Position numbers and translations under genes: made by a program. The notes under the pieces are model-generated. The model saw nothing but the letters and a program-made list of their open reading frames with translations, did not search any database and was not told the DNA's origin. DNA of 64,000 bases from Rhodothermales bacterium (lineage in GTDB: Bacteria; Bacteroidota; Rhodothermia; Rhodothermales; VXPQ01). The stretch covers positions 434,501 through 498,500 of the forward strand of contig OX638295.1 of NCBI GenBank assembly GCA_951812345.1, in the 5' to 3' direction. This document shows, piece after piece, positions 1 through 64,000 of this stretch (position 1 is the first letter of the stretch; each line of letters opens with the position of its first letter).

Positions 1-553
1 CCAACCCCACGAAGCCTGCACGAGGCACCAAAAAGAGAGTGAGTCCAAGATATAACAGTGCAGATACCATTACCAGGATATTACGCAAATAGACACGCTG
101 CGTACCGTCTATGCAGGAGTTGACGACACTACTTAATGAAGTCAATCCAAAAGTAATGATAGCATAGGGCAGTACGGTCAATGCATCGCCGATATACTCG
201 GCAGGTTCTACGATCAGATACACCAGTTTTTTAAAAACGGGGTAGGAGGCCGGAAGTACGACAACAAGAATAATTCCGCAGGAGAGAATAGATGTTTCCA
301 CAACCCGTATGACAGTGCGTTCTTCTGCAAGGGCGCGATACCTCGAAACGAATTTCAGCGCGCCGCCGCTCATCCCGAAATTCGAAACGCTGAGAGAGGT
401 CGTCCATGCAAGAAGAAGAGCCCATACTCCCGCCAGTTCGCTACCTATCGAGTCCAGCAGGTAGCGATACAAAAAGAGGAATGCTACGCCGCTAACGATC
501 ACCTGACCGAAAGACATGAACGCATTCAGAAAGATGCGTCGCTTTTCGTTCAT
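1..553 (-). CDS. Polysaccharide flippase (Wzx/MATE-like), 3' part missing at window edge
   Basis: Reading the minus strand from the ATG at 551-553 gives an open frame that runs off the left edge after about 184 codons. It begins MNEKRRIFLNAFMSFGQVIV and has hydrophobic segments at about residues 10-30, 40-60, 88-105 and 130-180. The pattern of an N-terminal helix pair with an SFGQ-type motif resembles polysaccharide flippases that move lipid-linked repeat units across the inner membrane. It lies 28 bp after the Wzy/ligase-type gene in the same direction and is probably the fourth gene of the wza-wzz-wzy operon. Other MATE/MVF exporters cannot be excluded because the C-terminal half is absent. 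An in-frame stop is close upstream of the chosen ATG. Confidence 0.75.
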   Translation of the reverse strand, partial: MNEKRRIFLNAFMSFGQVIVSGVAFLFLYRYLLDSIGSELAGVWALLLAWTTSLSVSNFGMSGGALKFVSRYRALAEERTVIRVVETSILSCGIILVVVLPASYPVFKKLVYLIVEPAEYIGDALTVLPYAIITFGLTSLSSVVNSCIDGTQRVYLRNILVMVSALLYLGLTLFLVPRAGFVGL

Positions 554-581
554 GTATCCATCCGATTCATGACAGGTCGCG

Positions 582-2021
582 TTAAGACCTCGGAGTAGTC
601 GATTCAAGGAGGCTGCGCCGATATCCCCCTGCGACAAGACCGGTCAGCATACCGAAAAGCAGCGTACCGTCCATCAGGAAAAAGGGATTCGATGTTATCG
701 CGCCCACTGCAAATGCAGTCAGGGCCATTGCGGAAGAGAATGTAACGATCCGTGTTAAAGGTATAGCATTGGTTTGCAAAGTGCGGATACCATTCCTGAC
801 AGTTTTGACCCATATGTAAATAACCAATGAGAGGCCGAGCACTCCAAATTTGTACCATAGACCCAAATAGGCATTGTGTACAAAAGGATCTTGGTCCGTA
901 CCCTCATGAACGATGTCATAAAAGAGATAAGGCACCCCCATGCCATATCCCAGTATCGGATTTTGAAATATCCGGTTGAGCACAGCCTTCGATTCATGAA
1001 ATCGGTTGATCATGGAGGGATCGTTTGTAATAGCCGCAGGAATAGAAAGCAGGCGATCGGCCAATCCCAGAAAAATCAAATCCACATAGTCGTTCAGAAA
1101 CAAAATGCTCACAAACACAAAACAACCGATTCCTATACCCGAAAGAATGAGTAATCGTCGTTTATACTGAGCATCAGAAGCAAGAAACATAAGGCATGCA
1201 CCCACGAGAAAGGCCATCCAGAAAGCTCTGCTCAAAGTAAAAATTAATCCGGATAATAAAAGAATGAATAACATTGTCGAAGGTATCAGATGTCTAATTT
1301 TCTTATAATAGGTTAATAGGGAAAGTGCAATAATGGATGAAGCCATTAATATGTTGTCGTTAAAATGTACCCGCCCCGTTGCTATTTGGTAGGCTAATTC
1401 TGCATTCAGAAGGGATTCGCGATACAGGATAACATTCCGAATGGCCGCAAAAATTCCAATCCATAGCAATACACCGACAATGACTTTGATTCCATTTTTG
1501 TAACGGATACATGCTTCTTTGATTGGAAAATAAAAGGCAAGGAGCATCAAAGAAGTCCATTCGCTGAGTAATGATCTGGGACTCCCCTGAAACAAAAAAG
1601 TAAAAGGGATATAAATTGTTATTATTGCAAGGAGAACAAAGAATGCCTTGTCTTCCGGTTGGGATAGTATGGGGTCTTTGTATACAAATATTCGAGTAAT
1701 AAACCAATGCGCTAAAAAGGAAAGATAGTATAACCCGTAGAGTACTTCAATGAACTGGATACCTTCTTCGTAATCAGAAACCAGGACAAATAGCCCAAGT
1801 ACAATAGAAAGATTAAGAAGAGGATGTTTTAACAGGTAGAGAAATATTATGCCTCCCAGGAATAATGAAGGTATTACCAGGACAGCGAGTGGCTCGAAAA
1901 ATCGCGAAATGAATAGCGTCAGGAGGAGTGTAAACCCGAAGCCGATATGGAGCACAAGGATTCCACTCGAACGGATCGCCACTGGCGATGGGTAATGCCA
2001 GATCGATGAAAGCCACTTCAT
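582..2021 (-). CDS. O-antigen ligase/polymerase family membrane protein (Wzy/WaaL-like)
   Basis: The 479-residue protein is almost entirely hydrophobic, with roughly 11-12 predicted transmembrane segments. Near residue 345 it has a motif typical of the family (NPILGYGMGVPY) followed by a periplasmic segment ending FVHNAYLGLWYKFG, where the HN..L signature matches Wzy_C/O-antigen ligase proteins. Such proteins polymerise or ligate lipid-linked polysaccharide on the periplasmic face. The ATG overlaps the stop of the upstream Wzz gene by one base (TGATG), which implies translational coupling. Polymerase and ligase cannot be told apart from sequence alone; the Wza/Wzz neighbours favour a polymerase for capsule or exopolysaccharide. 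Base composition is somewhat more AT-rich than in the flanking wza gene. Confidence 0.8.
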   Translation of the reverse strand: MKWLSSIWHYPSPVAIRSSGILVLHIGFGFTLLLTLFISRFFEPLAVLVIPSLFLGGIIFLYLLKHPLLNLSIVLGLFVLVSDYEEGIQFIEVLYGLYYLSFLAHWFITRIFVYKDPILSQPEDKAFFVLLAIITIYIPFTFLFQGSPRSLLSEWTSLMLLAFYFPIKEACIRYKNGIKVIVGVLLWIGIFAAIRNVILYRESLLNAELAYQIATGRVHFNDNILMASSIIALSLLTYYKKIRHLIPSTMLFILLLSGLIFTLSRAFWMAFLVGACLMFLASDAQYKRRLLILSGIGIGCFVFVSILFLNDYVDLIFLGLADRLLSIPAAITNDPSMINRFHESKAVLNRIFQNPILGYGMGVPYLFYDIVHEGTDQDPFVHNAYLGLWYKFGVLGLSLVIYIWVKTVRNGIRTLQTNAIPLTRIVTFSSAMALTAFAVGAITSNPFFLMDGTLLFGMLTGLVAGGYRRSLLESTTPRS

Positions 2022-3259
2022 CAGGCAGAGAGCGTTTCGCTTCTATCAGGATTCTCAGCGTGTTTAAGCCCCCAGGCGATTCTGGCTGCATTATTGCGCC
2101 ACCAGGAAAGACTCAATATATATACTATGGTAAGGATCAACGTGGACAGACCGCTGGCAAGTACGGTGATTGTTCGCTTAGGCCCTGCTTTTTCTGTCGG
2201 AGGAACTGCCTCGTCAAGGATTTGCACCGCATAGGATTCCTGTTCTTCCTGAAGTCGAGCTTGTTCGTACATAGGCGCAAGTACTTCCAGGATCGTTTGT
2301 TGAATGATTCGATCCATTTCTATATTCATATATTGGCGCATTACGTCAGGAGCCTCGCTTTGCGGTACGGGAAGAAGGTGTTCTTCGCCTTCCAGAGCAT
2401 CCATATATTTGCTGTTGGCTGACTCGGCTACATTGCGCAATGCCTGTACCTGGGCATTGTCTTCTCCATATTGTATTCGCAGGACTTCATGTTGAATTTC
2501 CGCTTCCACGGCGCTTGCCCGTAATGCAGCTACCTGCTGAAAGAAACTTTGAATTTGTACAGGCAGGTCATAAACACCATGGTCTCGCTGAAATTGAGTA
2601 TTGGCATCGAGAATAGATTCCATGGAGTCATAGGCCTCTGTTACCCGATGTTCTATGTATCTTCGATAATTAGCGGCATTTTGAGATGCGAGAAGAGCGT
2701 TTGTTTTGTTAAGATACTGGACAAAGAAATTGGTAAGGTCAGCAGCACGTTCCGGGCTGTTATCCGCCACGGAGACTTTTAAATATTCAAATTCCTGATC
2801 GAGAATGGTTTGCAGATTGTCCGATAGCAGCTTGACAGCTTCTTCTTGAGGAAAAGTTTCCTCTTCAAGCTGATATACTTGTACAAGGTTGAATGAGTCA
2901 ACAGCTGCTGACAAAGCAGATCGACTATGGATGATTCCTCTATATCGAACATAGTCGCCGGATGCTCCGCCCAGTAGCGAGGAAACGCCCCCCGAGAGAT
3001 TGCTGAGAAGAGCGCTCGTAGAACTGCCGCCCTCGGGCAGGAGTACAGTGGAAGAAGCCCGGTAATAGTTCGAAATAAACAGCGTGATTATTGCCGTAAT
3101 CACGGCGAGGCAAAACGGTATGCCGATCACCAGACGCCGATACCTGTACAACGTACCCAGCGTGGTCCAGAGCGTATCCTCCGCACGCTCGCGACGCATC
3201 TCCTCGTTGTATCCGAGTGCGCCTCCTTCGTCCGGCGAATGCATGGTTTTTGAACTCAT
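2021..3259 (-). CDS. Polysaccharide chain-length regulator (Wzz/GumC-like co-polymerase)
   Basis: This 412-residue protein has the architecture of a polysaccharide co-polymerase: a cytoplasmic N-terminus, one transmembrane helix at about residues 44-64, a long periplasmic coiled-coil-rich region, and a second helix at about 365-388 preceded by a proline-containing PPTEKAGPKR segment. The first helix is followed by YYRASSTVLLPEGG, typical of the Wzz domain. There is no C-terminal tyrosine kinase domain, so it is a chain-length determinant without a fused BY-kinase. Its start overlaps the wza stop (ATGA) and its stop overlaps the wzy start, so the three genes form a tightly coupled operon. It probably sets polymer length together with the neighbouring Wzy-like protein. 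Confidence 0.85.
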   Translation of the reverse strand: MSSKTMHSPDEGGALGYNEEMRRERAEDTLWTTLGTLYRYRRLVIGIPFCLAVITAIITLFISNYYRASSTVLLPEGGSSTSALLSNLSGGVSSLLGGASGDYVRYRGIIHSRSALSAAVDSFNLVQVYQLEEETFPQEEAVKLLSDNLQTILDQEFEYLKVSVADNSPERAADLTNFFVQYLNKTNALLASQNAANYRRYIEHRVTEAYDSMESILDANTQFQRDHGVYDLPVQIQSFFQQVAALRASAVEAEIQHEVLRIQYGEDNAQVQALRNVAESANSKYMDALEGEEHLLPVPQSEAPDVMRQYMNIEMDRIIQQTILEVLAPMYEQARLQEEQESYAVQILDEAVPPTEKAGPKRTITVLASGLSTLILTIVYILSLSWWRNNAARIAWGLKHAENPDRSETLSA

Positions 3260-5049
3260 TGTCTCCGGATCAGCAGGTACGTGGTGATGAATCCTGTGAT
3301 GGTTCCGACCGTTGTCAGGACGGTTTGGAAGGTAGCCGACCGTTTTTCCAGTTCGAGTCGCTGGGTTTCGGTTAAGAGACGTTGCAGTTCCTCTGTGTCC
3401 GCGAACATGTTTTCCCGGTCCACGAAGATGCGATCTCCCGATTCGATTTCCGTCTCGGAAGTCTCCACGAAACGATTGGTGCCAGCCTTGATGACATACG
3501 AGGTTCCGGCGTTTTTCCCAAGTCCGCTTGCGGCGCTTACATAGTACTCCGGCGACATGCCTGTCTGGTGCGTGACATATCCCGGACGATTCACCTGTCC
3601 GAATACAAAGACCTGATTATTATCGCGCGGGACGTATACCTTGTCACCGTCCTGGAGAGGAATAGGCGGGGCTCCTTGTCCAAGCGCAACGGTCAGGTCT
3701 ACCGGAACGCTGCTTTGCACCCGCAGGTCGTGTGTCAGATAAGCGCTGCCGAAGAAACCTATGTCTGCCAGCCGTGTGGATTGCATCAGGGCCAGCGTGT
3801 CGGCCGGGACCGGGTCGGGTATGCCGGCAAGCATTCCGAACCTGTTTTCGTACTCGGGTTCGGTCAGGGGCAGGGTAGGCCGCTTGAGATGCGCCGCGCG
3901 GGCAAGAGCGCCAGGGCGCATTCCTCCCGCAAGCGCTACGAGGTCTTGCAGGGTCGTTTCGCCGGAGAGAATAGAGTAGGCGCCGGGGTATTGTACCCAT
4001 CCGTCGATATCGGCGACGCCGCGCACCGTTTCTTCGGCCAGCACATGCACCTGATCCCGGGCCAGCACCTGTACGTCCTCGCCGCCGTACAGCGCGGCCA
4101 CATCATATATTTCGGCTTCCACGGAGCCGTCCTGAAGCACGCGGGTGAGCCGAACCTGTCGCGCATAACCGGGCGTTTCCTGTCCGGTAGCCAGTGCAAG
4201 GAGATCGGAAAGCGTATCGTCGGGCCGGTGGTCGTAGATACCCGGGAAGGCCACGTTCCCCGATATGAAAACGGAGCCGTAATCGGGGTCGAAGGCAGGC
4301 ACGGACACGATGTCTCCATCCCGCAGATACGGGTTGTGTTCCGTATCGCCGGTGGCGTGATATCGCAGCAGATCCGCCGTTTCCCGGGTTCCGTCCGTGT
4401 GCATGAGCAGGACATTCCGCAGCGCGGGACGAAACGTCAGGTTTCCTGTCGGGGCCCGGGTGGTGTCCGCATAAGCCAGACTCAGCACGCCGGCCAAACG
4501 CCCCACGGGCGTGGCCAGATAGCGTCCCGGGAACGGGACCGCTCCCGAAACGTGCACGTAAAATTGTCTGGGTTGCGCAAGCGCGATTTCCACGCGCACA
4601 TTTTCGAAGGATTCGCGGAGCGCCTGTTTCGCCCGGCTGCGCGCTTCCTGCAGCGAAAGCCCCCCTACCTGCACGGCGCCGGCTTCCGGCAGGATCAGGT
4701 AGCCGTCCGCCGAGACGGCGGTCGGGGCAAGTAGCGGCTGGGGACCGCCCACGGATATGTCGAAAAGATCGCCCGGCCCCACGATATACTGCTCCGCATC
4801 GACCGTTCCCTCAAGAGGGATCATCTCTCCTGCGCCTTGAAATCGGGTCAGTTGCTCCTGGAGAGGGTTTATCTCCGGGCCGGTTGTCGCCGGAGACACG
4901 GATCCGTTCCCTTGCGAATCGAATTGGGCGCGCGCCGCCGTGGGTGCGAGCAGGAACGCTGCGAGGAGGATCCACGCCATAGCGACCGCCGAAGCGCCCC
5001 GGATGGATGGATGCCTGTGAAACGGGAAAAACAATGGTCGGCCTGTCAT
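3256..5049 (-). CDS. Outer-membrane polysaccharide export protein (Wza-like, multiple SLBB domains)
   Basis: The protein of about 597 residues starts at MTGRPLFFPF, followed by a hydrophobic signal-peptide core and an AARAQ cleavage-type motif. A polysaccharide export domain begins at the YIVGPGDLFDISV segment, and several SLBB-type beta-grasp repeats follow, recognisable by recurring phrases such as VFISGNVAFPGIY, DGWVQYPGAYSI and VFVFGQVNRPGYV. A hydrophobic helix lies at the extreme C-terminus (TVGTITGFITTYLLIRRQ). It would form the secretion channel for the polymer made by the downstream Wzx/Wzy/Wzz genes. The open frame extends further upstream, to 5310, but the signal peptide supports 5049; MAWILLAAF at 4980 is an alternative. 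No lipobox cysteine is seen. Confidence 0.85.
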   Translation of the reverse strand: MTGRPLFFPFHRHPSIRGASAVAMAWILLAAFLLAPTAARAQFDSQGNGSVSPATTGPEINPLQEQLTRFQGAGEMIPLEGTVDAEQYIVGPGDLFDISVGGPQPLLAPTAVSADGYLILPEAGAVQVGGLSLQEARSRAKQALRESFENVRVEIALAQPRQFYVHVSGAVPFPGRYLATPVGRLAGVLSLAYADTTRAPTGNLTFRPALRNVLLMHTDGTRETADLLRYHATGDTEHNPYLRDGDIVSVPAFDPDYGSVFISGNVAFPGIYDHRPDDTLSDLLALATGQETPGYARQVRLTRVLQDGSVEAEIYDVAALYGGEDVQVLARDQVHVLAEETVRGVADIDGWVQYPGAYSILSGETTLQDLVALAGGMRPGALARAAHLKRPTLPLTEPEYENRFGMLAGIPDPVPADTLALMQSTRLADIGFFGSAYLTHDLRVQSSVPVDLTVALGQGAPPIPLQDGDKVYVPRDNNQVFVFGQVNRPGYVTHQTGMSPEYYVSAASGLGKNAGTSYVIKAGTNRFVETSETEIESGDRIFVDRENMFADTEELQRLLTETQRLELEKRSATFQTVLTTVGTITGFITTYLLIRRQ

Positions 5050-5346
5050 GCCGGATGCCGATATATCGAGAGGCGCGGGCAGCGCCTTCGGAACATTCGG
5101 ATTATGGAAGTACGAGCGAATTTTGTAACGATTTCGGGGTAGGCTCGACCGAAATGGATGAGAAGGCGTCGGGGAGAAATGTATAGTGCGTATTTTTGAA
5201 AAACACCTCTTTTCTTCGGGTGTTGCAACAGCCGGAGCGCTATCGGGTTCCCTGCACATCGGTTGGTTTTTTTTCGAGTGCGCGCCGTATTGGCGATCCG
5301 ATCCGCGCATTTTGCGGGAATGTCTTTCACTATGGTTTCACACACG
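5050..5346. other. Divergent intergenic region between wza operon and ispE
   Basis: About 300 bp separate the divergently transcribed wza-type gene and ispE, so promoters for both should lie here. On the plus strand, TATTTTTG at 5191-5198 matches the Bacteroidota -7 consensus TAnnTTTG exactly, but there is no convincing TTG at the expected upstream distance. I see no RNA gene, no strong hairpin and no conserved small ORF. Confidence 0.35.
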
Positions 5347-6240
5347 ATGCTTCGTAAAGCCGCTCCCGCCAAGATCAATCTCGGTTTGCATGTGCTCCGC
5401 AAACGCAGCGACGGGTATCACGACATCGAAACCGTGTTTCTCCGGATCGGCTGGGCGGATGAGGTGGCCGTCGGACCGCCTGCGGGTCACCGGGAAGCCG
5501 GGGCTTCGGCGTTTTCCGGCCCGTTGCAGGTGATTCCTGTGGAGGACGCCTCGCCTGCGAATCGTTTACTCCAGGTTCCGCCGGGAGTAGACAATCTGGT
5601 CTATCGCGCAGCTCGATGCCTTGATCCGGACAAGGGGGCATGTGTTGAACTCCGCAAACATATTCCCGTCGGCGCCGGGTTGGGCGGCGGGTCGAGCGAT
5701 GCGGCCACGGTGCTTCATTTGCTCAACGATTGGTGGGGGCTGGGTCGATCACGGAAGGAACTGATAAACATGGCCGCAAGCGTCGGGGCGGATGCGGCGT
5801 TCTTCGCAGCGGGAGATGCGGCGGCGTTCGGTACAGAACGCGGCGACATGCTGAAGCCGTTCCTGCAAGACGGAACGCCATACGTTTTTCCCTATCTCCT
5901 TGTAGTGGCGGCGCCGCCTGTGCAGGTCTCGACCGCCGGAGCGTACGCCCTTGTACAGCCCAATGATCGGAATCGCCCGGATTTGTGCGAGGTCTTGTTA
6001 TCCGGTGACCCGGAGCGCTGGCGCGCAGAACTGACGAACGATTTCGAAAGGGTCATACTTTCCCGGTATCCCCGCATCGCTGCTGCAAAGACCGCGCTCG
6101 AAGAAACGGGCGCCGTGTACGCTTCGCTGTCCGGTTCGGGATCGGCGGTGTACGGCGCGTTCGAGGGCGAAGCACAGGCCAGGGAAGCCGAGAACACGCT
6201 CCGCCAATCAGGCTGCCGAACCTGGCGGGGGCGAGCATGA
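5347..6240 (+). CDS. ispE: 4-diphosphocytidyl-2-C-methyl-D-erythritol kinase (IspE)
   Basis: IspE phosphorylates the 2-hydroxyl of CDP-methylerythritol in the MEP pathway to isoprenoids. The 297-residue product starts MLRKAAPAKINLGLHVLRKR, the PAKINLGL motif being the N-terminal signature of the family. The GHMP ATP-binding motif VGAGLGGGSSDAAT lies at about residues 105-118, and the C-terminal SLSGSGSAVYGAF motif is also present. Length fits the usual 280-310 residues. The frame is open upstream and MVSHTMLRK at 5332 is an alternative start. ispG lies about 4.4 kb downstream on the same strand, so two MEP genes are in the window but not in one operon. It converges with the PBP1A gene, 80 bp between their stops. 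Confidence 0.93.
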   Translation: MLRKAAPAKINLGLHVLRKRSDGYHDIETVFLRIGWADEVAVGPPAGHREAGASAFSGPLQVIPVEDASPANRLLQVPPGVDNLVYRAARCLDPDKGACVELRKHIPVGAGLGGGSSDAATVLHLLNDWWGLGRSRKELINMAASVGADAAFFAAGDAAAFGTERGDMLKPFLQDGTPYVFPYLLVVAAPPVQVSTAGAYALVQPNDRNRPDLCEVLLSGDPERWRAELTNDFERVILSRYPRIAAAKTALEETGAVYASLSGSGSAVYGAFEGEAQAREAENTLRQSGCRTWRGRA

Positions 6241-6320
6241 ACGAGTAGTCCGATATTGAAATGCGCATGCGCTCCAATGCAATGCGCCGGACTCTGCAGG
6301 CGTTTTCCGTTTCGCGTCGC

Positions 6321-8654
6321 TTACCAATCGACGCCGCGCTCGCCGACGTTTATCTCTCTTTCTTCGCCAGGGGGCGTGTCGTAGGTCAGGCCCAGTTCTT
6401 CGGGGCTGGGGAACGGGTCTTTCGTGATGTCGATCTCCTCGGAATCGGCGAGACCCCGGAAGTATTCCCCTACCAGAAAGAGCGCATTGTGCGCGCCCTG
6501 TCCCCAAAAGAACGAATCAAAGACCACGCGCCGGTCATTGAATCCCACCCAGGCGCCGGTTACCAGGTTGGGGTGCATGAGGCCGAACCAGCCGTCCGCG
6601 TGGTTCTGCGTGGTGCCTGTCTTGCCCGCCAGATCGTAGTCGACCAGCCCGTACTGAGTCCTGATGCGTTGCCCTGTGCCTCTGGGCGGGTTAATAATCC
6701 CACGCATCATGTTGACGACCGTGTACGCCGTCTGTTCGGAGAGCGCTTCTTCGGGCGAGGAGGTGTGCTCGTACAGTACGTTTCCGAAACGATCCTCGAT
6801 GCGCGTCACGAAGACGGGGTCGTATTGCAGCCCGCCACTCGCCAGCGTGCTGAAGGCTGTGGTCAGTTCGAGCAATGTGATGTCGCTGGTGCCGAGGGCC
6901 AGTGCCGGCACGGCGTCCAACTCGCTTTTTATGCCCATCCTGCGTGCATAGAACGCAACCAGTTCCGGGTTCACGAGCTCCGTGATCACGCGGGCCGTGA
7001 CGGTATTTTTCGATTGGGCCAGCCCTTCGGTAAGGGTCATCATGCGTCCCGTTGATTGGTCGTCCGCGTTTTGCGGCTGCCATACTACCCCGGTGATCGG
7101 ATCCACATACGTAAATGCACTGTCGGGGAGCTGATGCCAGGGGGGCCATCCGTTGTCGATCGCCGCCGTGTAGACGAACGGCTTGAATGTCGAGCCGGGC
7201 TGGCGGGCCGCTTTGTTGACATGGTCGTACCACTCGGTCTTGAGGTTTCTTCCGCCCACCCAGGCTTTGATGTGTCCGGTATGGGGATCGATGGATACGA
7301 GGCCGGCCTGGAGCCGCGTTTTGGCTGTTTTCAGCGAATCCATGAACGCCGCATTCGTGCGGAGTTGGGCTACGGCGTCGTCCGCTGACGTCCCGGGTTG
7401 GCGCAAAAGCGAGCGGTAGCGTTCCGTGCCCTTGATAAACGACACGAGCGTTTGGGGATTGTTGCGCCAGTACCGGGCCCAGGGCTCATAGCCCGTCTGC
7501 TCAAGGTACGGCTCGAAGGTATTCCATAATCTGCCCCCGTCACTCCATTCGTAATCCACAACCGCCTGGAGGCCCTCCATATTTTTGTCCACGGACTGCT
7601 GCGCAATTTCCTGCATCCGAGAGTCGAGCGGCGTATACACGCGCAGGCCGTCCGTATACAGGTTGTGGCCGTTTTCCGCGGCCCACTCCCGCATCCACAG
7701 CCGCACCTGCTCGGCGAAATACGGCGCCAGGGCGGCGGTCACTTCCGAAGACGGGTTGTAGTCGGTGCGCACCGAGTCGGCATGGTGTTCGTCATAGAAT
7801 GCGCGCGGGATGAAGCCCTGGCTTGCCATCTGGTTCAGGACGACATTCCGCCTGCGCCGGGCATTCTCGGGATTCCGGTAGGGATTGTAATACGTATTCG
7901 CTTTCAGCATCCCGATCAGCGTGGCCCCTTCGAGAGGGGATAACTCCGCTGCCGTTTTGCTGAAATAGGTGCGGGCCGCTGCTTCAATGCCGAACGCATT
8001 GTTGCTGAAGGGCACCGTGTTGAGATACATCTCGATGATTTCCCGCTTCGTGTAGCGGCGTTCGAGCTGCACCGCCGTAATCATTTCCTTGAGTTTGCGG
8101 GAAACGGAGACCTCGAAACCGATGTCCTGGTTGTACAGGTTGCGAGCCAACTGCTGGGAAATTGTCGAGGCGCCGCGGAGTTCGCCTTTCCGAATCACAT
8201 CCACGGCGGCGGCCGCGAGACCGCGCGGGTCAATGCCCCAGTGACTATGAAAGCGCCGGTCCTCTGTGGCTACGAGGGCGTTGACCGCATGGGGCGAGAT
8301 ATCGTCGTAGTTGGTCCAGGAACGATTCTGGAAGGCGTAGCGCACGAGTTCCTTGCCGTCGGCGGTGTAGGCGACTGTCGCAAGCTGCAAATCGGGATTG
8401 TCCAGTTGCCGGAAGTCCGGCAACTCATCGGAGAGCAGCAGAGCCCATCCCCCGAGGAAAAAGGAAAAGGCAATGATGCCGCCGCCGATCACAGAAAGCA
8501 GGAACGCGGCCTGCGCCTTGTTTTCGTTGCGAAAAAAGCGATAGAAATAACCTCGCCGCTTTCCAGCGGGAGGCTGGGGAGGGGCCGCGCGACGTGCCGC
8601 TGGATCGCTGAAATAGCGTTCCAGTTCTTCCTTGGAATATCGCGAATCCGACAT
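6321..8654 (-). CDS. mrcA: Penicillin-binding protein 1A (bifunctional transglycosylase/transpeptidase)
   Basis: This 777-residue class A penicillin-binding protein polymerises lipid II and cross-links peptidoglycan. A short basic cytoplasmic tail is followed by one transmembrane helix at about residues 50-73. The GT51 domain shows ATEDRRFHSHWGIDPRG and GASTISQQLARN. The transpeptidase domain has GSTFKPF (SxxK serine), SKN in AQSKNTV, and KTGTTQN (KTG triad). All expected catalytic motifs are intact. The frame is open upstream, but MSDSRYSKEELERYF is the natural N-terminus. It is divergent from the rhomboid gene and convergent with ispE. Confidence 0.92.
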   Translation of the reverse strand: MSDSRYSKEELERYFSDPAARRAAPPQPPAGKRRGYFYRFFRNENKAQAAFLLSVIGGGIIAFSFFLGGWALLLSDELPDFRQLDNPDLQLATVAYTADGKELVRYAFQNRSWTNYDDISPHAVNALVATEDRRFHSHWGIDPRGLAAAAVDVIRKGELRGASTISQQLARNLYNQDIGFEVSVSRKLKEMITAVQLERRYTKREIIEMYLNTVPFSNNAFGIEAAARTYFSKTAAELSPLEGATLIGMLKANTYYNPYRNPENARRRRNVVLNQMASQGFIPRAFYDEHHADSVRTDYNPSSEVTAALAPYFAEQVRLWMREWAAENGHNLYTDGLRVYTPLDSRMQEIAQQSVDKNMEGLQAVVDYEWSDGGRLWNTFEPYLEQTGYEPWARYWRNNPQTLVSFIKGTERYRSLLRQPGTSADDAVAQLRTNAAFMDSLKTAKTRLQAGLVSIDPHTGHIKAWVGGRNLKTEWYDHVNKAARQPGSTFKPFVYTAAIDNGWPPWHQLPDSAFTYVDPITGVVWQPQNADDQSTGRMMTLTEGLAQSKNTVTARVITELVNPELVAFYARRMGIKSELDAVPALALGTSDITLLELTTAFSTLASGGLQYDPVFVTRIEDRFGNVLYEHTSSPEEALSEQTAYTVVNMMRGIINPPRGTGQRIRTQYGLVDYDLAGKTGTTQNHADGWFGLMHPNLVTGAWVGFNDRRVVFDSFFWGQGAHNALFLVGEYFRGLADSEEIDITKDPFPSPEELGLTYDTPPGEEREINVGERGVDW

Positions 8655-8805
8655 GAGTACGAAAAGTAGAACCGTGCTCCTTGAATGCCGGTTTTCGACC
8701 GTTCGTTCCGCAGGAAAACGCAACTTTACGGACGTTTGTCCCTAAGAGGGGGGTGTTATCCTATTATCCAGGGCAGGAATGCCGTTATTGCACACACATC
8801 GGACG

Positions 8806-9468
8806 ATGTATCAAAATTCTTACCGACCCCTCACGCGATTTTCGATGTTTCCGCCGGTCATCAAGAATCTGCTGATTCTGAACGGCCTGGTATTTCTCGC
8901 CATGATGACTCCTCCCCTGTATCGGGGAATTATGCAGTGGTTTGCGCTGTGGCCGATAGGATATCCCAGGTTCTTGGGTGGTTCTGCGTTGTTTCTGCCG
9001 TGGCAACCGGTGACGTATTCCTTTCTGCACGGCGGCTTCACGCATCTTTTGTTCAATATGTTTGCGCTGTGGATTTTTGGCGTGCAGCTCGAAAACACAT
9101 GGGGCACCCGCCGTTTCGCTGTGTTTTACTTCGTCTGTGTCATCGGTGCGGGGCTGATTCAGCTGATTGTTGCTTCCTCCAGCGGTACGGTGTATCCGAC
9201 GGTAGGCGCATCGGGCGGCGTATTCGGCATCCTGCTTGCCTTCGGCATGATGTTTCCCAACCAGCCCATCTATATTTATTTTCTGTTCCCGATCAAGGCG
9301 AAATGGCTTGTGATCATCTACGGCGTACTGGAATTGTGGGCCGCCGTGACAGGCACCCAGGCCGGCGTCGCCAATTTTGCTCATCTCGGCGGCATGTTGT
9401 TCGGCTTCCTGCTGATACAGTACTGGAGGGGTAAACTTCCGATACGCCCCGGCCGGAAGAAGTATTAG
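8806..9468 (+). CDS. Rhomboid family intramembrane serine protease
   Basis: The roughly 220-residue protein has six hydrophobic helices. The catalytic serine sits in GASGGVFG at about residue 135 and the partner histidine in NFAHLGGMLFGFLL near the C-terminus, the GxSG/H dyad of active rhomboids. The HGGFTHLLFNMFALWIFG segment in helix 2 is the usual rhomboid hallmark. Rhomboids cleave transmembrane helices; the substrate here is unknown. I chose ATG 8806 (MYQNSYRPLTRFSMFPP), though 8779 is open and carries AGGA directly before the ATG. The EEP gene follows 12 bp downstream, so the two are probably co-transcribed. Confidence 0.88.
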   Translation: MYQNSYRPLTRFSMFPPVIKNLLILNGLVFLAMMTPPLYRGIMQWFALWPIGYPRFLGGSALFLPWQPVTYSFLHGGFTHLLFNMFALWIFGVQLENTWGTRRFAVFYFVCVIGAGLIQLIVASSSGTVYPTVGASGGVFGILLAFGMMFPNQPIYIYFLFPIKAKWLVIIYGVLELWAAVTGTQAGVANFAHLGGMLFGFLLIQYWRGKLPIRPGRKKY

Positions 9469-9480
9469 CGGGCATTGGCG

Positions 9481-10551
9481 ATGAAACGGTTTGCGCGCAC
9501 AATCCTCGCTGCGGTCAACCTCCCGATCGCACTGCTTTTTCTGGCCGGGTACCTTGCGTACTACGTGCCTTTCGGCGTTTTCTGGTGGTTCGAACTCGTC
9601 GCCGTTTTCCTGCCGTACATTGCGCTGGTTCTTGCGGGGATGACGGTATTGCTTGCGCTGGCGGGGAACCGGCGCGCTCTTGTCGTCAACGGCGTGTTGC
9701 TGGCGCTTTTTCTGATCCGCGCCAACCCGTTCGACCGCTTCGACGCCGTCCCGGAGGCCCCGGACGATGCGCTGACGCTCCTCACATTCAACGCCCCCGC
9801 TATCTGGCGCGACGCTACCCCGGAACGTCCCGCGCACATGACTCGCCTTATCGAGGCAAGCCGCCCGGACATTATCGGTCTGCAGGAGGCCTCCATGGCC
9901 TGGCATGACGAGGCGCCTTTTACCCGGGCCGATCCGTATGTCTCGATTTTGTTCGACTCGCTGGGCTTCTCGTCCATGCGTCCCGATAATGCCTCGTGGA
10001 CGCAACAGCCCGTGCTCAGCAAGCCGTCGGTCGTGCAGGTGTCCCGGCGTCGGCTGTATTCGTCGGATAGTCGCACGTCGCATGTCATCAGGGCCCGGAT
10101 ACGCTGGCAAGACCGGGATTTCATACTGTATAACGTGCACTTGCGCACGTTCGGCGAGAAGAAGCCCTGGGAAGAAACACGTTCGTCTGTTTTCGACGTC
10201 GAATATATCATGCGCTATTTCAGGCAATACCGCGCCGCGTACCGGGTCCGTGCCCGGGAGATTGACAGCATCGTGGCGATGATCGACGAGGAAACCCTGC
10301 CCGTCATTCTGTGCGGCGATCTGAACAGCACCCCGAACAACCGGGTGTACCGCACGTTGTCGGGCCGGTTACGCGACGCCTTTGCGGAGGCGGGCGAGGG
10401 GTGGGGGATGACCTACCATGCGCGGCTGCCTGCGGTGCGGATCGACTACGTGTTCGTGAGCGAGGAATGGGAGGTCGTCGCTGCCCGGGTGCAGGAGGCG
10501 CATCTTTCCGATCATTTGCCGCTTCTGGTAAGCGTGCGGCTCCGGGATTAA
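9481..10551 (+). CDS. Membrane-anchored endonuclease/exonuclease/phosphatase (EEP) family protein
   Basis: The 356-residue protein has two to three N-terminal transmembrane helices (about residues 8-75), then an EEP fold. EEP motifs are visible: LTLLTFNA at the first strand, IIGLQEAS with the metal-binding glutamate, LYNVHL with the catalytic histidine, ILCGDLNSTPNNRVY with D and N, and a terminal SDHLPLLV. EEP enzymes hydrolyse phosphodiesters in nucleic acids, sphingolipids or phosphoinositides; the substrate cannot be read from sequence. The anchored form suggests action on the periplasmic side. ATG 9481 is preferred over a TTG six bases upstream. It follows the rhomboid gene closely. Confidence 0.85.
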   Translation: MKRFARTILAAVNLPIALLFLAGYLAYYVPFGVFWWFELVAVFLPYIALVLAGMTVLLALAGNRRALVVNGVLLALFLIRANPFDRFDAVPEAPDDALTLLTFNAPAIWRDATPERPAHMTRLIEASRPDIIGLQEASMAWHDEAPFTRADPYVSILFDSLGFSSMRPDNASWTQQPVLSKPSVVQVSRRRLYSSDSRTSHVIRARIRWQDRDFILYNVHLRTFGEKKPWEETRSSVFDVEYIMRYFRQYRAAYRVRAREIDSIVAMIDEETLPVILCGDLNSTPNNRVYRTLSGRLRDAFAEAGEGWGMTYHARLPAVRIDYVFVSEEWEVVAARVQEAHLSDHLPLLVSVRLRD

Positions 10552-10653
10552 CGAATTTCCGGATACTCCTTGCGGATAACCCGTTCCGTGCAACACAAGG
10601 GCGCCTGGCTTCGTTAAATAAAGCGCCTGTTCATCATCTTTTATTCGGCAACT

Positions 10654-11742
10654 ATGAAACGATATCGGCGAGAATCACGGCCTGTGCAGGTGGGTTCCGT
10701 ACAAATCGGCGGCGGCGCACCGATATCGGTGCAGTCCATGAACACCTCCAAAACGCATGACGTGGAGGCGTCCCTCAACGAGATTCGCGAACTTGCCGAG
10801 GCCGGGGCCGACATCGTGCGCGTGGCGGTGCCGCGTCCGGAGGATGCAGAAGCGCTGCCGGATATTGTGCAGGGCGCCCCCGTACCGATCGTCGCCGATA
10901 TTCACTTCAATTACCAGTATGCCCTGAAGGCTGTCGAATCGAAGGTGGCCAAGGTCCGCATCAATCCCGGCAACATAGGCAAGGAAGAGTGGGAGCGGGA
11001 AGTATTGCTTGCTGCGAAGGAAGCCGGTATTCCCATTCGCATCGGGGTCAACTCCGGGTCGCTGGAAAAGGATCTGCTGGACAAGTATGGCTATCCGCAG
11101 CCCGAGGCCCTTTTCGAAAGCGCTATGCGGCATGTGGAGATATGCCAGAAGCACGGTTTCGAGGACCTGGTTATTTCGGTCAAGCACTCGGACGTGTTTT
11201 TCATGATCCAGGCCTACCGCCTGCTTGCGGAGAAGACGCATTTTCCGCTGCATCTCGGCGTCACCGAATCAGGGACGTTCGATAGCGGCTCCGTCAAGAG
11301 CTCGATAGGAATCGGGGCGCTGCTGGCTGACGGGATCGGGGACACGATCCGCGTTTCGCTGGCGACGCCCTCCGTGCGGGAAGTCGAGGTGGGGCACCGC
11401 ATTCTGAAGTCGCTCCGCCTGGGACGTCCGGGCGTAAACGTGATCGCCTGCCCCACATGCGGCCGCATGGAAGGCGATTTGTTTTCGATCGTGGAAAAGG
11501 TGGAGGCGGCGGTCCAGGAAGCCCGTTTCGAGAAGGATCTCAATGTCGCGCTCATGGGCTGTGCGGTAAATGGGCCCGGAGAGGCCGCCGGCGCGGACCT
11601 GGGCATTTCGCTCGGGCGTGGACGGGCGCATCTTTTCAAACGGGGCGAGGTGGTGGGTACCGTGCCGTCCGAGGATATCGTGGAGGCGGTGATGGAGGCC
11701 ATCGACGCCTGGGAGGATGATGCCGATGATGCGACCCCGTAA
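10654..11742 (+). CDS. ispG: 4-hydroxy-3-methylbut-2-en-1-yl diphosphate synthase (IspG/GcpE)
   Basis: IspG converts MEcPP to HMBPP, the penultimate MEP-pathway step, using a [4Fe-4S] cluster. The 362-residue protein is the compact two-domain bacterial form: a TIM barrel (SVQSMNTSKTHD near the start, VADIHFN, RINPGNIG) followed by the Fe-S domain. Cluster cysteines are in CPTCGR (about C266 and C269) and MGCAVNGPGEA (about C303, with the conserved glutamate after it). It lacks the large insert of plant and some Bacteroidales GcpE proteins. pgsA overlaps its 3' end by 26 bp, implying coupling. Confidence 0.95.
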   Translation: MKRYRRESRPVQVGSVQIGGGAPISVQSMNTSKTHDVEASLNEIRELAEAGADIVRVAVPRPEDAEALPDIVQGAPVPIVADIHFNYQYALKAVESKVAKVRINPGNIGKEEWEREVLLAAKEAGIPIRIGVNSGSLEKDLLDKYGYPQPEALFESAMRHVEICQKHGFEDLVISVKHSDVFFMIQAYRLLAEKTHFPLHLGVTESGTFDSGSVKSSIGIGALLADGIGDTIRVSLATPSVREVEVGHRILKSLRLGRPGVNVIACPTCGRMEGDLFSIVEKVEAAVQEARFEKDLNVALMGCAVNGPGEAAGADLGISLGRGRAHLFKRGEVVGTVPSEDIVEAVMEAIDAWEDDADDATP

Positions 11743-12361
11743 GTTCGGGCGCTTTCGCCCCGACGGGAATTTCTGGACCGTGCCGAATGCGCTCAGCATG
11801 GGACGGGTGCTTCTGGTGGTTCCTGTCGTATGGCTGATCCTGGTCGACGGCTCGCTCCGCTGGATTTTTGCGCTGTTTGTCGTCATGATTGCGAGCGACT
11901 GGCTCGACGGGAGGATAGCGCGGTGGTCGGGCAGGGTATCGGATTGGGGAAAAATACTGGATCCGCTGACCGACAAGATCGCCGGCGTGGCTATCGTGCT
12001 TGCACTGGTTTTTCGCGGGATGCTGCCGGTCTGGTTTCTGATGGTGCTGATCGCGCGCGATCTGTTTATTCTGCTGGGCTCGGGCATGCTCGCGCATCGC
12101 AAAGGACGCATGGAGATGAGCGATTGGTCCGGCAAGGTGGCCGTGGGGGCTGTGACCGTTACCGTCCTTGCCGCGCTGATGCGGGCCGACGATCCTGTGA
12201 TGCGATTCTGTTTGTTTGCGACGACGGGGCTTCTGGCAACTTCTTTCGTAGCATACGGGGCCAGGTATGCCAGGCTGATGAGCCGAGGTGAGCCGCCCGG
12301 GGAGGATGCGCCGGGCGCAACGAGCGATGCGATCCGGGAAGAGCCCGGTTCAATGGATTAA
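11717..12361 (+). CDS. pgsA: CDP-alcohol phosphatidyltransferase (PgsA-like phosphatidylglycerophosphate synthase)
   Basis: The roughly 210-residue membrane protein carries the full CDP-alcohol phosphotransferase signature DxxDGxxAR-x8-GxxxDxxxD: DWLDGRIAR, then eight residues, then GKILDPLTD. This motif binds the metal and CDP-diacylglycerol. About five to six hydrophobic helices are seen. The IPNALSMGR-like N-terminus (VPNALSMGRVLLVV) fits PgsA, which makes phosphatidylglycerophosphate; other CDP-alcohol transferases are possible. The start is ambiguous: four ATGs occur at 11717-11731, and the GGGAGG at 11711-11716 lies too close to the first, so 11726 or 11729 may be used. The gene overlaps ispG. 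Confidence 0.85.
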   Translation: MMPMMRPRKFGRFRPDGNFWTVPNALSMGRVLLVVPVVWLILVDGSLRWIFALFVVMIASDWLDGRIARWSGRVSDWGKILDPLTDKIAGVAIVLALVFRGMLPVWFLMVLIARDLFILLGSGMLAHRKGRMEMSDWSGKVAVGAVTVTVLAALMRADDPVMRFCLFATTGLLATSFVAYGARYARLMSRGEPPGEDAPGATSDAIREEPGSMD

Positions 12362-12394
12362 TTTGAATTTTCTGTTATTGTATCAGGACGACAT

Positions 12395-13351
12395 ATGGGT
12401 TTTTTTGATGGTTCCCGGGCTGGCGAAGCACCCTCTGCAGGGCTTGACAAGGGTCTCGCCAAAACCAGAACGGGATTTCTTGGCAAGATCGGCCGGATTG
12501 TCCGCGGGAAAAAAACCGTGGACGAGCAGGTACTGGACGAGCTGGAAGAAGTACTGGTCACCAGCGATGTAGGGGTCGGCACGACGCTCCATATCATCGA
12601 CCGCATCGGAAAGCGGGTGGCCGAGGACCGCTACGTGTCGACGGCGGAACTGCACGGCCTGATCCGGGACGAGATTGCCTCGCTGCTGCTTGACGATCTC
12701 CCGGATCGCCCCGCAGGGTTTGACGCGCCGTTGCCGAACCGTCCGCATGTGATCATGGTCGTTGGCGTCAACGGAGTCGGCAAGACAACCACCATCGGGA
12801 AGATGGCGCACCGGTACCGGGACGCCGGCAAATCCGTGTTGCTCGGCGCGGCCGATACGTTCCGCGCTGCCGCGGTGGAGCAGCTTTCGATCTGGGCCGA
12901 ACGCGCCGATGTGTCTATCGTTCGGCAAGCGCAGGGGAGCGACCCGGCCTCGGTGGCGTACGATACGGTAGCCTCGGCTGATTCGCGGGGTGCGGACGTA
13001 GCGATTGTCGACACGGCGGGACGTCTCCATACCCGTGGAGGGTTGATGGAGGAATTGGCGAAGATCCGGCGCGCGATGACCAAACGCGTTGCAGGAGCGC
13101 CCCATGAAGTGCTTCTGGTGCTTGATGCTTCTACCGGGCAGAACGCCCTGCGGCAGGCAGAGGAGTTCACCCGTAGCGTCGAGGTGACGGGGCTTGTGGT
13201 CACCAAACTGGATGGCACGGCGAAAGGGGGCATTGTGATCGGTATTTCCAATGATTTCCGGATTCCCGTCAAATACATAGGGGTTGGGGAGCGTATCGAG
13301 GATTTGCGGATATTCGACCGCCGCGCATTTGTGGACGCCCTGTTCGGGTAA
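12395..13351 (+). CDS. ftsY: Signal recognition particle receptor FtsY
   Basis: FtsY is the SRP receptor GTPase that docks ribosome-nascent chain complexes at the inner membrane. The 318-residue protein has the N domain (about 30-110) followed by the G domain. G1 is GVNGVGKTTT at about residue 124, and AADTFRAAA, DTAGRLHT (about 206) and TKLDGTAKGG (about 270) follow. The C-terminal YIGVGERIEDLRIFD matches FtsY rather than Ffh, and there is no M domain. The acidic A domain of E. coli FtsY is nearly absent, as in many Bacteroidota. It sits 33 bp after pgsA in the ispG-pgsA-ftsY-fmt run. Confidence 0.95.
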   Translation: MGFFDGSRAGEAPSAGLDKGLAKTRTGFLGKIGRIVRGKKTVDEQVLDELEEVLVTSDVGVGTTLHIIDRIGKRVAEDRYVSTAELHGLIRDEIASLLLDDLPDRPAGFDAPLPNRPHVIMVVGVNGVGKTTTIGKMAHRYRDAGKSVLLGAADTFRAAAVEQLSIWAERADVSIVRQAQGSDPASVAYDTVASADSRGADVAIVDTAGRLHTRGGLMEELAKIRRAMTKRVAGAPHEVLLVLDASTGQNALRQAEEFTRSVEVTGLVVTKLDGTAKGGIVIGISNDFRIPVKYIGVGERIEDLRIFDRRAFVDALFG

Positions 13352-13390
13352 GGTCCGAAATTATTCCAAAGCTACTCATCGGAGCTTTTC

Positions 13391-14338
13391 ATGCAGGCTA
13401 TGCGGATCGTTTTTATGGGTACGCCGGATTTTGCCGTGCCGTCGCTGCGACGGCTCGTGGAGTCGGGCTATGATCCGGTTGCGGTGGTGACGGCCCCGGA
13501 CAAACCCCGCGGGCGAGGCCGCCGCGTGCACCCGACGCCTGTGAAGGAGGAAGCGCAACGGCTGGGTATCGAGACGATTCTGCAACCGGCGTCCCTTCGC
13601 GATCCGGCCTTTGCGCAAGCGGTGCGCCGATTGGCGCCGGACTTGATTGTGGTGGTGGCTTTTCGCATTCTTCCTCCTGACGTGTTCAGGATCGCCCGAA
13701 AGGGAGCCTTCAACTTGCATGGCTCGTTGCTCCCGAAGTACCGGGGCGCTGCACCGATTCACCGCGCTGTCATGGCGGGCGAGACGCAGACGGGCGTGAG
13801 CACGTTTTTTCTGAAGGAAGTTGTGGATACAGGGAACGTCATTCTGCAAAAAACCATGCCGATCGGCCCGAACGAGACCACTGGAGAAGTGCATGACCGG
13901 ATGATGGCGCTGGGCGCCGAGGCGGTCGTGGAGACGGTGCGGCGCATCGACCATGGGCAGATTGAGGTACATCCCCAGAACGACGAGGAAGCTACTCCGG
14001 CCCCGCGGATTCGCAAGGAAGACGCGCGCATTGTATGGGATCGACCCGCGCATCAGGTGCATAACGGTATACGCGGATTGTCGCCGCATCCCGGCGCCTG
14101 GACCTGTGACGGCGAAAACATTGTCAAGATATACCGGACGCATGTAGCGGATTCAGGCCCGGAGGGAGGCGTGCAGGGCATGCCGGGTCAAGTGACGGAT
14201 GCGTCGGATCGCCTCGTAGTAGCTTGCGGCGAAGGATCTGTAGAGTTGCTGGAACTGCAACAGGAAGGTCGCCGCCGGCTTCCGGCGATGGATTTTCTGC
14301 GGGGACATGCACTACCCGTGGGCCATCTGTTCAAATAG
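13391..14338 (+). CDS. fmt: Methionyl-tRNA formyltransferase
   Basis: Fmt formylates initiator Met-tRNA using 10-formyltetrahydrofolate. The 315-residue protein has the N-terminal Rossmann-like domain (MRIVFMGTPDFAVPSLRRL), the catalytic and folate-binding segment FNLHGSLLPKYRGAAPI with its asparagine and histidine, and the catalytic aspartate in EVVDTGNVI. The C-terminal OB-fold domain contains RIRKEDARIVWDRPA and GLSPHPGAW, as expected. Starts at 13391 (MQAMRIV) and 13400 (MRIV) are both possible. Length and motifs are normal. The galactokinase-like gene begins 16 bp downstream. Confidence 0.95.
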   Translation: MQAMRIVFMGTPDFAVPSLRRLVESGYDPVAVVTAPDKPRGRGRRVHPTPVKEEAQRLGIETILQPASLRDPAFAQAVRRLAPDLIVVVAFRILPPDVFRIARKGAFNLHGSLLPKYRGAAPIHRAVMAGETQTGVSTFFLKEVVDTGNVILQKTMPIGPNETTGEVHDRMMALGAEAVVETVRRIDHGQIEVHPQNDEEATPAPRIRKEDARIVWDRPAHQVHNGIRGLSPHPGAWTCDGENIVKIYRTHVADSGPEGGVQGMPGQVTDASDRLVVACGEGSVELLELQQEGRRRLPAMDFLRGHALPVGHLFK

Positions 14339-14353
14339 TGCGGGAGCATCCTT

Positions 14354-15595
14354 ATGCCGTCAGAATCTATTCGCAATCGCGCTGGTGCGGTTTCCCGCCT
14401 GACTTCCCTGACGAAGGCGCCGCAAGGAGTCCCTGAGCGCTCGTTCGAAGCCCCGTCAAGCCTGATGGAACGTGCGCGTACAACGCTTGAGAAGCATTTC
14501 GAGGTGGTGGGAGGAGCCCGTTCCGGGACAGGTTTTGCACACGGGAGCATGAGCTTGCTCGCTGAGCATACGCATTACTTCGACGGGTTCGCCCTGTTTT
14601 TTTCCATCCCGTCCGGTACGGCGGTAGCGATGCGCGCCTCGACGGGCGAAGCGTCCCGTCTTGCATTTGGACGCGACGACAGAACATGGACATACGATCC
14701 GGATCATCCGCTCCCCGATACGGCTCCTCCGCCCGTTCGCATTGTTTTCGAAACGCTCCGCCGTCTGGCGCCCGAAGATGCGCGAGCCGATGTAGCTGTG
14801 GCGAACGCGGTGCCCTTTTCGTGTGCGGATGCATACATTGCCGCCCTCGGCGTGGCCACGGCGCATGCCTGTCGGGAAACCTTTTCGCCTGCCCGGGAGG
14901 ACCGCCGGATATGTGAACTGGCCCACGAAGCGGTTGAGGCGGGTCTGGGCCACTCCTTCAGCCCCGCATTTCTCGTGGCTGCCGAGCAAGGACGGCCCGA
15001 ACAGTATTCCTTCGTAGATGCCGCTACGCTCGAATGCATGCCGCTCGAAGCCCCTCCGGAGGATGCGCTTGCATTCGGGCTGGTAGAGACCGGAGATCGT
15101 ACCTTCTTTGAAGCCGGAGCCGTTGCAAGGAAAAGAAAAATGGCGTCCGAGGCGGCGATCATTCTGCGCAGAAAGGGATTCGGTACGATGGCGTCGCTAC
15201 GAGATCTGGAGCACCGCGATTTACCGGTGGCGACCGACTCGGTCCCCCTCCGCCTGCGGCCTGCTCTGCGCTGGTTGGTGAAGGAGAACCAGCGTGTGCC
15301 GAAACTGGTAGGGGCGATTCAACGTAAAGACTGGCAGTTTTTTGGAGCGCTTCTTCTCATGTCCGACGCATCTACGCGCAAGGACTGGGGGGGCACGACG
15401 ACGGATGTGTCGGATAGCGTGGTCGACGAAGTGGACGCCATGACTCTTGACGGTATGTACGGAGCGTTTTCCGTGAATCGGGGGCGTGCAGTGGTGATGG
15501 CGGGCCAGCCTTTTGTGGTCCCTCATTGTCTGGACCGTGTGCAAGCCGGACTCAAAAGGAAATTCGATATGGACGTGCATGTCAGGCTCCTGTGA
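14354..15595 (+). CDS. Galactokinase-family (GHMP) protein with eroded catalytic motifs
   Basis: The 413-residue protein aligns by eye with galactokinase along most of its length, including an FGALLLMSDASTRKDW segment equivalent to the GalK Gxlm.eSH.Slrdd region. The diagnostic motifs are altered. The N-terminal GRVNLIGEHTDYN signature reads GSMSLLAEHTHYFDG, losing the Arg and the sugar-binding Asp. The ATP-binding GLSSSAS motif reads VPFSCADAYIAAL. The MDQ catalytic region reads AEQGRPEQ. The C-terminal GGGFGG motif is absent (YGAFSVNRGRAVVMA). The frame is intact with a GGGAG seven bases before the ATG, so it looks expressed but is probably not a working galactokinase. A sugar-binding or regulatory role is possible; I cannot name one. 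Confidence 0.6.
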   Translation: MPSESIRNRAGAVSRLTSLTKAPQGVPERSFEAPSSLMERARTTLEKHFEVVGGARSGTGFAHGSMSLLAEHTHYFDGFALFFSIPSGTAVAMRASTGEASRLAFGRDDRTWTYDPDHPLPDTAPPPVRIVFETLRRLAPEDARADVAVANAVPFSCADAYIAALGVATAHACRETFSPAREDRRICELAHEAVEAGLGHSFSPAFLVAAEQGRPEQYSFVDAATLECMPLEAPPEDALAFGLVETGDRTFFEAGAVARKRKMASEAAIILRRKGFGTMASLRDLEHRDLPVATDSVPLRLRPALRWLVKENQRVPKLVGAIQRKDWQFFGALLLMSDASTRKDWGGTTTDVSDSVVDEVDAMTLDGMYGAFSVNRGRAVVMAGQPFVVPHCLDRVQAGLKRKFDMDVHVRLL

Positions 15596-15693
15596 CGACG
15601 CGCGTTGTCTGCACCGCGCTCCTGAAACCTTTCTTCATACCTGTTCCAAGCAATCCGTTTTTCTGTCACGTGGAAACCGTAGCAAACTTTGAT

Positions 15694-16674
15694 ATGGCCC
15701 GGGTCAGCGACCGCATCCGCAAGGAAAGTGCGTTCGTGGACCAATTATTGAACGAGGTGGGTCGGGTCGTTGTGGGGCAGCGTCATATGATCGAGCGCCT
15801 GCTGATCGGGCTGCTCGGCGATGGACATGTGCTGCTTGAGGGCGTACCGGGTCTTGCCAAGACACTCACCGTCAGTTCGCTTGCTCGCGCGATCGGGACG
15901 AAGTTCCAGCGTATCCAGTTTACGCCGGATTTGCTTCCCGCCGATCTGCTGGGCACGCTCGTTTACAATCAGAAAGAAGGGTCTTTTTCCATCAAAAAGG
16001 GGCCTGTTTTTGCGAACGTGATCCTGGCCGATGAGATCAACCGGTCTCCAGCCAAAGTCCAAAGCGCCCTCCTCGAAAGTATGCAGGAGCGGCAGGTGAC
16101 TATCGGCGAGACGACTTTTCCGCTCGGGGAGCCGTTTCTGGTGCTGGCCACTCAGAATCCGATCGAGCAGGAAGGCACCTATCCCCTTCCCGAAGCGCAG
16201 GTGGATCGGTTCATGCTGAAAATTCGCGTGGAGTATCCGACCCGTGACGAGGAATTGGAAATCATGCGCCGCATGGCCCGAACCGGCAAGAAAGAAGAGG
16301 TCGGGGAAGTGGTTGGACCGGAGGATATTCTGTCGGCGCGCGCCGTGCTGAACGAACTCTACATGGACGAGCGGGTTGAGAAGTACATGGTCGATCTTGT
16401 GATGGCGTCAAGGCGTCCGGCGGAGTACCGCTTGTCGGATATCGCTCCGCTGATCGAATTCGGCGCTTCTCCCCGCGCGACCATTCACCTGAACCTTGCA
16501 GCGCGCGCCCATGCTTTTCTGGAGCGCCGGGCCTATGTTACGCCGGAAGACGTTCGCATGTTGGTCCCGGACGTAATGCGGCACCGCATTGCGGTATCGT
16601 ACGAGGCCGAGGCGGAAGAGGTGACGAGCGACGATCTGGTGCGGCAGATCCTCGAAACCGTGGAAGTTCCGTAG
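15694..16674 (+). CDS. MoxR family AAA+ ATPase
   Basis: The 326-residue protein has a Walker A motif GVPGLAKTL (about residues 49-57), Walker B ILADEINRSP (about 110), sensor-type ATQNPIEQEGTYPLPEAQ, and the C-terminal lid. The QNPIEQEGTYPLPEAQ stretch is the MoxR hallmark. MoxR ATPases act as chaperone-like factors that mature partner proteins, often with VWA or DUF58 proteins. Here no VWA or DUF58 gene follows; hprK lies 40 bp downstream instead. The open frame extends back to 15526, overlapping the previous gene, but MARVSDRIRKESAFV at 15694 is the natural start. Confidence 0.9.
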   Translation: MARVSDRIRKESAFVDQLLNEVGRVVVGQRHMIERLLIGLLGDGHVLLEGVPGLAKTLTVSSLARAIGTKFQRIQFTPDLLPADLLGTLVYNQKEGSFSIKKGPVFANVILADEINRSPAKVQSALLESMQERQVTIGETTFPLGEPFLVLATQNPIEQEGTYPLPEAQVDRFMLKIRVEYPTRDEELEIMRRMARTGKKEEVGEVVGPEDILSARAVLNELYMDERVEKYMVDLVMASRRPAEYRLSDIAPLIEFGASPRATIHLNLAARAHAFLERRAYVTPEDVRMLVPDVMRHRIAVSYEAEAEEVTSDDLVRQILETVEVP

Positions 16675-16714
16675 TTGCCGCCTCCCGAATCCTTTATTGA
16701 ATCAGGCCGATGCT

Positions 16715-17731
16715 ATGCCCGATACGTCGAAAGCCTTCAAGAAAGAATCCATCACCGTGGCTTTCATGGTGGAACATTTGCGGACGGCGGCGGGGATCGA
16801 TATCGAATCCGTGAATGATGTTTCCGGTGAGGACCGATTGGTAACCGAGGTCGATTTACATCGTCCGGGGTTGGTGCTGGCCGGGTATACCGATTTGTTC
16901 ACCCATCAGCGCGTGCAGATCCTGGGCAACACGGAAAACCGGTTTCTGCAGCATCAGCCGCAGGCTGTTCGCCACAAGGCATTCGAAACCCTGGTTTCCT
17001 TTCCCGTGCCCTGCATTGTGCTTACCGTAAACAACGCGCTCGACGACGAGATGGTGCGTATGGCGACGCGGCAGGGCGTACCCGTTTTCCGGACGCCTCT
17101 GCAATCCATCGACTTCATGGCGATCTTGCGGGATTTTCTGAACGACCAGTTTGCGTTGCAGCAAACGATTCACGGATCTCTGGTGGCCGTATACGGCATA
17201 GGCCTGCTTCTGGTCGGCAAATCCGGTATCGGCAAGAGCGAGGTGGCGCTGGATCTGGTTGAGCGGGGGCATCGTCTGGTGGCCGATGATGTGGTTATTG
17301 TCACGCGCAAGGAAGAGCAAGTGCTGATGGGCGCCGGCACGGATCTCGCCCAGCACTTTATGGAGGTGCGGGGGCTCGGATTGGTCGATATTCGCGCCAT
17401 GTTCGGCATACGGGCCATTCGTTTTCGTAAGCGGGTCGAGATTGTGGTGCATATGGAACTGTGGGATACCGAGGAGGAATATACCCGCCTGGGCATGGTG
17501 AGCGACACCTTTAGCGTGCTGGATGTCGATCTGCCCATGGTGAAGATTCCGCTCACGCCTGGCAAAAACATTACGGTGATCTGCGAAGTGATCGCCATGA
17601 ATCATCTGCTTCGCAGCGCCGGCTACGACCCTGCCGAGGTGTTTGCAAAGCGTCTCGCCGACCGTATTCGCTCCAAAGGATCCGACACGCCCGCCCGGAT
17701 GATCGAGTACTTTCAGCATGATTACGAGTAG
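16715..17731 (+). CDS. hprK: HPr kinase/phosphorylase
   Basis: HprK phosphorylates and dephosphorylates the seryl residue of HPr-type proteins. The 338-residue protein has the N-terminal domain followed by the C-terminal kinase domain, with Walker A GKSGIGKSEVA at about residues 167-177 and the HprK signature MEVRGLGLVDIRAMFG at about 216-231. The usual catalytic region (HRLVADDVV) is also intact. Length is slightly above the Firmicutes average of about 310. No HPr or PTS gene is visible nearby, so its partner must be elsewhere. I chose ATG 16715 over a TTG at 16697. Confidence 0.9.
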   Translation: MPDTSKAFKKESITVAFMVEHLRTAAGIDIESVNDVSGEDRLVTEVDLHRPGLVLAGYTDLFTHQRVQILGNTENRFLQHQPQAVRHKAFETLVSFPVPCIVLTVNNALDDEMVRMATRQGVPVFRTPLQSIDFMAILRDFLNDQFALQQTIHGSLVAVYGIGLLLVGKSGIGKSEVALDLVERGHRLVADDVVIVTRKEEQVLMGAGTDLAQHFMEVRGLGLVDIRAMFGIRAIRFRKRVEIVVHMELWDTEEEYTRLGMVSDTFSVLDVDLPMVKIPLTPGKNITVICEVIAMNHLLRSAGYDPAEVFAKRLADRIRSKGSDTPARMIEYFQHDYE

Positions 17732-17761
17732 CCGATTCGCTCCTCTGTCCAGGCGGTTCTA

Positions 17762-17793
17762 TTTGACAATTAGGCGGAACATGCCTACCTTGT
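17762..17793 (+). promoter_or_regulatory. Candidate promoter of the M23 peptidase gene
   Basis: TTGACA at 17763-17768 is followed after a 17-bp spacer by TACCTT (17786-17791). The same bases can be read as a Bacteroidota-type pair, TTTG at 17762 and TACCTTGT at 17786. It lies about 145 bp upstream of the peptidase ATG, leaving a long untranslated leader. No other good pair occurs in this 205-bp gap after hprK. Confidence 0.45.
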
Positions 17794-17936
17794 GCTAACA
17801 TGGCCTAAAATTTCGGCCTCCGTTTCAGGACTCGTCCTCCGTGCGGAGACATTATGTTATTACCGGCCCTATCCCCGAGGGTCAAGCATAATATTGCCGC
17901 AAACCAAGGTGTACGTTAACGCAATCACGCATTTGC

Positions 17937-18896
17937 ATGTCGAAAAAACGCTACTATTACGATCCCAAGTTTTGCAGGTATGTGGAGGACAAATGGGGCG
18001 GGCTGCAGATGGTGGTGTTGGCGCTGCTGATAGCCGTTCCTCTGTCATGGATTATTGACAGGGTCGACGAGACGCCCCAGGAAGTAGCTCTGAAGACCGA
18101 GAAGAAGGTGCTCGAGGAAGGGATTATAGAATTCGGTAATCGGATGGAGATGTACGCGCGCCAATTGGAAAGACTGGAAGAGTCAGACCATCAGTTGCAT
18201 CGCGTGCTTCTCGGCGTGGAGCCGATTTCCGAAGACATCCGGCGCCTGGGCGTGGGTGGTTCCGATCCGTATGAGGAGTTCGACCGGTTGGGGTCACCAA
18301 CGGGTACGCTGCTCAAGGAGGCGGCGCAAAGGCTTGATCAGATCGAAGGCCGTATCAATCTCCAGAGCGCCAGTTTGCGGGATTTGATGACGCTTGCGAA
18401 CGAGCAAATGGATCGGAACGACCAGATGCCAGCGATTCTTCCAGCTTCCGGCCCGGTCGTGTCCGGATTCGGCATGAGGAAAGACCCGATAGACCCCGCA
18501 GTCCGTAAAATGCATAACGGGATCGATATTGCCGTAAGACAAGGTTCCCCGGTGGTTGCTTCCGCGGCAGGTCGGGTTCTCAAAAGAGGATCCAACGACA
18601 GTTATGGCCACTACGTGATTATTTCGCATCCAGCATCGGAAACCGAGACGTTGTATGCGCACCTTTCCAAGATCGACGATACCATACGGCGCGGACGTGA
18701 AATCAAGCGTGGCGAACGACTTGGTCTCAGTGGCAATACGGGGCGTTCAGTGGGCCCCCATGTGCATTTCGAGGTGCGGGACGCAAGCGGAATGGCAAGA
18801 AACCCGATTTCCTTTATGTCCCCATCCATGACGCCAGCGCAGTACGCAAAATTGAAGGAAGATTCGGAGCGAGAGACCAGATCGCTTGATTATTGA
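17937..18896 (+). CDS. M23 family metallopeptidase (LytM/DipM-like, membrane-anchored)
   Basis: The 319-residue protein has a short basic cytoplasmic tail, one transmembrane helix (about 23-43), a coiled-coil stretch (about 55-170) and a C-terminal peptidase M23 domain. Zinc ligands are present: the H and D of MHNGIDIAV (about 190) and HVHFEVRD near residue 275. It is therefore predicted to be catalytically competent, cleaving peptidoglycan cross-bridges, unlike EnvC/NlpD types that only activate amidases. The YYYDPKFCRYVE N-terminus is typical of Bacteroidota anchored M23 proteins. It probably acts in cell-wall remodelling or division. Confidence 0.88.
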   Translation: MSKKRYYYDPKFCRYVEDKWGGLQMVVLALLIAVPLSWIIDRVDETPQEVALKTEKKVLEEGIIEFGNRMEMYARQLERLEESDHQLHRVLLGVEPISEDIRRLGVGGSDPYEEFDRLGSPTGTLLKEAAQRLDQIEGRINLQSASLRDLMTLANEQMDRNDQMPAILPASGPVVSGFGMRKDPIDPAVRKMHNGIDIAVRQGSPVVASAAGRVLKRGSNDSYGHYVIISHPASETETLYAHLSKIDDTIRRGREIKRGERLGLSGNTGRSVGPHVHFEVRDASGMARNPISFMSPSMTPAQYAKLKEDSERETRSLDY

Positions 18897-19095
18897 GCGT
18901 GGGAGCGTGCCGCGGAGCCGTTTTTCGGCTGATTGGTGGTAATACACGTTGTATTTTCTGCATATATTCTATAATGACATCATTCATTACTTGCTTTTAT
19001 CCTTTCGGAAAATTATAGTGCGTGCTAAATGTGCAAGGTCGGCTGCCTGATCCGCAGCGGTTGCCTTGTCGGCGCCCTCAACAAATTCCCACCCG

Positions 19096-19314
19096 ATGTA
19101 CTGGAGTCTCGAATTGGCATCGCACCTTGAAGATGCACCCTGGCCTGCAACGAAAGGCGAACTCATCGACTATGCAGAGCGTACGGGAGCTCCGCGTGAG
19201 GTTATAGAAAATCTCGAAGAGATGGAGGATGATGGCGAGCCGTACGAAAGCATTGAGGAAGTTTGGCCGGATTACCCGACGGCTGACGACGACTTTTACT
19301 TCGAGGAAGAATGA
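19096..19314 (+). CDS. DUF2795 domain protein (small acidic)
   Basis: The 72-residue acidic protein begins MYWSLELASHLEDAPWPATK and continues with ELIDYAERTGAP, VIENLEEMEDDGEPYES and WPDYPTADDDF. This is the conserved pattern of the DUF2795 family, a single-copy small protein in Bacteroidota and relatives of unknown function. The frame opens further upstream at 19066, but the family start is the MYW methionine. Its 3' end overlaps the predicted start of the Omp85 gene by 86 bp. A longer leader of about 200 bp precedes it. Confidence 0.82.
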   Translation: MYWSLELASHLEDAPWPATKGELIDYAERTGAPREVIENLEEMEDDGEPYESIEEVWPDYPTADDDFYFEEE

Positions 19315-21820
19315 TCCGCCGCTTTGCGGGCGTTTATATCACGTCTTTCTTCTTCGGGCAACCTGGTTTGCTGTCGTTCTGACAATTGCCGGTGCGGCAG
19401 ACGCTCAGAACGCTGAGGCGGATACTTCTGCCGGGGTAAGTTCCGGAGAGGCGTATACCGATACGCTCATTGTACACCGCGTTGTCTTTGAGGGCAACGA
19501 ATTTTTTGGCGATGCGGCGTTGGCCCGCAGGGTCCGCACGAAACCGAATCGCAGGTTTGTCATAATAGGACCGCCCTGGTGGCTGTGGATGTACCGCCTC
19601 GGGGACTCCGGAATACTCGGGGAACGGTTGAGCAACTCGCTGATGGCCGGCGGCGAGCCTCCCGCCGCGCTCGACATGGATGTGCTCCAGGCGGATCTGG
19701 ATCGGTTGCTTCTTTTGTATCGCCAGGAGGGGTTCCTCAGAGCAGAGGTGGCTGCCCGGATAGATACGATTGCGACGGGCAAGGCGGCTGTCATCTTTCA
19801 AGTGATGCCCGGCTTTCCCACCTATATCCGGAATGTGCGGTACGACGGGGTCGACCACCTGGCGCTCGATCAACATGCGCGGCTGGCGCAGGATGCCGTA
19901 TTGCGCGTCGAACCCATCGATCCCGCCCGCCCGCTGCATCTTCGTGCACGCCGGCAGCGGTACTCCGAAACGATGCTACATAGCGAAGTGCGGCGGATAC
20001 TGACCTTTCTGCGGGACGAAGGGTATCCTGCCGTTACCCGCGATTCCATTCGTGCTATGGTTGTTCCTTCGTTGCCGGACAGTTATGATGTGCACTTCAA
20101 AATCGGCACGGGTCCGCGTTATCGCTTCGGGGATGTCTCGTTCGAGATAGCGGGGCCCGAACCGAAAGTAGCGGAGCGGTCCGAGACCCTTGTGCTTGAG
20201 CCCTCTTCGGATTCCTTAGCCGGAGGTACGGCGTCTTTCCGATTTCGGAACGAGAAGAAATTGTCGTCGGGTTTGCTTGTTCGTACGCTTCGATTTACGC
20301 CGGGGGATTGGTACTCGCAATCCAGGGTGCTTGCCACCCGGCGCCGTCTTGAAGGCACCGGCGTGTTTCTGTTTACGGACATCGTTCCGCAACCATCGAC
20401 CGGTGAATCCTCAGGCGCCGTTCCGACCTTGTCGCATCGTGTCAATCTTCGTACGCGCGACCGGCATCAGATCGGTTTCGAGCCGTCCGTGTTTCGACGC
20501 GTGGATCCATTTCAGAACTCGGATAGAGAATTGGGTACGGGCGTCGCCGTCACGTACGAGAACGCCAATCTGCTGGGCCGGGGCGAGGCGTTCCGCGTAC
20601 GAACATCCGGGTCCATATCGACCAACTTTGACGATTTCAGCAGCTTAACCGCGGCGCAGGCAGAGGTCGTGACGTCGCTGACGATGCCGTATCTCATGCG
20701 TCCGTTTCGCGGAATCGATGCTTCACTCCCTCTGTACGAGGCCCGAACCCGTCTGACACTCAGCCTGCTCACTGCCCGCCGCGACGATTTCGGTCTCGTC
20801 ATCCGGGCGCGCGGCAATGCCCGGTACCGTCTCGAGTTACGTCATAATGCGACCTTGACGTCCTTGCTGGACGTGATGGACGTGAGTCTGAGTAATCCCG
20901 ATACGTTGCGGAACTTCCGGAGCGAGATTCTGAATGACCTGCTCGATCCGGTTTCGAATCCGGTTCAGCAGGCACAGATTCTCGAGGATTACACGGTGCC
21001 GCAAATCAATACGGCGTTCCGGTATACGCTGCGCTCGACCAACGTGAATCCGCTCCGGCGCGAACGAGGACATAGTATCGAGGCATCCGTGGAGATGGGC
21101 AATAATGTGCCCTACCTGCTGGACCGTTTTGCATATTCTCCCGGTAAAGTAGAAGGTAATCTTCCAGGCCTTTCTTTCTTTGCATCCGAGGGGCCATCCG
21201 ATCAGCTCCTGTACCGGCAATATGTACGCTTCGCAAACGATTTCCGCTTGTATCATGCCATCAATCCTTCTTCCGTGGTTGCGGTGAAGTTCATTGGCGG
21301 TATTGCGCATCCCCTGGGTAGTACGGGGCTGGTGCCCTTCGGTCAGCGATTTTACAGTGGCGGCGGTTCGAGTGTGCGGGGATGGGATTTGCGCGAACTC
21401 GGTCCTGGCGGCGCCCGATTCCAGTCTGCACAAGACTCCGGGGAAGGCACGAACATTCTCGGAGGGGACATCAAACTGGAAGCGGGCGTGGAGGCGCGGC
21501 GCATTCTTTTCCACTCCTTTCTCGGCTCGGACTGGATATTCGCATTTTTTGTGGATGCCGGCAACGTCTGGTTCGGTCCCCGGAATCCCGGCTTTGGAGA
21601 AGATGTATCCGGGAAACTGGATGGGCGCTTCCGCTTCGATTCGTTCTATCGCCAGATAGGCGTCGGATCCGGGATAGGCTTTCGACTGGACTGGAAATAT
21701 CTGATCGGGCGGATCGATCTGGCCGTGAAGGTCTACGATCCCCGTCGTCCCGACTTCGGAACCTTCCCCGACGGCCTTGGAAAACGCCGGTGGCATTTCG
21801 CCCTGGGGCATGCTTTTTAA
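19229..21820 (+). CDS. BamA/TamA family outer-membrane assembly protein (Omp85)
   Basis: The roughly 860-residue protein has an N-terminal hydrophobic signal segment ending ADAQ, POTRA-like domains (VHRVVFEGNEFFGD; YIRNVRYDGVDHLALD; RYRFGDVSFEIAGPE) and a C-terminal beta-barrel. The diagnostic loop-6 motif appears as GGSSVRGWDLRELGPGG, and the chain ends in an aromatic GHAF. Such proteins insert or translocate outer-membrane proteins. The only in-frame ATGs (19229, 19232) lie inside the DUF2795 gene and give an unusually long basic n-region of about 40 residues. In another frame an ATGA start at 19312 would give MIRRFAGVYITSFFF, a better signal-peptide beginning, but it hits a stop; a one-base error or mutation between 19312 and 19385 is a possibility. 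Confidence 0.85.
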   Translation: MMASRTKALRKFGRITRRLTTTFTSRKNDPPLCGRLYHVFLLRATWFAVVLTIAGAADAQNAEADTSAGVSSGEAYTDTLIVHRVVFEGNEFFGDAALARRVRTKPNRRFVIIGPPWWLWMYRLGDSGILGERLSNSLMAGGEPPAALDMDVLQADLDRLLLLYRQEGFLRAEVAARIDTIATGKAAVIFQVMPGFPTYIRNVRYDGVDHLALDQHARLAQDAVLRVEPIDPARPLHLRARRQRYSETMLHSEVRRILTFLRDEGYPAVTRDSIRAMVVPSLPDSYDVHFKIGTGPRYRFGDVSFEIAGPEPKVAERSETLVLEPSSDSLAGGTASFRFRNEKKLSSGLLVRTLRFTPGDWYSQSRVLATRRRLEGTGVFLFTDIVPQPSTGESSGAVPTLSHRVNLRTRDRHQIGFEPSVFRRVDPFQNSDRELGTGVAVTYENANLLGRGEAFRVRTSGSISTNFDDFSSLTAAQAEVVTSLTMPYLMRPFRGIDASLPLYEARTRLTLSLLTARRDDFGLVIRARGNARYRLELRHNATLTSLLDVMDVSLSNPDTLRNFRSEILNDLLDPVSNPVQQAQILEDYTVPQINTAFRYTLRSTNVNPLRRERGHSIEASVEMGNNVPYLLDRFAYSPGKVEGNLPGLSFFASEGPSDQLLYRQYVRFANDFRLYHAINPSSVVAVKFIGGIAHPLGSTGLVPFGQRFYSGGGSSVRGWDLRELGPGGARFQSAQDSGEGTNILGGDIKLEAGVEARRILFHSFLGSDWIFAFFVDAGNVWFGPRNPGFGEDVSGKLDGRFRFDSFYRQIGVGSGIGFRLDWKYLIGRIDLAVKVYDPRRPDFGTFPDGLGKRRWHFALGHAF

Positions 21821-22042
21821 GGATGCTCTTTAGGATACTCTGATCAAAACCACTTTGCTCAGCACTTCACGTTCGCACGCCCTCGTTTTCCTTTTCATTA
21901 TGTTTGCTCTGTCTCGTTCCTGTTCGAAAACGTCATGGCCCGCAAGGGGTATGGCGTATCTTTTCGTCCGGGCCGGGTAATGCGCCGGATTGCCACATGG
22001 TCGACGCATTGCAGAAACTGATAAAAACAGGGGGATAACCAC
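21821..22042. other. Intergenic region between Omp85 gene and rlmD
   Basis: About 220 bp without a recognisable gene. It carries half of the palindromic element (21832-21846) just after the Omp85 stop and an imperfect tandem of the same phrase (AGGATGCTCT then AGGATACTCT). A 26-codon reading frame starts near 21900 (MFALSRSCSK) but I see nothing conserved in it. An AGGGGG run at 22029-22034 precedes the apparent start of rlmD. Confidence 0.4.
21832..21846. repeat. Half-copy of the palindromic element
   Basis: AGGATACTCTGATCA here is the exact reverse complement of the half-copy at 42909-42923. It begins 11 bp after the Omp85 stop and matches the left arm of the full palindromes at 35106-35148 and 59503-59583. 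The loop and right arm are missing. Confidence 0.7.
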
Positions 22043-22114
22043 ATCGTAGAGCGTGGAGCACATATCGAACTATCCATCGACAAATTCGGCGACGGGGGGA
22101 GATCTCTTGCCCGC

Positions 22115-23446
22115 GTGGACGGGTTCGTGATTTTCGTTCCCTGGGCTGTACCGGGAGATCGTGTACGCGCCCGCGTGTACAAAAAGAAAAAGGGATATGC
22201 AGAGGCGGCGATCGAGGAAGTGCTGGAGCCGAGCGAGCTGCGCGTTGCGTCACCGTGCCGCTATTTCGGGACGTGCGGCGGATGCCGGTGGCAGCATGTG
22301 GAGTATCAGGCGCAACTCGACGCCAAGACAAAGAGCGTACGCGATGCCCTGATGCGTGTCGGTCAGTTTGCGGCGGTCTCGGTTCTCCCGACCATCGGAT
22401 CGGAGAAACGCTATTTCTATCGCAACAAGATGGAGTTCTCGTTCAGCACGAATCGCTGGCTGACAAGGGAAGAAATCGATTCAGGCAGTACTTTTGACAC
22501 GAAATTTGCGCTGGGTCTGCATGTCCCCGGGCATTTTGACAAAGTGCTTGATTTGCGCGAATGCCATCTGCCCTCGACGGCAAGCTATGAGATGGTGAAT
22601 CGGATCCGCGATTTTGTCCGGGAGAAGGACTGGTCCCCCTGGAACATACGCAAGCATACCGGCTTTCTGCGGCATCTGGTGATCCGTGCGGGAGAGCGCA
22701 CCGGTGAGATCATGGTCAATCTGGTGACAAACGGATTCGATGCGGAGCGGATGGCCGCGATGGCTGCTTTTATTCGACAGGATTTCCCTGAAGTGACCAC
22801 GTTCGTCAATACGATCCACACAGGGAAAGCTCAGACGGCTTTTGGGAAACGGATCGAGACCATATTCGGCCCCGGCGTCATTCATGACCGGATCGGGCCG
22901 CATACGTTCGAGATTGCTTCGAATTCCTTTTTTCAGACGAATACGGCCCAGGCCGAGCGGTTGTATGAAACAGTGCGCGCTTTTGCCGAACTGCAACCGG
23001 AGGACAGGGTCTACGACTTGTATTGCGGGGCGGGGACCATTTCCATCTTTGTGGCGGATGCTGTACGCTGCGTGACGGGTGTCGAGCTCATAAAAGAAGC
23101 GGTCCGTAATGCACACGCCAATGCCGAAGCCAACGGCGTAGAAAACTGTACATTCGTGCAAGGCGACATGCCAGAGGTGTTCGGGCCCGGTTTCGTAGAG
23201 CGCTATGGGTCGGCGGACGTACTTATTGCTGATCCGCCGCGCGCCGGCCTGCACCCAAAGGTGGTCGAGCGGATCAGTGAATTGGGGCCTGAACGCTTCG
23301 TTTATGTGAGTTGTAATCCGAGGACGCAGGCACGCGACCTCGGCATGCTCCGGGATGCCTATCGCATCAAGGCGGTACAGCCCGTCGATCTGTTTCCGCA
23401 CACGCCCCACATCGAAAACGTGGTCAAGCTGCGTCGGAAAACATAA
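22115..23446 (+). CDS. rlmD: 23S rRNA (uracil-C5)-methyltransferase RlmD/RumA family
   Basis: The protein has an N-terminal TRAM domain, the Fe-S cysteines CRYFGTCGGCRWQH, the SAM-binding YDLYCGAGTISIF, and the catalytic segment VSCNPRTQARDL with its nucleophilic cysteine, plus ADPPRAGLHPKV. It methylates a uracil of 23S rRNA (or tRNA; TrmA/RlmC/RlmD are hard to separate). The first canonical start is GTG 22115, but that cuts the TRAM domain in half. The coding signal continues upstream in frame to ATC at 22043, giving IVERGAHIELSIDKFGDGG, exactly where family members have MVERG-type starts. AGGGGG at 22029-22034 sits eight bases before that ATC. I list the canonical start, but the true protein probably begins at 22043. 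Confidence 0.88.
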   Translation: MDGFVIFVPWAVPGDRVRARVYKKKKGYAEAAIEEVLEPSELRVASPCRYFGTCGGCRWQHVEYQAQLDAKTKSVRDALMRVGQFAAVSVLPTIGSEKRYFYRNKMEFSFSTNRWLTREEIDSGSTFDTKFALGLHVPGHFDKVLDLRECHLPSTASYEMVNRIRDFVREKDWSPWNIRKHTGFLRHLVIRAGERTGEIMVNLVTNGFDAERMAAMAAFIRQDFPEVTTFVNTIHTGKAQTAFGKRIETIFGPGVIHDRIGPHTFEIASNSFFQTNTAQAERLYETVRAFAELQPEDRVYDLYCGAGTISIFVADAVRCVTGVELIKEAVRNAHANAEANGVENCTFVQGDMPEVFGPGFVERYGSADVLIADPPRAGLHPKVVERISELGPERFVYVSCNPRTQARDLGMLRDAYRIKAVQPVDLFPHTPHIENVVKLRRKT

Positions 23447-23470
23447 CGCCGGGATACCTGTCCTGCCACT

Positions 23471-24451
23471 ATGAAGAAAGCATTCGTTACCGGGGGAACG
23501 GGTTTCATAGGGAGCCATCTCGTCGAGGAATTGCTGCGTCGGGGGGCAGGCGAAGTACGTTGTCTTGTCCGAACCCGGCGCAAATGGCTGGAGGGTCTCC
23601 CGATCCGGGAAGTGCGGGGCGATTTGTTCGATGAGGCGCTTATCGCCGAGGCGGTGCGCGGGGTGGATTACGTCTATCATAATGCCGGCGTCACGCGCGC
23701 CCGGGACGATGATGCTTTCCGACAGGGGAATATCGAGGCGACGCTCCGTTTGATGGAGGTGCTTTCCCGTGTGAATCCGGGAGTGCGGCGCGTAGTGGTT
23801 ACCAGTACCCTCGCTGTCATTGGACAGTGCACCGACCGGGTAGCTACTGAGGAAAGCGCCCTGCAGCCCTTGAGCCGGTACGGCGCCAGTAAAGCCCGTA
23901 TGGAGGAGGCGTTATCCGCCTGGCAAGATCGTTTATCCATAACGATCGTGCGTCCTCCCACCGTGTATGGGCCAAGAGAAGCCGACCTCTTTACGTTTTT
24001 CCGGATGGTGAACAAGGGGATATGTCCGGTTGTCGGGAATATCCGCAAGCCGACGATGAGTCTGGTTCACGTCGCTGATCTGGTGCAGGGCATGATAGCT
24101 GCGGCGGAGACGCCGGCCGCCATAGGGGAAACGTTTTTTCTCGGCGGCGAGGTATTCTATTCGTGGCGTGATCTCAAGGAAGCAACTGCGGCGGCGCTGG
24201 GTCGAGGGGCTATTACCCTATCTGTACCGCCTCCTCTCGTCAGTATGCTGGGGGCGCTGGTGGAAGAGGTATCCCGGCTGGGCGGGACGCTACCGCCTTT
24301 CCACCGGGAAAAAGCTCGTGAAATCAGGTATGCATGCAAGATGTGCTCCATCGACAAGGCACAGCGGCTTCTCGGCTATAGTTCCGCCATCTCGTTGAAG
24401 CAAGGGGTTGCGGACGCCATTGCGTGGTATCGTGCGCAGGGATGGTTATGA
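23471..24451 (+). CDS. NAD-dependent epimerase/dehydratase (extended SDR)
   Basis: The 326-residue protein starts with the Rossmann motif VTGGTGFIGSHLVEELL and has the catalytic YGASK (Y-x3-K) near residue 138 and VVVTSTLAVIG carrying the serine/threonine. RPPTVYGPREADL is the typical extended-SDR phrase after the active site. Substrate specificity is not evident: nucleotide-sugar epimerases, dihydroflavonol reductase-like and hydroxysteroid dehydrogenase-like enzymes share this pattern. It starts 25 bp after rlmD. No sugar-biosynthesis genes flank it. Confidence 0.85.
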   Translation: MKKAFVTGGTGFIGSHLVEELLRRGAGEVRCLVRTRRKWLEGLPIREVRGDLFDEALIAEAVRGVDYVYHNAGVTRARDDDAFRQGNIEATLRLMEVLSRVNPGVRRVVVTSTLAVIGQCTDRVATEESALQPLSRYGASKARMEEALSAWQDRLSITIVRPPTVYGPREADLFTFFRMVNKGICPVVGNIRKPTMSLVHVADLVQGMIAAAETPAAIGETFFLGGEVFYSWRDLKEATAAALGRGAITLSVPPPLVSMLGALVEEVSRLGGTLPPFHREKAREIRYACKMCSIDKAQRLLGYSSAISLKQGVADAIAWYRAQGWL

Positions 24452-24623
24452 GGTAGCGCATCACTCGAGGCGGGGGATACCGACAGGGACCTCACGTCCG
24501 CAATGACGGGAATACTTCCGGGCGGCCGCCGGGAGAACCGATTCAAGGCGGTGTCGTTGACGGTACGAAAGGCCGTGTTCATGTTAATTTAATTTTGCAA
24601 TTGTCCAAACCATTGCCAAAACC

Positions 24624-27600
24624 ATGAGCGCGCTCGGATTCAATACGGGGTATATCGAAAACCTCTACCACCAATATCTTGAAGATCCGGAAAGCGTCGC
24701 CGAGGCCTGGCGGGAATTCTTTGCCGACTACACGCCCGACGAACCGTTTCGCGCGGTCACGGAGGCACGGCAGGTTACGGCGCCCCCTCCTGACGAGGTG
24801 GTCGTAGAGCCGTCTCCTGAACAGGGGGACGGGGCTGCGCCCGAACCGGAAGCGCCGCCGGCGCCGTCTCCCAAGGCCGACAAGGATGTTATTCGGGGGC
24901 CGCAGGCCAAGATCGTCGAAAACATGGAGGCGAGCCTTGGTGTCCCCACGGCTACCTCCATGCGGACCGTTCCGGTCAAGTTGATGATCGAGAACCGCAT
25001 CCTTATCAATGCTTACCAGCAGCATCAGGGTGGGGAAAAGGTTTCGTTCACCCACCTGATCATGTGGGCGATCGTAAAGGCGCTGGCCCGGTTTCCCAAC
25101 ATGAATACGACGTTTCTGCGCGAGGATGGTGTTTCCCGGCACGTGCTTCCGGAGCAGATCAATCTCGGTATCGCCATCGATATCGAACGGAGAGGCCGGC
25201 GCACGCTGCTCGTGCCCAATATCAAGGGGGCGGAACGCATGAGTTTCCCCCAACTGATGGGCATTTACAACGACATTGTCCGTCGTGCAAGAGACGGCAG
25301 GCTCACCGTTGCAGATTTCGAAGGCACAACGGCTACCCTCACCAACCCGGGCATGATTGGGACCAACATGAGCGTTGCGCGGCTCATGCCCGGCCAGGGC
25401 GTGATTATCGGCGCCGGCGCCATAGGGTATCCCCCGGAATACCACTCCTATCCGCCCGAGGCGGTGAGCAAAGCGGGCATTTCGCCGGTAATGAACATTA
25501 CCTCGACGTATGATCATCGCATTATCCAGGGGGCCGAAAGCGGCGGGTTTCTGCTCTATCTCGCGGACACCTTACTCGGGAAGCACGGATTTTATCAGCA
25601 GATTTTCGAGCAGCTGAACATACCGTATCAACCGTACGAGCTCTCGACGGATACGACCCCGCAGATTGGCGGGGGAGAGCCGGGGGATCGTGTCGATATG
25701 GTGCATAAACAGGCGCGTGTGCTGCAATTCATCCGGGAGCACAGGGTGCGGGGGCACTTGCAGGCGGACATCAATCCGCTGGGCTATAGCTGGAGGTATC
25801 ATCCCGAACTGGATCCTTTCTGGTACGAATTGACGATTTGGGATCTGGATCGGGAATTTTTGACAGGAGGGCTGGGGGGCCGGGATGTACTTCCGCTTCG
25901 CGATATCGTGGAGATTGTGCGCAATACGTATTGCCGCAAGATCGGCATCGAGTATATGCACATATCGAGCCCCACCGAAAAACGGTGGCTACAGGATCGG
26001 CTTGAGCCAACGGGGCGCGAGGAGCCGGTAAGCCCTGAAGCCAAACGCCGCATCCTCCAAAAACTGAATGCGGCGGAGGCGTTTGAGCGATTCCTGCATA
26101 CGAAATACATAGGGCACAAGCGGTTTTCGCTTGAGGGCGCCGAGTCGGTGATTCCGATGATCGATGCCATGTTGTCGGAGGCGGCGGAGCATGATGTTCA
26201 GGAGGTGGTAATCGGTATGGCGCACCGGGGCCGCCTGAACATCCTTGCGAATATTCTCAACAAGCCCTACGCGGCGATCTTCTCCGAATTCGAGGGAAAC
26301 ATCGATCCCGCCACGACGCAGGGTTCGGGTGACGTCAAGTACCATTTGGGTGCTCATGGCGAACATACCGCGCCTGGAGGCAATACCGTGAAACTCATGC
26401 TGGCCTCTAATCCAAGTCATCTTGAGGCAGTCAACCCGATCGTCGAGGGGATGGTGCGTGCCCGGCAGGACCTTCTTCAGTACGGCGAACAGGCTTTGTT
26501 CGAAGCGGAATCCCGAGATGCGGTTATCCCGCTCCTGATCCACGGCGATGCAGCCTTTGCCGGACAGGGCGTTGTAACCGAGACGCTCAATCTGAGCCAG
26601 CTTGCCGGGTACACGACTGGCGGGACCATTCATATCGTGATCAACAATCAGATCGGATTCACGACATCGCCTTCGGATGCGCGCAGTTCGACGTACGCAA
26701 CGGATGCGGCCCGAACGATCCAGGCGCCGATTTTTCATGTGAACGGGGACGATCCGGAGGCCTGCGTACGCGTGGTGCAGCTTGCGCTCGAATACCGCAA
26801 CGCCTTCAACAAGGATGTGGTCATCGACATGTTGTGCTATCGCGTAAGGGGGCATAACGAGGGGGACGAGCCGACCTACACCCAGCCATTGCTCTACAGG
26901 AGGATTGAAGAGAAACGCTCTCCTCGCAAGCTGTATACGGAGCGCCTCCTGCGCCGTGGAGAAATGGACCCCGAAGAAGCGGAAGATATTCTGCATGACT
27001 ATCGTGACCGGTTGCAGGAAGCCTTCGACCTGACGAAAGCCATGGACGCTGAACGGGCGAAGAATCTTGCTGCCGCGTTAGCGGCGCCCGCTCCCTTGTC
27101 TCTTGAGGAGCCGGACACCTCTGCGCCGGAGGAAAATCTGCATGCAGTGTCCCAGGCCATGGCCGAATTCCCGGAAACTGTGCGGGTACACAAGAAGCTG
27201 GTCCGTCAGTTCCGGCGAAACAGGACGCTGTACCTCGAGGAGCAGCAGGTCGGTTGGGCGTATGCCGAAGCACTGGCCTTTGGGTCCCTGCTTCTCGATG
27301 GGACTACGGTCCGGTTGAGCGGTCAGGATTCACGGCGCGCCACGTTCAGCCAGCGCCATGCGGTGCTCTACGACCAGCAAACGGGTCGGGAATATATCCC
27401 GTTGAATAACATCCGCGAGGGGCAGGCGAATCTCCATATTTACGATTCGCTGCTCTCCGAATATGCGGTGCTTGGTTTCGAATACGGGTATTCCGTGGCT
27501 GATCCTTCCGCCCTCGTTATCTGGGAAGCGCAGTTCGGGGATTTCGCCAACGGCGCCCAGATCGTGTTCGACCAGTTCCTGGTCGCGGCCGAAGCGAAAT

Positions 27601-28316
27601 GGGCGCAGCAAAGCAGTCTTGTGGCGTTGCTTCCGCACGGATGGGAAGGACAGGGTCCCGAGCACTCGTCTGCCCGCCTCGAACGCTTTTTGCAGATGTG
27701 CGCCGAGGAGAACATGATCGTATGCAATCTTACGACCCCGGCCAATTATTTCCATGCGTTGCGCCGGCAGGTGCGCTTTTCCGACCGCAAACCGCTGATC
27801 GTGATGGCTCCGAAGAGTCTGTTACGGCATCCGCTTTTCGTTTCCTCGGCGTCGGAACTCGCCAACGGGGGATTCCGGAAGGTGATTCCGTCCGACGCCG
27901 ATCCCGGATCCGTTCGGCGGCATGTACTATGCACCGGCAAGGTGTACTACAATCTGGTGCAGGCGCTTTGGAAAAGGGAGGATACGTCCATCGCCATTAC
28001 CCGGATCGAGCAGCACTACCCGTTTCCCGAAGAAGAGGTGCTGGCCGAACTGGTGCGTTACGGAGATGCGACCGAAGTGTGCTGGGTGCAGGAAGAGCCC
28101 GCCAACATGGGCGCATGGACGTACATGCAGTCTCGTCTCGATGCGTTGCTCGACAAGGTAAGCCGCGTTGGACACGGGCGAACGGCCTACGTCGGGCGTC
28201 CGGGCAGTGCGAGCCCGGCAACGGGCAGCGCGGAAATGCACAAAGCCGAAACCGAGAACATCCTCAGCACCGTGCTGGGAAGGTCTCGCCTGCCGGCCTA
28301 TGAACCGTTTCGGTGA
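24624..28316 (+). CDS. kgd: Multifunctional 2-oxoglutarate dehydrogenase (E2-E1 fusion, Kgd/OdhA type)
   Basis: The 1230-residue protein combines three parts: a short E1 N-terminal segment (FNTGYIENLYHQYLEDPES), a Pro/Ala-rich linker to about residue 90, an E2 acyltransferase catalytic domain (about 95-330, active-site STYDHRIIQGAESGGF) and a full E1 decarboxylase (about 365-1230, with MAHRGRLN, HGDAAFAGQGVV and NNQIGFTT for thiamine diphosphate). There is no lipoyl domain, so a lipoylated partner must come from elsewhere, as known for Mycobacterium Kgd and Corynebacterium OdhA. It feeds the TCA cycle by making succinyl-CoA. It stands alone, preceded by a 172-bp gap. No frame problems are seen. 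Confidence 0.93.
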   Translation: MSALGFNTGYIENLYHQYLEDPESVAEAWREFFADYTPDEPFRAVTEARQVTAPPPDEVVVEPSPEQGDGAAPEPEAPPAPSPKADKDVIRGPQAKIVENMEASLGVPTATSMRTVPVKLMIENRILINAYQQHQGGEKVSFTHLIMWAIVKALARFPNMNTTFLREDGVSRHVLPEQINLGIAIDIERRGRRTLLVPNIKGAERMSFPQLMGIYNDIVRRARDGRLTVADFEGTTATLTNPGMIGTNMSVARLMPGQGVIIGAGAIGYPPEYHSYPPEAVSKAGISPVMNITSTYDHRIIQGAESGGFLLYLADTLLGKHGFYQQIFEQLNIPYQPYELSTDTTPQIGGGEPGDRVDMVHKQARVLQFIREHRVRGHLQADINPLGYSWRYHPELDPFWYELTIWDLDREFLTGGLGGRDVLPLRDIVEIVRNTYCRKIGIEYMHISSPTEKRWLQDRLEPTGREEPVSPEAKRRILQKLNAAEAFERFLHTKYIGHKRFSLEGAESVIPMIDAMLSEAAEHDVQEVVIGMAHRGRLNILANILNKPYAAIFSEFEGNIDPATTQGSGDVKYHLGAHGEHTAPGGNTVKLMLASNPSHLEAVNPIVEGMVRARQDLLQYGEQALFEAESRDAVIPLLIHGDAAFAGQGVVTETLNLSQLAGYTTGGTIHIVINNQIGFTTSPSDARSSTYATDAARTIQAPIFHVNGDDPEACVRVVQLALEYRNAFNKDVVIDMLCYRVRGHNEGDEPTYTQPLLYRRIEEKRSPRKLYTERLLRRGEMDPEEAEDILHDYRDRLQEAFDLTKAMDAERAKNLAAALAAPAPLSLEEPDTSAPEENLHAVSQAMAEFPETVRVHKKLVRQFRRNRTLYLEEQQVGWAYAEALAFGSLLLDGTTVRLSGQDSRRATFSQRHAVLYDQQTGREYIPLNNIREGQANLHIYDSLLSEYAVLGFEYGYSVADPSALVIWEAQFGDFANGAQIVFDQFLVAAEAKWAQQSSLVALLPHGWEGQGPEHSSARLERFLQMCAEENMIVCNLTTPANYFHALRRQVRFSDRKPLIVMAPKSLLRHPLFVSSASELANGGFRKVIPSDADPGSVRRHVLCTGKVYYNLVQALWKREDTSIAITRIEQHYPFPEEEVLAELVRYGDATEVCWVQEEPANMGAWTYMQSRLDALLDKVSRVGHGRTAYVGRPGSASPATGSAEMHKAETENILSTVLGRSRLPAYEPFR

Positions 28317-28344
28317 GAAATGGCGACCTGAGCGACGGCTGGGC

Positions 28345-28539
28345 TCAGTGCCTTCTGGAATGTTTTCTGGACATGCGATGCGATTTCTCGCGGGCAATCC
28401 GTCGTTCTTCGGAGGGCTTCGTGAAGGCCATATTCGCGCGATAGACGCGAAGAATGCGGCTGCGATTCACGGCGCGTTTGAAACGACGCAGGGCGCGATC
28501 GATGGATTCGCTGTCTCGAACCTTGACTCCTACGGACAA
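28345..28539 (-). CDS. rpsU: Small ribosomal subunit protein bS21
   Basis: The 64-residue basic protein reads M(TTG)SVGVKVRDSESIDRALRR and continues with an arginine/lysine-rich C-terminus, the bS21 pattern. It starts at TTG (28537-28539) with a strong Shine-Dalgarno AAGGAG at 28547-28552, seven bases upstream. bS21 binds near the 3' end of 16S rRNA and aids initiation. In Bacteroidota, which mostly ignore Shine-Dalgarno sequences, rpsU is known to retain a strong one linked to autoregulation; this arrangement is seen here. It converges with kgd, 28 bp apart, and is divergent from rdgB. Confidence 0.9.
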   Translation of the reverse strand: MSVGVKVRDSESIDRALRRFKRAVNRSRILRVYRANMAFTKPSEERRIAREKSHRMSRKHSRRH

Positions 28540-28581
28540 AATTATTCTCCTTGCGATACCGGGTATACAAATGAACGGGCT

Positions 28582-28635
28582 GGCCGGATTGCCGGCCGAC
28601 CCTGTTGGTTGGGCTAACCGCTTTTTGCGGTAGCC
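28582..28635. promoter_or_regulatory. Two tandem hairpins in the rpsU-rdgB divergent region
   Basis: GGCCGG at 28582-28587 pairs with CCGGCC at 28592-28597 around a 4-base loop. GGCTAACCGC at 28612-28621 pairs with GCGGTAGCC at 28627-28635 around TTTTT with one bulge. Both lie upstream of rpsU within its likely leader. They could be leader structure or part of the divergent promoter region; function is unproven. Confidence 0.35.
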
Positions 28636-28673
28636 TCCTAAAACCATTGTTCTCCGCGGATTGTTCCTGTATC

Positions 28674-29255
28674 ATGACACTTCTTCTTTCCACGAGGAAT
28701 CCGGGTAAGATCGCCGAGATACGCTTGCTGTTGTCGGACCTGCCGATTGCACTGCGTTCCGTTTCGGAGATAGACGGGGCGCCCCTTGTTGAAGAAGATG
28801 CTGACACGCTGGAGGGCAACGCGCGCAAGAAGGCCGAAACGCTTCATGTTTTCGCAGGTCTTCCTGCGCTGGCTGACGATACCGGTCTGGAAGTGGACGC
28901 CCTCGGTGGATTGCCCGGCGTGCAGTCGGCCCGATTTGCGGGATCGCCAGCCGACGATGCGGCGAACCGGCGGAAATTGCTCGCCGATTTGCAAGGCGTT
29001 CAAGACCGATCCGCCTGTTTCCGCACCGTGATTGCCCTTGCAGATGAAATGGGCGCCCTCTTTTTTGAAGGCGTTTGCCGGGGTACGATCATTGACGAAG
29101 AGCGGGGGAGCAAGGGCTTTGGCTACGACAGTATTTTTGTGCCGGAAGGCGGAAACCGTACGTTTGCGGAGTTGGACGCGAAGGAAAAGAACGCCATAAG
29201 CCACCGGGGAGCGGCGCTCCGGCGCCTTGCAGCGTATCTCGATGACCGGGTGTAG
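28674..29255 (+). CDS. rdgB: XTP/dITP pyrophosphatase (RdgB/HAM1 family)
   Basis: The enzyme removes non-canonical purine triphosphates (ITP, dITP, XTP) from the pool. The 193-residue product starts MTLLLSTRNPGKIAEIR, with the nucleotide-binding STRNPGK motif, and has ADDTGLEVDALGG, SKGFGYDSIFVPEG and AISHRGAALRRL, all family hallmarks. The frame is open upstream but this ATG is the natural start. The stop codon coincides with the first base of a palindromic element (29255-29292). Confidence 0.93.
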   Translation: MTLLLSTRNPGKIAEIRLLLSDLPIALRSVSEIDGAPLVEEDADTLEGNARKKAETLHVFAGLPALADDTGLEVDALGGLPGVQSARFAGSPADDAANRRKLLADLQGVQDRSACFRTVIALADEMGALFFEGVCRGTIIDEERGSKGFGYDSIFVPEGGNRTFAELDAKEKNAISHRGAALRRLAAYLDDRV

Positions 29256-29292
29256 GGTACTCTGAACTTCGCGGGCTTAATCAGAGTATCCC
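29255..29292. repeat. Palindromic element, full copy (reverse orientation)
   Basis: Left arm GGGTACTCTGA (29255-29265), a 15-nt loop, and right arm TCAGAGTATCCC (29281-29292) form a hairpin with one bulge. The loop is the reverse complement of the loops in the copies at 35106 and 59503, differing in one or two bases, so this copy is inverted. It touches the rdgB stop and ends 12 bp before dtd. Confidence 0.8.
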
Positions 29293-29304
29293 TGAAAAAA
29301 CGAC

Positions 29305-29757
29305 ATGATTGCATTGATTCAACGGGTGCGGGAGGCGTCGGTACAGGTCGAGGGGGAAGAGGTCGGGCGCATAGGCCCCGGTATGCTGATTCTCCTCGGC
29401 GCCCACCGCACGGATACGGAAGCGGAAGCGGATTGGCTGGCCGGCAAGTGCGCCCGTCTGCGCATCTTTTCTGACGACGCAGGCAAGATGAATCGTTCGA
29501 TTGTCCAAACGGGCGGAGAGGCGCTTGTCGTGTCCCAGTTCACGTTGTACGGGGATGCGCGGCGCGGCAACCGGCCTTCCTTCGTGGATGCGGCGCCGCC
29601 CGAACAGGCCGAAGCGCTGTATGAATCGTTCGTGGAACAGTTGGCTGCACACCTCGCCGCACCCGTCCTGACCGGCGTGTTCGGCGCCATGATGGATGTG
29701 CATCTCGTGAACGATGGACCGGTGACGCTTTGGGTGGAACGCCGCCATGGTGCATAA
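29305..29757 (+). CDS. dtd: D-aminoacyl-tRNA deacylase
   Basis: Dtd frees tRNA from mischarged D-amino acids and glycine. The 150-residue protein starts [20 protein letters not shown] and has the two active-site motifs SQFTLYGD (canonical SQFTL) and [10 protein letters not shown] (canonical NxGPVT, Gly-cisPro). Length is normal. Its 3' end is followed by moaC about 85 bp downstream; a palindromic element separates it from rdgB. Confidence 0.93.
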
Positions 29758-29842
29758 TGCGCTTGCCGGTCAGCCGGCATGCGCCTATTTTCCTCTTTTC
29801 GCAGGGCTTGTCGTGTTCCTACAGACCGTTTTTTTCGCCATC

Positions 29843-30349
29843 ATGCCAGATGATGCTTCTTCCCTGACCCACCTGAATCCCGAAGGGGGTGTTCGCATGG
29901 TGGATGTGGGGTCAAAACCCGGTTCTGCCCGCACGGCGACGGCGGCGGGGCGTGTCCGCCTTGGCAAGGAAGCCTTCCACGCCGTGGTGTCCGGAACCGC
30001 GGACAAGGGAAATGTTCTCTGCACGGCCCAGGTGGCCGGCATACAGGCGGCCAAGCGCACTGCCGGCCTCATCCCGCTGTGTCATATTGTGGCGCTGGCG
30101 GGCATCGAGGTGACCTTTGACCTGTGCGAGGAGGATTTTTCGATAGAAGTGCAGGCCTCTGCAAAAGCTGTCGGCCAGACCGGCGTCGAGATGGAGGCCC
30201 TGACCGCCGTTTCCGTCGCGTGCCTTACCGTATACGACATGTGCAAAGCCATTTCGAAGGACATCCTTATCACGGATATCCGGCTGTTGACCAAGGCCGG
30301 CGGCGAAAGCGGCGCGTATAAACGTTCTCCAAAAGCAAACCCGGCGTAA
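29843..30349 (+). CDS. moaC: Cyclic pyranopterin monophosphate synthase (MoaC)
   Basis: MoaC converts the MoaA product to cyclic pyranopterin monophosphate in molybdenum cofactor synthesis. The 168-residue protein has LTHLNPEGGVRMVDVG, KGNVLCTAQVAGIQAAKRT, and MEALTAVSVACLTVYDMCKAI, the strongest family signature. Lysine and histidine positions corresponding to E. coli K51, H77, D128, K131 and K147 are retained. LCHPL appears as LCHIV and GGKSG as GGESG, minor departures. No other moa gene is in the window. The frame is open upstream to 29747; ATG 29843 is the natural start. Confidence 0.92.
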   Translation: MPDDASSLTHLNPEGGVRMVDVGSKPGSARTATAAGRVRLGKEAFHAVVSGTADKGNVLCTAQVAGIQAAKRTAGLIPLCHIVALAGIEVTFDLCEEDFSIEVQASAKAVGQTGVEMEALTAVSVACLTVYDMCKAISKDILITDIRLLTKAGGESGAYKRSPKANPA

Positions 30350-30424
30350 CCATCAAGCGGTTTCGTCGTATACTTGCGTACGGCTCTATTTTGCCCACAT
30401 TTTTCACGAGATTCCGCACTCCGC

Positions 30425-31414
30425 ATGGAAAGCCTTTTTACAACGCTCGGCTTGCTGATTATCGCGCTGATCGTTCTTTTTTTCGTTTTTATCCTGTACT
30501 TCGTGCCGATCGGACTATGGGTAACTGCCTATTTCTCAGGAGTCAAGCTCAAGCTGTTCCGTGATCTGGTCGGGATGCGGTTGCGCAAAGTACCACCCCA
30601 CTCGATCGTCAGGCCACTCATTACGGCGCACAAGGCGGGGATCTACGTGGATACGCCGCAACTCGAGGCGCATTATCTGGCCCAGGGGAATGTGCAAAAG
30701 GTCGTGAATGCGTTGATTTCGGCAGACAAGGCCAGCATTGATCTTACCTTCGAACGGGCGACGGCTATAGATCTTGCAGGCCGGGACGTGTTCGAGGCCG
30801 TGCAGGTATCCGTCAACCCGAAGGTTATCGAGACGCCTGCGGTGTCCGCGGTGGCCAAGGACGGCATTCAGGTGCGCGCTATTGCCCGCGTGACGGTTCG
30901 GGCCAATATCGAGCGTCTTGTGGGCGGGGCCGGCGAAGAGACCATTATTGCGCGCGTTGGGGAAGGCATCGTGTCCACGATCGGTTCCTCCGAAACGCAC
31001 GCTCTTGTGCTTGAAAATCCCGATTCGATTTCCAAGGTGGTGTTGTCCAAGGGGCTCGATTCGGGCACGGCCTTCGAAATTCTCTCCATCGATATTGCGG
31101 ATGTCGATGTGGGCGAGAATATCGGGGCCAAGTTGCAGACGGATCAGGCGGAAGCCGACTTGCAGGTGGCGAGGGCGAAAGCCGAAGAGCGGCGCGCCTC
31201 GGCGGTGGCCCGGGAGCAGGAGATGCGTGCAGCCGTTCAGGAACAGCGGGCCAAAGTGGTTGCCGCCGAAGCGGAGGTCCCCAAGGCCCTGGCGGATGCG
31301 CTGCGCAGCGGCAACATCGGCGCCATGGATTTCTACACGCTGCGCAATGTCGAGGCGGACACGCGCATGAGGGATTCCATCGGGCAAGAGGGTGTTGACG
31401 ATAAGCGAAAATAG
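30425..31414 (+). CDS. floA: Flotillin-like protein FloA (SPFH domain)
   Basis: The 329-residue protein has an N-terminal membrane hairpin or helix (about residues 8-40), the segment [24 protein letters not shown] typical of FloA/YqfA, an SPFH domain (about 65-220) and a charged coiled-coil region rich in A, E and R (about 235-300). FloA organises membrane microdomains. The frame is open from 30374, but ATG 30425 ([12 protein letters not shown]) is the natural start. Within 4 kb lie pspA, a membrane coiled-coil protein and a CNNM protein, giving a membrane-homeostasis neighbourhood, though on the opposite strand. Confidence 0.92.
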
Positions 31415-31459
31415 CCGCACCGGACAGGTCGTGTCATACCCTTGGTCGGATAGCACACG

Positions 31460-32035
31460 ATGATCACCTCTATTGTGGCTTTTTGCTCGCTGGGGGCGCT
31501 GAACGTCACGCAGGAACTGGCCGGGGCAATTCTCCGGGATATAGAGGGGGCGGACCCTGATGTGGTGGCGGAGGAGACGTTGTGCCTCGTGGCCGTCGTT
31601 ACGTTGCGGGCGGCGCAGGCCGGCCTCCGGGATGCGCCGGAAGCGGCGGCTGCCGCAGAGCCTGTGCTGGCGGCATTGCCGTACACCTACCGGCGTTATC
31701 TCACAGGGCTCGATATGCTTGATCGCAACGATCCGTCGTTGGCTGAGCCGGCGTCGGTCGAAGCGGTGGATCGCCGGTTACAGCGCAAGCAGCGATTTTA
31801 CGAAGCGCAGTTCCCCGAAGCGACGTTTCCCGGAGAGGAGATGCTCACAAACGGGATGGAACTCTGGATGGGCCGCATCAGCCCTCCGAAATTGCCCGAA
31901 ACCCCGTCCCGAAGGCTACGCAAGATGGGTCTTGCAGGATTGCTGGGCGCGCATCTCCGGGTCACAGGGGCATACTGCCGGAGTGTTTCGGCTTCAGAGA
32001 AGGCCGGGGCTGGCGACGAGACAAGGAACGCGTAG
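31460..32035 (+). CDS. Hypothetical protein, mostly alpha-helical
   Basis: I do not recognise this 191-residue protein. It begins MITSIVAFCSLGALNVTQELAG, is alanine-rich and helical in the first half, and has a Pro-containing middle (GRISPPKLPETPSRRLRK) and a basic C-terminal part. No signal peptide or clear transmembrane helix is seen. It starts 45 bp after floA on the same strand and may be co-transcribed, which suggests a membrane or envelope role only by association. Its stop is 10 bp from the stop of the convergent CNNM gene. Confidence 0.6.
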   Translation: MITSIVAFCSLGALNVTQELAGAILRDIEGADPDVVAEETLCLVAVVTLRAAQAGLRDAPEAAAAAEPVLAALPYTYRRYLTGLDMLDRNDPSLAEPASVEAVDRRLQRKQRFYEAQFPEATFPGEEMLTNGMELWMGRISPPKLPETPSRRLRKMGLAGLLGAHLRVTGAYCRSVSASEKAGAGDETRNA

Positions 32036-32045
32036 CTATCGCGTC

Positions 32046-33320
32046 TTACTGTTTCCCGCCGTCGAGTTTCGTGAGGCGGACCAATTCGATCCGGTTGACC
32101 TCGGCTTTCAGGATGTCGAACTGGTATCCGTCGAACGCGAAGTGCTCGTGCTGCGTGGGAATGGAGCCGATCCGGTCCAGCAAATAGCCTGCAAGGGTTT
32201 CATAATCTCCTTCGGGCAGCACGATCCCGAACCGGTCGCTCAACTCGTCGATTTCCGCGCGCCCCGCAGCGATGTACTTGTTCTCGCCAATTTGCCGGAG
32301 CGCTTCTTTCTCGCTGTCGAATTCGTCCTGTATGTCTCCGAAGAGTTCTTCCAGTAAGTCCTCGAGCGTCACCAGGCCGGCCGTCCCGCCGTATTCGTCG
32401 ATCACGATAGCCACCGACGTGTTTGTTTCGAGGAACTCGCGCAGCAGTTCTTTCGATCGCTTGGCCTCCGGTACGAATTGCGCCGGGCGCATGATTTCTT
32501 CCATGGTTTTCGGACCGTGAAACAGATCGTACGCAAAGACCATTCCCACGATATGGTCGATATTCTTCTGGTAGACGGGCAACTTCGAATGCCCTGTTTC
32601 AAGGAACCGGTGCAGCAATTCGTCGACGGGAGTATGCTCTTCGACGGCCTCTATTTCCGTACGCGGCGCCATCGATTCCTTCACGCGGATGGCGTTCATC
32701 GCGAAAACGTTCGAGAGCATCTCGGTTTCTTCTTCATCCAGATCGAGTTCGCCGCTCTCGCGGCTTTCCTCGATGATGGCCTCGAAGTCACGACGCATGA
32801 ATCCGACGAACGAGTCTGTTTCTATGCGAAACAGGCGCATCATGCACGTTGCCGCTCCGGCGGCCGTTTTGACGAGGGGCAGCAGCAGGTAATAGGATAT
32901 TCGTAGAGGGATTGCGAGCAGGAAAACCGCCCGGTTTGCTGTCTCGCGCATGACGGATTTAGGCAGAATTTCGCCGAATACCAGCACGAGAATGCTGGCT
33001 GCCGCCGTTTGCGTAATAAGTACGGCAAGCTCGATGCCCGAACTACCCAGACCCGCTGCGACCCAGAGGCGATCAAGCGGATCCTCCAGGTAAAACGCCG
33101 TGAGGGTGGAAAAGACGACGAGTGCGATGTTATTGCCGACCAGTGTGGTTGTCAGGAATGCGGACGGGTCTTGCATGAACTCGCGGACGATGCGGCCCAC
33201 GACGCCCCGTCGCCGGGTAAGCACCTCCACACGCAACCGGTTCGCGACCACAAAAGCGATCTCGGAGCCCGAGAAAAACGCGCTCAGAACGAGCATCAGA
33301 AGAATGATCGCGAACGTCAT
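32046..33320 (-). CDS. CNNM/HlyC-CorC family transporter protein (DUF21-CBS-CorC_HlyC)
   Basis: The 424-residue protein has the DUF21 (CNNM) transmembrane domain (about residues 1-180; SAFFSGSEIAFVVANRLRVE and FGEILPKSVMRE are typical), paired CBS domains (about 200-330; VMAPRTEIEAVEE-like and DEYGGTAGLVTLEDLLEE) and the C-terminal CorC_HlyC domain (GDYETLAGYLLDRIG). Members are linked to magnesium or cobalt efflux; older 'hemolysin' labels are misleading. It follows the coiled-coil membrane gene by 5 bp in a pspA-led run. Confidence 0.88.
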   Translation of the reverse strand: MTFAIILLMLVLSAFFSGSEIAFVVANRLRVEVLTRRRGVVGRIVREFMQDPSAFLTTTLVGNNIALVVFSTLTAFYLEDPLDRLWVAAGLGSSGIELAVLITQTAAASILVLVFGEILPKSVMRETANRAVFLLAIPLRISYYLLLPLVKTAAGAATCMMRLFRIETDSFVGFMRRDFEAIIEESRESGELDLDEEETEMLSNVFAMNAIRVKESMAPRTEIEAVEEHTPVDELLHRFLETGHSKLPVYQKNIDHIVGMVFAYDLFHGPKTMEEIMRPAQFVPEAKRSKELLREFLETNTSVAIVIDEYGGTAGLVTLEDLLEELFGDIQDEFDSEKEALRQIGENKYIAAGRAEIDELSDRFGIVLPEGDYETLAGYLLDRIGSIPTQHEHFAFDGYQFDILKAEVNRIELVRLTKLDGGKQ

Positions 33321-33325
33321 TCGCG

Positions 33326-34198
33326 TCAGTTTCGTGTGCGCGAGCTGTCGGAATGGAGGAAGGCGCCGGACTCCTGTCCTTGCCGTTCCGGCTCGTAGCT
33401 GTCCATATCATTCAGGAGAGAGGTTGCCGGTGCAAAGACATCCTCGATTTCCGAGATGGCGGCCTCTGTTTCTCCCACCTCCTCCAGAAGCGTATCCAGT
33501 TGGAACGTGATTTCTTCCGGATTGCGGAGCGTCAGGGACTGCTCGTGAATATATTTGACGACATCCTCGATGGTCTCTATTTGCGCTTCGAGGATTTCAA
33601 GATGCTCGGCGCCTTTCTCGAAGCGTTGCAGGCGTTGTTCGAGAATGCGGAGCCGCCGCTCCTTGATGGACCGCACCTTCTCGAAATCGTCCTCCATATC
33701 TGTGCGAAGATCGGCAATGGACCGGATCACTTCCTGCTCTCTGCCGCCGCTTGTCGAGAGTTCGTATCGCTGTTTTTGATACAGCATATTCAGGTAAGAG
33801 GTCAGCAGGCCGTCAATTTTCCGGAGATGGCTTTCCAGCAAGCCCTGTGTGGCATAACTCAGTTTTCGGTAATTATTGGAAATCTCTTTTTCGAGTTTTC
33901 GCAGGCGCACGTACCGGCGCTGGCTCGATTTGGTCAGCAGGCGAAAAATCTCTTTACCGGAAGGGGGCTTCGCGTGTTCGGCAGCCCGCCGTGACCGGAT
34001 GCTTCGGCGAAATCGCTTGTTGCGCGGGACGATGCCCAGATACATGAGCTCGATGGCGGAGCCCATGATCAGCATGAGATTGAGGCTTATTTCCGAGCCG
34101 CTCACGAAAAACGCAGTGGCCATAACCGCGATCAGGAACCCGAGATTAAGCGGGTTCAGGAAGGCTTCTTTCGTGTAATTGATCTCCGAATGGTTCAC
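33326..34198 (-). CDS. Membrane protein with long cytoplasmic coiled coil
   Basis: The 290-residue protein has two hydrophobic helices near the N-terminus (about 17-35 and 38-57), then a basic stretch and extended heptad-rich segments (about 85-270) with KLEKEISNNYRKL and ILEAQIETIEDVVKYI. I recognise no named family. It lies 87 bp after pspA and 5 bp before the CNNM gene, so it is probably part of a pspA operon. By position it could anchor or partner PspA at the membrane; this is inference. Confidence 0.65.
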   Translation of the reverse strand: MNHSEINYTKEAFLNPLNLGFLIAVMATAFFVSGSEISLNLMLIMGSAIELMYLGIVPRNKRFRRSIRSRRAAEHAKPPSGKEIFRLLTKSSQRRYVRLRKLEKEISNNYRKLSYATQGLLESHLRKIDGLLTSYLNMLYQKQRYELSTSGGREQEVIRSIADLRTDMEDDFEKVRSIKERRLRILEQRLQRFEKGAEHLEILEAQIETIEDVVKYIHEQSLTLRNPEEITFQLDTLLEEVGETEAAISEIEDVFAPATSLLNDMDSYEPERQGQESGAFLHSDSSRTRN

Positions 34199-34285
34199 GG
34201 CGACATCGCTGATCTCCGCCGGGCAGTATTGGACAGGGATATATCCATTGTTCCCGGCGGGTTTTTTTGCGGCCTGTTGTCTTCT

Positions 34286-35062
34286 CTACGTCGTGCCCGT
34301 ACGCTGTTTCCCAATGGTTTTTGCCGTTTCAGGCGCTTCCTCTTCGGGTGTTTCCGGATCGCTGTCGGCGGCTGATTCCTCTGCAGGCGTTCCCGTCATG
34401 CCCATTTCCGCCTTGAATTGCTTGACGATCTCGGATGCGCGGATTTCCTCCGCATCCTCCTCGATCCGGAGCGCGTCCTGATCCACGGAATCCAGCGCGA
34501 TTTCCAGCCGGGCTTCGCTGTGGGCCGTTTGCTCCTGCAGGCGCTGGATCATTTCGTCATGGGTCTGGTCGATGCCCGTCACCTCGAACTGCTCCAGCGT
34601 GTCGGCGATCTTCGTTTGCCATTGCGCCCGCTCGTGATCACGCAGCGCATTCTTCGCTTCCTGAATCTTGCGATCCTTTTCCCGCATGAAGGTTTTTTTG
34701 ACCTGGAGCGCCTTGTCGTAGGCAGTCGAGGCGTGCTTGAGTTGTTCTTTCGTACTGGCGAGGGACTCTCTGGCTTTTTCAAGCTGCATCGCATAGCGCT
34801 GTGCGATGTCGTCGCGTTCCGCCTGAATGCCGGCTTTTACCTTGGCGATCAGGTCGGCGACCTCTTTTTCCACTCGTTTCAGGTGCTTCTGCAGCATGAT
34901 CACATTCGCCTTTACGCTGGCGATGTTCTCGTTCATTTTCGGCACCTGATCGTTCAGTTCCCGGATATTCTGCTCCAGAATGAGGCGGGGGTCCTCCAGA
35001 GCCGAAACGAACCCTCCAAAGAGTGATTTGACGAAACGAGTGAACCGGGACCAGACGGACAT
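34286..35062 (-). CDS. pspA: PspA/IM30 (Vipp1) family membrane-stress protein
   Basis: The 258-residue protein starts MSVWSRFTRFVKSLFGGFV, an amphipathic helix, followed by SALEDPRLILEQNIRELNDQ, which resembles the PspA/IM30 signature, and a long alpha-helical hairpin. PspA proteins oligomerise on stressed inner membranes. The C-terminal tail (about 215-258) is acidic and low-complexity. It leads a minus-strand run with a coiled-coil membrane protein and a CNNM protein. A palindromic element ends 44 bp upstream of its start. Confidence 0.85.
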   Translation of the reverse strand: MSVWSRFTRFVKSLFGGFVSALEDPRLILEQNIRELNDQVPKMNENIASVKANVIMLQKHLKRVEKEVADLIAKVKAGIQAERDDIAQRYAMQLEKARESLASTKEQLKHASTAYDKALQVKKTFMREKDRKIQEAKNALRDHERAQWQTKIADTLEQFEVTGIDQTHDEMIQRLQEQTAHSEARLEIALDSVDQDALRIEEDAEEIRASEIVKQFKAEMGMTGTPAEESAADSDPETPEEEAPETAKTIGKQRTGTT

Positions 35063-35105
35063 GACGTATGCGGTTGTGCTTATGCGTGGAAGCGATTGCT
35101 GAAGT

Positions 35106-35148
35106 ACAGGATACTCTGATTACGTCCGCGAAGTTCAGAGTATCCTGT
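35106..35148. repeat. Palindromic element, full perfect copy
   Basis: Two 14-bp perfect arms, ACAGGATACTCTGA (35106-35119) and TCAGAGTATCCTGT (35135-35148), flank the 15-nt loop TTACGTCCGCGAAGT. It is the best copy of the element family, between rpmE and pspA on the strand they share. No poly-T tract follows on either strand. Confidence 0.85.
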
Positions 35149-35457
35149 AGCCTATAGCGAATACATCAAGGGTGTACGAGAAGTATCCCGGAAGGATTCG
35201 CTGGAAGGAAACGATGTGCGATTTGCTGTTTCCGGTGCGCAACGCGCAAACAAGCGGAGCAGGGGCTTGGCCATGGTTCCGGGTTGGCGGCGTTCTTCTA
35301 CCGGCAGAGGAGCGTGTCCGCTTTTTTGTAGCCGGAACTGCAACGGCTGCGAACGGCAGGGCGGGGAGAGACAGGGGCGGCAGCCCGGGGCAGAGCCGCG
35401 GAAAGACATTCGCCCTTGTGGCGGCTCCTGCGGAGCGGTAGGGCTGCTGCAAAAGAC
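35149..35457. other. Gap of about 300 bp between pspA and rpmE with no recognised gene
   Basis: This GC-rich stretch contains several overlapping open frames on both strands (e.g. 35152-35409 minus), but none resembles a known protein. I checked by eye for the signatures of RNase P RNA, tmRNA, SRP RNA and tRNA and found none. Together with the adjacent palindrome it makes almost 400 bp between pspA and rpmE. It may be the pspA promoter region or decayed sequence. Confidence 0.4.
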
Positions 35458-35691
35458 TCAGGCCTGTTCGTCCTCCGGTGCGTCCTCCTTGACGCCGTAG
35501 CGACGGCGGAATTTCTCGACGCGTCCGGCGGTATCCACGTACTGGCGGCGTCCGGTGTAGAAGGGATGATTCGTCGAATCGACCTCCGATTTGTGCACGT
35601 CGGCCTTCATCGTCGATCGCGTTTCGAATTTGGTGCCGTCGGCCAGGTGGACGGTGAGTTTCTTATAATCCGGATGGATATTCTTTTTCAT
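35458..35691 (-). CDS. rpmE: Large ribosomal subunit protein bL31 (cysteine-free form)
   Basis: The 77-residue protein starts MKKNIHPDYKKLTVHLADG and has the bL31 signature HPFYTGRRQYVDTAGRVEKF. The CxxC/C zinc-ribbon cysteines of the C+ type are absent, so this is the zinc-independent C- form. A short acidic tail follows. The open frame extends upstream to 35784 but the bL31 start is clear. It is downstream of uvrB on the same strand, about 190 bp away. Confidence 0.93.
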   Translation of the reverse strand: MKKNIHPDYKKLTVHLADGTKFETRSTMKADVHKSEVDSTNHPFYTGRRQYVDTAGRVEKFRRRYGVKEDAPEDEQA

Positions 35692-35880
35692 CGCAAGACG
35701 ATACTGCGAGTTGTAAGAGGCAAAACGTATCAGGAACGGGTCGACTCGAAAGCACCAGGCTTCCGATATTGTCGAAAAAAACAAGCGCGACTGTCAACGC
35801 ATGACGGAGGTACCGGTTCCGCCGGCGTTATATTGGCGAGCCAGGCGCATCGCCCGTACCGCGCACGTATTCTCACCCAT

Positions 35881-37968
<2,088 letters not shown>

Positions 37969-37983
37969 AAATGTTTGCCGTTT

Positions 37984-38011
37984 TGCGTATGTTACGCCCC
38001 ATACATACGCA
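37984..38011. promoter_or_regulatory. Perfect inverted repeat between uvrB and the STAS gene (candidate operator)
   Basis: TGCGTATGT (37984-37992) and ACATACGCA (38003-38011) are exact reverse complements around a 10-bp spacer. The repeat lies 16 bp before the uvrB ATG and 74 bp before the STAS ATG, where a repressor operator would be expected. The 28-bp dyad is compatible with a dimeric regulator such as a LexA-type repressor, but the motif is not one I recognise. Confidence 0.5.
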
Positions 38012-38084
38012 CAGGTTGCGGAGATGTGCATAGCAGGGCGTTCCTCATCGCTCCGTGCAAGGACTTCACGAAACCCTTTTCGAT

Positions 38085-38450
38085 ATGAGCATCAGTGTTC
38101 AAGACCAGTACCAGGCGTCCATTGTCCAGATCAAGGGCAAATTTCTCGGCAGCGTACACGGCTCCGAACTGAAGGATGTGCTGGATCAACTCAAAGAGGC
38201 CGGTAAAGTCAACGTGGTCATCGACCTCGGAACAACGGAGTTCATGGATTCTTCCGGCATCGGGGTGCTGATCGGTGGGTTGACGACCATGCGGAAGGTG
38301 GGCGGCGAAGTGCGCCTCGCCAACATGGAGAAGCGTATCCGCAATTTGTTCATGATGACCCGCCTGCTCGGACCGGTTTTTACCGCCTACGATTCCGTGA
38401 CAGCCGCTGCCGAGAGCTTCCGCACCGATCCGCCTGCGGCGGCGGAGTAG
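38085..38450 (+). CDS. STAS-domain protein (anti-sigma factor antagonist-like)
   Basis: The 121-residue protein is a single STAS domain: [20 protein letters not shown], then [20 protein letters not shown], where DSSG carries the conserved phosphorylatable serine. Such proteins bind anti-sigma factors or other partners depending on phosphorylation by HPK-like kinases. No anti-sigma or phosphatase gene is adjacent. It is divergent from uvrB and 2 bp before the M16 peptidase gene, with which it may be co-transcribed. Confidence 0.88.
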
Positions 38451-38452
38451 TT

Positions 38453-41308
38453 ATGATGCATGTCTTGCGTTTCCGGGTAACGGCTGCTTTGTGCGCCGGC
38501 CTCATTGCTTTTTTCTCCGGGATACCTGCCGTTGCGCAGACCTGGTCACCTGAAGACCCTATTCCCCCGGATTCCTCGGTCGCGGTAGGCGAGCTTGACA
38601 ACGGGCTTCGCTACTTCGTGCAGGAGAACGACCAACCGGAGAACCGTGCGGAACTGCGCCTGGTGGTGGATGTGGGGTCTATCGTCGAGGACGAGGATCA
38701 GCTCGGACTGGCGCATTTCGTTGAGCACATGGCGTTCAACGGCACCGAGAACTTCGAAAAACAGGAACTGGTCGATTATCTGGAGTCGATCGGCATGCAG
38801 TTCGGTCCCGACGTCAACGCCTATACGAGTTTCGACGAAACCGTCTATATGCTGCAAGTGCCTATGGACGATCCCGAAGTCCTTGCGACCGCATTCCAGA
38901 TCCTCAAGGACTGGGCCGGGGGCGTGCTTTTTGAAAGCGAAGAGGTCGAGAAGGAAAGAGGGGTGGTGATCGAGGAGTGGCGTCTCCGGCGCGGCGCGGC
39001 GTCGCGCATGCAGGACAAACAGCTCCCGATCATGCTGCACGGCTCGCGCTATGCGGACCGCTTGCCGATCGGGGAGCCGGAGATTATCGAGACTGCTCCG
39101 GAGGAGACGTTACGGCGCTTCTATGACGACTGGTACCGGCCGGACCTGATGGGCGTGGTGGCGGTTGGGGATTTCGACGGGGCCGATATCGAGGCCATGA
39201 TACACGATACGTTCGGAGGGTTGACCGGGCCTGATAGTCCTCGTCCCCGGACATTCGCGGACGTGCCTGTCGATCACGCGCCGCTTGTGGCGATCGCCAC
39301 GGACGAAGAGGCGCAGATGTCTCAGGCGGGCGTATTGTACAAGCAGCCGCGGGCTTCTCACGGTACCGTGGCGGACTTCCGTCGGGGGCTTGTGCAGGGT
39401 CTCTATTCGGGGATGCTGAACGCCCGCCTGCAGGAACTGACCCAGCAGGCCGATCCTCCGTTTCTGTTCGCTATTTCCGCGCAGGGCGGTTTCGTGCGCG
39501 TTGTCGATGCATACCAACTTATTGCAATCGTTCCGGAAGGCGGGCTCGCGACCGGACTCAACGCGCTGCTCACGGAGGCGGAGCGCGTAGTGCGGCACGG
39601 GTTCACGGCCACCGAGTTCGAGCGCCAGAAGGTTGATTTGCGAAGAGGGTACGAGCGGCGTCTGGCGGAGCGTGAGAATCAGGAATCGGGCGGATTGGCC
39701 AGTGGATACGTGCAGGCGTTCCTGATGGAACTGCCGTATCCGGATATCGAAACGGAAGTGGAACTGGTGGATGCGCTTCTGCCCGGGATTACGCTGGAGG
39801 AAACAAATGCATTCGCCGGGCAGTGGCTGACTGAGCAAGGGCGTGTGGTACTGGCGAGCGGCCCCGAGAAAGAAGGGCTGGAAACGCCCGGCGACGATGA
39901 CCTGACCGCACTATTCGAGGCCGTTGCCGCTGCGGAAATCGAACCCTACGACGATGCGGTCGTCGATGCGCCGCTCCTGCCGGCAGTCCCGGAGGGTGCT
40001 CCGGTGATGACCGAGGAGACCGTGGATGAGGTGGGAATCACGATCTGGACGCTCGAGAACGGCGTGCGCGTTTTCCTGAAACCCACCGATTTCAAGGACG
40101 ACGAAGTGCGGTTTTCGGCGACCAGTCCGGGCGGTTCATCCCTGGGCTCCGACGAACATTTCGAAAGCACGAACAGGGCCGCCACCCTGGTGGCCCGGGG
40201 CGGCGTGGGCGAATTCGACGATACGGCGCTGGAAAAGAAACTGTCTGGTAAAATAGTAGGCGTGTCGCCGGGACTGGGCTCGCTGAGCGAAGGAATCAGC
40301 GGGTTTGCATCGCCCGAGGATCTGGAAACGGCCTTCCAGCTCGTCTATTTGTACTTCTCGGCGCCCCGCAAGGACGAAACGGCGTTCGAGGCGTACAAGG
40401 CGCTCATGGCCGGCTTCCTGGCGAATCGGGAGGCCAATCCCAATGTTGCGTTCTCGGATACGATCCGGGCGACGATGACGCAGGGCCATCCGAGGGCGTC
40501 CAGGCCGATGACACAGGAACTCCTCGAGGAGATCGATCTGGATCGCGCGTTCAGCTTCTACCAGGAGCGCTTTGCGGACGCAAGCGACTTCACGTTTTAC
40601 TTCGTAGGCGCGTTCGATCCGGAGGGAATCCGCCCGCTGGTGGAGCAGTACCTCGGCGCGCTGCCGAATCTGGGCCGCGAGGAAACCTGGAAGGATCTGG
40701 GCGTGGATCCGCCGTCCGGCGTGATCGAAAAGACCGTGTACAAAGGCATGGAGCCGCAAAGCCGGACGCAGATCATCTTCGCCGGCGACGGGGCGTATTC
40801 GCCTGAGGAATCGACGGTGATCGGCGCGCTTGCCAGTATACTGGAAATCCGGCTTCGCGAACTGTTGCGCGAGGATCTTGGCGGTACGTACGGGGTGGGT
40901 GTGGGAGGTTCGCTGACCTACAGGCCGGACGAGGAGTACGATGTCACGATCAGTTTCGGTTCGGCGCCTGAGCGGGCCGACGAACTGGCTGCGGTCGTTT
41001 TTGAGGAGATCGAGCGGATCAAGGCCGACGGTCCCGATGCGGAAACCGTCGACAAGGTGCGCGAATCGCAGCGGCGCGCGAAGGAGACGAACCTGCGCGA
41101 AAACAGTTACTGGCTTGGCCGGATACAGGGGATGGATGAGCAGGGGCGAGATCTGGCGCTGATTCCCAGCTACGACATGATTGAGGGCTGGACGGCGGAA
41201 CAGGTCCAGGAAGCAGCCGTCCGGTACCTGCGCGAAGATCAGTACGCCAGATTCGTGCTGTACCCGGAGGAGACGGTCGAAGAGGAGACGGTCGAGGAGG
41301 ATAATTAG
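38453..41308 (+). CDS. M16 family zinc metallopeptidase (PqqL/insulinase-like), secreted
   Basis: The 951-residue protein has a signal peptide (core ALCAGLIAFFSGIPAVAQ), then a double M16 peptidase. The inverted zinc motif HFVEH (HxxEH) is in LAHFVEHMAFNG, with the third ligand glutamate expected in the following VVIEEWRLRRG segment. The second half (from about 490) resembles the inactive M16C half that forms the clam-shell. It is probably periplasmic and degrades peptides. The C-terminus is acidic with a short repeat of EETVE. It is adjacent to the STAS gene. Confidence 0.9.
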   Translation: MMHVLRFRVTAALCAGLIAFFSGIPAVAQTWSPEDPIPPDSSVAVGELDNGLRYFVQENDQPENRAELRLVVDVGSIVEDEDQLGLAHFVEHMAFNGTENFEKQELVDYLESIGMQFGPDVNAYTSFDETVYMLQVPMDDPEVLATAFQILKDWAGGVLFESEEVEKERGVVIEEWRLRRGAASRMQDKQLPIMLHGSRYADRLPIGEPEIIETAPEETLRRFYDDWYRPDLMGVVAVGDFDGADIEAMIHDTFGGLTGPDSPRPRTFADVPVDHAPLVAIATDEEAQMSQAGVLYKQPRASHGTVADFRRGLVQGLYSGMLNARLQELTQQADPPFLFAISAQGGFVRVVDAYQLIAIVPEGGLATGLNALLTEAERVVRHGFTATEFERQKVDLRRGYERRLAERENQESGGLASGYVQAFLMELPYPDIETEVELVDALLPGITLEETNAFAGQWLTEQGRVVLASGPEKEGLETPGDDDLTALFEAVAAAEIEPYDDAVVDAPLLPAVPEGAPVMTEETVDEVGITIWTLENGVRVFLKPTDFKDDEVRFSATSPGGSSLGSDEHFESTNRAATLVARGGVGEFDDTALEKKLSGKIVGVSPGLGSLSEGISGFASPEDLETAFQLVYLYFSAPRKDETAFEAYKALMAGFLANREANPNVAFSDTIRATMTQGHPRASRPMTQELLEEIDLDRAFSFYQERFADASDFTFYFVGAFDPEGIRPLVEQYLGALPNLGREETWKDLGVDPPSGVIEKTVYKGMEPQSRTQIIFAGDGAYSPEESTVIGALASILEIRLRELLREDLGGTYGVGVGGSLTYRPDEEYDVTISFGSAPERADELAAVVFEEIERIKADGPDAETVDKVRESQRRAKETNLRENSYWLGRIQGMDEQGRDLALIPSYDMIEGWTAEQVQEAAVRYLREDQYARFVLYPEETVEEETVEEDN

Positions 41309-41405
41309 GTCGGGTGGGGATGGCGCCACAGTTAGAACGATGTATGCCGCGCCTGGCGGGACCCCTGAGAGAGGCGTATTCGACCGGGTCGGGAGGTGCT
41401 GAAGG

Positions 41406-42911
41406 ATGCTGATCCGTTCCCTCGCCTCGAATTATCTGAAAGGTCTTCTGCGATATCCGTTCGGCGGGTTGCGCCTGACCGGCAAGATATTGCTTGTGTT
41501 GTTGTTCTGGGGCCCGCTTTTCGTGCCGGTAGTCCTGTCGGGAACAGGCGTGGGCATGCTTGTCGAGTCCGGGGAGGATCTTGCCATCGCCAATCGGGTG
41601 GTGCTGTATTTCGCGGTGGTATGGACGCTCGTCGATCTCTTCCTTCGCGGGCGGATATACGCCCCGATTTTCCCATATCTGGCCACCCCGATCCCTCGGT
41701 GGAAACTCATTTCGTTTTACCAGTTCGTGACGCTTTTCGGCGCCTTCAACCTGTTGCTGCTGGCGTTCGTCGGGGGATTCTGGATCAGGAGTTTTTATGT
41801 GCAATCCGGCGCCTTCGCCTGGCTCTGGTTGCTGTCGTTTTTCCTGGTGTTTCTGTGCGTCCACTTTGTGTCGAATATGCTCAGAGTATTCCTGGGAAAA
41901 AGTTACCGGTCGGCGCTTTTTGCGCTGCTTGCGTTGGTTGCGCTGGCCGCGCTGGAATGGGGGCTTGGCCTGGGGGTGCTTTCCGGAACCTCCGCGATCC
42001 TTTTTGACGCCGCACTGAGAGGGGCTTTCTGGCCGCTCGGGCTTTTGATCGCGCTGGCCGGGGCGCTGCTGTACGTATCCACGCAGCGCATAGCCCGGAG
42101 TTTGTATGTCGATGTGGGGGCGAAGCGGGCCAGCAAGGCAAAGATTTCCCGTTCCAGTGTTTCCCGAAGCCGCCTGTTCGATCTCGTTTCTCTCGACTGG
42201 AAGTTGCTTACCCGGAACCGGCGCACTCGCTTCTCCCCGTTTATGGCCGGCGGATTTACGTTGTGGGGGATATCGTACATACTTGCCGGTCCCTGGCGCG
42301 ACGGGCTGAATATCGGGGCCGCCATGGGTTTGGGCGAGTTTTTGGGCTTCGCCATGGCGGTAAGCGCGGTCGGACTTTTTTATACGGGACAGATATTTTC
42401 CTATCGCAGCGCATACTATGACGGGATGCAGGCGAGGCCCATCTCGGAAACCCTGACACTGCGAGGGGTCTTACGCATGTCCCATGCGGGCACGTTGCTG
42501 GGTTTCGCCGTCGCTGCGCCGATGGTTATTCTGTCGATTCGGATGGGGGGCGTCCAGCCCCACATGCTTCTGTGGACAGGATGCATGTTCGTCTATGGAT
42601 TGGGCGTGGTCAATTACGCCAATGCGCTCGCAGGCATGTTCCAGACCATGCGGATGGCCTTGAATGTCGGTGCATTCGGCGCCAAAAAATGGGCTGGCCG
42701 GGACCGGTTTTCCTCTATCCTGATCGGAATAGTCACGTGGCTTCCGGCGGGCCTTCTTCTTTTCCTCATACCGGACAACGACTGGGCTTTTCTGAGCATA
42801 GGCGCCGTGGGCGTAACGGGTTTGCTGTGCCACACCCGCTGGGTCGCATTTCTGGCCGCCACGCTGCGACGAAGGCGGTATGTCATGCTGGAGCGTTTCC
42901 GGATCAGTTGA
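41406..42911 (+). CDS. DUF5687-like multi-pass permease, paralogue 1
   Basis: The 501-residue protein has about 12 hydrophobic helices. It starts MLIRSLASNYLKGLLRYPFG and has the landmark FPYLATPIPRWKL at about residue 90, and a second DWKLLTRNRRTRF segment at about 262 beginning the C-terminal half. The pattern resembles DUF5687 ABC-2-type permeases of Bacteroidota. It is the first of three full-length paralogues (43656, 46931) plus a half-length one (49268). Unlike the others, its 3' half is not strongly AT-rich. The stop overlaps a half-copy of the palindromic element. Confidence 0.65.
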   Translation: MLIRSLASNYLKGLLRYPFGGLRLTGKILLVLLFWGPLFVPVVLSGTGVGMLVESGEDLAIANRVVLYFAVVWTLVDLFLRGRIYAPIFPYLATPIPRWKLISFYQFVTLFGAFNLLLLAFVGGFWIRSFYVQSGAFAWLWLLSFFLVFLCVHFVSNMLRVFLGKSYRSALFALLALVALAALEWGLGLGVLSGTSAILFDAALRGAFWPLGLLIALAGALLYVSTQRIARSLYVDVGAKRASKAKISRSSVSRSRLFDLVSLDWKLLTRNRRTRFSPFMAGGFTLWGISYILAGPWRDGLNIGAAMGLGEFLGFAMAVSAVGLFYTGQIFSYRSAYYDGMQARPISETLTLRGVLRMSHAGTLLGFAVAAPMVILSIRMGGVQPHMLLWTGCMFVYGLGVVNYANALAGMFQTMRMALNVGAFGAKKWAGRDRFSSILIGIVTWLPAGLLLFLIPDNDWAFLSIGAVGVTGLLCHTRWVAFLAATLRRRRYVMLERFRIS

Positions 42912-42923
42912 TCAGAGTATCCT
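42909..42923. repeat. Half-copy of the palindromic element at the DUF5687 paralogue 1 stop
   Basis: TGATCAGAGTATCCT begins with the stop codon of the preceding gene and is the exact reverse complement of the half-copy at 21832-21846. It corresponds to the right arm of the full element; left arm and loop are missing. Confidence 0.7.
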
Positions 42924-43010
42924 TAATATCGGTCGGAACCGCGCTCCGCTTCCGCTGGTTGTGATTTGCCCCCCACCGACCCATGAAGTTGACACACAGG
43001 GGAAATCGCC

Positions 43011-43436
43011 ATGCCCAATCAGGTTACCGCCGTTCCTGCCGCATCCTCGCAGGAAGCCGAAGCATACTTCGCCAGCAGCTTTTCCCTGGAAACGGATTGT
43101 TGGGACGTGCATGATGCACTGTCTCGCGGCGCGACGGATTTTGTATTGCTCGATGTGCGCAGCCCCGACCTGTACCGGGCAGGCCATGTCCCCGGTGCGC
43201 TTTCCCTCCCCCATGGGAAAATCACCGAGCGCAGCATGCAAGCGTGGTCCGACGATACCCTTTTTGTGGTCTACTGCGCTGGTCCGCATTGCAACGGCGC
43301 GAAGCGGGCGGCGCTCCGTCTGGCTCGTCTGGGGCGCCCGGTCAAGGAAATGACCGGGGGCATAACCGGTTGGGCCGACGAGGGCTTCTCCTTTGCTGCT
43401 GGCGAGGAGCCGGGCCGGGTTGGGGATGCGTCTTGA
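43011..43436 (+). CDS. Rhodanese-like domain protein
   Basis: The 141-residue protein is a single rhodanese domain with VLLDVRSPDLYRAGHVPGA and the active-site loop VVYCAGPHCNGAKRAA, whose first cysteine is the catalytic position. It is a predicted sulfurtransferase of unknown partner. It lies between DUF5687 paralogues 1 and 2. No signal peptide is seen, so it is cytoplasmic. About 219 bp follow without a recognised gene. Confidence 0.82.
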   Translation: MPNQVTAVPAASSQEAEAYFASSFSLETDCWDVHDALSRGATDFVLLDVRSPDLYRAGHVPGALSLPHGKITERSMQAWSDDTLFVVYCAGPHCNGAKRAALRLARLGRPVKEMTGGITGWADEGFSFAAGEEPGRVGDAS

Positions 43437-43655
43437 TGCGCCGTTTCCCGACGAAAACGAACTTGTCGTCCGGCGCCGGGGGCGCTGCGGGAACCGGGCA
43501 AGGCCGGGGGCGATCATGAGGCGCCGTCCTGCTTATTGCGCATTCCGAACAGGGCGCGCAACGAATTTTTTGCCAATTTGTAAATTCGCGGCAGGAGCGA
43601 GGTCCCGTCTTCCTCGCATCTCTGCTACCGCGCGAAGTACCAACCTGCCCATCCC

Positions 43656-45131
43656 ATGCTGATCCGCTCGCTTTCCTCGAATTATCTGAAAAGCATTCTT
43701 CGGTCCCGTTTCGCGGGACTGAATCTGACGGCAAAGATACTCGCCATCGTTTTTATATGGATGCCGATGTATCTGTATGCGACGGCTGCGGGATTATTCA
43801 TTGATCTGGCGCTCAACGAGCTGGCGCCCAACGCCGATATACCGGCGCTCGCCAGCGGGGCCGCCTTGTATTTCCTCGTTTTCTGGAGCGGTCTGGATAT
43901 TTTCCTGCGACCCCGGATATCTCTTCCTCTTTTTCCTTATCTCGCGACCCCGATCACCCGGGGGAAGCTCGCGCTGTTTTATCAGGCGATAAGCGTTTTC
44001 GGAAAAATCAACTTCCTGCCCTTTTTGTTCGTCCTTGCCTTCTGGTTCAGGAATTTTCTCCTGAAGGATGTTTCGTTTGCCTGGGGCTGGCTGCTGCTGT
44101 TCCTGTCGTTGTCCGCATGTTTTCATCTGCTTACGAACCTGCTTCGGATGTCCCTCAGCAGGCGTTACCTTCCCATGCTGTGTACGCTGCTTGTCGTCGT
44201 TGCGCTGGCGGCGATGGAGTGGCGCTACGATATCCCGACGTTATCCGTCCTCTCCACCGTGCTGTTCGAGGCGACGCTGGGGGGCGCCGTCTGGCCGCTG
44301 GCCATTGTGCTCGTTGCGGGCGCGGCGGCGCTTTACGCATCCACCGGGCGGATTATCCGGGCGCTGTACGTGGACGATACGATCCTGTCCCGGCCTCGGA
44401 AGAAAGTTGCCGGGAAAGGCGTGGATCGCTCGTTTTCGGACGGGATGTTGTCTTTCGAATGGAAGTTGATATGGAGGAATAAGCGTACGCGGCTTATATT
44501 TATTCAGCTTCCGGCATTTATTTATTTGGGGATAAATCCGATTGTTTTTTCCACATTCGATCATTCGGATGCTTTTTTGTCATTCAGCTTTGGTTTGGTA
44601 ATTATAGGTTCTGTGATGTTTACTATGATGGCATACAATTTTAGAAGCACATTTTATGAGGGGATGATGGCCAGGCCTGGCTTGATAAATGTAGTCATAC
44701 GACACATTTTTCGCATCTCCAATGCAATACTTGTCGGGGCTTTTATCATTATAGCAATAATTGTGATCCTTGTGCGCGATTTTTACACCCTTCCCTTAAC
44801 AGGATATATGCTGCTATTCGGTCTCGGGGTCGCAAAATATATTGCGTCGCTCACATGGATATTTACTGCCACGAGACTCGAATTAAACCGGCACGGATTC
44901 GGCGAAATGAATTTTAAGCAGGGTGGGTGGATATCAACCTTGTTTGCATTTCTGATTATATTCCCGCCCCCGTTACTTATATGGCTTCTACCGGGGAGCC
45001 AATGGGGAGGCATGGCGATAGGCGCGCTGGGTTTGGCAGGGCTTCTTTTGCGCCGTCGGTGGATTGCCAGCATTACGAAAACGCTGGAGAAGAAGCGCTA
45101 TGTGCTTATGGAGGAGTTTCGGAAGGGGTGA
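43656..45131 (+). CDS. DUF5687-like multi-pass permease, paralogue 2
   Basis: The 491-residue protein starts MLIRSLSSNYLKSILRSRFAG and shares with its paralogues FPYLATPITRGKL at about 90 and a mid-protein FEWKLIWRNKRTRL. The first ~270 codons are GC-rich like the surroundings; from about 44470 to 44960 the sequence is strikingly AT-rich, then it turns GC-rich again for the last 50 codons (LEKKRYVLMEEF). No partner ATPase is adjacent; the only ABC ATPase of the array is at 48542. Confidence 0.65.
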   Translation: MLIRSLSSNYLKSILRSRFAGLNLTAKILAIVFIWMPMYLYATAAGLFIDLALNELAPNADIPALASGAALYFLVFWSGLDIFLRPRISLPLFPYLATPITRGKLALFYQAISVFGKINFLPFLFVLAFWFRNFLLKDVSFAWGWLLLFLSLSACFHLLTNLLRMSLSRRYLPMLCTLLVVVALAAMEWRYDIPTLSVLSTVLFEATLGGAVWPLAIVLVAGAAALYASTGRIIRALYVDDTILSRPRKKVAGKGVDRSFSDGMLSFEWKLIWRNKRTRLIFIQLPAFIYLGINPIVFSTFDHSDAFLSFSFGLVIIGSVMFTMMAYNFRSTFYEGMMARPGLINVVIRHIFRISNAILVGAFIIIAIIVILVRDFYTLPLTGYMLLFGLGVAKYIASLTWIFTATRLELNRHGFGEMNFKQGGWISTLFAFLIIFPPPLLIWLLPGSQWGGMAIGALGLAGLLLRRRWIASITKTLEKKRYVLMEEFRKG

Positions 45132-45259
45132 GGGGGTCTGGGGGTTGGTGTTTTGTCGCTATATGTCCCGTCCGGCCGGGTGTTGAGCCCTTGGCGGTTC
45201 GCAGAACGGCACAATCTGATTTTACGGGTGGCCAATCCGATTGTATGGATGAGTTCGGG

Positions 45260-45295
45260 TTGCATTTTGTCCCAAAACATACTATAATGTATAGT
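45260..45295 (+). promoter_or_regulatory. Promoter with embedded operator of the AbiE-type TA operon
   Basis: TTGCAT (45260-45265), a 17-bp spacer and TATAAT (45283-45288) form a near-consensus sigma-70-type promoter. A perfect inverted repeat, ACTATA (45281-45286) and TATAGT (45290-45295) with a 3-bp gap, overlaps the -10 box. AbiEi antitoxins are known to repress their own promoter through inverted repeats, so this is a likely autoregulatory site 36 bp before the ATG. Confidence 0.55.
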
Positions 45296-45330
45296 TCTTT
45301 ATAGATAAAGGGACTAATCAGACATGCGTT

Positions 45331-45969
45331 ATGGCAGGGGATAAAACGGAGGATGTCCTGCGATTGGCGGAAGAGCGCGGGATCGTTTCTTCACACGATC
45401 TGGTCGAGCGGAGTTTGCCCCGGCGATACCTCAGCCGCCTCGCTGCGCGTGGCGCATTGGAGCGCGTGGGGCGGGGGCTGTACGCGTTGCCGGGACGAGA
45501 ATTGACGGAGGGACACGATCTCGCCATAGTGGCCCGTCGGCTTCCGGATGCGGTCGTTTGCCTTCTCTCCGCGCTCCGCTTCCACGACCTTACTACGCAG
45601 GCTCCGTTCGAGATATGGGTTGCTCTTCCTCACGAAGCGTGGGAGCCCCGTCCGGATACGGTTCCGCTTCGGGTGGTCCGGATGACCCGGGAAGCGCTCA
45701 CGGCGGGGGTAGAGGAGCATACTGTCGGGAAGGTTTCGATTCGCGTGTTCGATCCGGCGAAGACGGTGGCCGATTGTTTCAAGTTCAGGGGGCTTGTCGG
45801 TCTCGACGTAGCTCTTGAGGCATTGAGAGAGTTTCGTCGCCGGCGGTTTGTCCGACAGCAGGAAGGGAAAATGTGGACGGTCGATGCGCTCTGGCGCTAC
45901 GCCGGGGTGTGCCGTGTTCGGAATGTGCTCCGACCGTATCTGGAAGCGGTGGAAGCAGAGGGAGGATAA
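45331..45969 (+). CDS. AbiEi-type antitoxin (type IV toxin-antitoxin)
   Basis: The 212-residue protein has an N-terminal winged-helix domain (DVLRLAEERGIVSSHDLVERSLPRRYLSRLAARG) and the AbiEi C-terminal region (VFDPAKTVADCFKFRGLVGLDVALEALREF). AbiEi neutralises the AbiEii nucleotidyltransferase without direct binding and represses the operon. The toxin gene starts 3 bp after its stop. It is immediately preceded by a promoter with overlapping inverted repeat. The pair sits between DUF5687 paralogues 2 and 3, consistent with insertion. Confidence 0.85.
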   Translation: MAGDKTEDVLRLAEERGIVSSHDLVERSLPRRYLSRLAARGALERVGRGLYALPGRELTEGHDLAIVARRLPDAVVCLLSALRFHDLTTQAPFEIWVALPHEAWEPRPDTVPLRVVRMTREALTAGVEEHTVGKVSIRVFDPAKTVADCFKFRGLVGLDVALEALREFRRRRFVRQQEGKMWTVDALWRYAGVCRVRNVLRPYLEAVEAEGG

Positions 45970-45972
45970 GCA

Positions 45973-46920
45973 GTGCCCGTAAAACCCCGCAAGGATATTG
46001 CTGTCTCTGTGCGCCAGCGGCTTCTGAATCTGGCGCGTGCCGGAGGGGAAGAATATCAGATTGTGCTCAGCCGTTATGTTCGCGAGCGGTTCCTCTATCG
46101 GCTCGCCCGGTCGGAGCATGCAAACCGCTTCGTGTTGAAGGGAGCTATGCTTTTTATTGTCTGGAGTGGGGCGTTGCATCGCGTCACACGGGATATTGAC
46201 CTTCTCGGATACGGGGAGATCGAGGAAGAGGCGCTCCGCGCCGTCGTACTCGACATCTGCACTGTCCAGGTTTCGGATGACGGCGTTGCGTTTGCGCCCG
46301 AGAGCGTCGTCACGGAGCGTATCCGAAGTGGGCAGGAGTATGAAGGGATTCGCCTCAGGATCGAGGCTCACCTCGGATCGGCCGTTGTTTCTTTTCGAGT
46401 GGATGTTGGATTCGGAGATGACGTTACGCCATCGCCCCGGCTTGAGACATTCCCCACCCTTCTCGATTTCGACGCGCCTCGAGTGCGGGTATATCCTCGC
46501 GAGACCGTGGTCGCGGAGAAGTTCCAGACGATGGTTCAGCGCGGCATTGCTAACAGCCGGATGAAGGATTACTACGATGTGGCTTATCTGGCAGGCGCTT
46601 TCGATTTCGAGGGGGAGCCTCTGGTTCAGGCTATCCGGCGTACGTTCGAGCGCCGCAACACGCTTGTTCCGTACGAGGTACCGGTGGCGCTTTCGGAGGT
46701 TTGCGCGGAGGATACGGCCAAGCGGCGACAGTGGCGGGCTTTTCTGCAGAAAAGCAGGCTCGGCGACAATGATTTGAAAGAAGTGGTCGAACTCCTCGCG
46801 TCGTTTCTGATGCTGCCTGCCCAGGCCGTAAGCGCTGGACGCCCGTTTCCGCACGAGTGGCTTGCGGGGAGGGGATGGCAGTCTGTCTCCGGGGACTCCT
46901 GCACGATTAAACGAACGTAA
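45973..46920 (+). CDS. AbiEii/AbiGii-type nucleotidyltransferase toxin
   Basis: The 315-residue protein starts at GTG with GGAGG upstream. It has the nucleotidyltransferase pattern: FVLKGAMLFIVW (about 56-67) followed by RVTRDIDLLGYG (about 70-81), where the DxD aspartates bind metal, and later VVAEKFQTMVQRG and SRMKDYYDVAYL, typical of AbiEii. These toxins transfer nucleotides to tRNA or other acceptors and mediate phage abortive infection or plasmid stabilisation. It follows the antitoxin directly and is 10 bp before DUF5687 paralogue 3. Confidence 0.87.
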   Translation: MPVKPRKDIAVSVRQRLLNLARAGGEEYQIVLSRYVRERFLYRLARSEHANRFVLKGAMLFIVWSGALHRVTRDIDLLGYGEIEEEALRAVVLDICTVQVSDDGVAFAPESVVTERIRSGQEYEGIRLRIEAHLGSAVVSFRVDVGFGDDVTPSPRLETFPTLLDFDAPRVRVYPRETVVAEKFQTMVQRGIANSRMKDYYDVAYLAGAFDFEGEPLVQAIRRTFERRNTLVPYEVPVALSEVCAEDTAKRRQWRAFLQKSRLGDNDLKEVVELLASFLMLPAQAVSAGRPFPHEWLAGRGWQSVSGDSCTIKRT

Positions 46921-46930
46921 GCCTTGGCCC

Positions 46931-48463
46931 ATGCTGATCCGCTCGCTTGCCTCAAATTATCTGAAACGGACCCTGCGCTCTCCCTTCGGGACGTGGATTC
47001 TTGGGGGCAGTCTGCTTGCCGTCCTATGCTTATGGGTCCCTGTTTTTCTATACGCCTTTTTTATAGGCTTTTCCGCCGTCCGATATCTGGAGATCGACCG
47101 TTCCGTCGATTTGCTCGCCAGCGTGAACCCGGCGATACTCCCTGTGCTTATCGCATGGGGCCTTTTCGATGGTTTACTTCTCGGACGCAAGATATATGTA
47201 CCCCTTTTTCCTTACCTGATTACCCCGACGCCGCGGCGAACGCTTGCCCTGTTTCGCCAGATCGTTACGCTGTTCGGTAAATTCAACCTGTTCATGCTGT
47301 CGCTCATTGCAGGGTTTTGGGTCAAAAACCTGTATCTCCAGGATATCGCTTTTGCCTGGAACTGGTTGCTGCTCCTGTGCCTGCTGTGCGTATGCATGCA
47401 CTTTGCGGCGAATATCCTTCGTTCCTGGCGGGGAGAGAAATACCTTCCGGTGCTGGGCGTATTGCTTTGCGTTTCGGCGCTGGCGGTGCTCGAATGGGGG
47501 CACGATGTCCGGATCCTGTCCGGAGCCTCCGCCACGCTTTTCGATGCGGCCGCAGGGGGCGCTGTCTGGCCGTCGATACTTCTGGCAGGCCTGGCGGGCT
47601 GCCTGTTTTACGGGTCCACGAAGAGGATAAGCCGGAGCCTGTACATAGACCATTCGGCAGTGCCGCGCCTTTTTAGAGGCAAAAGAAGGGCGCCCCGCAG
47701 AAGAAGCAGGCCCCGTACCCTGACGGCCGAACTGCTTTCCTGCGAATGGAAGCTTATTCTCAGAAATCGGCAACCCCGGTCGATGCTGATGATGGTAATA
47801 ATCGCGGTGTCTTTTTTTGCTCTCATGATGGTTGGTTTAAGTACAGAAATTGATATAAAAGAGGTGCCAGAAAATTTTAATATTGTTGTTATACTTTCAA
47901 TAAGTATTGCAGGATTGTATCTTAATTATTGCTTTGGCTGGAAAAGCTGTTTTTACGATGGTTTACAATCGAGAGCGATATCTGAAATTGTACTATTGAA
48001 GACAATGATTCTCATGTCTCAAAGATGGACATTATTGATAGTATCGATTTGTGTAGCGGCTACAATTATTTTCGATATAGCACTTGATGGAATGATTTAC
48101 CCCGACTGGATTTTTGTGATGGGTAGTGTTTTGTATAGTATGGGAATCTTTAATTTCATTATGTTGTTACCGGTCATTTTATTTCTTCCTGTACCCTGTA
48201 ATCCGAATGCCGGAATGTTTGCATTCAGTACGCTGATACAAATATCTGTTATCAATCCACAATCATGCGTGCTTATGCTTATGGCAATATTTTATGGTAT
48301 TCCGCTTGTTTTTACGTTGTTTGTACCCGGCTTATGGCTGGGCTTGACTCTGGGTACGCTGGGCCTGGCGGGTCTGTGTCTCCAGCCATGGCTGACGAGA
48401 CTCCTTGCCCGGCACCTGCGAACCAGGAGGTACGTCGTCATGGAGCGATTTCGCATCCGGTGA
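46931..48463 (+). CDS. DUF5687-like multi-pass permease, paralogue 3
   Basis: The 510-residue protein starts MLIRSLASNYLKRTLRSPFG, nearly identical at the nucleotide level to the other paralogues over the first dozen codons. It has FPYLITPTPRRTL at about 90 and CEWKLILRNRQPRS in mid-protein. From about 47780 to 48300 it is strongly AT-rich, whereas the flanks are GC-rich. The frame is open from 46862 inside abiEii, but the MLIRSL start is clear. The ABC ATPase gene follows 78 bp later and probably works with it or the half-length paralogue. Confidence 0.65.
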   Translation: MLIRSLASNYLKRTLRSPFGTWILGGSLLAVLCLWVPVFLYAFFIGFSAVRYLEIDRSVDLLASVNPAILPVLIAWGLFDGLLLGRKIYVPLFPYLITPTPRRTLALFRQIVTLFGKFNLFMLSLIAGFWVKNLYLQDIAFAWNWLLLLCLLCVCMHFAANILRSWRGEKYLPVLGVLLCVSALAVLEWGHDVRILSGASATLFDAAAGGAVWPSILLAGLAGCLFYGSTKRISRSLYIDHSAVPRLFRGKRRAPRRRSRPRTLTAELLSCEWKLILRNRQPRSMLMMVIIAVSFFALMMVGLSTEIDIKEVPENFNIVVILSISIAGLYLNYCFGWKSCFYDGLQSRAISEIVLLKTMILMSQRWTLLIVSICVAATIIFDIALDGMIYPDWIFVMGSVLYSMGIFNFIMLLPVILFLPVPCNPNAGMFAFSTLIQISVINPQSCVLMLMAIFYGIPLVFTLFVPGLWLGLTLGTLGLAGLCLQPWLTRLLARHLRTRRYVVMERFRIR

Positions 48464-48541
48464 CAGCGAACCTGACAACGGCTTCTTCGTTTTACGTTCC
48501 CGACCGGAATTCCCTGTAGTCTTCTTTATCGAACCGCGCTC

Positions 48542-49252
48542 ATGCAGATTATCCTGAAAGACCTTGTCAAGAAGTACGGCGATCTTGTCGCCGTAGACGT
48601 ACCGCATGTGGAAATACCCACCGGTCAGGTGGTGGGCCTTGTGGGGAATAACGGAGCGGGCAAGACTACGCTGCTCCGCCTTGTGCTGGACCTCGTGCAG
48701 GCCACCAAGGGGCATGTGCTGCTCGGCGGCGAGCGGGTGGACAAGACCACCGACTGGAAGTCGCACACCGGTTCGTATCTCGACGAAGGTTTCCTGATCG
48801 ATTTTCTGAATGCGGAGGAGTATTTCAGTTTCGTCGGCAAGGCGTACGGGCTGTCCTTGCAGGAGATCGAGGAGGCGGAGAGCCGGTACGCGAAGCTGTT
48901 TACGGAGGAGGTGCTGGGTACGGGCAAGCTGATCCGCGATCTCTCGGCAGGCAACCGAAAGAAAGTCGGGTTGCTGGCGGCGCTGATGGTGAAGCCCTCT
49001 GTGCTGGTGCTGGACGAACCCTTTGCCAACCTGGACCCCACGTCGCAATACGTCCTGCAGCAGATACTGGCCGAGATGTCGAAGGAAACGAACGCGACCA
49101 TTTTCGTCTCCAGCCACGATCTGGGGCATGTTACGGACGCCTGCGAGCGCATCCTGCTGATGAATCAGGGGCGGATCGAGCGGGACGAGCTTATTTCGGA
49201 GCAGACGCTGAAGGAACTGGAGCGATTCTTTGCCCGGTCGGTGGCTGTCTAA
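48542..49252 (+). CDS. ABC transporter ATP-binding protein
   Basis: The 236-residue ATPase has Walker A GNNGAGKTTLLR (about 35-46), signature LSAGNRKKVGL (about 134), Walker B VLVLDEPFANLDP (about 156) and the H-loop in SSHDLGH. The signature is LSAGN rather than LSGGQ, as in many ABC-2 exporters. It lies between full-length and half-length DUF5687 permeases and is the natural energy partner of both. Substrate unknown. Confidence 0.88.
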   Translation: MQIILKDLVKKYGDLVAVDVPHVEIPTGQVVGLVGNNGAGKTTLLRLVLDLVQATKGHVLLGGERVDKTTDWKSHTGSYLDEGFLIDFLNAEEYFSFVGKAYGLSLQEIEEAESRYAKLFTEEVLGTGKLIRDLSAGNRKKVGLLAALMVKPSVLVLDEPFANLDPTSQYVLQQILAEMSKETNATIFVSSHDLGHVTDACERILLMNQGRIERDELISEQTLKELERFFARSVAV

Positions 49253-49267
49253 GGCTTGAGGACTATC

Positions 49268-50080
49268 ATGGAGACCCCGGACATTACCGTATCTCTTGCA
49301 CAAAAGAAGCAAAGCGCTTCCCGACCGCGTGAGGCTCCGGGGCTGCTGCGCGAGCTTCTTTCCGTGGAATGGAAGCTCTTCCGGAGGAATCGGCGTCCTC
49401 GCTGGATACTGGTGTTTTTTGCTGTTGTTTCCCTATTGGCAATGCTCACTGTTGTTTTAATGAAAGAGTTTGACATTATATTCTTGTCCTACGTTGTAAA
49501 TGCCATGATAATATATATCGTTTGCGGATTCGGCCTTCGCGGTAGCTTCTATGACGGTTTGTTATCAAGACCTGTATCACAGGTTATGATTGTACGAAAT
49601 GTTGTATTTTCAATACATATAATCATGACATTGTTTTTTGTATTGCTGGCGTTGGCATCGTTAGTGAATATACTTCAAGGAAGATACAATATTTTCTTTA
49701 TGATAACTTCGATGTTTTTGTACATTTTAGGGATAATAAATTATCTTGTAATTCTTTTGTCGTCATTCGATTCGCAACGTGTCGAATTAAATGCTAAATC
49801 ATCCGAAATGAGCGCCCGTTCTCCTATCGTAAAAGATGAACTCAAAAATTGGCGTATTACCGGTATGATTGTACTCCTGCCCCTCCTGGCGGTGGCGGTG
49901 CCCTCCCTGTTGCTGACCTTTTTTCCCGCAACGCACGGCGCAGTATTCCCGGCGATAGGCGTGTTGGGTCTGGCGGGTCTTCTTTTTCACGCCGGTTGGG
50001 TCCGCTTGATTACACGCAGCCTGGAAAAGAGACGGTACGAATTGCTGGAACGGTTTCGGATCAGTCGAAGGCGCGTTTAG
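49268..50080 (+). CDS. Half-length DUF5687-like permease (C-terminal half only)
   Basis: The 270-residue protein corresponds to the C-terminal half of its paralogues: it starts shortly before SVEWKLFRRNRRPRW, equivalent to the mid-protein CEWKLILRNRQPR of paralogue 3, and ends with LEKRRYELLERFRIS like the others. It has about five or six hydrophobic helices. The stretch 49430-49850 is strongly AT-rich. The frame is intact, and it follows the ABC ATPase by 15 bp, so it may be a functional half permease rather than a fossil. ABC-F gene begins 6 bp later. Confidence 0.65.
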   Translation: METPDITVSLAQKKQSASRPREAPGLLRELLSVEWKLFRRNRRPRWILVFFAVVSLLAMLTVVLMKEFDIIFLSYVVNAMIIYIVCGFGLRGSFYDGLLSRPVSQVMIVRNVVFSIHIIMTLFFVLLALASLVNILQGRYNIFFMITSMFLYILGIINYLVILLSSFDSQRVELNAKSSEMSARSPIVKDELKNWRITGMIVLLPLLAVAVPSLLLTFFPATHGAVFPAIGVLGLAGLLFHAGWVRLITRSLEKRRYELLERFRISRRRV

Positions 50081-50086
50081 CTCCCC

Positions 50087-52135
50087 ATGATCCAGCTCCA
50101 CAACATATCGCACCGGTTCGGCGATCAGGTGCTCTTCGACCGGTTGTCGTGGGGCATTCCTCCCGGAGAACGGATCGGCCTGATCGGGAAGAACGGGGCG
50201 GGAAAAACCACCATGCTCCGGCTCATCGAGGGGCATATCGAGCCGGACGAGGGGCGGCTTGCCATTGGCGCGAGCACATCCATCGGGTATCTCGAACAGG
50301 ATGTACAGAACCTCGATTCCGAGGCATCCATTATTGACGAGGCGTTGAAGGGGTTTGCGGACCTCCGGGAGCTTCAGGCCGAGGAGGCGCGGCTTGTCGC
50401 CGAACTGGATGCGTTGCAGGAGCACGAGGGGGTGGATTACGCCGGTAAACTTCACGCGCTGGACCGCGTCCATGCGGCCCTAACTATGCACGAGGCCCAT
50501 CTGGCCCGCTCGCGGGCGGAAGTGGTCCTTGCCGGTCTTGGATTTGCCGCCGACGACCTGGAACGCCCTGTAAAATCCTTCTCCGGCGGATGGCGCATGC
50601 GGGCCATGCTGGCCCGGCTGCTGCTCCGGCAACCGGACTACCTGCTTCTCGACGAGCCGACCAATCACCTCGACATCGAAAGCATCGACTGGCTGGAGAA
50701 TCACCTGAAAAACTACGAGGGGACCGTGGTCATCGTCTCCCACGACCGCTACTTTCTGGATCGGATGGTGACCGCCATTGCCGAACTTACGCACGGGCGC
50801 GTCCATTCCTACGCCGGGAACTACAGTTTTTACCTCCAGGAGCGCATCCAGCGGCGCGCCCTGCAACAAGCCGCTCACGAGAACCAGCAGCGGGAAGTCG
50901 TCGCCACCGAACGGTTCATCGAACGATTCCGGTACAAGGCGTCCAAGGCGAAGCAGGTGCAGAGCCGCGTGAAAATGCTCGAACGTCTGGAGCGCATTCC
51001 CCCTGCTCCGTCGGAAGAGGCGGCTGTGCGCATCCGTTTTCCGGAGCCCCCAAGGTCCGGGCGGGTCGTCCTCGAACTGGGCGCGTTTTCCAAAACCTAC
51101 CACACCGACGACGGCGACATTCGCGTTTTCAGGGACGCCGGGCCGCTTACGGTCGAACGCGGGGACAAGATTGCGCTGATCGGGAAAAACGGGGCGGGCA
51201 AGTCCACCCTGGCTCGCATGCTCGACGGAACCGAGCCGTTCGAGGGCGAGCGCTCTCCGGGTTACCGCGTCGAGCACGCCTTTTTCGCGCAGCATCAGGC
51301 CGATATGCTGGAGCCTGCGGACACGATCCTCGAATCCTTGCGCCGCGCCGCCGGAGACAAAACCGACGGCGAACTCCGCTCGGTGCTGGGCGCTTTTCTT
51401 TTTACCGGCGACGATGTATTCAAGCGCGTCCGCGTGCTGTCCGGCGGAGAAAAGAGCCGCGTTGCGCTGGCGCGCACGTTGCTTCACCCTTCCAATTTTC
51501 TGATTCTCGACGAGCCGACCAACCACCTCGACGCCGCGTCGATTCCGGTGCTCATCGAAGCGCTGCGCCAGTACGCGGGCGCCTTCGTCGTCATCAGCCA
51601 CGACCGGCATTTCCTCGATCAGGTGGTCAATCGCATCTGGTACGCCAGCGGGGGCGGGGTACGTACGTTTATCGGGAATTATTCCGAAAACCGGGAGCGC
51701 ATGGAGTTCGGAGCGGCCCGTTCCGGATCGGAGGAGCAGGCGTCGAACGGGTCGGGTCGAAAGGCGCCCCGGAAGCGCCGGTCCGAAACGGTCGGAAAAC
51801 GTACCGGCGGGCCGCGCTCGAAGGAACAGAAGCGGCGGGAAGCCGAGGAGCGCAACCGCCTGCACCGGGCCATGAAAAAGGGGGACTCGGTCGATCCCGA
51901 AGCGATGACGACCCGTCAATTGCGTGCGTATTGCGACCGCCTGGAACGCGACATCGCCGAGAAGGAACGGGCCTTTCAGGAAGTACAGGACCAGATGGCC
52001 CAACCGGACGCCTACAAGAACGGCGCGCTTATCCGTACGCTTCGCACCGAGTACGACCGGATGAAGGAAGACCTGGAGCAGGCGTATGCCCAGTGGGAAG
52101 CGGCGAGCGAGCGCATGGCGGTGAGGGAGGGGTAA
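50087..52135 (+). CDS. ABC-F family ATPase (Uup/YdiF-like)
   Basis: The 682-residue soluble protein has two ABC domains: GKNGAGKTTMLR (about 39), SFSGGWRMR (about 166) and LLLDEPTNHLD (about 184); then a charged linker (about 245-310) and GKNGAGKSTLAR (about 366), LSGGEKSRVAL and LILDEPTNHLD. A C-terminal basic and coiled-coil extension (about 545-682) follows. ABC-F proteins act on ribosomes. The last 12 codons, EAASERMAVREG, are duplicated beyond the restriction-modification genes, so the gene's 3' end served as the insertion site. Confidence 0.92.
   Translation: MIQLHNISHRFGDQVLFDRLSWGIPPGERIGLIGKNGAGKTTMLRLIEGHIEPDEGRLAIGASTSIGYLEQDVQNLDSEASIIDEALKGFADLRELQAEEARLVAELDALQEHEGVDYAGKLHALDRVHAALTMHEAHLARSRAEVVLAGLGFAADDLERPVKSFSGGWRMRAMLARLLLRQPDYLLLDEPTNHLDIESIDWLENHLKNYEGTVVIVSHDRYFLDRMVTAIAELTHGRVHSYAGNYSFYLQERIQRRALQQAAHENQQREVVATERFIERFRYKASKAKQVQSRVKMLERLERIPPAPSEEAAVRIRFPEPPRSGRVVLELGAFSKTYHTDDGDIRVFRDAGPLTVERGDKIALIGKNGAGKSTLARMLDGTEPFEGERSPGYRVEHAFFAQHQADMLEPADTILESLRRAAGDKTDGELRSVLGAFLFTGDDVFKRVRVLSGGEKSRVALARTLLHPSNFLILDEPTNHLDAASIPVLIEALRQYAGAFVVISHDRHFLDQVVNRIWYASGGGVRTFIGNYSENRERMEFGAARSGSEEQASNGSGRKAPRKRRSETVGKRTGGPRSKEQKRREAEERNRLHRAMKKGDSVDPEAMTTRQLRAYCDRLERDIAEKERAFQEVQDQMAQPDAYKNGALIRTLRTEYDRMKEDLEQAYAQWEAASERMAVREG
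52096..52134. repeat. 39-bp direct repeat, left copy (3' end of the ABC-F gene)
   Basis: The 39 bases from GGAAGCGGCGAGC to GAGGGGTA match 54653-54691 exactly. This copy is the end of the ABC-F gene, encoding EAASERMAVREG and the first two bases of its TAA stop. The other copy lies beyond the restriction endonuclease gene, so together they bracket the methyltransferase and nuclease genes. Confidence 0.9.
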
Positions 52136-52183
52136 AAAAGAGGGGTAATAAAGCGATTTTTTTCGGTATCGCGCGGCGAACCA

Positions 52184-53668
52184 ATGCCTATCGCTGTCGT
52201 ACCCTTATCCGAAGCCCACCGTCACTTCAAAGGGTCTAAAAAAGTGATCCAGACCACGTTGCCTCTGGCGGCAAAACCTGCTTCCCGGCCTGCGCTGTCG
52301 CCGAATGGCGGGTCGACCTCCGCGCGCAACGAACTTTTTGCCCGCTTTGCAAGCCGGATCCGCATCGATTACGACCTGACCCGGCGCCTTGTCTCGTACC
52401 AGGGCAACAAAAGCACTCCGGGCTTTCGCTGGATGAAATACAAGGAAGGATTTTCCACGCGACTCGTCGAGCGCTTACTGAATATCGGCGGCGGCGACCG
52501 TGTTCTCGATCCCTTTTCCGGCATCGGCACTACCGCATTGACGGCCAGCCGCATGGGAAAGAGCGCTACCGGTATCGAGATCATGCCCATCGGGAATCTG
52601 GCTGCGGGCGCTATCTCCGCCGTTGCCAACGGACTTTCCTCCGGAACGTTGACGGACGCCTCCGCAAGATTGCTTCGCCATATCGAGTCCGGCGAAGCGG
52701 ACGAGAAACGCCGTTTCCCGCATGTCCGCATCACGAGGGGAGCTTTTTCGCAGCAGGCCGAGGAAGAGATCGCCAGAGCCCGAACGTTCATTGCCGGATT
52801 GTCCGATACGTTTCTTGCGACTGTCCTTGAGTTCGCTTGCATGACGGTTATCGAGGAAGTCAGTTACACCCGCAAAGACGGTCAGTATCTTCGGTGGGAT
52901 CCTCGTTCCGGTCGAACGAACAGCACCCGCCTCGACAAAGGGCCGTTGCCAACGCTTGGCTCTGCGCTGAAACGTCGCCTGGATCAGATCATCGCGGATA
53001 TCCCGGCTGTCAAACGTACGCATGGCGGTCCGTCGCCGGAGTTGATCGGGGGTTCCTGCCTGACGGAATTGCGCAATCTCGAGGAGGGAGCGTTCGATAC
53101 GGTCATAACGTCGCCGCCTTATGCGAACCGGTACGACTATACCCGCACGTACGCGCTTGAACTGGCGTTTCTGGGGTACGACGAACAGGCGTTCAAGGGG
53201 CTTCGGCAAGCTTTGCTGTCTGCGACCGTCGAGAACCGATCCAAGCGCGATGAACTTTCGGAGATATATGGAGGGTCCGACTCATTGTCCCGCATCTTCG
53301 AGATGGTGGACGCCAATGCTGCGTTGGCGGAAGTCCTGACCATTCTTCGCGCGCACGCCGACGAACTCGGCAATCGCAACGTCATCGGTCTGCTCCTGCA
53401 CTATTTCACGGAAATGGCGGTCGTCATTGCGGAACTCGCCCGGGTCGTGGCGCCTGGGGGCCACGTTTTCATGGTCAACGACAACGTGCGTTATCATGGC
53501 GAAGAGGCCCCTGTGGATCTGATCCTGTCCGATTTTGCCGAACAGTTGGGTTTTCGTTGCAAGACGATCTGGGCTCTGCCCCGGGGCAAGGGAAATTCCA
53601 GCCAGCAGATGGGGCGATTCGGTCGGCAGGAAATCCGTAAATGCGTGTATCACTGGCAGCGAATGTAA
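52184..53668 (+). CDS. Type II DNA methyltransferase (SPPY motif, N4-C or N6-A)
   Basis: The 494-residue protein has SAM-binding motif I DPFSGIGTTALTA at D109 and catalytic motif IV TSPPYANRYDY at S310, separated by about 200 residues that probably hold target recognition. SPPY is typical of N4-cytosine methyltransferases, though some N6-adenine enzymes share it. The C-terminal part contains MVNDNVRYHGEEAP. The restriction endonuclease gene starts right after its TAA. It begins 50 bp after the left direct repeat. Sequence specificity cannot be read. Confidence 0.85.
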   Translation: MPIAVVPLSEAHRHFKGSKKVIQTTLPLAAKPASRPALSPNGGSTSARNELFARFASRIRIDYDLTRRLVSYQGNKSTPGFRWMKYKEGFSTRLVERLLNIGGGDRVLDPFSGIGTTALTASRMGKSATGIEIMPIGNLAAGAISAVANGLSSGTLTDASARLLRHIESGEADEKRRFPHVRITRGAFSQQAEEEIARARTFIAGLSDTFLATVLEFACMTVIEEVSYTRKDGQYLRWDPRSGRTNSTRLDKGPLPTLGSALKRRLDQIIADIPAVKRTHGGPSPELIGGSCLTELRNLEEGAFDTVITSPPYANRYDYTRTYALELAFLGYDEQAFKGLRQALLSATVENRSKRDELSEIYGGSDSLSRIFEMVDANAALAEVLTILRAHADELGNRNVIGLLLHYFTEMAVVIAELARVVAPGGHVFMVNDNVRYHGEEAPVDLILSDFAEQLGFRCKTIWALPRGKGNSSQQMGRFGRQEIRKCVYHWQRM

Positions 53669-54637
53669 ATGGACCCGAATAAACTGGAGGCTGCGCGCCA
53701 ACGCGCACGGATTATTTCGGACAAGATTCGCGCCCGGACGGACGAAACGGTTCGCAACAAGATACTTGCGTATGCGGGGCCTCTTTCATGGGAAAAACCT
53801 GAACAGTTCGGGATCGACATGGAAGCATGGCGACATGTCGAGGAAACGGGCGCGATGCCCAGGCTTGTTTTCGCTCACCCTGACTTGCTCTGCATGCACC
53901 CGGATGCATCCTTGCATTATCGCGGGATCGCCACCCTTTCTCGCAAGCGGGTGGGAGATATTGTCAGTTCGGTAGATCGCTGGGAAAAAGAACCCGGCGC
54001 CGTACGCGTTATGGAAGAAAAGGCGCTCCGGGTCGCCCGTCTGTACAATGCTGTCATATCCTCCATTATCACAGGCTCCACAGACTGGACCCTCGAAAAT
54101 GGCTATCGCAACATTCTTGCGACCATTGGCATTACGCAGGATGGTGCGCTGAGGAATATCATCGGGCAGGAAGCGGAACAGTCGGTCAAAGACAGAATCG
54201 CAGAATGGCTTGAGGGGCAGTCGGGTATTGCCTGCCAGCCCAACGAGGCGCGCACGACATGGTATCTGGGCGCCGGAAACGCCCTGAGAATGGTATATGC
54301 TTCCGAGCCGGACATCCGCTTTGAAAAAGAAATGCCGGACGGTTCCTGGAAAGAAATTGCGACGATCGAGGTGAAGGGCGGCACCGATCCGGCCGGAGCG
54401 CTGGAACGACTTGGCGCCGTCAAGAAATCTTTCGACCGAACGTCCGCAAGGACGAGGAATTTTCTGATCGCGGGCGTGGTGACGAACGAAATGCGCAATC
54501 AACTCAATAACATGCACATTGAAAAGGTTTTTCTTCTTGCGGAAATATTACATCTTGAAAACGAATGGACGCAGTTCGTAAACGAAATATTTCATCATAC
54601 CTTGCGGCTCCTGGAAATGCCGTATCGTAGTGGATGA
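53669..54637 (+). CDS. Type II restriction endonuclease (PD-(D/E)XK, possibly XcyI-like)
   Basis: The 322-residue protein has a plausible PD-(D/E)XK active site: D215 in SEPDIRFE, then ATIEVKGGTDPAG with E234 and K236. The IEVKGGTDPAGALERLG stretch resembles XcyI-type type II enzymes, but I am not certain of the family. Its ATG follows the methyltransferase TAA with no gap, so the two are co-expressed. The right direct repeat starts 16 bp after its stop. The unrelated upstream and downstream genes support a self-contained module. Confidence 0.75.
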   Translation: MDPNKLEAARQRARIISDKIRARTDETVRNKILAYAGPLSWEKPEQFGIDMEAWRHVEETGAMPRLVFAHPDLLCMHPDASLHYRGIATLSRKRVGDIVSSVDRWEKEPGAVRVMEEKALRVARLYNAVISSIITGSTDWTLENGYRNILATIGITQDGALRNIIGQEAEQSVKDRIAEWLEGQSGIACQPNEARTTWYLGAGNALRMVYASEPDIRFEKEMPDGSWKEIATIEVKGGTDPAGALERLGAVKKSFDRTSARTRNFLIAGVVTNEMRNQLNNMHIEKVFLLAEILHLENEWTQFVNEIFHHTLRLLEMPYRSG

Positions 54638-54652
54638 GGGTTGGAAGAGTAT

Positions 54653-54691
54653 GGAAGCGGCGAGCGAGCGCATGGCGGTGAGGGAGGGGTA
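54653..54691. repeat. 39-bp direct repeat, right copy
   Basis: Identical to 52096-52134 over 39 bases. Preceded by AT to give ATG, it reads MEAASERMAVREG followed by TAG, i.e. the ABC-F C-terminus and a stop. It ends 8 bp before the stop of the convergent helicase gene. It is best explained as the original 3' end of the ABC-F gene, displaced by the inserted module. Confidence 0.9.
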
Positions 54692-54699
54692 GGGGCTCT

Positions 54700-57600
54700 T
54701 CAGCCGCGAAGTCTTACTTCTTCCATATACACATTTCTGCTCTCAAATTCCGCATGCAGCCCCAAATGTTTTAATCCGCTACCGGTCAGCCAATGCATTC
54801 CGTCCGGTTCGGTGGAGCAGCGATGCAGCATTACGGGCACCGCGTCCTGCAGATTCCGCATGCGCTCGTTCGACCATAGCCGCTGATCCAGCACCACGAA
54901 CAACCCCTTGTCTTTTTCCGAACGGATCAGGCGTCCGAAGCCCTGCCGCAATTTCAGTTTGGTGGTGGGCCGGTAATATCTTTCCCAGAATGTATTGCCC
55001 ATGCATTCCTGCCGGTGCGCAATAAGCGGATCTCCGAGGTTCGGATTGGGCAGACGCACCACAATAACCTGCGATAGCGTTGCGCCGGGAAAATCCACGC
55101 CGGTCCAGAATCGATCCACTCCGAAGAGCACGCTGTGCTCCGTGGCGCGGAAGGCATTGATTTCGGCAAGGCTGCTCCCGTCCTGCAGCAGGGGATCGAC
55201 GCCGTATCGCTCCAGTACGGGCTGCACCTGTTCGAAGATGTCGCGCATCTCTTCCGTACTGGTGAAGAGCGCCAGCGTGCGCCCGTTCAGCGCCACGACC
55301 AGCCGGGCAAGAGCGCCTGCGGTTTCCTTGCGCCACCTGCTTTTTCGTTGCGCGGAACCGCCGGATACGTAGGGCGGGATGGAGGTCGTTACAAACCCCT
55401 TCACATTTTTGGCGTAATCGAACGGCGAGGCAATACGCTCCGACGTATGCGCATCGAACGGGATGCCCAGATTATCGGAAAACAGATCGAGACGATTGTC
55501 CACGAACAAAGTCGCCGAGGTGAAAAGGATGGTCGCATAGTGCTTTTGGCATGTTTCTTTCAGGACCGCCGAGATGTCATAGGGGATTTTTTGCAGCGTC
55601 CATCCTTCCCCGCGGAAGGTGCAGATATGTACGAAATCGTCCGAGGGGTAATCGTTTGCGATTTCCGACGCTTCGAAACTCAGTTCCTTTGCGAACCGGA
55701 TATATTTTACGATGCGCGCTTTTTCGCGTTGCATCCGCTTGTTTCCGGCGTCCTCGTACAGTCCGCTGTGCAGCAGGGCGTCCCAGCATGTAGCAATGTG
55801 ATCGAAGTGGGCGGCCAGCGAGGACAGATGCGTCTGGAAATGCTCTCCGGCCGTCGGGTGCATCGTGACCCATCGCCGGGTTTCGCGGTCAGGGTAGTCT
55901 CTGGATATCTCGCCGATGATGTCCAGGAGAACGTGGATTTCTTCGCAAGCCGCGCGAATGGACTGTACGCTCGATACGGCTTTTTCGAGCGTATCGTTAT
56001 CGGCTATTAGCCCGCCGCCGGCCGTCTGCAACGACTTCGCAAAACGATCTTCCAGCATGTGCGCAAATCCGCGCCGGCGTCCGGAGCCTGCAACCCGTTG
56101 CAAAAACCTGCGCCGGATACGGTAGGTGGACAGGATCATGGTGGCGGCGTTGCGCAGATTGTCCGGAAATTGATCCGCTTCGTCGATCAGGCATATTTGC
56201 GCCGGTTCCTGTATCTGGCTGTCCATGAGAGGCAGTTTGTAGTGGTTCGTAACCACGATGTCCGCCTCGCGGGCTTTTTGCAGGCGCCGGGGGTAGATGC
56301 AGGATGCGCCCATGCGGCACAGATCGGATGTGCAGGCAACCGCTGCATTCGCCTCGTCGATAAAATCGTCCAGATCGGGGAATCGCCGCCGGAAAGAATT
56401 CCAGGGGATATTTTCCGTTTCGCCCCGGTTGCGCACGAGGACCAGGAACAGGAACAGCCAGGCGAGGCGCTTCTCCGCCGGGGCGCCGCGGGATGCGCTT
56501 GCAGGACGTTTCCGCCGCGACGGAGGCATCTTTGCGGTTTTTCCGCCCGATTCTGCCGGTCCGTATGCTTCCTCGAACAGGTCGACCACGGCGGTGATGC
56601 ACAAAAAGTTGCTTTTGCCCTTGAGCGGCGCGGCCTTGAAATCCTGGTAAAGCGATCCCGTACGGGTAAGGCGCGGCCATTCCGTTTCGAGGAGGTGATC
56701 CTGTAGATTCTTCGTGGCCGTGGCGACAATGATTTTGCCGACTTTGCCGCTGCGCGCCTCCGGAGCGCGGCCCTGTCGAATATATTCGCAGGCCGGTATC
56801 AGATAGCCCAGCGTTTTTCCTGTGCCCGTTCCGGCCTCGATGGCGTATATGCCTTCTTTATTGATGGCGTCGGCGCAGAAGCGGGCGAAGGTCTGTTGTT
56901 CGCGCCGGGGCCGGAAGTCTTCCACCTCTTCGATCAGCCGGTCAAAGGTCTCGTCCACCTGTTCAAGGCTGATTATCGGCGGCTGCGCTGTTGCTTCCGG
57001 AGAGTCCTCTGCATCGACCTGCGGGTCCGGCGTCATGCGCCCATTGCCCCGGTGCGCCTCGCTCCCGTTAAGGAGCGCCATGTCAAGCGGTTCCGGCATG
57101 CGCGGACTCGTTTCCGTTGCAGGAGGCGCTGTGGCCTTGCGCGCTTCCCGGGTCAGGAGGCCGTTCCATGCATCCGCAGCGGGGATGGTATCGGGCGCCT
57201 TGTCCCCATAGGGTTTGGCGAACAGATCGTTGCTCCACTGGATCCGGTGCGCTATGCCGGCTACCTCCAATGCCGCGCGAAAGTCTTCGAGTCTGCCGGG
57301 GGATTCGCCTTGCGGGGCCATGGCCTGATCGAGCAGGCTGTATACGAGCGAGAATCCCGGTTTTGCCTGCGATTCGGAGCGAATCGCAGCGATGACGTCT
57401 TGCAACAGCAGGCCAAGGCTACGGACGAGGAGCGGCAACCGGGGATCGGAGCGGTTCCACTGCGTTTCGGGGATGGATTGCCGGATCAGCGTTTCGTCGT
57501 CCGGGAGATCGCGGTCGGGAAGGAAAAATCGGGCTATCTCGCAGAGATCGACGCAGATGGGGGATTTGCGTGCGGCTTGGCCGTTTCCGCTCCGGTTCGG

Positions 57601-57930
57601 GGCGGGCCGGAGAACGGTATGCCGGAACCAGTCCCGTTGCCGGTTCCGGTCGTAGAGGAAAAGCACGTCCAGATCGGCGAAGAAGGAAGCGATATCCGGT
57701 TCCGCTTCTTCCCAGGACGGTTTTCCTTTCCGGAGTTCCTTGCCGACCCGGCTTTGTTCGTAGAGCCGCCGCGTGAGGTTACGTCCGGGGTCGAGAATCC
57801 AGTCTTTGGCGAGCGGTGCGACGCGGTCGGAATAGCGCATTCCCGCCACATGAAATATCCGGTCGCGATCGGGATCGCTTCCCGTAGCAAAAAGACGCCC
57901 GACGCCAATCTTCAGAATTTTTTCCGGCAA
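54700..57930 (-). CDS. DinG/XPD-family ATP-dependent DNA helicase with degenerate exonuclease-like domain
   Basis: The 1076-residue protein starts at TTG (57928-57930), three codons after an in-frame stop, with GGGGGGAGG directly before it. The N-terminal ~110 residues resemble a DEDDh exonuclease domain (FATGSDPDRDRIFHVAG; PGRNLTRRLYEQSRVGKE) but the DxE catalytic acids are missing. The helicase part has Walker A EAGTGTGKTLGYL, DEAD (LIDEADQF), four likely Fe-S cysteines (SNFLC; CTSDLCRMGASC) and motif VI QGFGRLIRSEKDKG. It unwinds DNA 5'-3' in repair or R-loop removal. It follows the sugar transferase gene in the same frame after its stop. Confidence 0.85.
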   Translation of the reverse strand: MPEKILKIGVGRLFATGSDPDRDRIFHVAGMRYSDRVAPLAKDWILDPGRNLTRRLYEQSRVGKELRKGKPSWEEAEPDIASFFADLDVLFLYDRNRQRDWFRHTVLRPAPNRSGNGQAARKSPICVDLCEIARFFLPDRDLPDDETLIRQSIPETQWNRSDPRLPLLVRSLGLLLQDVIAAIRSESQAKPGFSLVYSLLDQAMAPQGESPGRLEDFRAALEVAGIAHRIQWSNDLFAKPYGDKAPDTIPAADAWNGLLTREARKATAPPATETSPRMPEPLDMALLNGSEAHRGNGRMTPDPQVDAEDSPEATAQPPIISLEQVDETFDRLIEEVEDFRPRREQQTFARFCADAINKEGIYAIEAGTGTGKTLGYLIPACEYIRQGRAPEARSGKVGKIIVATATKNLQDHLLETEWPRLTRTGSLYQDFKAAPLKGKSNFLCITAVVDLFEEAYGPAESGGKTAKMPPSRRKRPASASRGAPAEKRLAWLFLFLVLVRNRGETENIPWNSFRRRFPDLDDFIDEANAAVACTSDLCRMGASCIYPRRLQKAREADIVVTNHYKLPLMDSQIQEPAQICLIDEADQFPDNLRNAATMILSTYRIRRRFLQRVAGSGRRRGFAHMLEDRFAKSLQTAGGGLIADNDTLEKAVSSVQSIRAACEEIHVLLDIIGEISRDYPDRETRRWVTMHPTAGEHFQTHLSSLAAHFDHIATCWDALLHSGLYEDAGNKRMQREKARIVKYIRFAKELSFEASEIANDYPSDDFVHICTFRGEGWTLQKIPYDISAVLKETCQKHYATILFTSATLFVDNRLDLFSDNLGIPFDAHTSERIASPFDYAKNVKGFVTTSIPPYVSGGSAQRKSRWRKETAGALARLVVALNGRTLALFTSTEEMRDIFEQVQPVLERYGVDPLLQDGSSLAEINAFRATEHSVLFGVDRFWTGVDFPGATLSQVIVVRLPNPNLGDPLIAHRQECMGNTFWERYYRPTTKLKLRQGFGRLIRSEKDKGLFVVLDQRLWSNERMRNLQDAVPVMLHRCSTEPDGMHWLTGSGLKHLGLHAEFESRNVYMEEVRLRG

Positions 57931-57939
57931 CCTCCCCCC

Positions 57940-59349
57940 TCAATACGCATTCTTGTTCACGAACCCGGACCATAGCGTCATAATCATGATCTTGACATCC
58001 AGGCGGAGGGACCAGTTGCGGATATAGTACAGGTCGTACTCGATGCGTTTTTCGATGGAGGTGTCGCCCCGCCAGCCATTGACCTGCGCCCATCCGGTGA
58101 TGCCTGCCTTCATCTTGTGGCGCAGCATGTAGCGGGGCACGCGGTCCCGGAATTGCTCGATGAATACCGGTCGCTCGGGCCGGGGCCCCACGACCGACAT
58201 GTCTCCCTTGAGCACATTGATGAACTGCGGCAATTCGTCGAGGGAGGTGCGCCGCATGAGTGCGCCGAGCCGGGTCGCTCTTTTTTCACCCGGCTGCGCC
58301 CATACGGCGCCGGTGGCGGCTTCGGCGTCCACGGGCATGGACCGGAACTTCAGCATATCGAAGGTGCGTCCGTTGAGTCCCATCCGGCTCTGCCTGTAAA
58401 ACACAGGCCCGGGCGAGGAGAACTTCACCCCTATGGCAAGCAGCAGCAGGAGCGGGGACAGGAGAACGAGTACCGTCGAAGCGAAAACCATGTCCACGAT
58501 GCGCTTCGTAATGCGGGCGAATTCCAGGGGCGCTTCGTCGATCAGGTGGATGATGGGCAGGCCCTCGATGCTGGTGACCCGGCTGTTCACGATGTCGAAG
58601 TGGAACAGATCCGGGACGAGGCAGACATGCGCCAGCCGGGTGGACAGTTCGTCCACGAGGGGCTGGATCTGATGCAGGACCGTGAGCGGGAGGGCAATAT
58701 AGACGTAGTTGATGGGGCGGCCTGCCTGCTGGAAACGGTCCACGACGGCTACGGCCTCCGAGACGCTCCCCAGTACGTCTTCCTCATCCTTCTTGTGGTC
58801 GTCGAGGAAGCCTGCGATCTCGAACCCGATCCAGGGGTATTGCCGCAGCGCGTCTTCCAGTTTGCGCCCGGCGTCTCCCGCTCCCAGAATAAGGACGCGC
58901 CGCAGGTACATTCCCCGCTTGCGGGCGCGACGCAGCAGCATATACATGGCGACGCGGGCGAACACCATCAGCATCGGGGTAATGGCGCCGAAGAGCATCA
59001 TGTGGAGGCGCGAGAAATACAGCTCGCGGTAGAAGGACAGCGAAGCGGTAACCACGATCAGGCCCATGACCACCGCTTTGGCCACGCTGAGCGTGAGGTG
59101 CGTCATGCGCTGCAGGCGGTCGGGGGTGTACAGGCCGGAAAACCAGAACACGCCCATCGACACGATGAGCACCCACGGAAGGAAGCTGAGGTACCGGGAA
59201 AGGGGCAGCCACTCAGGTGGAGGGATAAACCCTGTCCAGTCGAGGACCTCGAAGCGGATGAACCAGGCGAGAATCCACCCGATGACGATCAGGGCCAGAT
59301 CGACGGCGAACAGGATGCGCTGAAACAGCCGGCTTTGCTCTTGTAACAT
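57940..59349 (-). CDS. Undecaprenyl-phosphate sugar phosphotransferase (WcaJ/WbaP-like)
   Basis: The 469-residue protein has four N-terminal transmembrane helices (to about residue 135), a CoA-binding-like domain (RRVLILGAGDAGRKLEDAL) and the C-terminal bacterial sugar transferase domain. The latter shows KRIVDMVFAS, KFSSPGPVFYRQSRMG, KFRSMPVDAE, TSLDELPQFINVLKGDMS, VGPRPERP and KAGITGWAQVNG, all intact. It transfers a sugar phosphate to undecaprenyl phosphate to start polymer synthesis, and could supply the Wzx/Wzy system at the other end of the window. The DinG gene follows after 9 bp. Confidence 0.9.
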   Translation of the reverse strand: MLQEQSRLFQRILFAVDLALIVIGWILAWFIRFEVLDWTGFIPPPEWLPLSRYLSFLPWVLIVSMGVFWFSGLYTPDRLQRMTHLTLSVAKAVVMGLIVVTASLSFYRELYFSRLHMMLFGAITPMLMVFARVAMYMLLRRARKRGMYLRRVLILGAGDAGRKLEDALRQYPWIGFEIAGFLDDHKKDEEDVLGSVSEAVAVVDRFQQAGRPINYVYIALPLTVLHQIQPLVDELSTRLAHVCLVPDLFHFDIVNSRVTSIEGLPIIHLIDEAPLEFARITKRIVDMVFASTVLVLLSPLLLLLAIGVKFSSPGPVFYRQSRMGLNGRTFDMLKFRSMPVDAEAATGAVWAQPGEKRATRLGALMRRTSLDELPQFINVLKGDMSVVGPRPERPVFIEQFRDRVPRYMLRHKMKAGITGWAQVNGWRGDTSIEKRIEYDLYYIRNWSLRLDVKIMIMTLWSGFVNKNAY

Positions 59350-59502
59350 AGAGACGCTGCGTCGTTACGTTGTAGATGCTTTTGCCGTAGCGCTATTGCA
59401 TATGAGACGGTCCTGACAAGTTCGGAAGGACAGGGGCCAGCGAGTACGGATCGTCGCCGTGATTCTCCTTCGTCAAATCTTTCTTTCGCCGGAATGTTTC
59501 TA

Positions 59503-59583
59503 TAGGATACTCTGATTAAGTCCGCGAAGTTCAGAGGTTGAGAGGGGTGGGCTGAGCGAAGCGGTTTTGGTCAGAGTATCCTA
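59503..59583. repeat. Palindromic element interrupted by a 34-nt insertion
   Basis: Left arm TAGGATACTCTGA (59503-59515) and loop TTAAGTCCGCGAAGT (59516-59530) are followed by TCAGAG (59531-59536), then 34 unrelated bases, then the full right arm TCAGAGTATCCTA (59571-59583). TCAGAG thus occurs on both sides of the insert. The right arm overlaps the ROK gene's stop (TAG on the minus strand). Confidence 0.8.
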
Positions 59584-60498
59584 TTCCTGGTCGATATCTC
59601 CTCCGGCGGCGTGCCGGGCCAGCGCCAGCGCGCCGATCACGCCGGCGTCGTCTCCCAGTCCCGGCGGCACGATGAACGTTTCCGGATGGTTCACGATTTC
59701 CGGGCTTTGCAGGTAGTCGGCCAGCAGGTGCTGTACGCGCCGGCGGATGCGCGGGAACAGGTGGCGCTGGTGCATGACGCCCCCGCCAAGGATAATGCGC
59801 TGCGGCGAAAGCACGCACGCGATGTTCACCAGTGCGGCGGAGAGATAGTGGACCATATTGGTCCATATTTGGTGATCGGCGGGCAGACGATCCGGCGGGC
59901 CGCCTGCGCGGGCGCGCAACGCGGGGCCGGACGCCATGCCTTCGAAACAATCTCCATGGAAGGGGCACACCCCCTCGAATTTGTCGCCTTCGGCACGCGG
60001 CAGTCTCATATGCCCCATTTCCGGATGCAGCAGGCCGTGTATGCGTACGCCGCCGACCAGGGCTCCACCGCCTATTCCCGTGCCGATTGTCAGATATGCG
60101 AACGTATGCAGGCCCTTCGCGGCGCCGAGCGCTCCCTCTCCGAGGGCGGCGGCGTTCGTGTCCGTATCGAAACCAACAGGTACGTCGAGCGCCCGGCGGA
60201 GACTGCCTGCAAAATCGGTGTGCTGCCACCCCTCTTTCGGCGTGGTGGTGATATACCCCCAAGTAGGGGACCCGGGGCGGGGATCTACGGGGCCGAACGA
60301 CCCGATGCCCAGTGCGGTCAGTCCGTCGTTTCCTGCCCGGGACCGGAAGAATTCAATAGCCCGCCCGATCGTTTCGGCGGGCGTGGTGGTGGGAAATTCG
60401 ATGCGCTCGAGCAACGAAAGCGACGCGTCGCCGATCGCGCACACGAACTTTGTGCCTCCAGCCTCGATGCCGCCGTATTGTGCGTATCGTGCAAGCAT
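59581..60498 (-). CDS. ROK family sugar kinase (fructokinase-like)
   Basis: The roughly 305-residue protein has the phosphate-binding GGIEAGGTKFVCAIG N-terminus, DTDTNAAALGE with the catalytic aspartate, IGTGIGGGALVGG, and the ROK zinc motif: H in HPEMGH, CPFHGDC. The CPFHGDCFEGMASGPAL segment is typical of fructokinase-type ROK kinases (YdhR/Mak). It phosphorylates a hexose at C6. I chose ATG 60498 over TTG 60510. It follows nadC by 80 bp. Its stop is inside a palindromic element. Confidence 0.87.
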   Translation of the reverse strand: MLARYAQYGGIEAGGTKFVCAIGDASLSLLERIEFPTTTPAETIGRAIEFFRSRAGNDGLTALGIGSFGPVDPRPGSPTWGYITTTPKEGWQHTDFAGSLRRALDVPVGFDTDTNAAALGEGALGAAKGLHTFAYLTIGTGIGGGALVGGVRIHGLLHPEMGHMRLPRAEGDKFEGVCPFHGDCFEGMASGPALRARAGGPPDRLPADHQIWTNMVHYLSAALVNIACVLSPQRIILGGGVMHQRHLFPRIRRRVQHLLADYLQSPEIVNHPETFIVPPGLGDDAGVIGALALARHAAGGDIDQE

Positions 60499-60578
60499 GG
60501 TTCGCCCCAATATGGTTTACGGAATGATTTACAGATTGTTACAGGGACGGGCCTGCATCGCCCGGCAGAGGGTACCCG

Positions 60579-61475
60579 TTACATCATGCGCAGTTGCAGG
60601 GAAATATCCAGCGCCTCGACGGAATGCGTCAGGGCGCCGCAGGAAATGTACTGTACGCCGGTTTCGGCGATGGCCCGGACCGTGTCGAGGGTCACGTTGC
60701 CGGACGCTTCGGCAGGGATCCGCCCGTCGATGAGGGCTGTGGCTGCCCGGAGCCGGGATACGTCTATCTGTCCGCTGGCAGACATGTCTGCCATGTTATC
60801 CAGCAGAATGCGGTCCGCGCATCCGGTGCGGAGCACCTCGCGCACCTCGTCCAGCGTACGTGTTTCGATCTCGATAAGCGCCGGCAATGGCTGTTCCCGA
60901 CGGTGTCGGTCCGCCGCCCGGAGCGCTTGCGCCACGCCCCCCGCGGCGGCAATGTGGTTTTCCTTGATGAGAAACATATCGTGGAGACCCAGGCGGTGGT
61001 TTGTCCCGCCGCCTAACCGGACCGCCCATTTGTCGAACCGGCGCAGACCGGGTGCGGTCTTGCGCGTGTCCATAATCTGTACCGGAAACCCCTCGACGGC
61101 GTCTACGAACCGGCGCGTACCGGTTGCTATGCCGCTCATGCGCTGCATCAGGTTCAGGACGAGCCGCTCGGCGACGAGTAGGCCTCGCGCCGGTCCATGG
61201 GCCGTTCCGAACGTGGCGCCGGCGCGAATGGCCCCGCCGTCTTCGCATTCCCAGAAACACCGGATGCGGTCATCCACTGTGGAGAAAACACATTCGGCCA
61301 TGGTCAGGCCTGCCAGCACGCCGTCTGCCTTGGCAAGGAATTGTCCCTCGGCCTGCAGGGTCTCATCGACTACGGCTTCTGTCGTGACGTCTCCGGAGCC
61401 GACATCCTCCGCCAGCGCGTCCTTGACGAATCTCCGCAACGCCTTCTCGGAGATGTAATCGGGCAGATTGTTCAT
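60579..61475 (-). CDS. nadC: Nicotinate-nucleotide pyrophosphorylase (quinolinate phosphoribosyltransferase)
   Basis: NadC makes nicotinate mononucleotide from quinolinate and PRPP in de novo NAD synthesis. The 298-residue protein has EDVGSGDVTTEAV, ERLVLNLMQRMSGIAT, DTRKTAPGLRRFDKWAVRLG with substrate-binding Arg/Lys residues, NHRLGLHDMFLIKENHI, IEIETRTLDE and EASGNVTLDTV. All standard motifs are intact. MNNLPDYISEK at 61475 is preferred over the upstream open start at 61562. It follows accA by 28 bp. No nadA or nadB is in the window. Confidence 0.95.
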   Translation of the reverse strand: MNNLPDYISEKALRRFVKDALAEDVGSGDVTTEAVVDETLQAEGQFLAKADGVLAGLTMAECVFSTVDDRIRCFWECEDGGAIRAGATFGTAHGPARGLLVAERLVLNLMQRMSGIATGTRRFVDAVEGFPVQIMDTRKTAPGLRRFDKWAVRLGGGTNHRLGLHDMFLIKENHIAAAGGVAQALRAADRHRREQPLPALIEIETRTLDEVREVLRTGCADRILLDNMADMSASGQIDVSRLRAATALIDGRIPAEASGNVTLDTVRAIAETGVQYISCGALTHSVEALDISLQLRMM

Positions 61476-61503
61476 TGCAGATGGCTTACCGGGCGGATTC
61501 CGG

Positions 61504-62499
61504 TCATGGGTCAATTCGAACGCTTCCCATGTGCTCGAATTTTTCGATGCGTTTCCGGACAAGGTCTTCCGGGGCCGTTCCTCCGATTTCCGCGAGCGTT
61601 TCCTCGATCACTGTGCCCACGCTGCGAATGGTGGCGGCCGGGTTCCGGTGTGCGCCCCCTTCCGGTTCCTTGACGATCCGGTCGATGACGCCAAACTCGA
61701 TCAGATCGGGGGCGGTAAGTTTCAGAGATTGCGCCGCGTCTTCCTTGTAATCCCACGACCGCCACAGGATCTGCGAACAGCTCTCGGGAGAAATCACGGA
61801 ATACCAGGAATTTTCGAGCATCAGGATGCGATCGCCGATGCCGATGCCAAGGGCCCCACCCGATGCCCCCTCGCCGATGATGACGACCACAATGGGTACG
61901 GGCAGACGGGCCATCTCGAACAGATTTTTGGCGATAGCTTCCGCCTGACAGCGTTCTTCCGCTTCCAGTCCGGGATATGCGCCGGGGGTATCGAGCAGCG
62001 TGATCACCGGGCGGTTGAATTTGGCGGCGAGCCGCACGAGCCGCAGCGCCTTGCGGTATCCTTCCGGATTCGGCATGCCGAAGCGCCGGTATTTCCGGCT
62101 CTTCATGTCGCGCCCTTTCTGGTGCCCCATGATCATGACGGAGCGGTCGACGCCCCCGTATTCGGCGCCGCGAAACGTCGCGAATCCTCCCACGATCGCG
62201 GGGTCGTCTCCATACAGGCGGTCGCCGTGCAATTCCACAAAGTCCTCCGTCATGGCCTCGATATAATCGAGCGTGTACGGCCTCATCGGGTGGCGGGCGA
62301 TCTGTACGCGCTGCCACCGCGTCAGATTGCGGTAGATGGATGCGCGCAATTCGTCCACGCGAGCCTCCAGCGCAGCGATTTCCCGGGACAGGTCAACCTT
62401 CGCGTCTTCCGTATCGAATGTCCTCATTTCGTCGAGCTTCTGCTCGAGTTCCACGAGAGGTTTTTCGAAATCCAGAAGATATTGAGGAGATGGCGTCAT
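61504..62499 (-). CDS. accA: Acetyl-CoA carboxylase carboxyltransferase subunit alpha
   Basis: AccA is half of the carboxyltransferase that makes malonyl-CoA for fatty-acid synthesis. The 331-residue protein has the N-terminal helical region [73 protein letters not shown] and [17 protein letters not shown], all typical. Its ATG overlaps the stop of the glycosyltransferase fusion (ATGA), suggesting coupling. Length is normal. Confidence 0.95.
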
Positions 62500-64000
62500 G
62501 AGCCGATGTGTTCGTGAATCCCGGCGGTGTCCTTGAGTGACCGGACGATAATATCCCAATCGAGAGACAGGGTCCGGTTTCTGACATAGAACCAGTAGGC
62601 GGAATCAAGTTCGTCTACGGCGTCCCGGGGCAGGGTGACGACATCGACCACCGTGAAAACGCCGGGCCGGAGGTTCCATTCCGGAGGCGGGCGGTAATCG
62701 GTGGTTTCGTCGTAACCGACCAGGGCGCGTCGTCCGAGAAGAATATCGAAAAAAAATTTCGTTTTACGTGCAAGGCGCGCCGGAAGCGAGTTTTGACCGG
62801 CGAGGGGGGCGGTTGCCGCCAGCACGGGATGCATGACAAGACCGACCGCCGCAATGCCTTTTTCCAACAGACGTCGGGCTGCTGACGGGCGCGCGTGTAT
62901 GAATGCGTCCCCTGTTTCTACGAGATTGACCATCGAAAGATCGTCCACCGATGCTCTGCCGATGACATGGTCTCGACCATCGGCAAGGATGCGGATGTGT
63001 ACGTTCAGGTCGTGCAGTTCCTGGATATACCGGAAAATGGACCGGTTCGAGAGCGCGGCGGAAGCAAAAACGACATCGTGGAGGCTCCCGAGACGGACCA
63101 TGTCGCGCAATTGCCCGGCGCGACCGAGCCATGCCGGATTCGGGCTTTCTGCAGACTTGCCGGGATCGTCTCCGGGCGTTTCTTCGTCAAGGCCGCGAAC
63201 AAGCGCTGCTTCGGGATCGCTTCCGTTGTGCACAGGCATTTCTTCGCCCGGCGTCACGAATCCTTTCAGGGAGAATGGGGGCCTCGGGTGCCGGGCAAGC
63301 ATGTTGTGCAGACGTATGGCCTCGTCCCGGTGTCCCACGAGGACGGCGTGTCGCCCGTGCATCGGTTCGGCGTCCCGGCGCATGCGGATCCACCGCGCGG
63401 TCCAGGACGCGAAGACAGCCACAGGCAAAGTGAGTAGTACGACAAGCCTTGAAAAGGCAATGGTTTTCACGAAAAAGGACAGCGCGGCCACGAGTAGGAG
63501 GCTTGCAAGTATGCCTATCGGGACGGAACGGAAAGAATTTTTGCGCCGGTATCCCCCCAGGGCGGCGATGCCTGTTACGGAGCCGAGGCCGTATATCGGC
63601 GCCACAACCGTAAAGAACAGCGGCACCACGCGGGTGTCGAGCATGGATGCATAGGCTGTCGCCAGAAGGCCTGCGGAGACATATACCATGCAGAAATCCA
63701 GGAGGGGCAAGGCGGCGATGCGTCCGAATTTCGCCGCCACGGACATCCCGGCCCGGAGCAAGATGCCGCATCGAAGCAACAGGGCCAGCAGTTTCGAGTA
63801 TCGACTCTCGAAATGCTTCTCCGTAAACCGGAGCATGGCTCCATAGAAAAGGCGCACGTAACGCAATTCGCCTTTCCGGGTGCTCTGCCCTTTATAATGA
63901 ATAATTTCCGTTTCCGGGGTATAGTAGATTTTCCAGCGGGCCTGCTGGATGCGGTAGCACAAGTCGATATCTTCCCCGTACATGAAGAAGTCTTCGTCGA
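62496..64000 (-). CDS. Glycosyltransferase family 2 fused to degenerate sugar-transferase-like membrane domain (5' end outside window)
   Basis: The visible 501 codons begin mid-gene ([18 protein letters not shown]), the end of a GT-A glycosyltransferase of the rhamnosyltransferase type (ED.DLCYR..., [13 protein letters not shown]). Then come about four hydrophobic helices (85-215), a CoA-binding-like region ([13 protein letters not shown]), and a C-terminus resembling bacterial sugar transferases ([20 protein letters not shown]). The transferase catalytic motifs are absent: no DELPQ, and the VGPRP position reads VGYDE. The protein probably acts in polysaccharide assembly. Its stop overlaps the accA start (ATGA). 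Confidence 0.7.

Follow-up and report, generated by a model that had tools for sequence, protein, structure and literature searches.

An AUC codon as the probable translation start of rlmD in a Rhodothermales genus poor in Shine–Dalgarno sequences

Natural AUC starts are, to our knowledge, very rare. Among near-cognate starts, the closest described systems are two genes of Escherichia coli: infC, whose AUU start mediates the autocontrol of IF3, and pcnB, which lies outside the initiation machinery, also starts at AUU and is thought to have its expression kept low. An infC case in Myxococcus is reportedly similar, but a literature search found nothing on it, and our search for an rlmD with an AUC start codon likewise found no paper. 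Among 61,358 ancestral AUG starts in related prokaryotes, 363 changes to GUG, 113 to UUG, two to CUG and one to AUU have been counted, and the passage of that study which deals with start-codon changes lists none to AUC (PMC5622118). The same source reports that genes starting with GUG or UUG conserve their Shine–Dalgarno (SD) sequence more than AUG genes do. Codon–anticodon trials in vitro describe IF3 as favouring strong third-position pairs and disfavouring mismatches (PMC10158994). Bacteroidota are described as a lineage hardly using SDs in which rpsU, encoding bS21, nevertheless carries a strong, extended one, and in Flavobacterium johnsoniae this gene is reported to be controlled by ribosomes that lack bS21 (PMC9976891). 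In Rhodothermus and Salinibacter the SD pattern is given as absent and the anti-SD as kept, with its last U replaced by A (PMC3155529).

We analysed a window of 64,000 nucleotides from a Rhodothermales bacterium together with further genomes of its genus (six in all: the window genome, G000, and G001 to G005). It is likely, in our judgement, that rlmD in this window is translated by fMet-tRNA from the AUC codon at 22043, with an upstream SD that would offset the poor start and a small, steady yield as the result (Table 1). The open frame from 22025 to 23446 on the forward strand encodes, by profile search, an RlmD-type 23S rRNA uracil-C5 methyltransferase. It scores 369.1 bits against the equivalog model TIGR00479, above the curated cut-off of 183.55, and 234.4 bits against the narrower NF009639 (PRK13168), below the cut-off of 458; we therefore name the product RlmD-type only and assign no target base. 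Pfam matches to TRAM (PF01938) and tRNA_U5-meth_tr (PF05958) lie in the same frame. The gene is intact over its full length and single-copy, being the only match within the window genome. It is present in five of the six same-genus genomes, the search of the fragmented G004 (87% completeness) giving no match, and the encoded proteins are 93% (G005), 92% (G001), 85% (G003) and 84% (G002) identical to that of the window. Elsewhere in the window lies a very long open reading frame of 1230 residues (24624–28316, forward strand), which we take to resemble a fusion of dihydrolipoamide acyltransferase and 2-oxoglutarate dehydrogenase E1.

Table 1. Features of the rlmD start region and of the genes compared with it. 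Coordinates are window positions unless a contig is given.
Feature	Coordinates	Strand	Evidence or remark
Short upstream open reading frame, ATG to TAA, MVDALQKLIKTGG, in another frame	21997..22038	+	Stops 4 bases before AUC
Tandem in-frame stops TGA TAA, closing the rlmD frame upstream	22019..22024	+	Sequence, orthologue alignment
SD-like AGGGGG, 8 bases ahead of AUC	22029..22034	+	Sequence; pairing energy -9.4 kcal/mol
rlmD-type 23S rRNA (uracil-C5)-methyltransferase	22043..23446	+	467 residues counted from AUC; TAA stop 23444-23446
AUC, proposed rlmD start codon	22043..22045	+	ATC 3/5, ATG 2/5 at aligned codon; onset of coding constraint
TRAM domain, N-terminal	22049..22207	+	PF01938, residues 9-61 counting from 22025
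GTG, first usual in-frame start, inside TRAM	22115..22117	+	Sequence
rpsU (bS21), likely TTG start 28539-28537	28345..28539	-	TIGR00030 match; start codon inferred
AAGGAG ahead of rpsU	28552-28547	-	Sequence
infC (IF3), outside the window	G000:C1:718553-719053	-	In-frame ATC-Gxx start

The window genome offers no AUG, GUG or UUG at the conserved N terminus of RlmD. As the first-pass annotation had stated, no in-frame ATG, GTG or TTG occurs from the TGA (22019–22021) and TAA (22022–22024) pair to the GTG at 22115, translation from 22043 reads IVERGAHIELSIDKFGDGG with the TRAM match in the same frame, and AGGGGG stands eight bases ahead of the ATC. A start at that GTG (residue 31) would remove 22 residues from the 53-residue TRAM match, and the domain is complete only if translation begins upstream of it. 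The stops are followed by AAA, CAG, GGG, GAT, AAC, CAC, ATC (22043), GTA, GAG and CGT, the candidate start codons being those from AAA to GTA and the first codons after. Comparison of orthologues, proposed at first pass as a check, showed that three same-genus species retain a near-cognate codon at one aligned position: G000, G005 and G001 have ATC as first codon there, G003 and G002 have ATG. The first-pass statement of a methionine here in family members is thus true of two of the five same-genus orthologues, but not of the three with ATC, nor of the wider order. Among 25 order-level relatives, with starts assigned by eye, GTG occupies the aligned start codon in three and ATC in none, and 14 carry an ATG at some point before it. 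Loss of ATG in the window genome alone, one form of the recent loss offered as an alternative, is not supported, ATC being present in all three species. In a tree of 30 RlmD proteins the ATG pair is grouped firmly (100/99) and the ATC trio modestly; if ATG is ancestral, the change to ATC would predate the split of the trio, for which support is only 85/75. As judged from these alignments, the conservation of ATC is greater than chance, as it persists in three species despite divergence of the immediately preceding DNA.

An indication of where the protein begins comes from pairwise codon comparison among the three ATC species. In codons 2 to 24, 43 codon pairs are identical, 22 differ synonymously and 4 non-synonymously; for codons -6 to -1, where the SD lies, the corresponding counts are 4, 6 and 8, for codons -12 to -7 they are 0, 0 and 18, and for codons -24 to -13 they are 2, 2 and 32. 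The pattern switches around the ATC, indicating that protein-level constraint begins within about one codon of it. The constraint does not separate AUC from the codon that follows, and this GTA, besides ATC the sole near-cognate among the first codons, could be the start instead; eight of the 25 order-level relatives start at that next codon (six with GTG, one with TTG and one with ATG). A third base alone separates ATC from ATG, and GTA from GTG. We prefer ATC because ATG stands at this position in two sister species and because the distance to the SD is equal. Taken together, the three-species conservation, the onset of constraint and the conserved SD support AUC as the start of rlmD.

The SD itself, a purine-rich stretch, lies 7–8 bases upstream of the rlmD start in all five same-genus species, whether the start is ATC or ATG. 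It reads AGGGGG in G000, AGGAGG in G005, AAGGGAG in G001 and AGGGAGG in both G003 and G002, with pairing energies of -9.4, -11.7, -8.6, -11.3 and -11.3 kcal/mol, respectively, on the assumption that the anti-SD is CACCUCCUUU. Neither of the two weakest is exceptional singly, 4.2% and 6.2% of random 22-mers pairing as well as the SDs of G000 and G001, and the weight therefore rests on conservation. Among 251 called starts, 65 have an upstream identity below 0.7 between G000 and G005, and of these rlmD alone pairs at -8 kcal/mol or stronger in both genomes; the other 14 starts that reach -8 or less in both have upstream identities of 0.78 to 1.00, against 0.38 for rlmD. This is set in a lineage that is SD-poor but not SD-free: in G000 an SD motif precedes 21 of the 251 called starts, compared with 4.8% of random places, the mean pairing energy at called starts is -2.52 kcal/mol versus -2.30 in a mock window, and strong SDs (-9 or stronger in both G000 and G005) precede 13 of the 251 starts versus 1 of 251 in the mock set, all of these starts having been called by a rough score that leaves some of them wrong. 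The scarcity of SDs agrees with the SD-less pattern described for Rhodothermus and Salinibacter (PMC3155529). The gene thus fits the pattern expected of an SD-driven gene, with a strong SD kept, flanks diverged and most starts in the genome lacking an SD. ATC codons in general show no excess of preceding SDs, with 42 of 1067 aligned ATC codons so preceded, 34 of 1017 ATG codons and 2–5% for most codons. A model and pattern search for 16S rRNA bearing the anti-SD found none in the window genome, a single contig of 96% completeness from which it may be missing, and one pattern match in the genus (G004) proved to be a chance match within a protein gene. As a separate observation, the contexts of roughly called starts in G000 (434501–798500) favour C at -1, -2 and -4 (0.43, 0.42 and 0.39) and carry no SD or A-rich signal.

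The SD probably aids the AUC start of rlmD. It also precedes the ATG in G002 and G003; were ATG ancestral, the SD would thus have been in place before the codon became ATC, and it may have made that change tolerable. The stronger SD conservation reported for GUG and UUG genes (PMC5622118) fits with an SD that pays for AUC.

A competing explanation would place the upstream open reading frame at the centre, feeding rlmD either through re-initiation at the AUC after its TAA or through a +1 shift into the rlmD frame. A TAA at -7 is found in all three ATC species and in neither of the two ATG species, and the open stretch that it closes contains an ATG in each of the three and runs to 64 codons in G000, 50 in G005 and 56 in G001. 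The encoded peptides, however, have no sequence in common and their ATGs are unaligned. A different frame yields open reading frames ending at a TAG at +4 in all five species, indicating that such frames arise easily, and by our own estimate about a quarter of the frames upstream of any stop would hold an ATG. As to the +1 shift, the last codon ahead of the stop varies (GGA, AGG or AGA) and is not an evident slippery site. Given the unrelated peptides and the further-frame reading frames in all five species, we rank re-initiation as a weaker rival and give this explanation as a whole little chance.

Slimmer still is the chance that only usual starts are used, with an upstream ATG serving G005 and G001, and G000 either making only a protein from GTG 22115 whose TRAM domain is broken or carrying a decaying gene. 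There are indeed in-frame ATGs 15 codons upstream in G005 and 12 codons upstream in G001, so that the absence of a usual start does not hold strictly for these two, which may use one, and the GTG is available in G000. Against this, the two ATGs are unaligned, lack an SD and are situated in DNA that bears no coding constraint, while codons 2 to 24 (VERGAHIELSIDKF...) are protein-constrained in a comparison that includes G000, and the remainder of rlmD is intact and single-copy. A sequencing or assembly error, either at 22045 or as a one-base indel in the run of G (loss of a single base anywhere from 22032 to 22038 would bring the ATG at 21997 into frame with rlmD), is very unlikely, because ATC is carried by three separate genomes and the upstream ATG frame of G000 is absent from the other two.

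Returning to initiation at the AUC, we envisage that the helix between SD and anti-SD would position the 30S subunit over the codon. Ordinary initiator fMet-tRNA would then pair with its first two bases, AU, leaving the third mismatched, and the predicted N terminus would be (f)M-VERGAHIELSIDK. IF3 would be expected to reject many of these AUC complexes, making the yield of RlmD low and IF3-dependent, with the strong SD compensating so that the amount of enzyme stays small but steady. Each of these elements, namely AUC as initiation codon, insertion of fMet, pairing of the SD with 16S rRNA and the lowering of use by IF3, is one that we infer from the DNA. The sensitivity of rlmD to initiation factors, suggested by the first-pass annotation, is plausible, given that infC of this class shares the AUC start.

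We consider it most likely that rlmD is a gene with a natural near-cognate start of the kind known from infC and pcnB. The parallel with infC is the closer one, both being translation-related genes in which selection would have kept a near-cognate start, and the codon in this class being AUC for both. An in-frame ATC-Gxx is present in all 35 infC loci examined (5 from the genus and 30 from the class, where 117 genomes have an infC match); 24 of the 35 have no ATG, GTG or TTG from the upstream stop to the conserved region, and infC of the genus has no usual start at its N terminus. In this class, infC is thus very probably translated from AUC. The two genes differ in that rlmD has a strong SD, whereas none is seen by eye ahead of infC in the genus, and in extent, AUC being confined to part of one genus for rlmD but found at the loci examined across the class for infC. 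Autocontrol by IF3 is established for infC of E. coli; nothing comparable is known for rlmD. The likeness to pcnB of E. coli is that of a near-cognate start outside the initiation machinery, while the enzyme and the codon differ.

No general habit of odd starts was seen in a survey of part of the genome, which brought up rlmD and infC only. Of the 47 conserved open reading frames in the window, 24 were flagged, and among the 22 of these inspected codon by codon (those beginning at 35151 and 43752 being left out) only rlmD was judged to have conserved coding sequence before its first usual start. When 364 kb of G000 were compared with 399 kb of G005, 138 of 271 conserved frames were flagged; a filtered test covered 87 and returned 21, among which visual inspection showed a family N terminus ahead of the first usual start for rlmD and infC only. 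The survey spans about 13% of the genome (the window and a further 300 kb) and gives a lower bound, a gene with an AUC start and a chance in-frame upstream ATG being one that would escape it. Its power is low: the two genomes compared, G000 and G005, are near relatives, and most of the flagged stretches show no more than 0–3 base differences.

With respect to its SD, rlmD is not quite alone, since rpsU likewise has a conserved SD in diverged DNA. This gene fell outside the survey of 251 starts through a size filter and was examined separately; AAGGAG precedes its likely TTG in all five same-genus genomes, with diverged flanks. Like rpsU of the Bacteroidota, rlmD combines a strong SD with an SD-poor lineage, but unlike theirs its SD is not extended, and the control by ribosomes lacking bS21 is described for rpsU of F. 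johnsoniae (PMC9976891). We regard as doubtful a further reading, in which rlmD would be a second SD-pairing gene after rpsU, its start codon being so weak that the enzyme is made mainly by 30S subunits short of bS21, with their anti-SD freed, or in cells low in IF3. If it were true, the output of a ribosome-modifying enzyme would follow the condition of the ribosome pool, amounting to a feedback from ribosome assembly to rRNA modification.

Annotation limited to ATG, GTG and TTG would truncate this RlmD inside its RNA-binding domain. Furthermore, the AUC and AUG versions of rlmD behind the same SD would provide a natural test of how far an SD can pay for a bad start, in a lineage that is otherwise poor in SDs.
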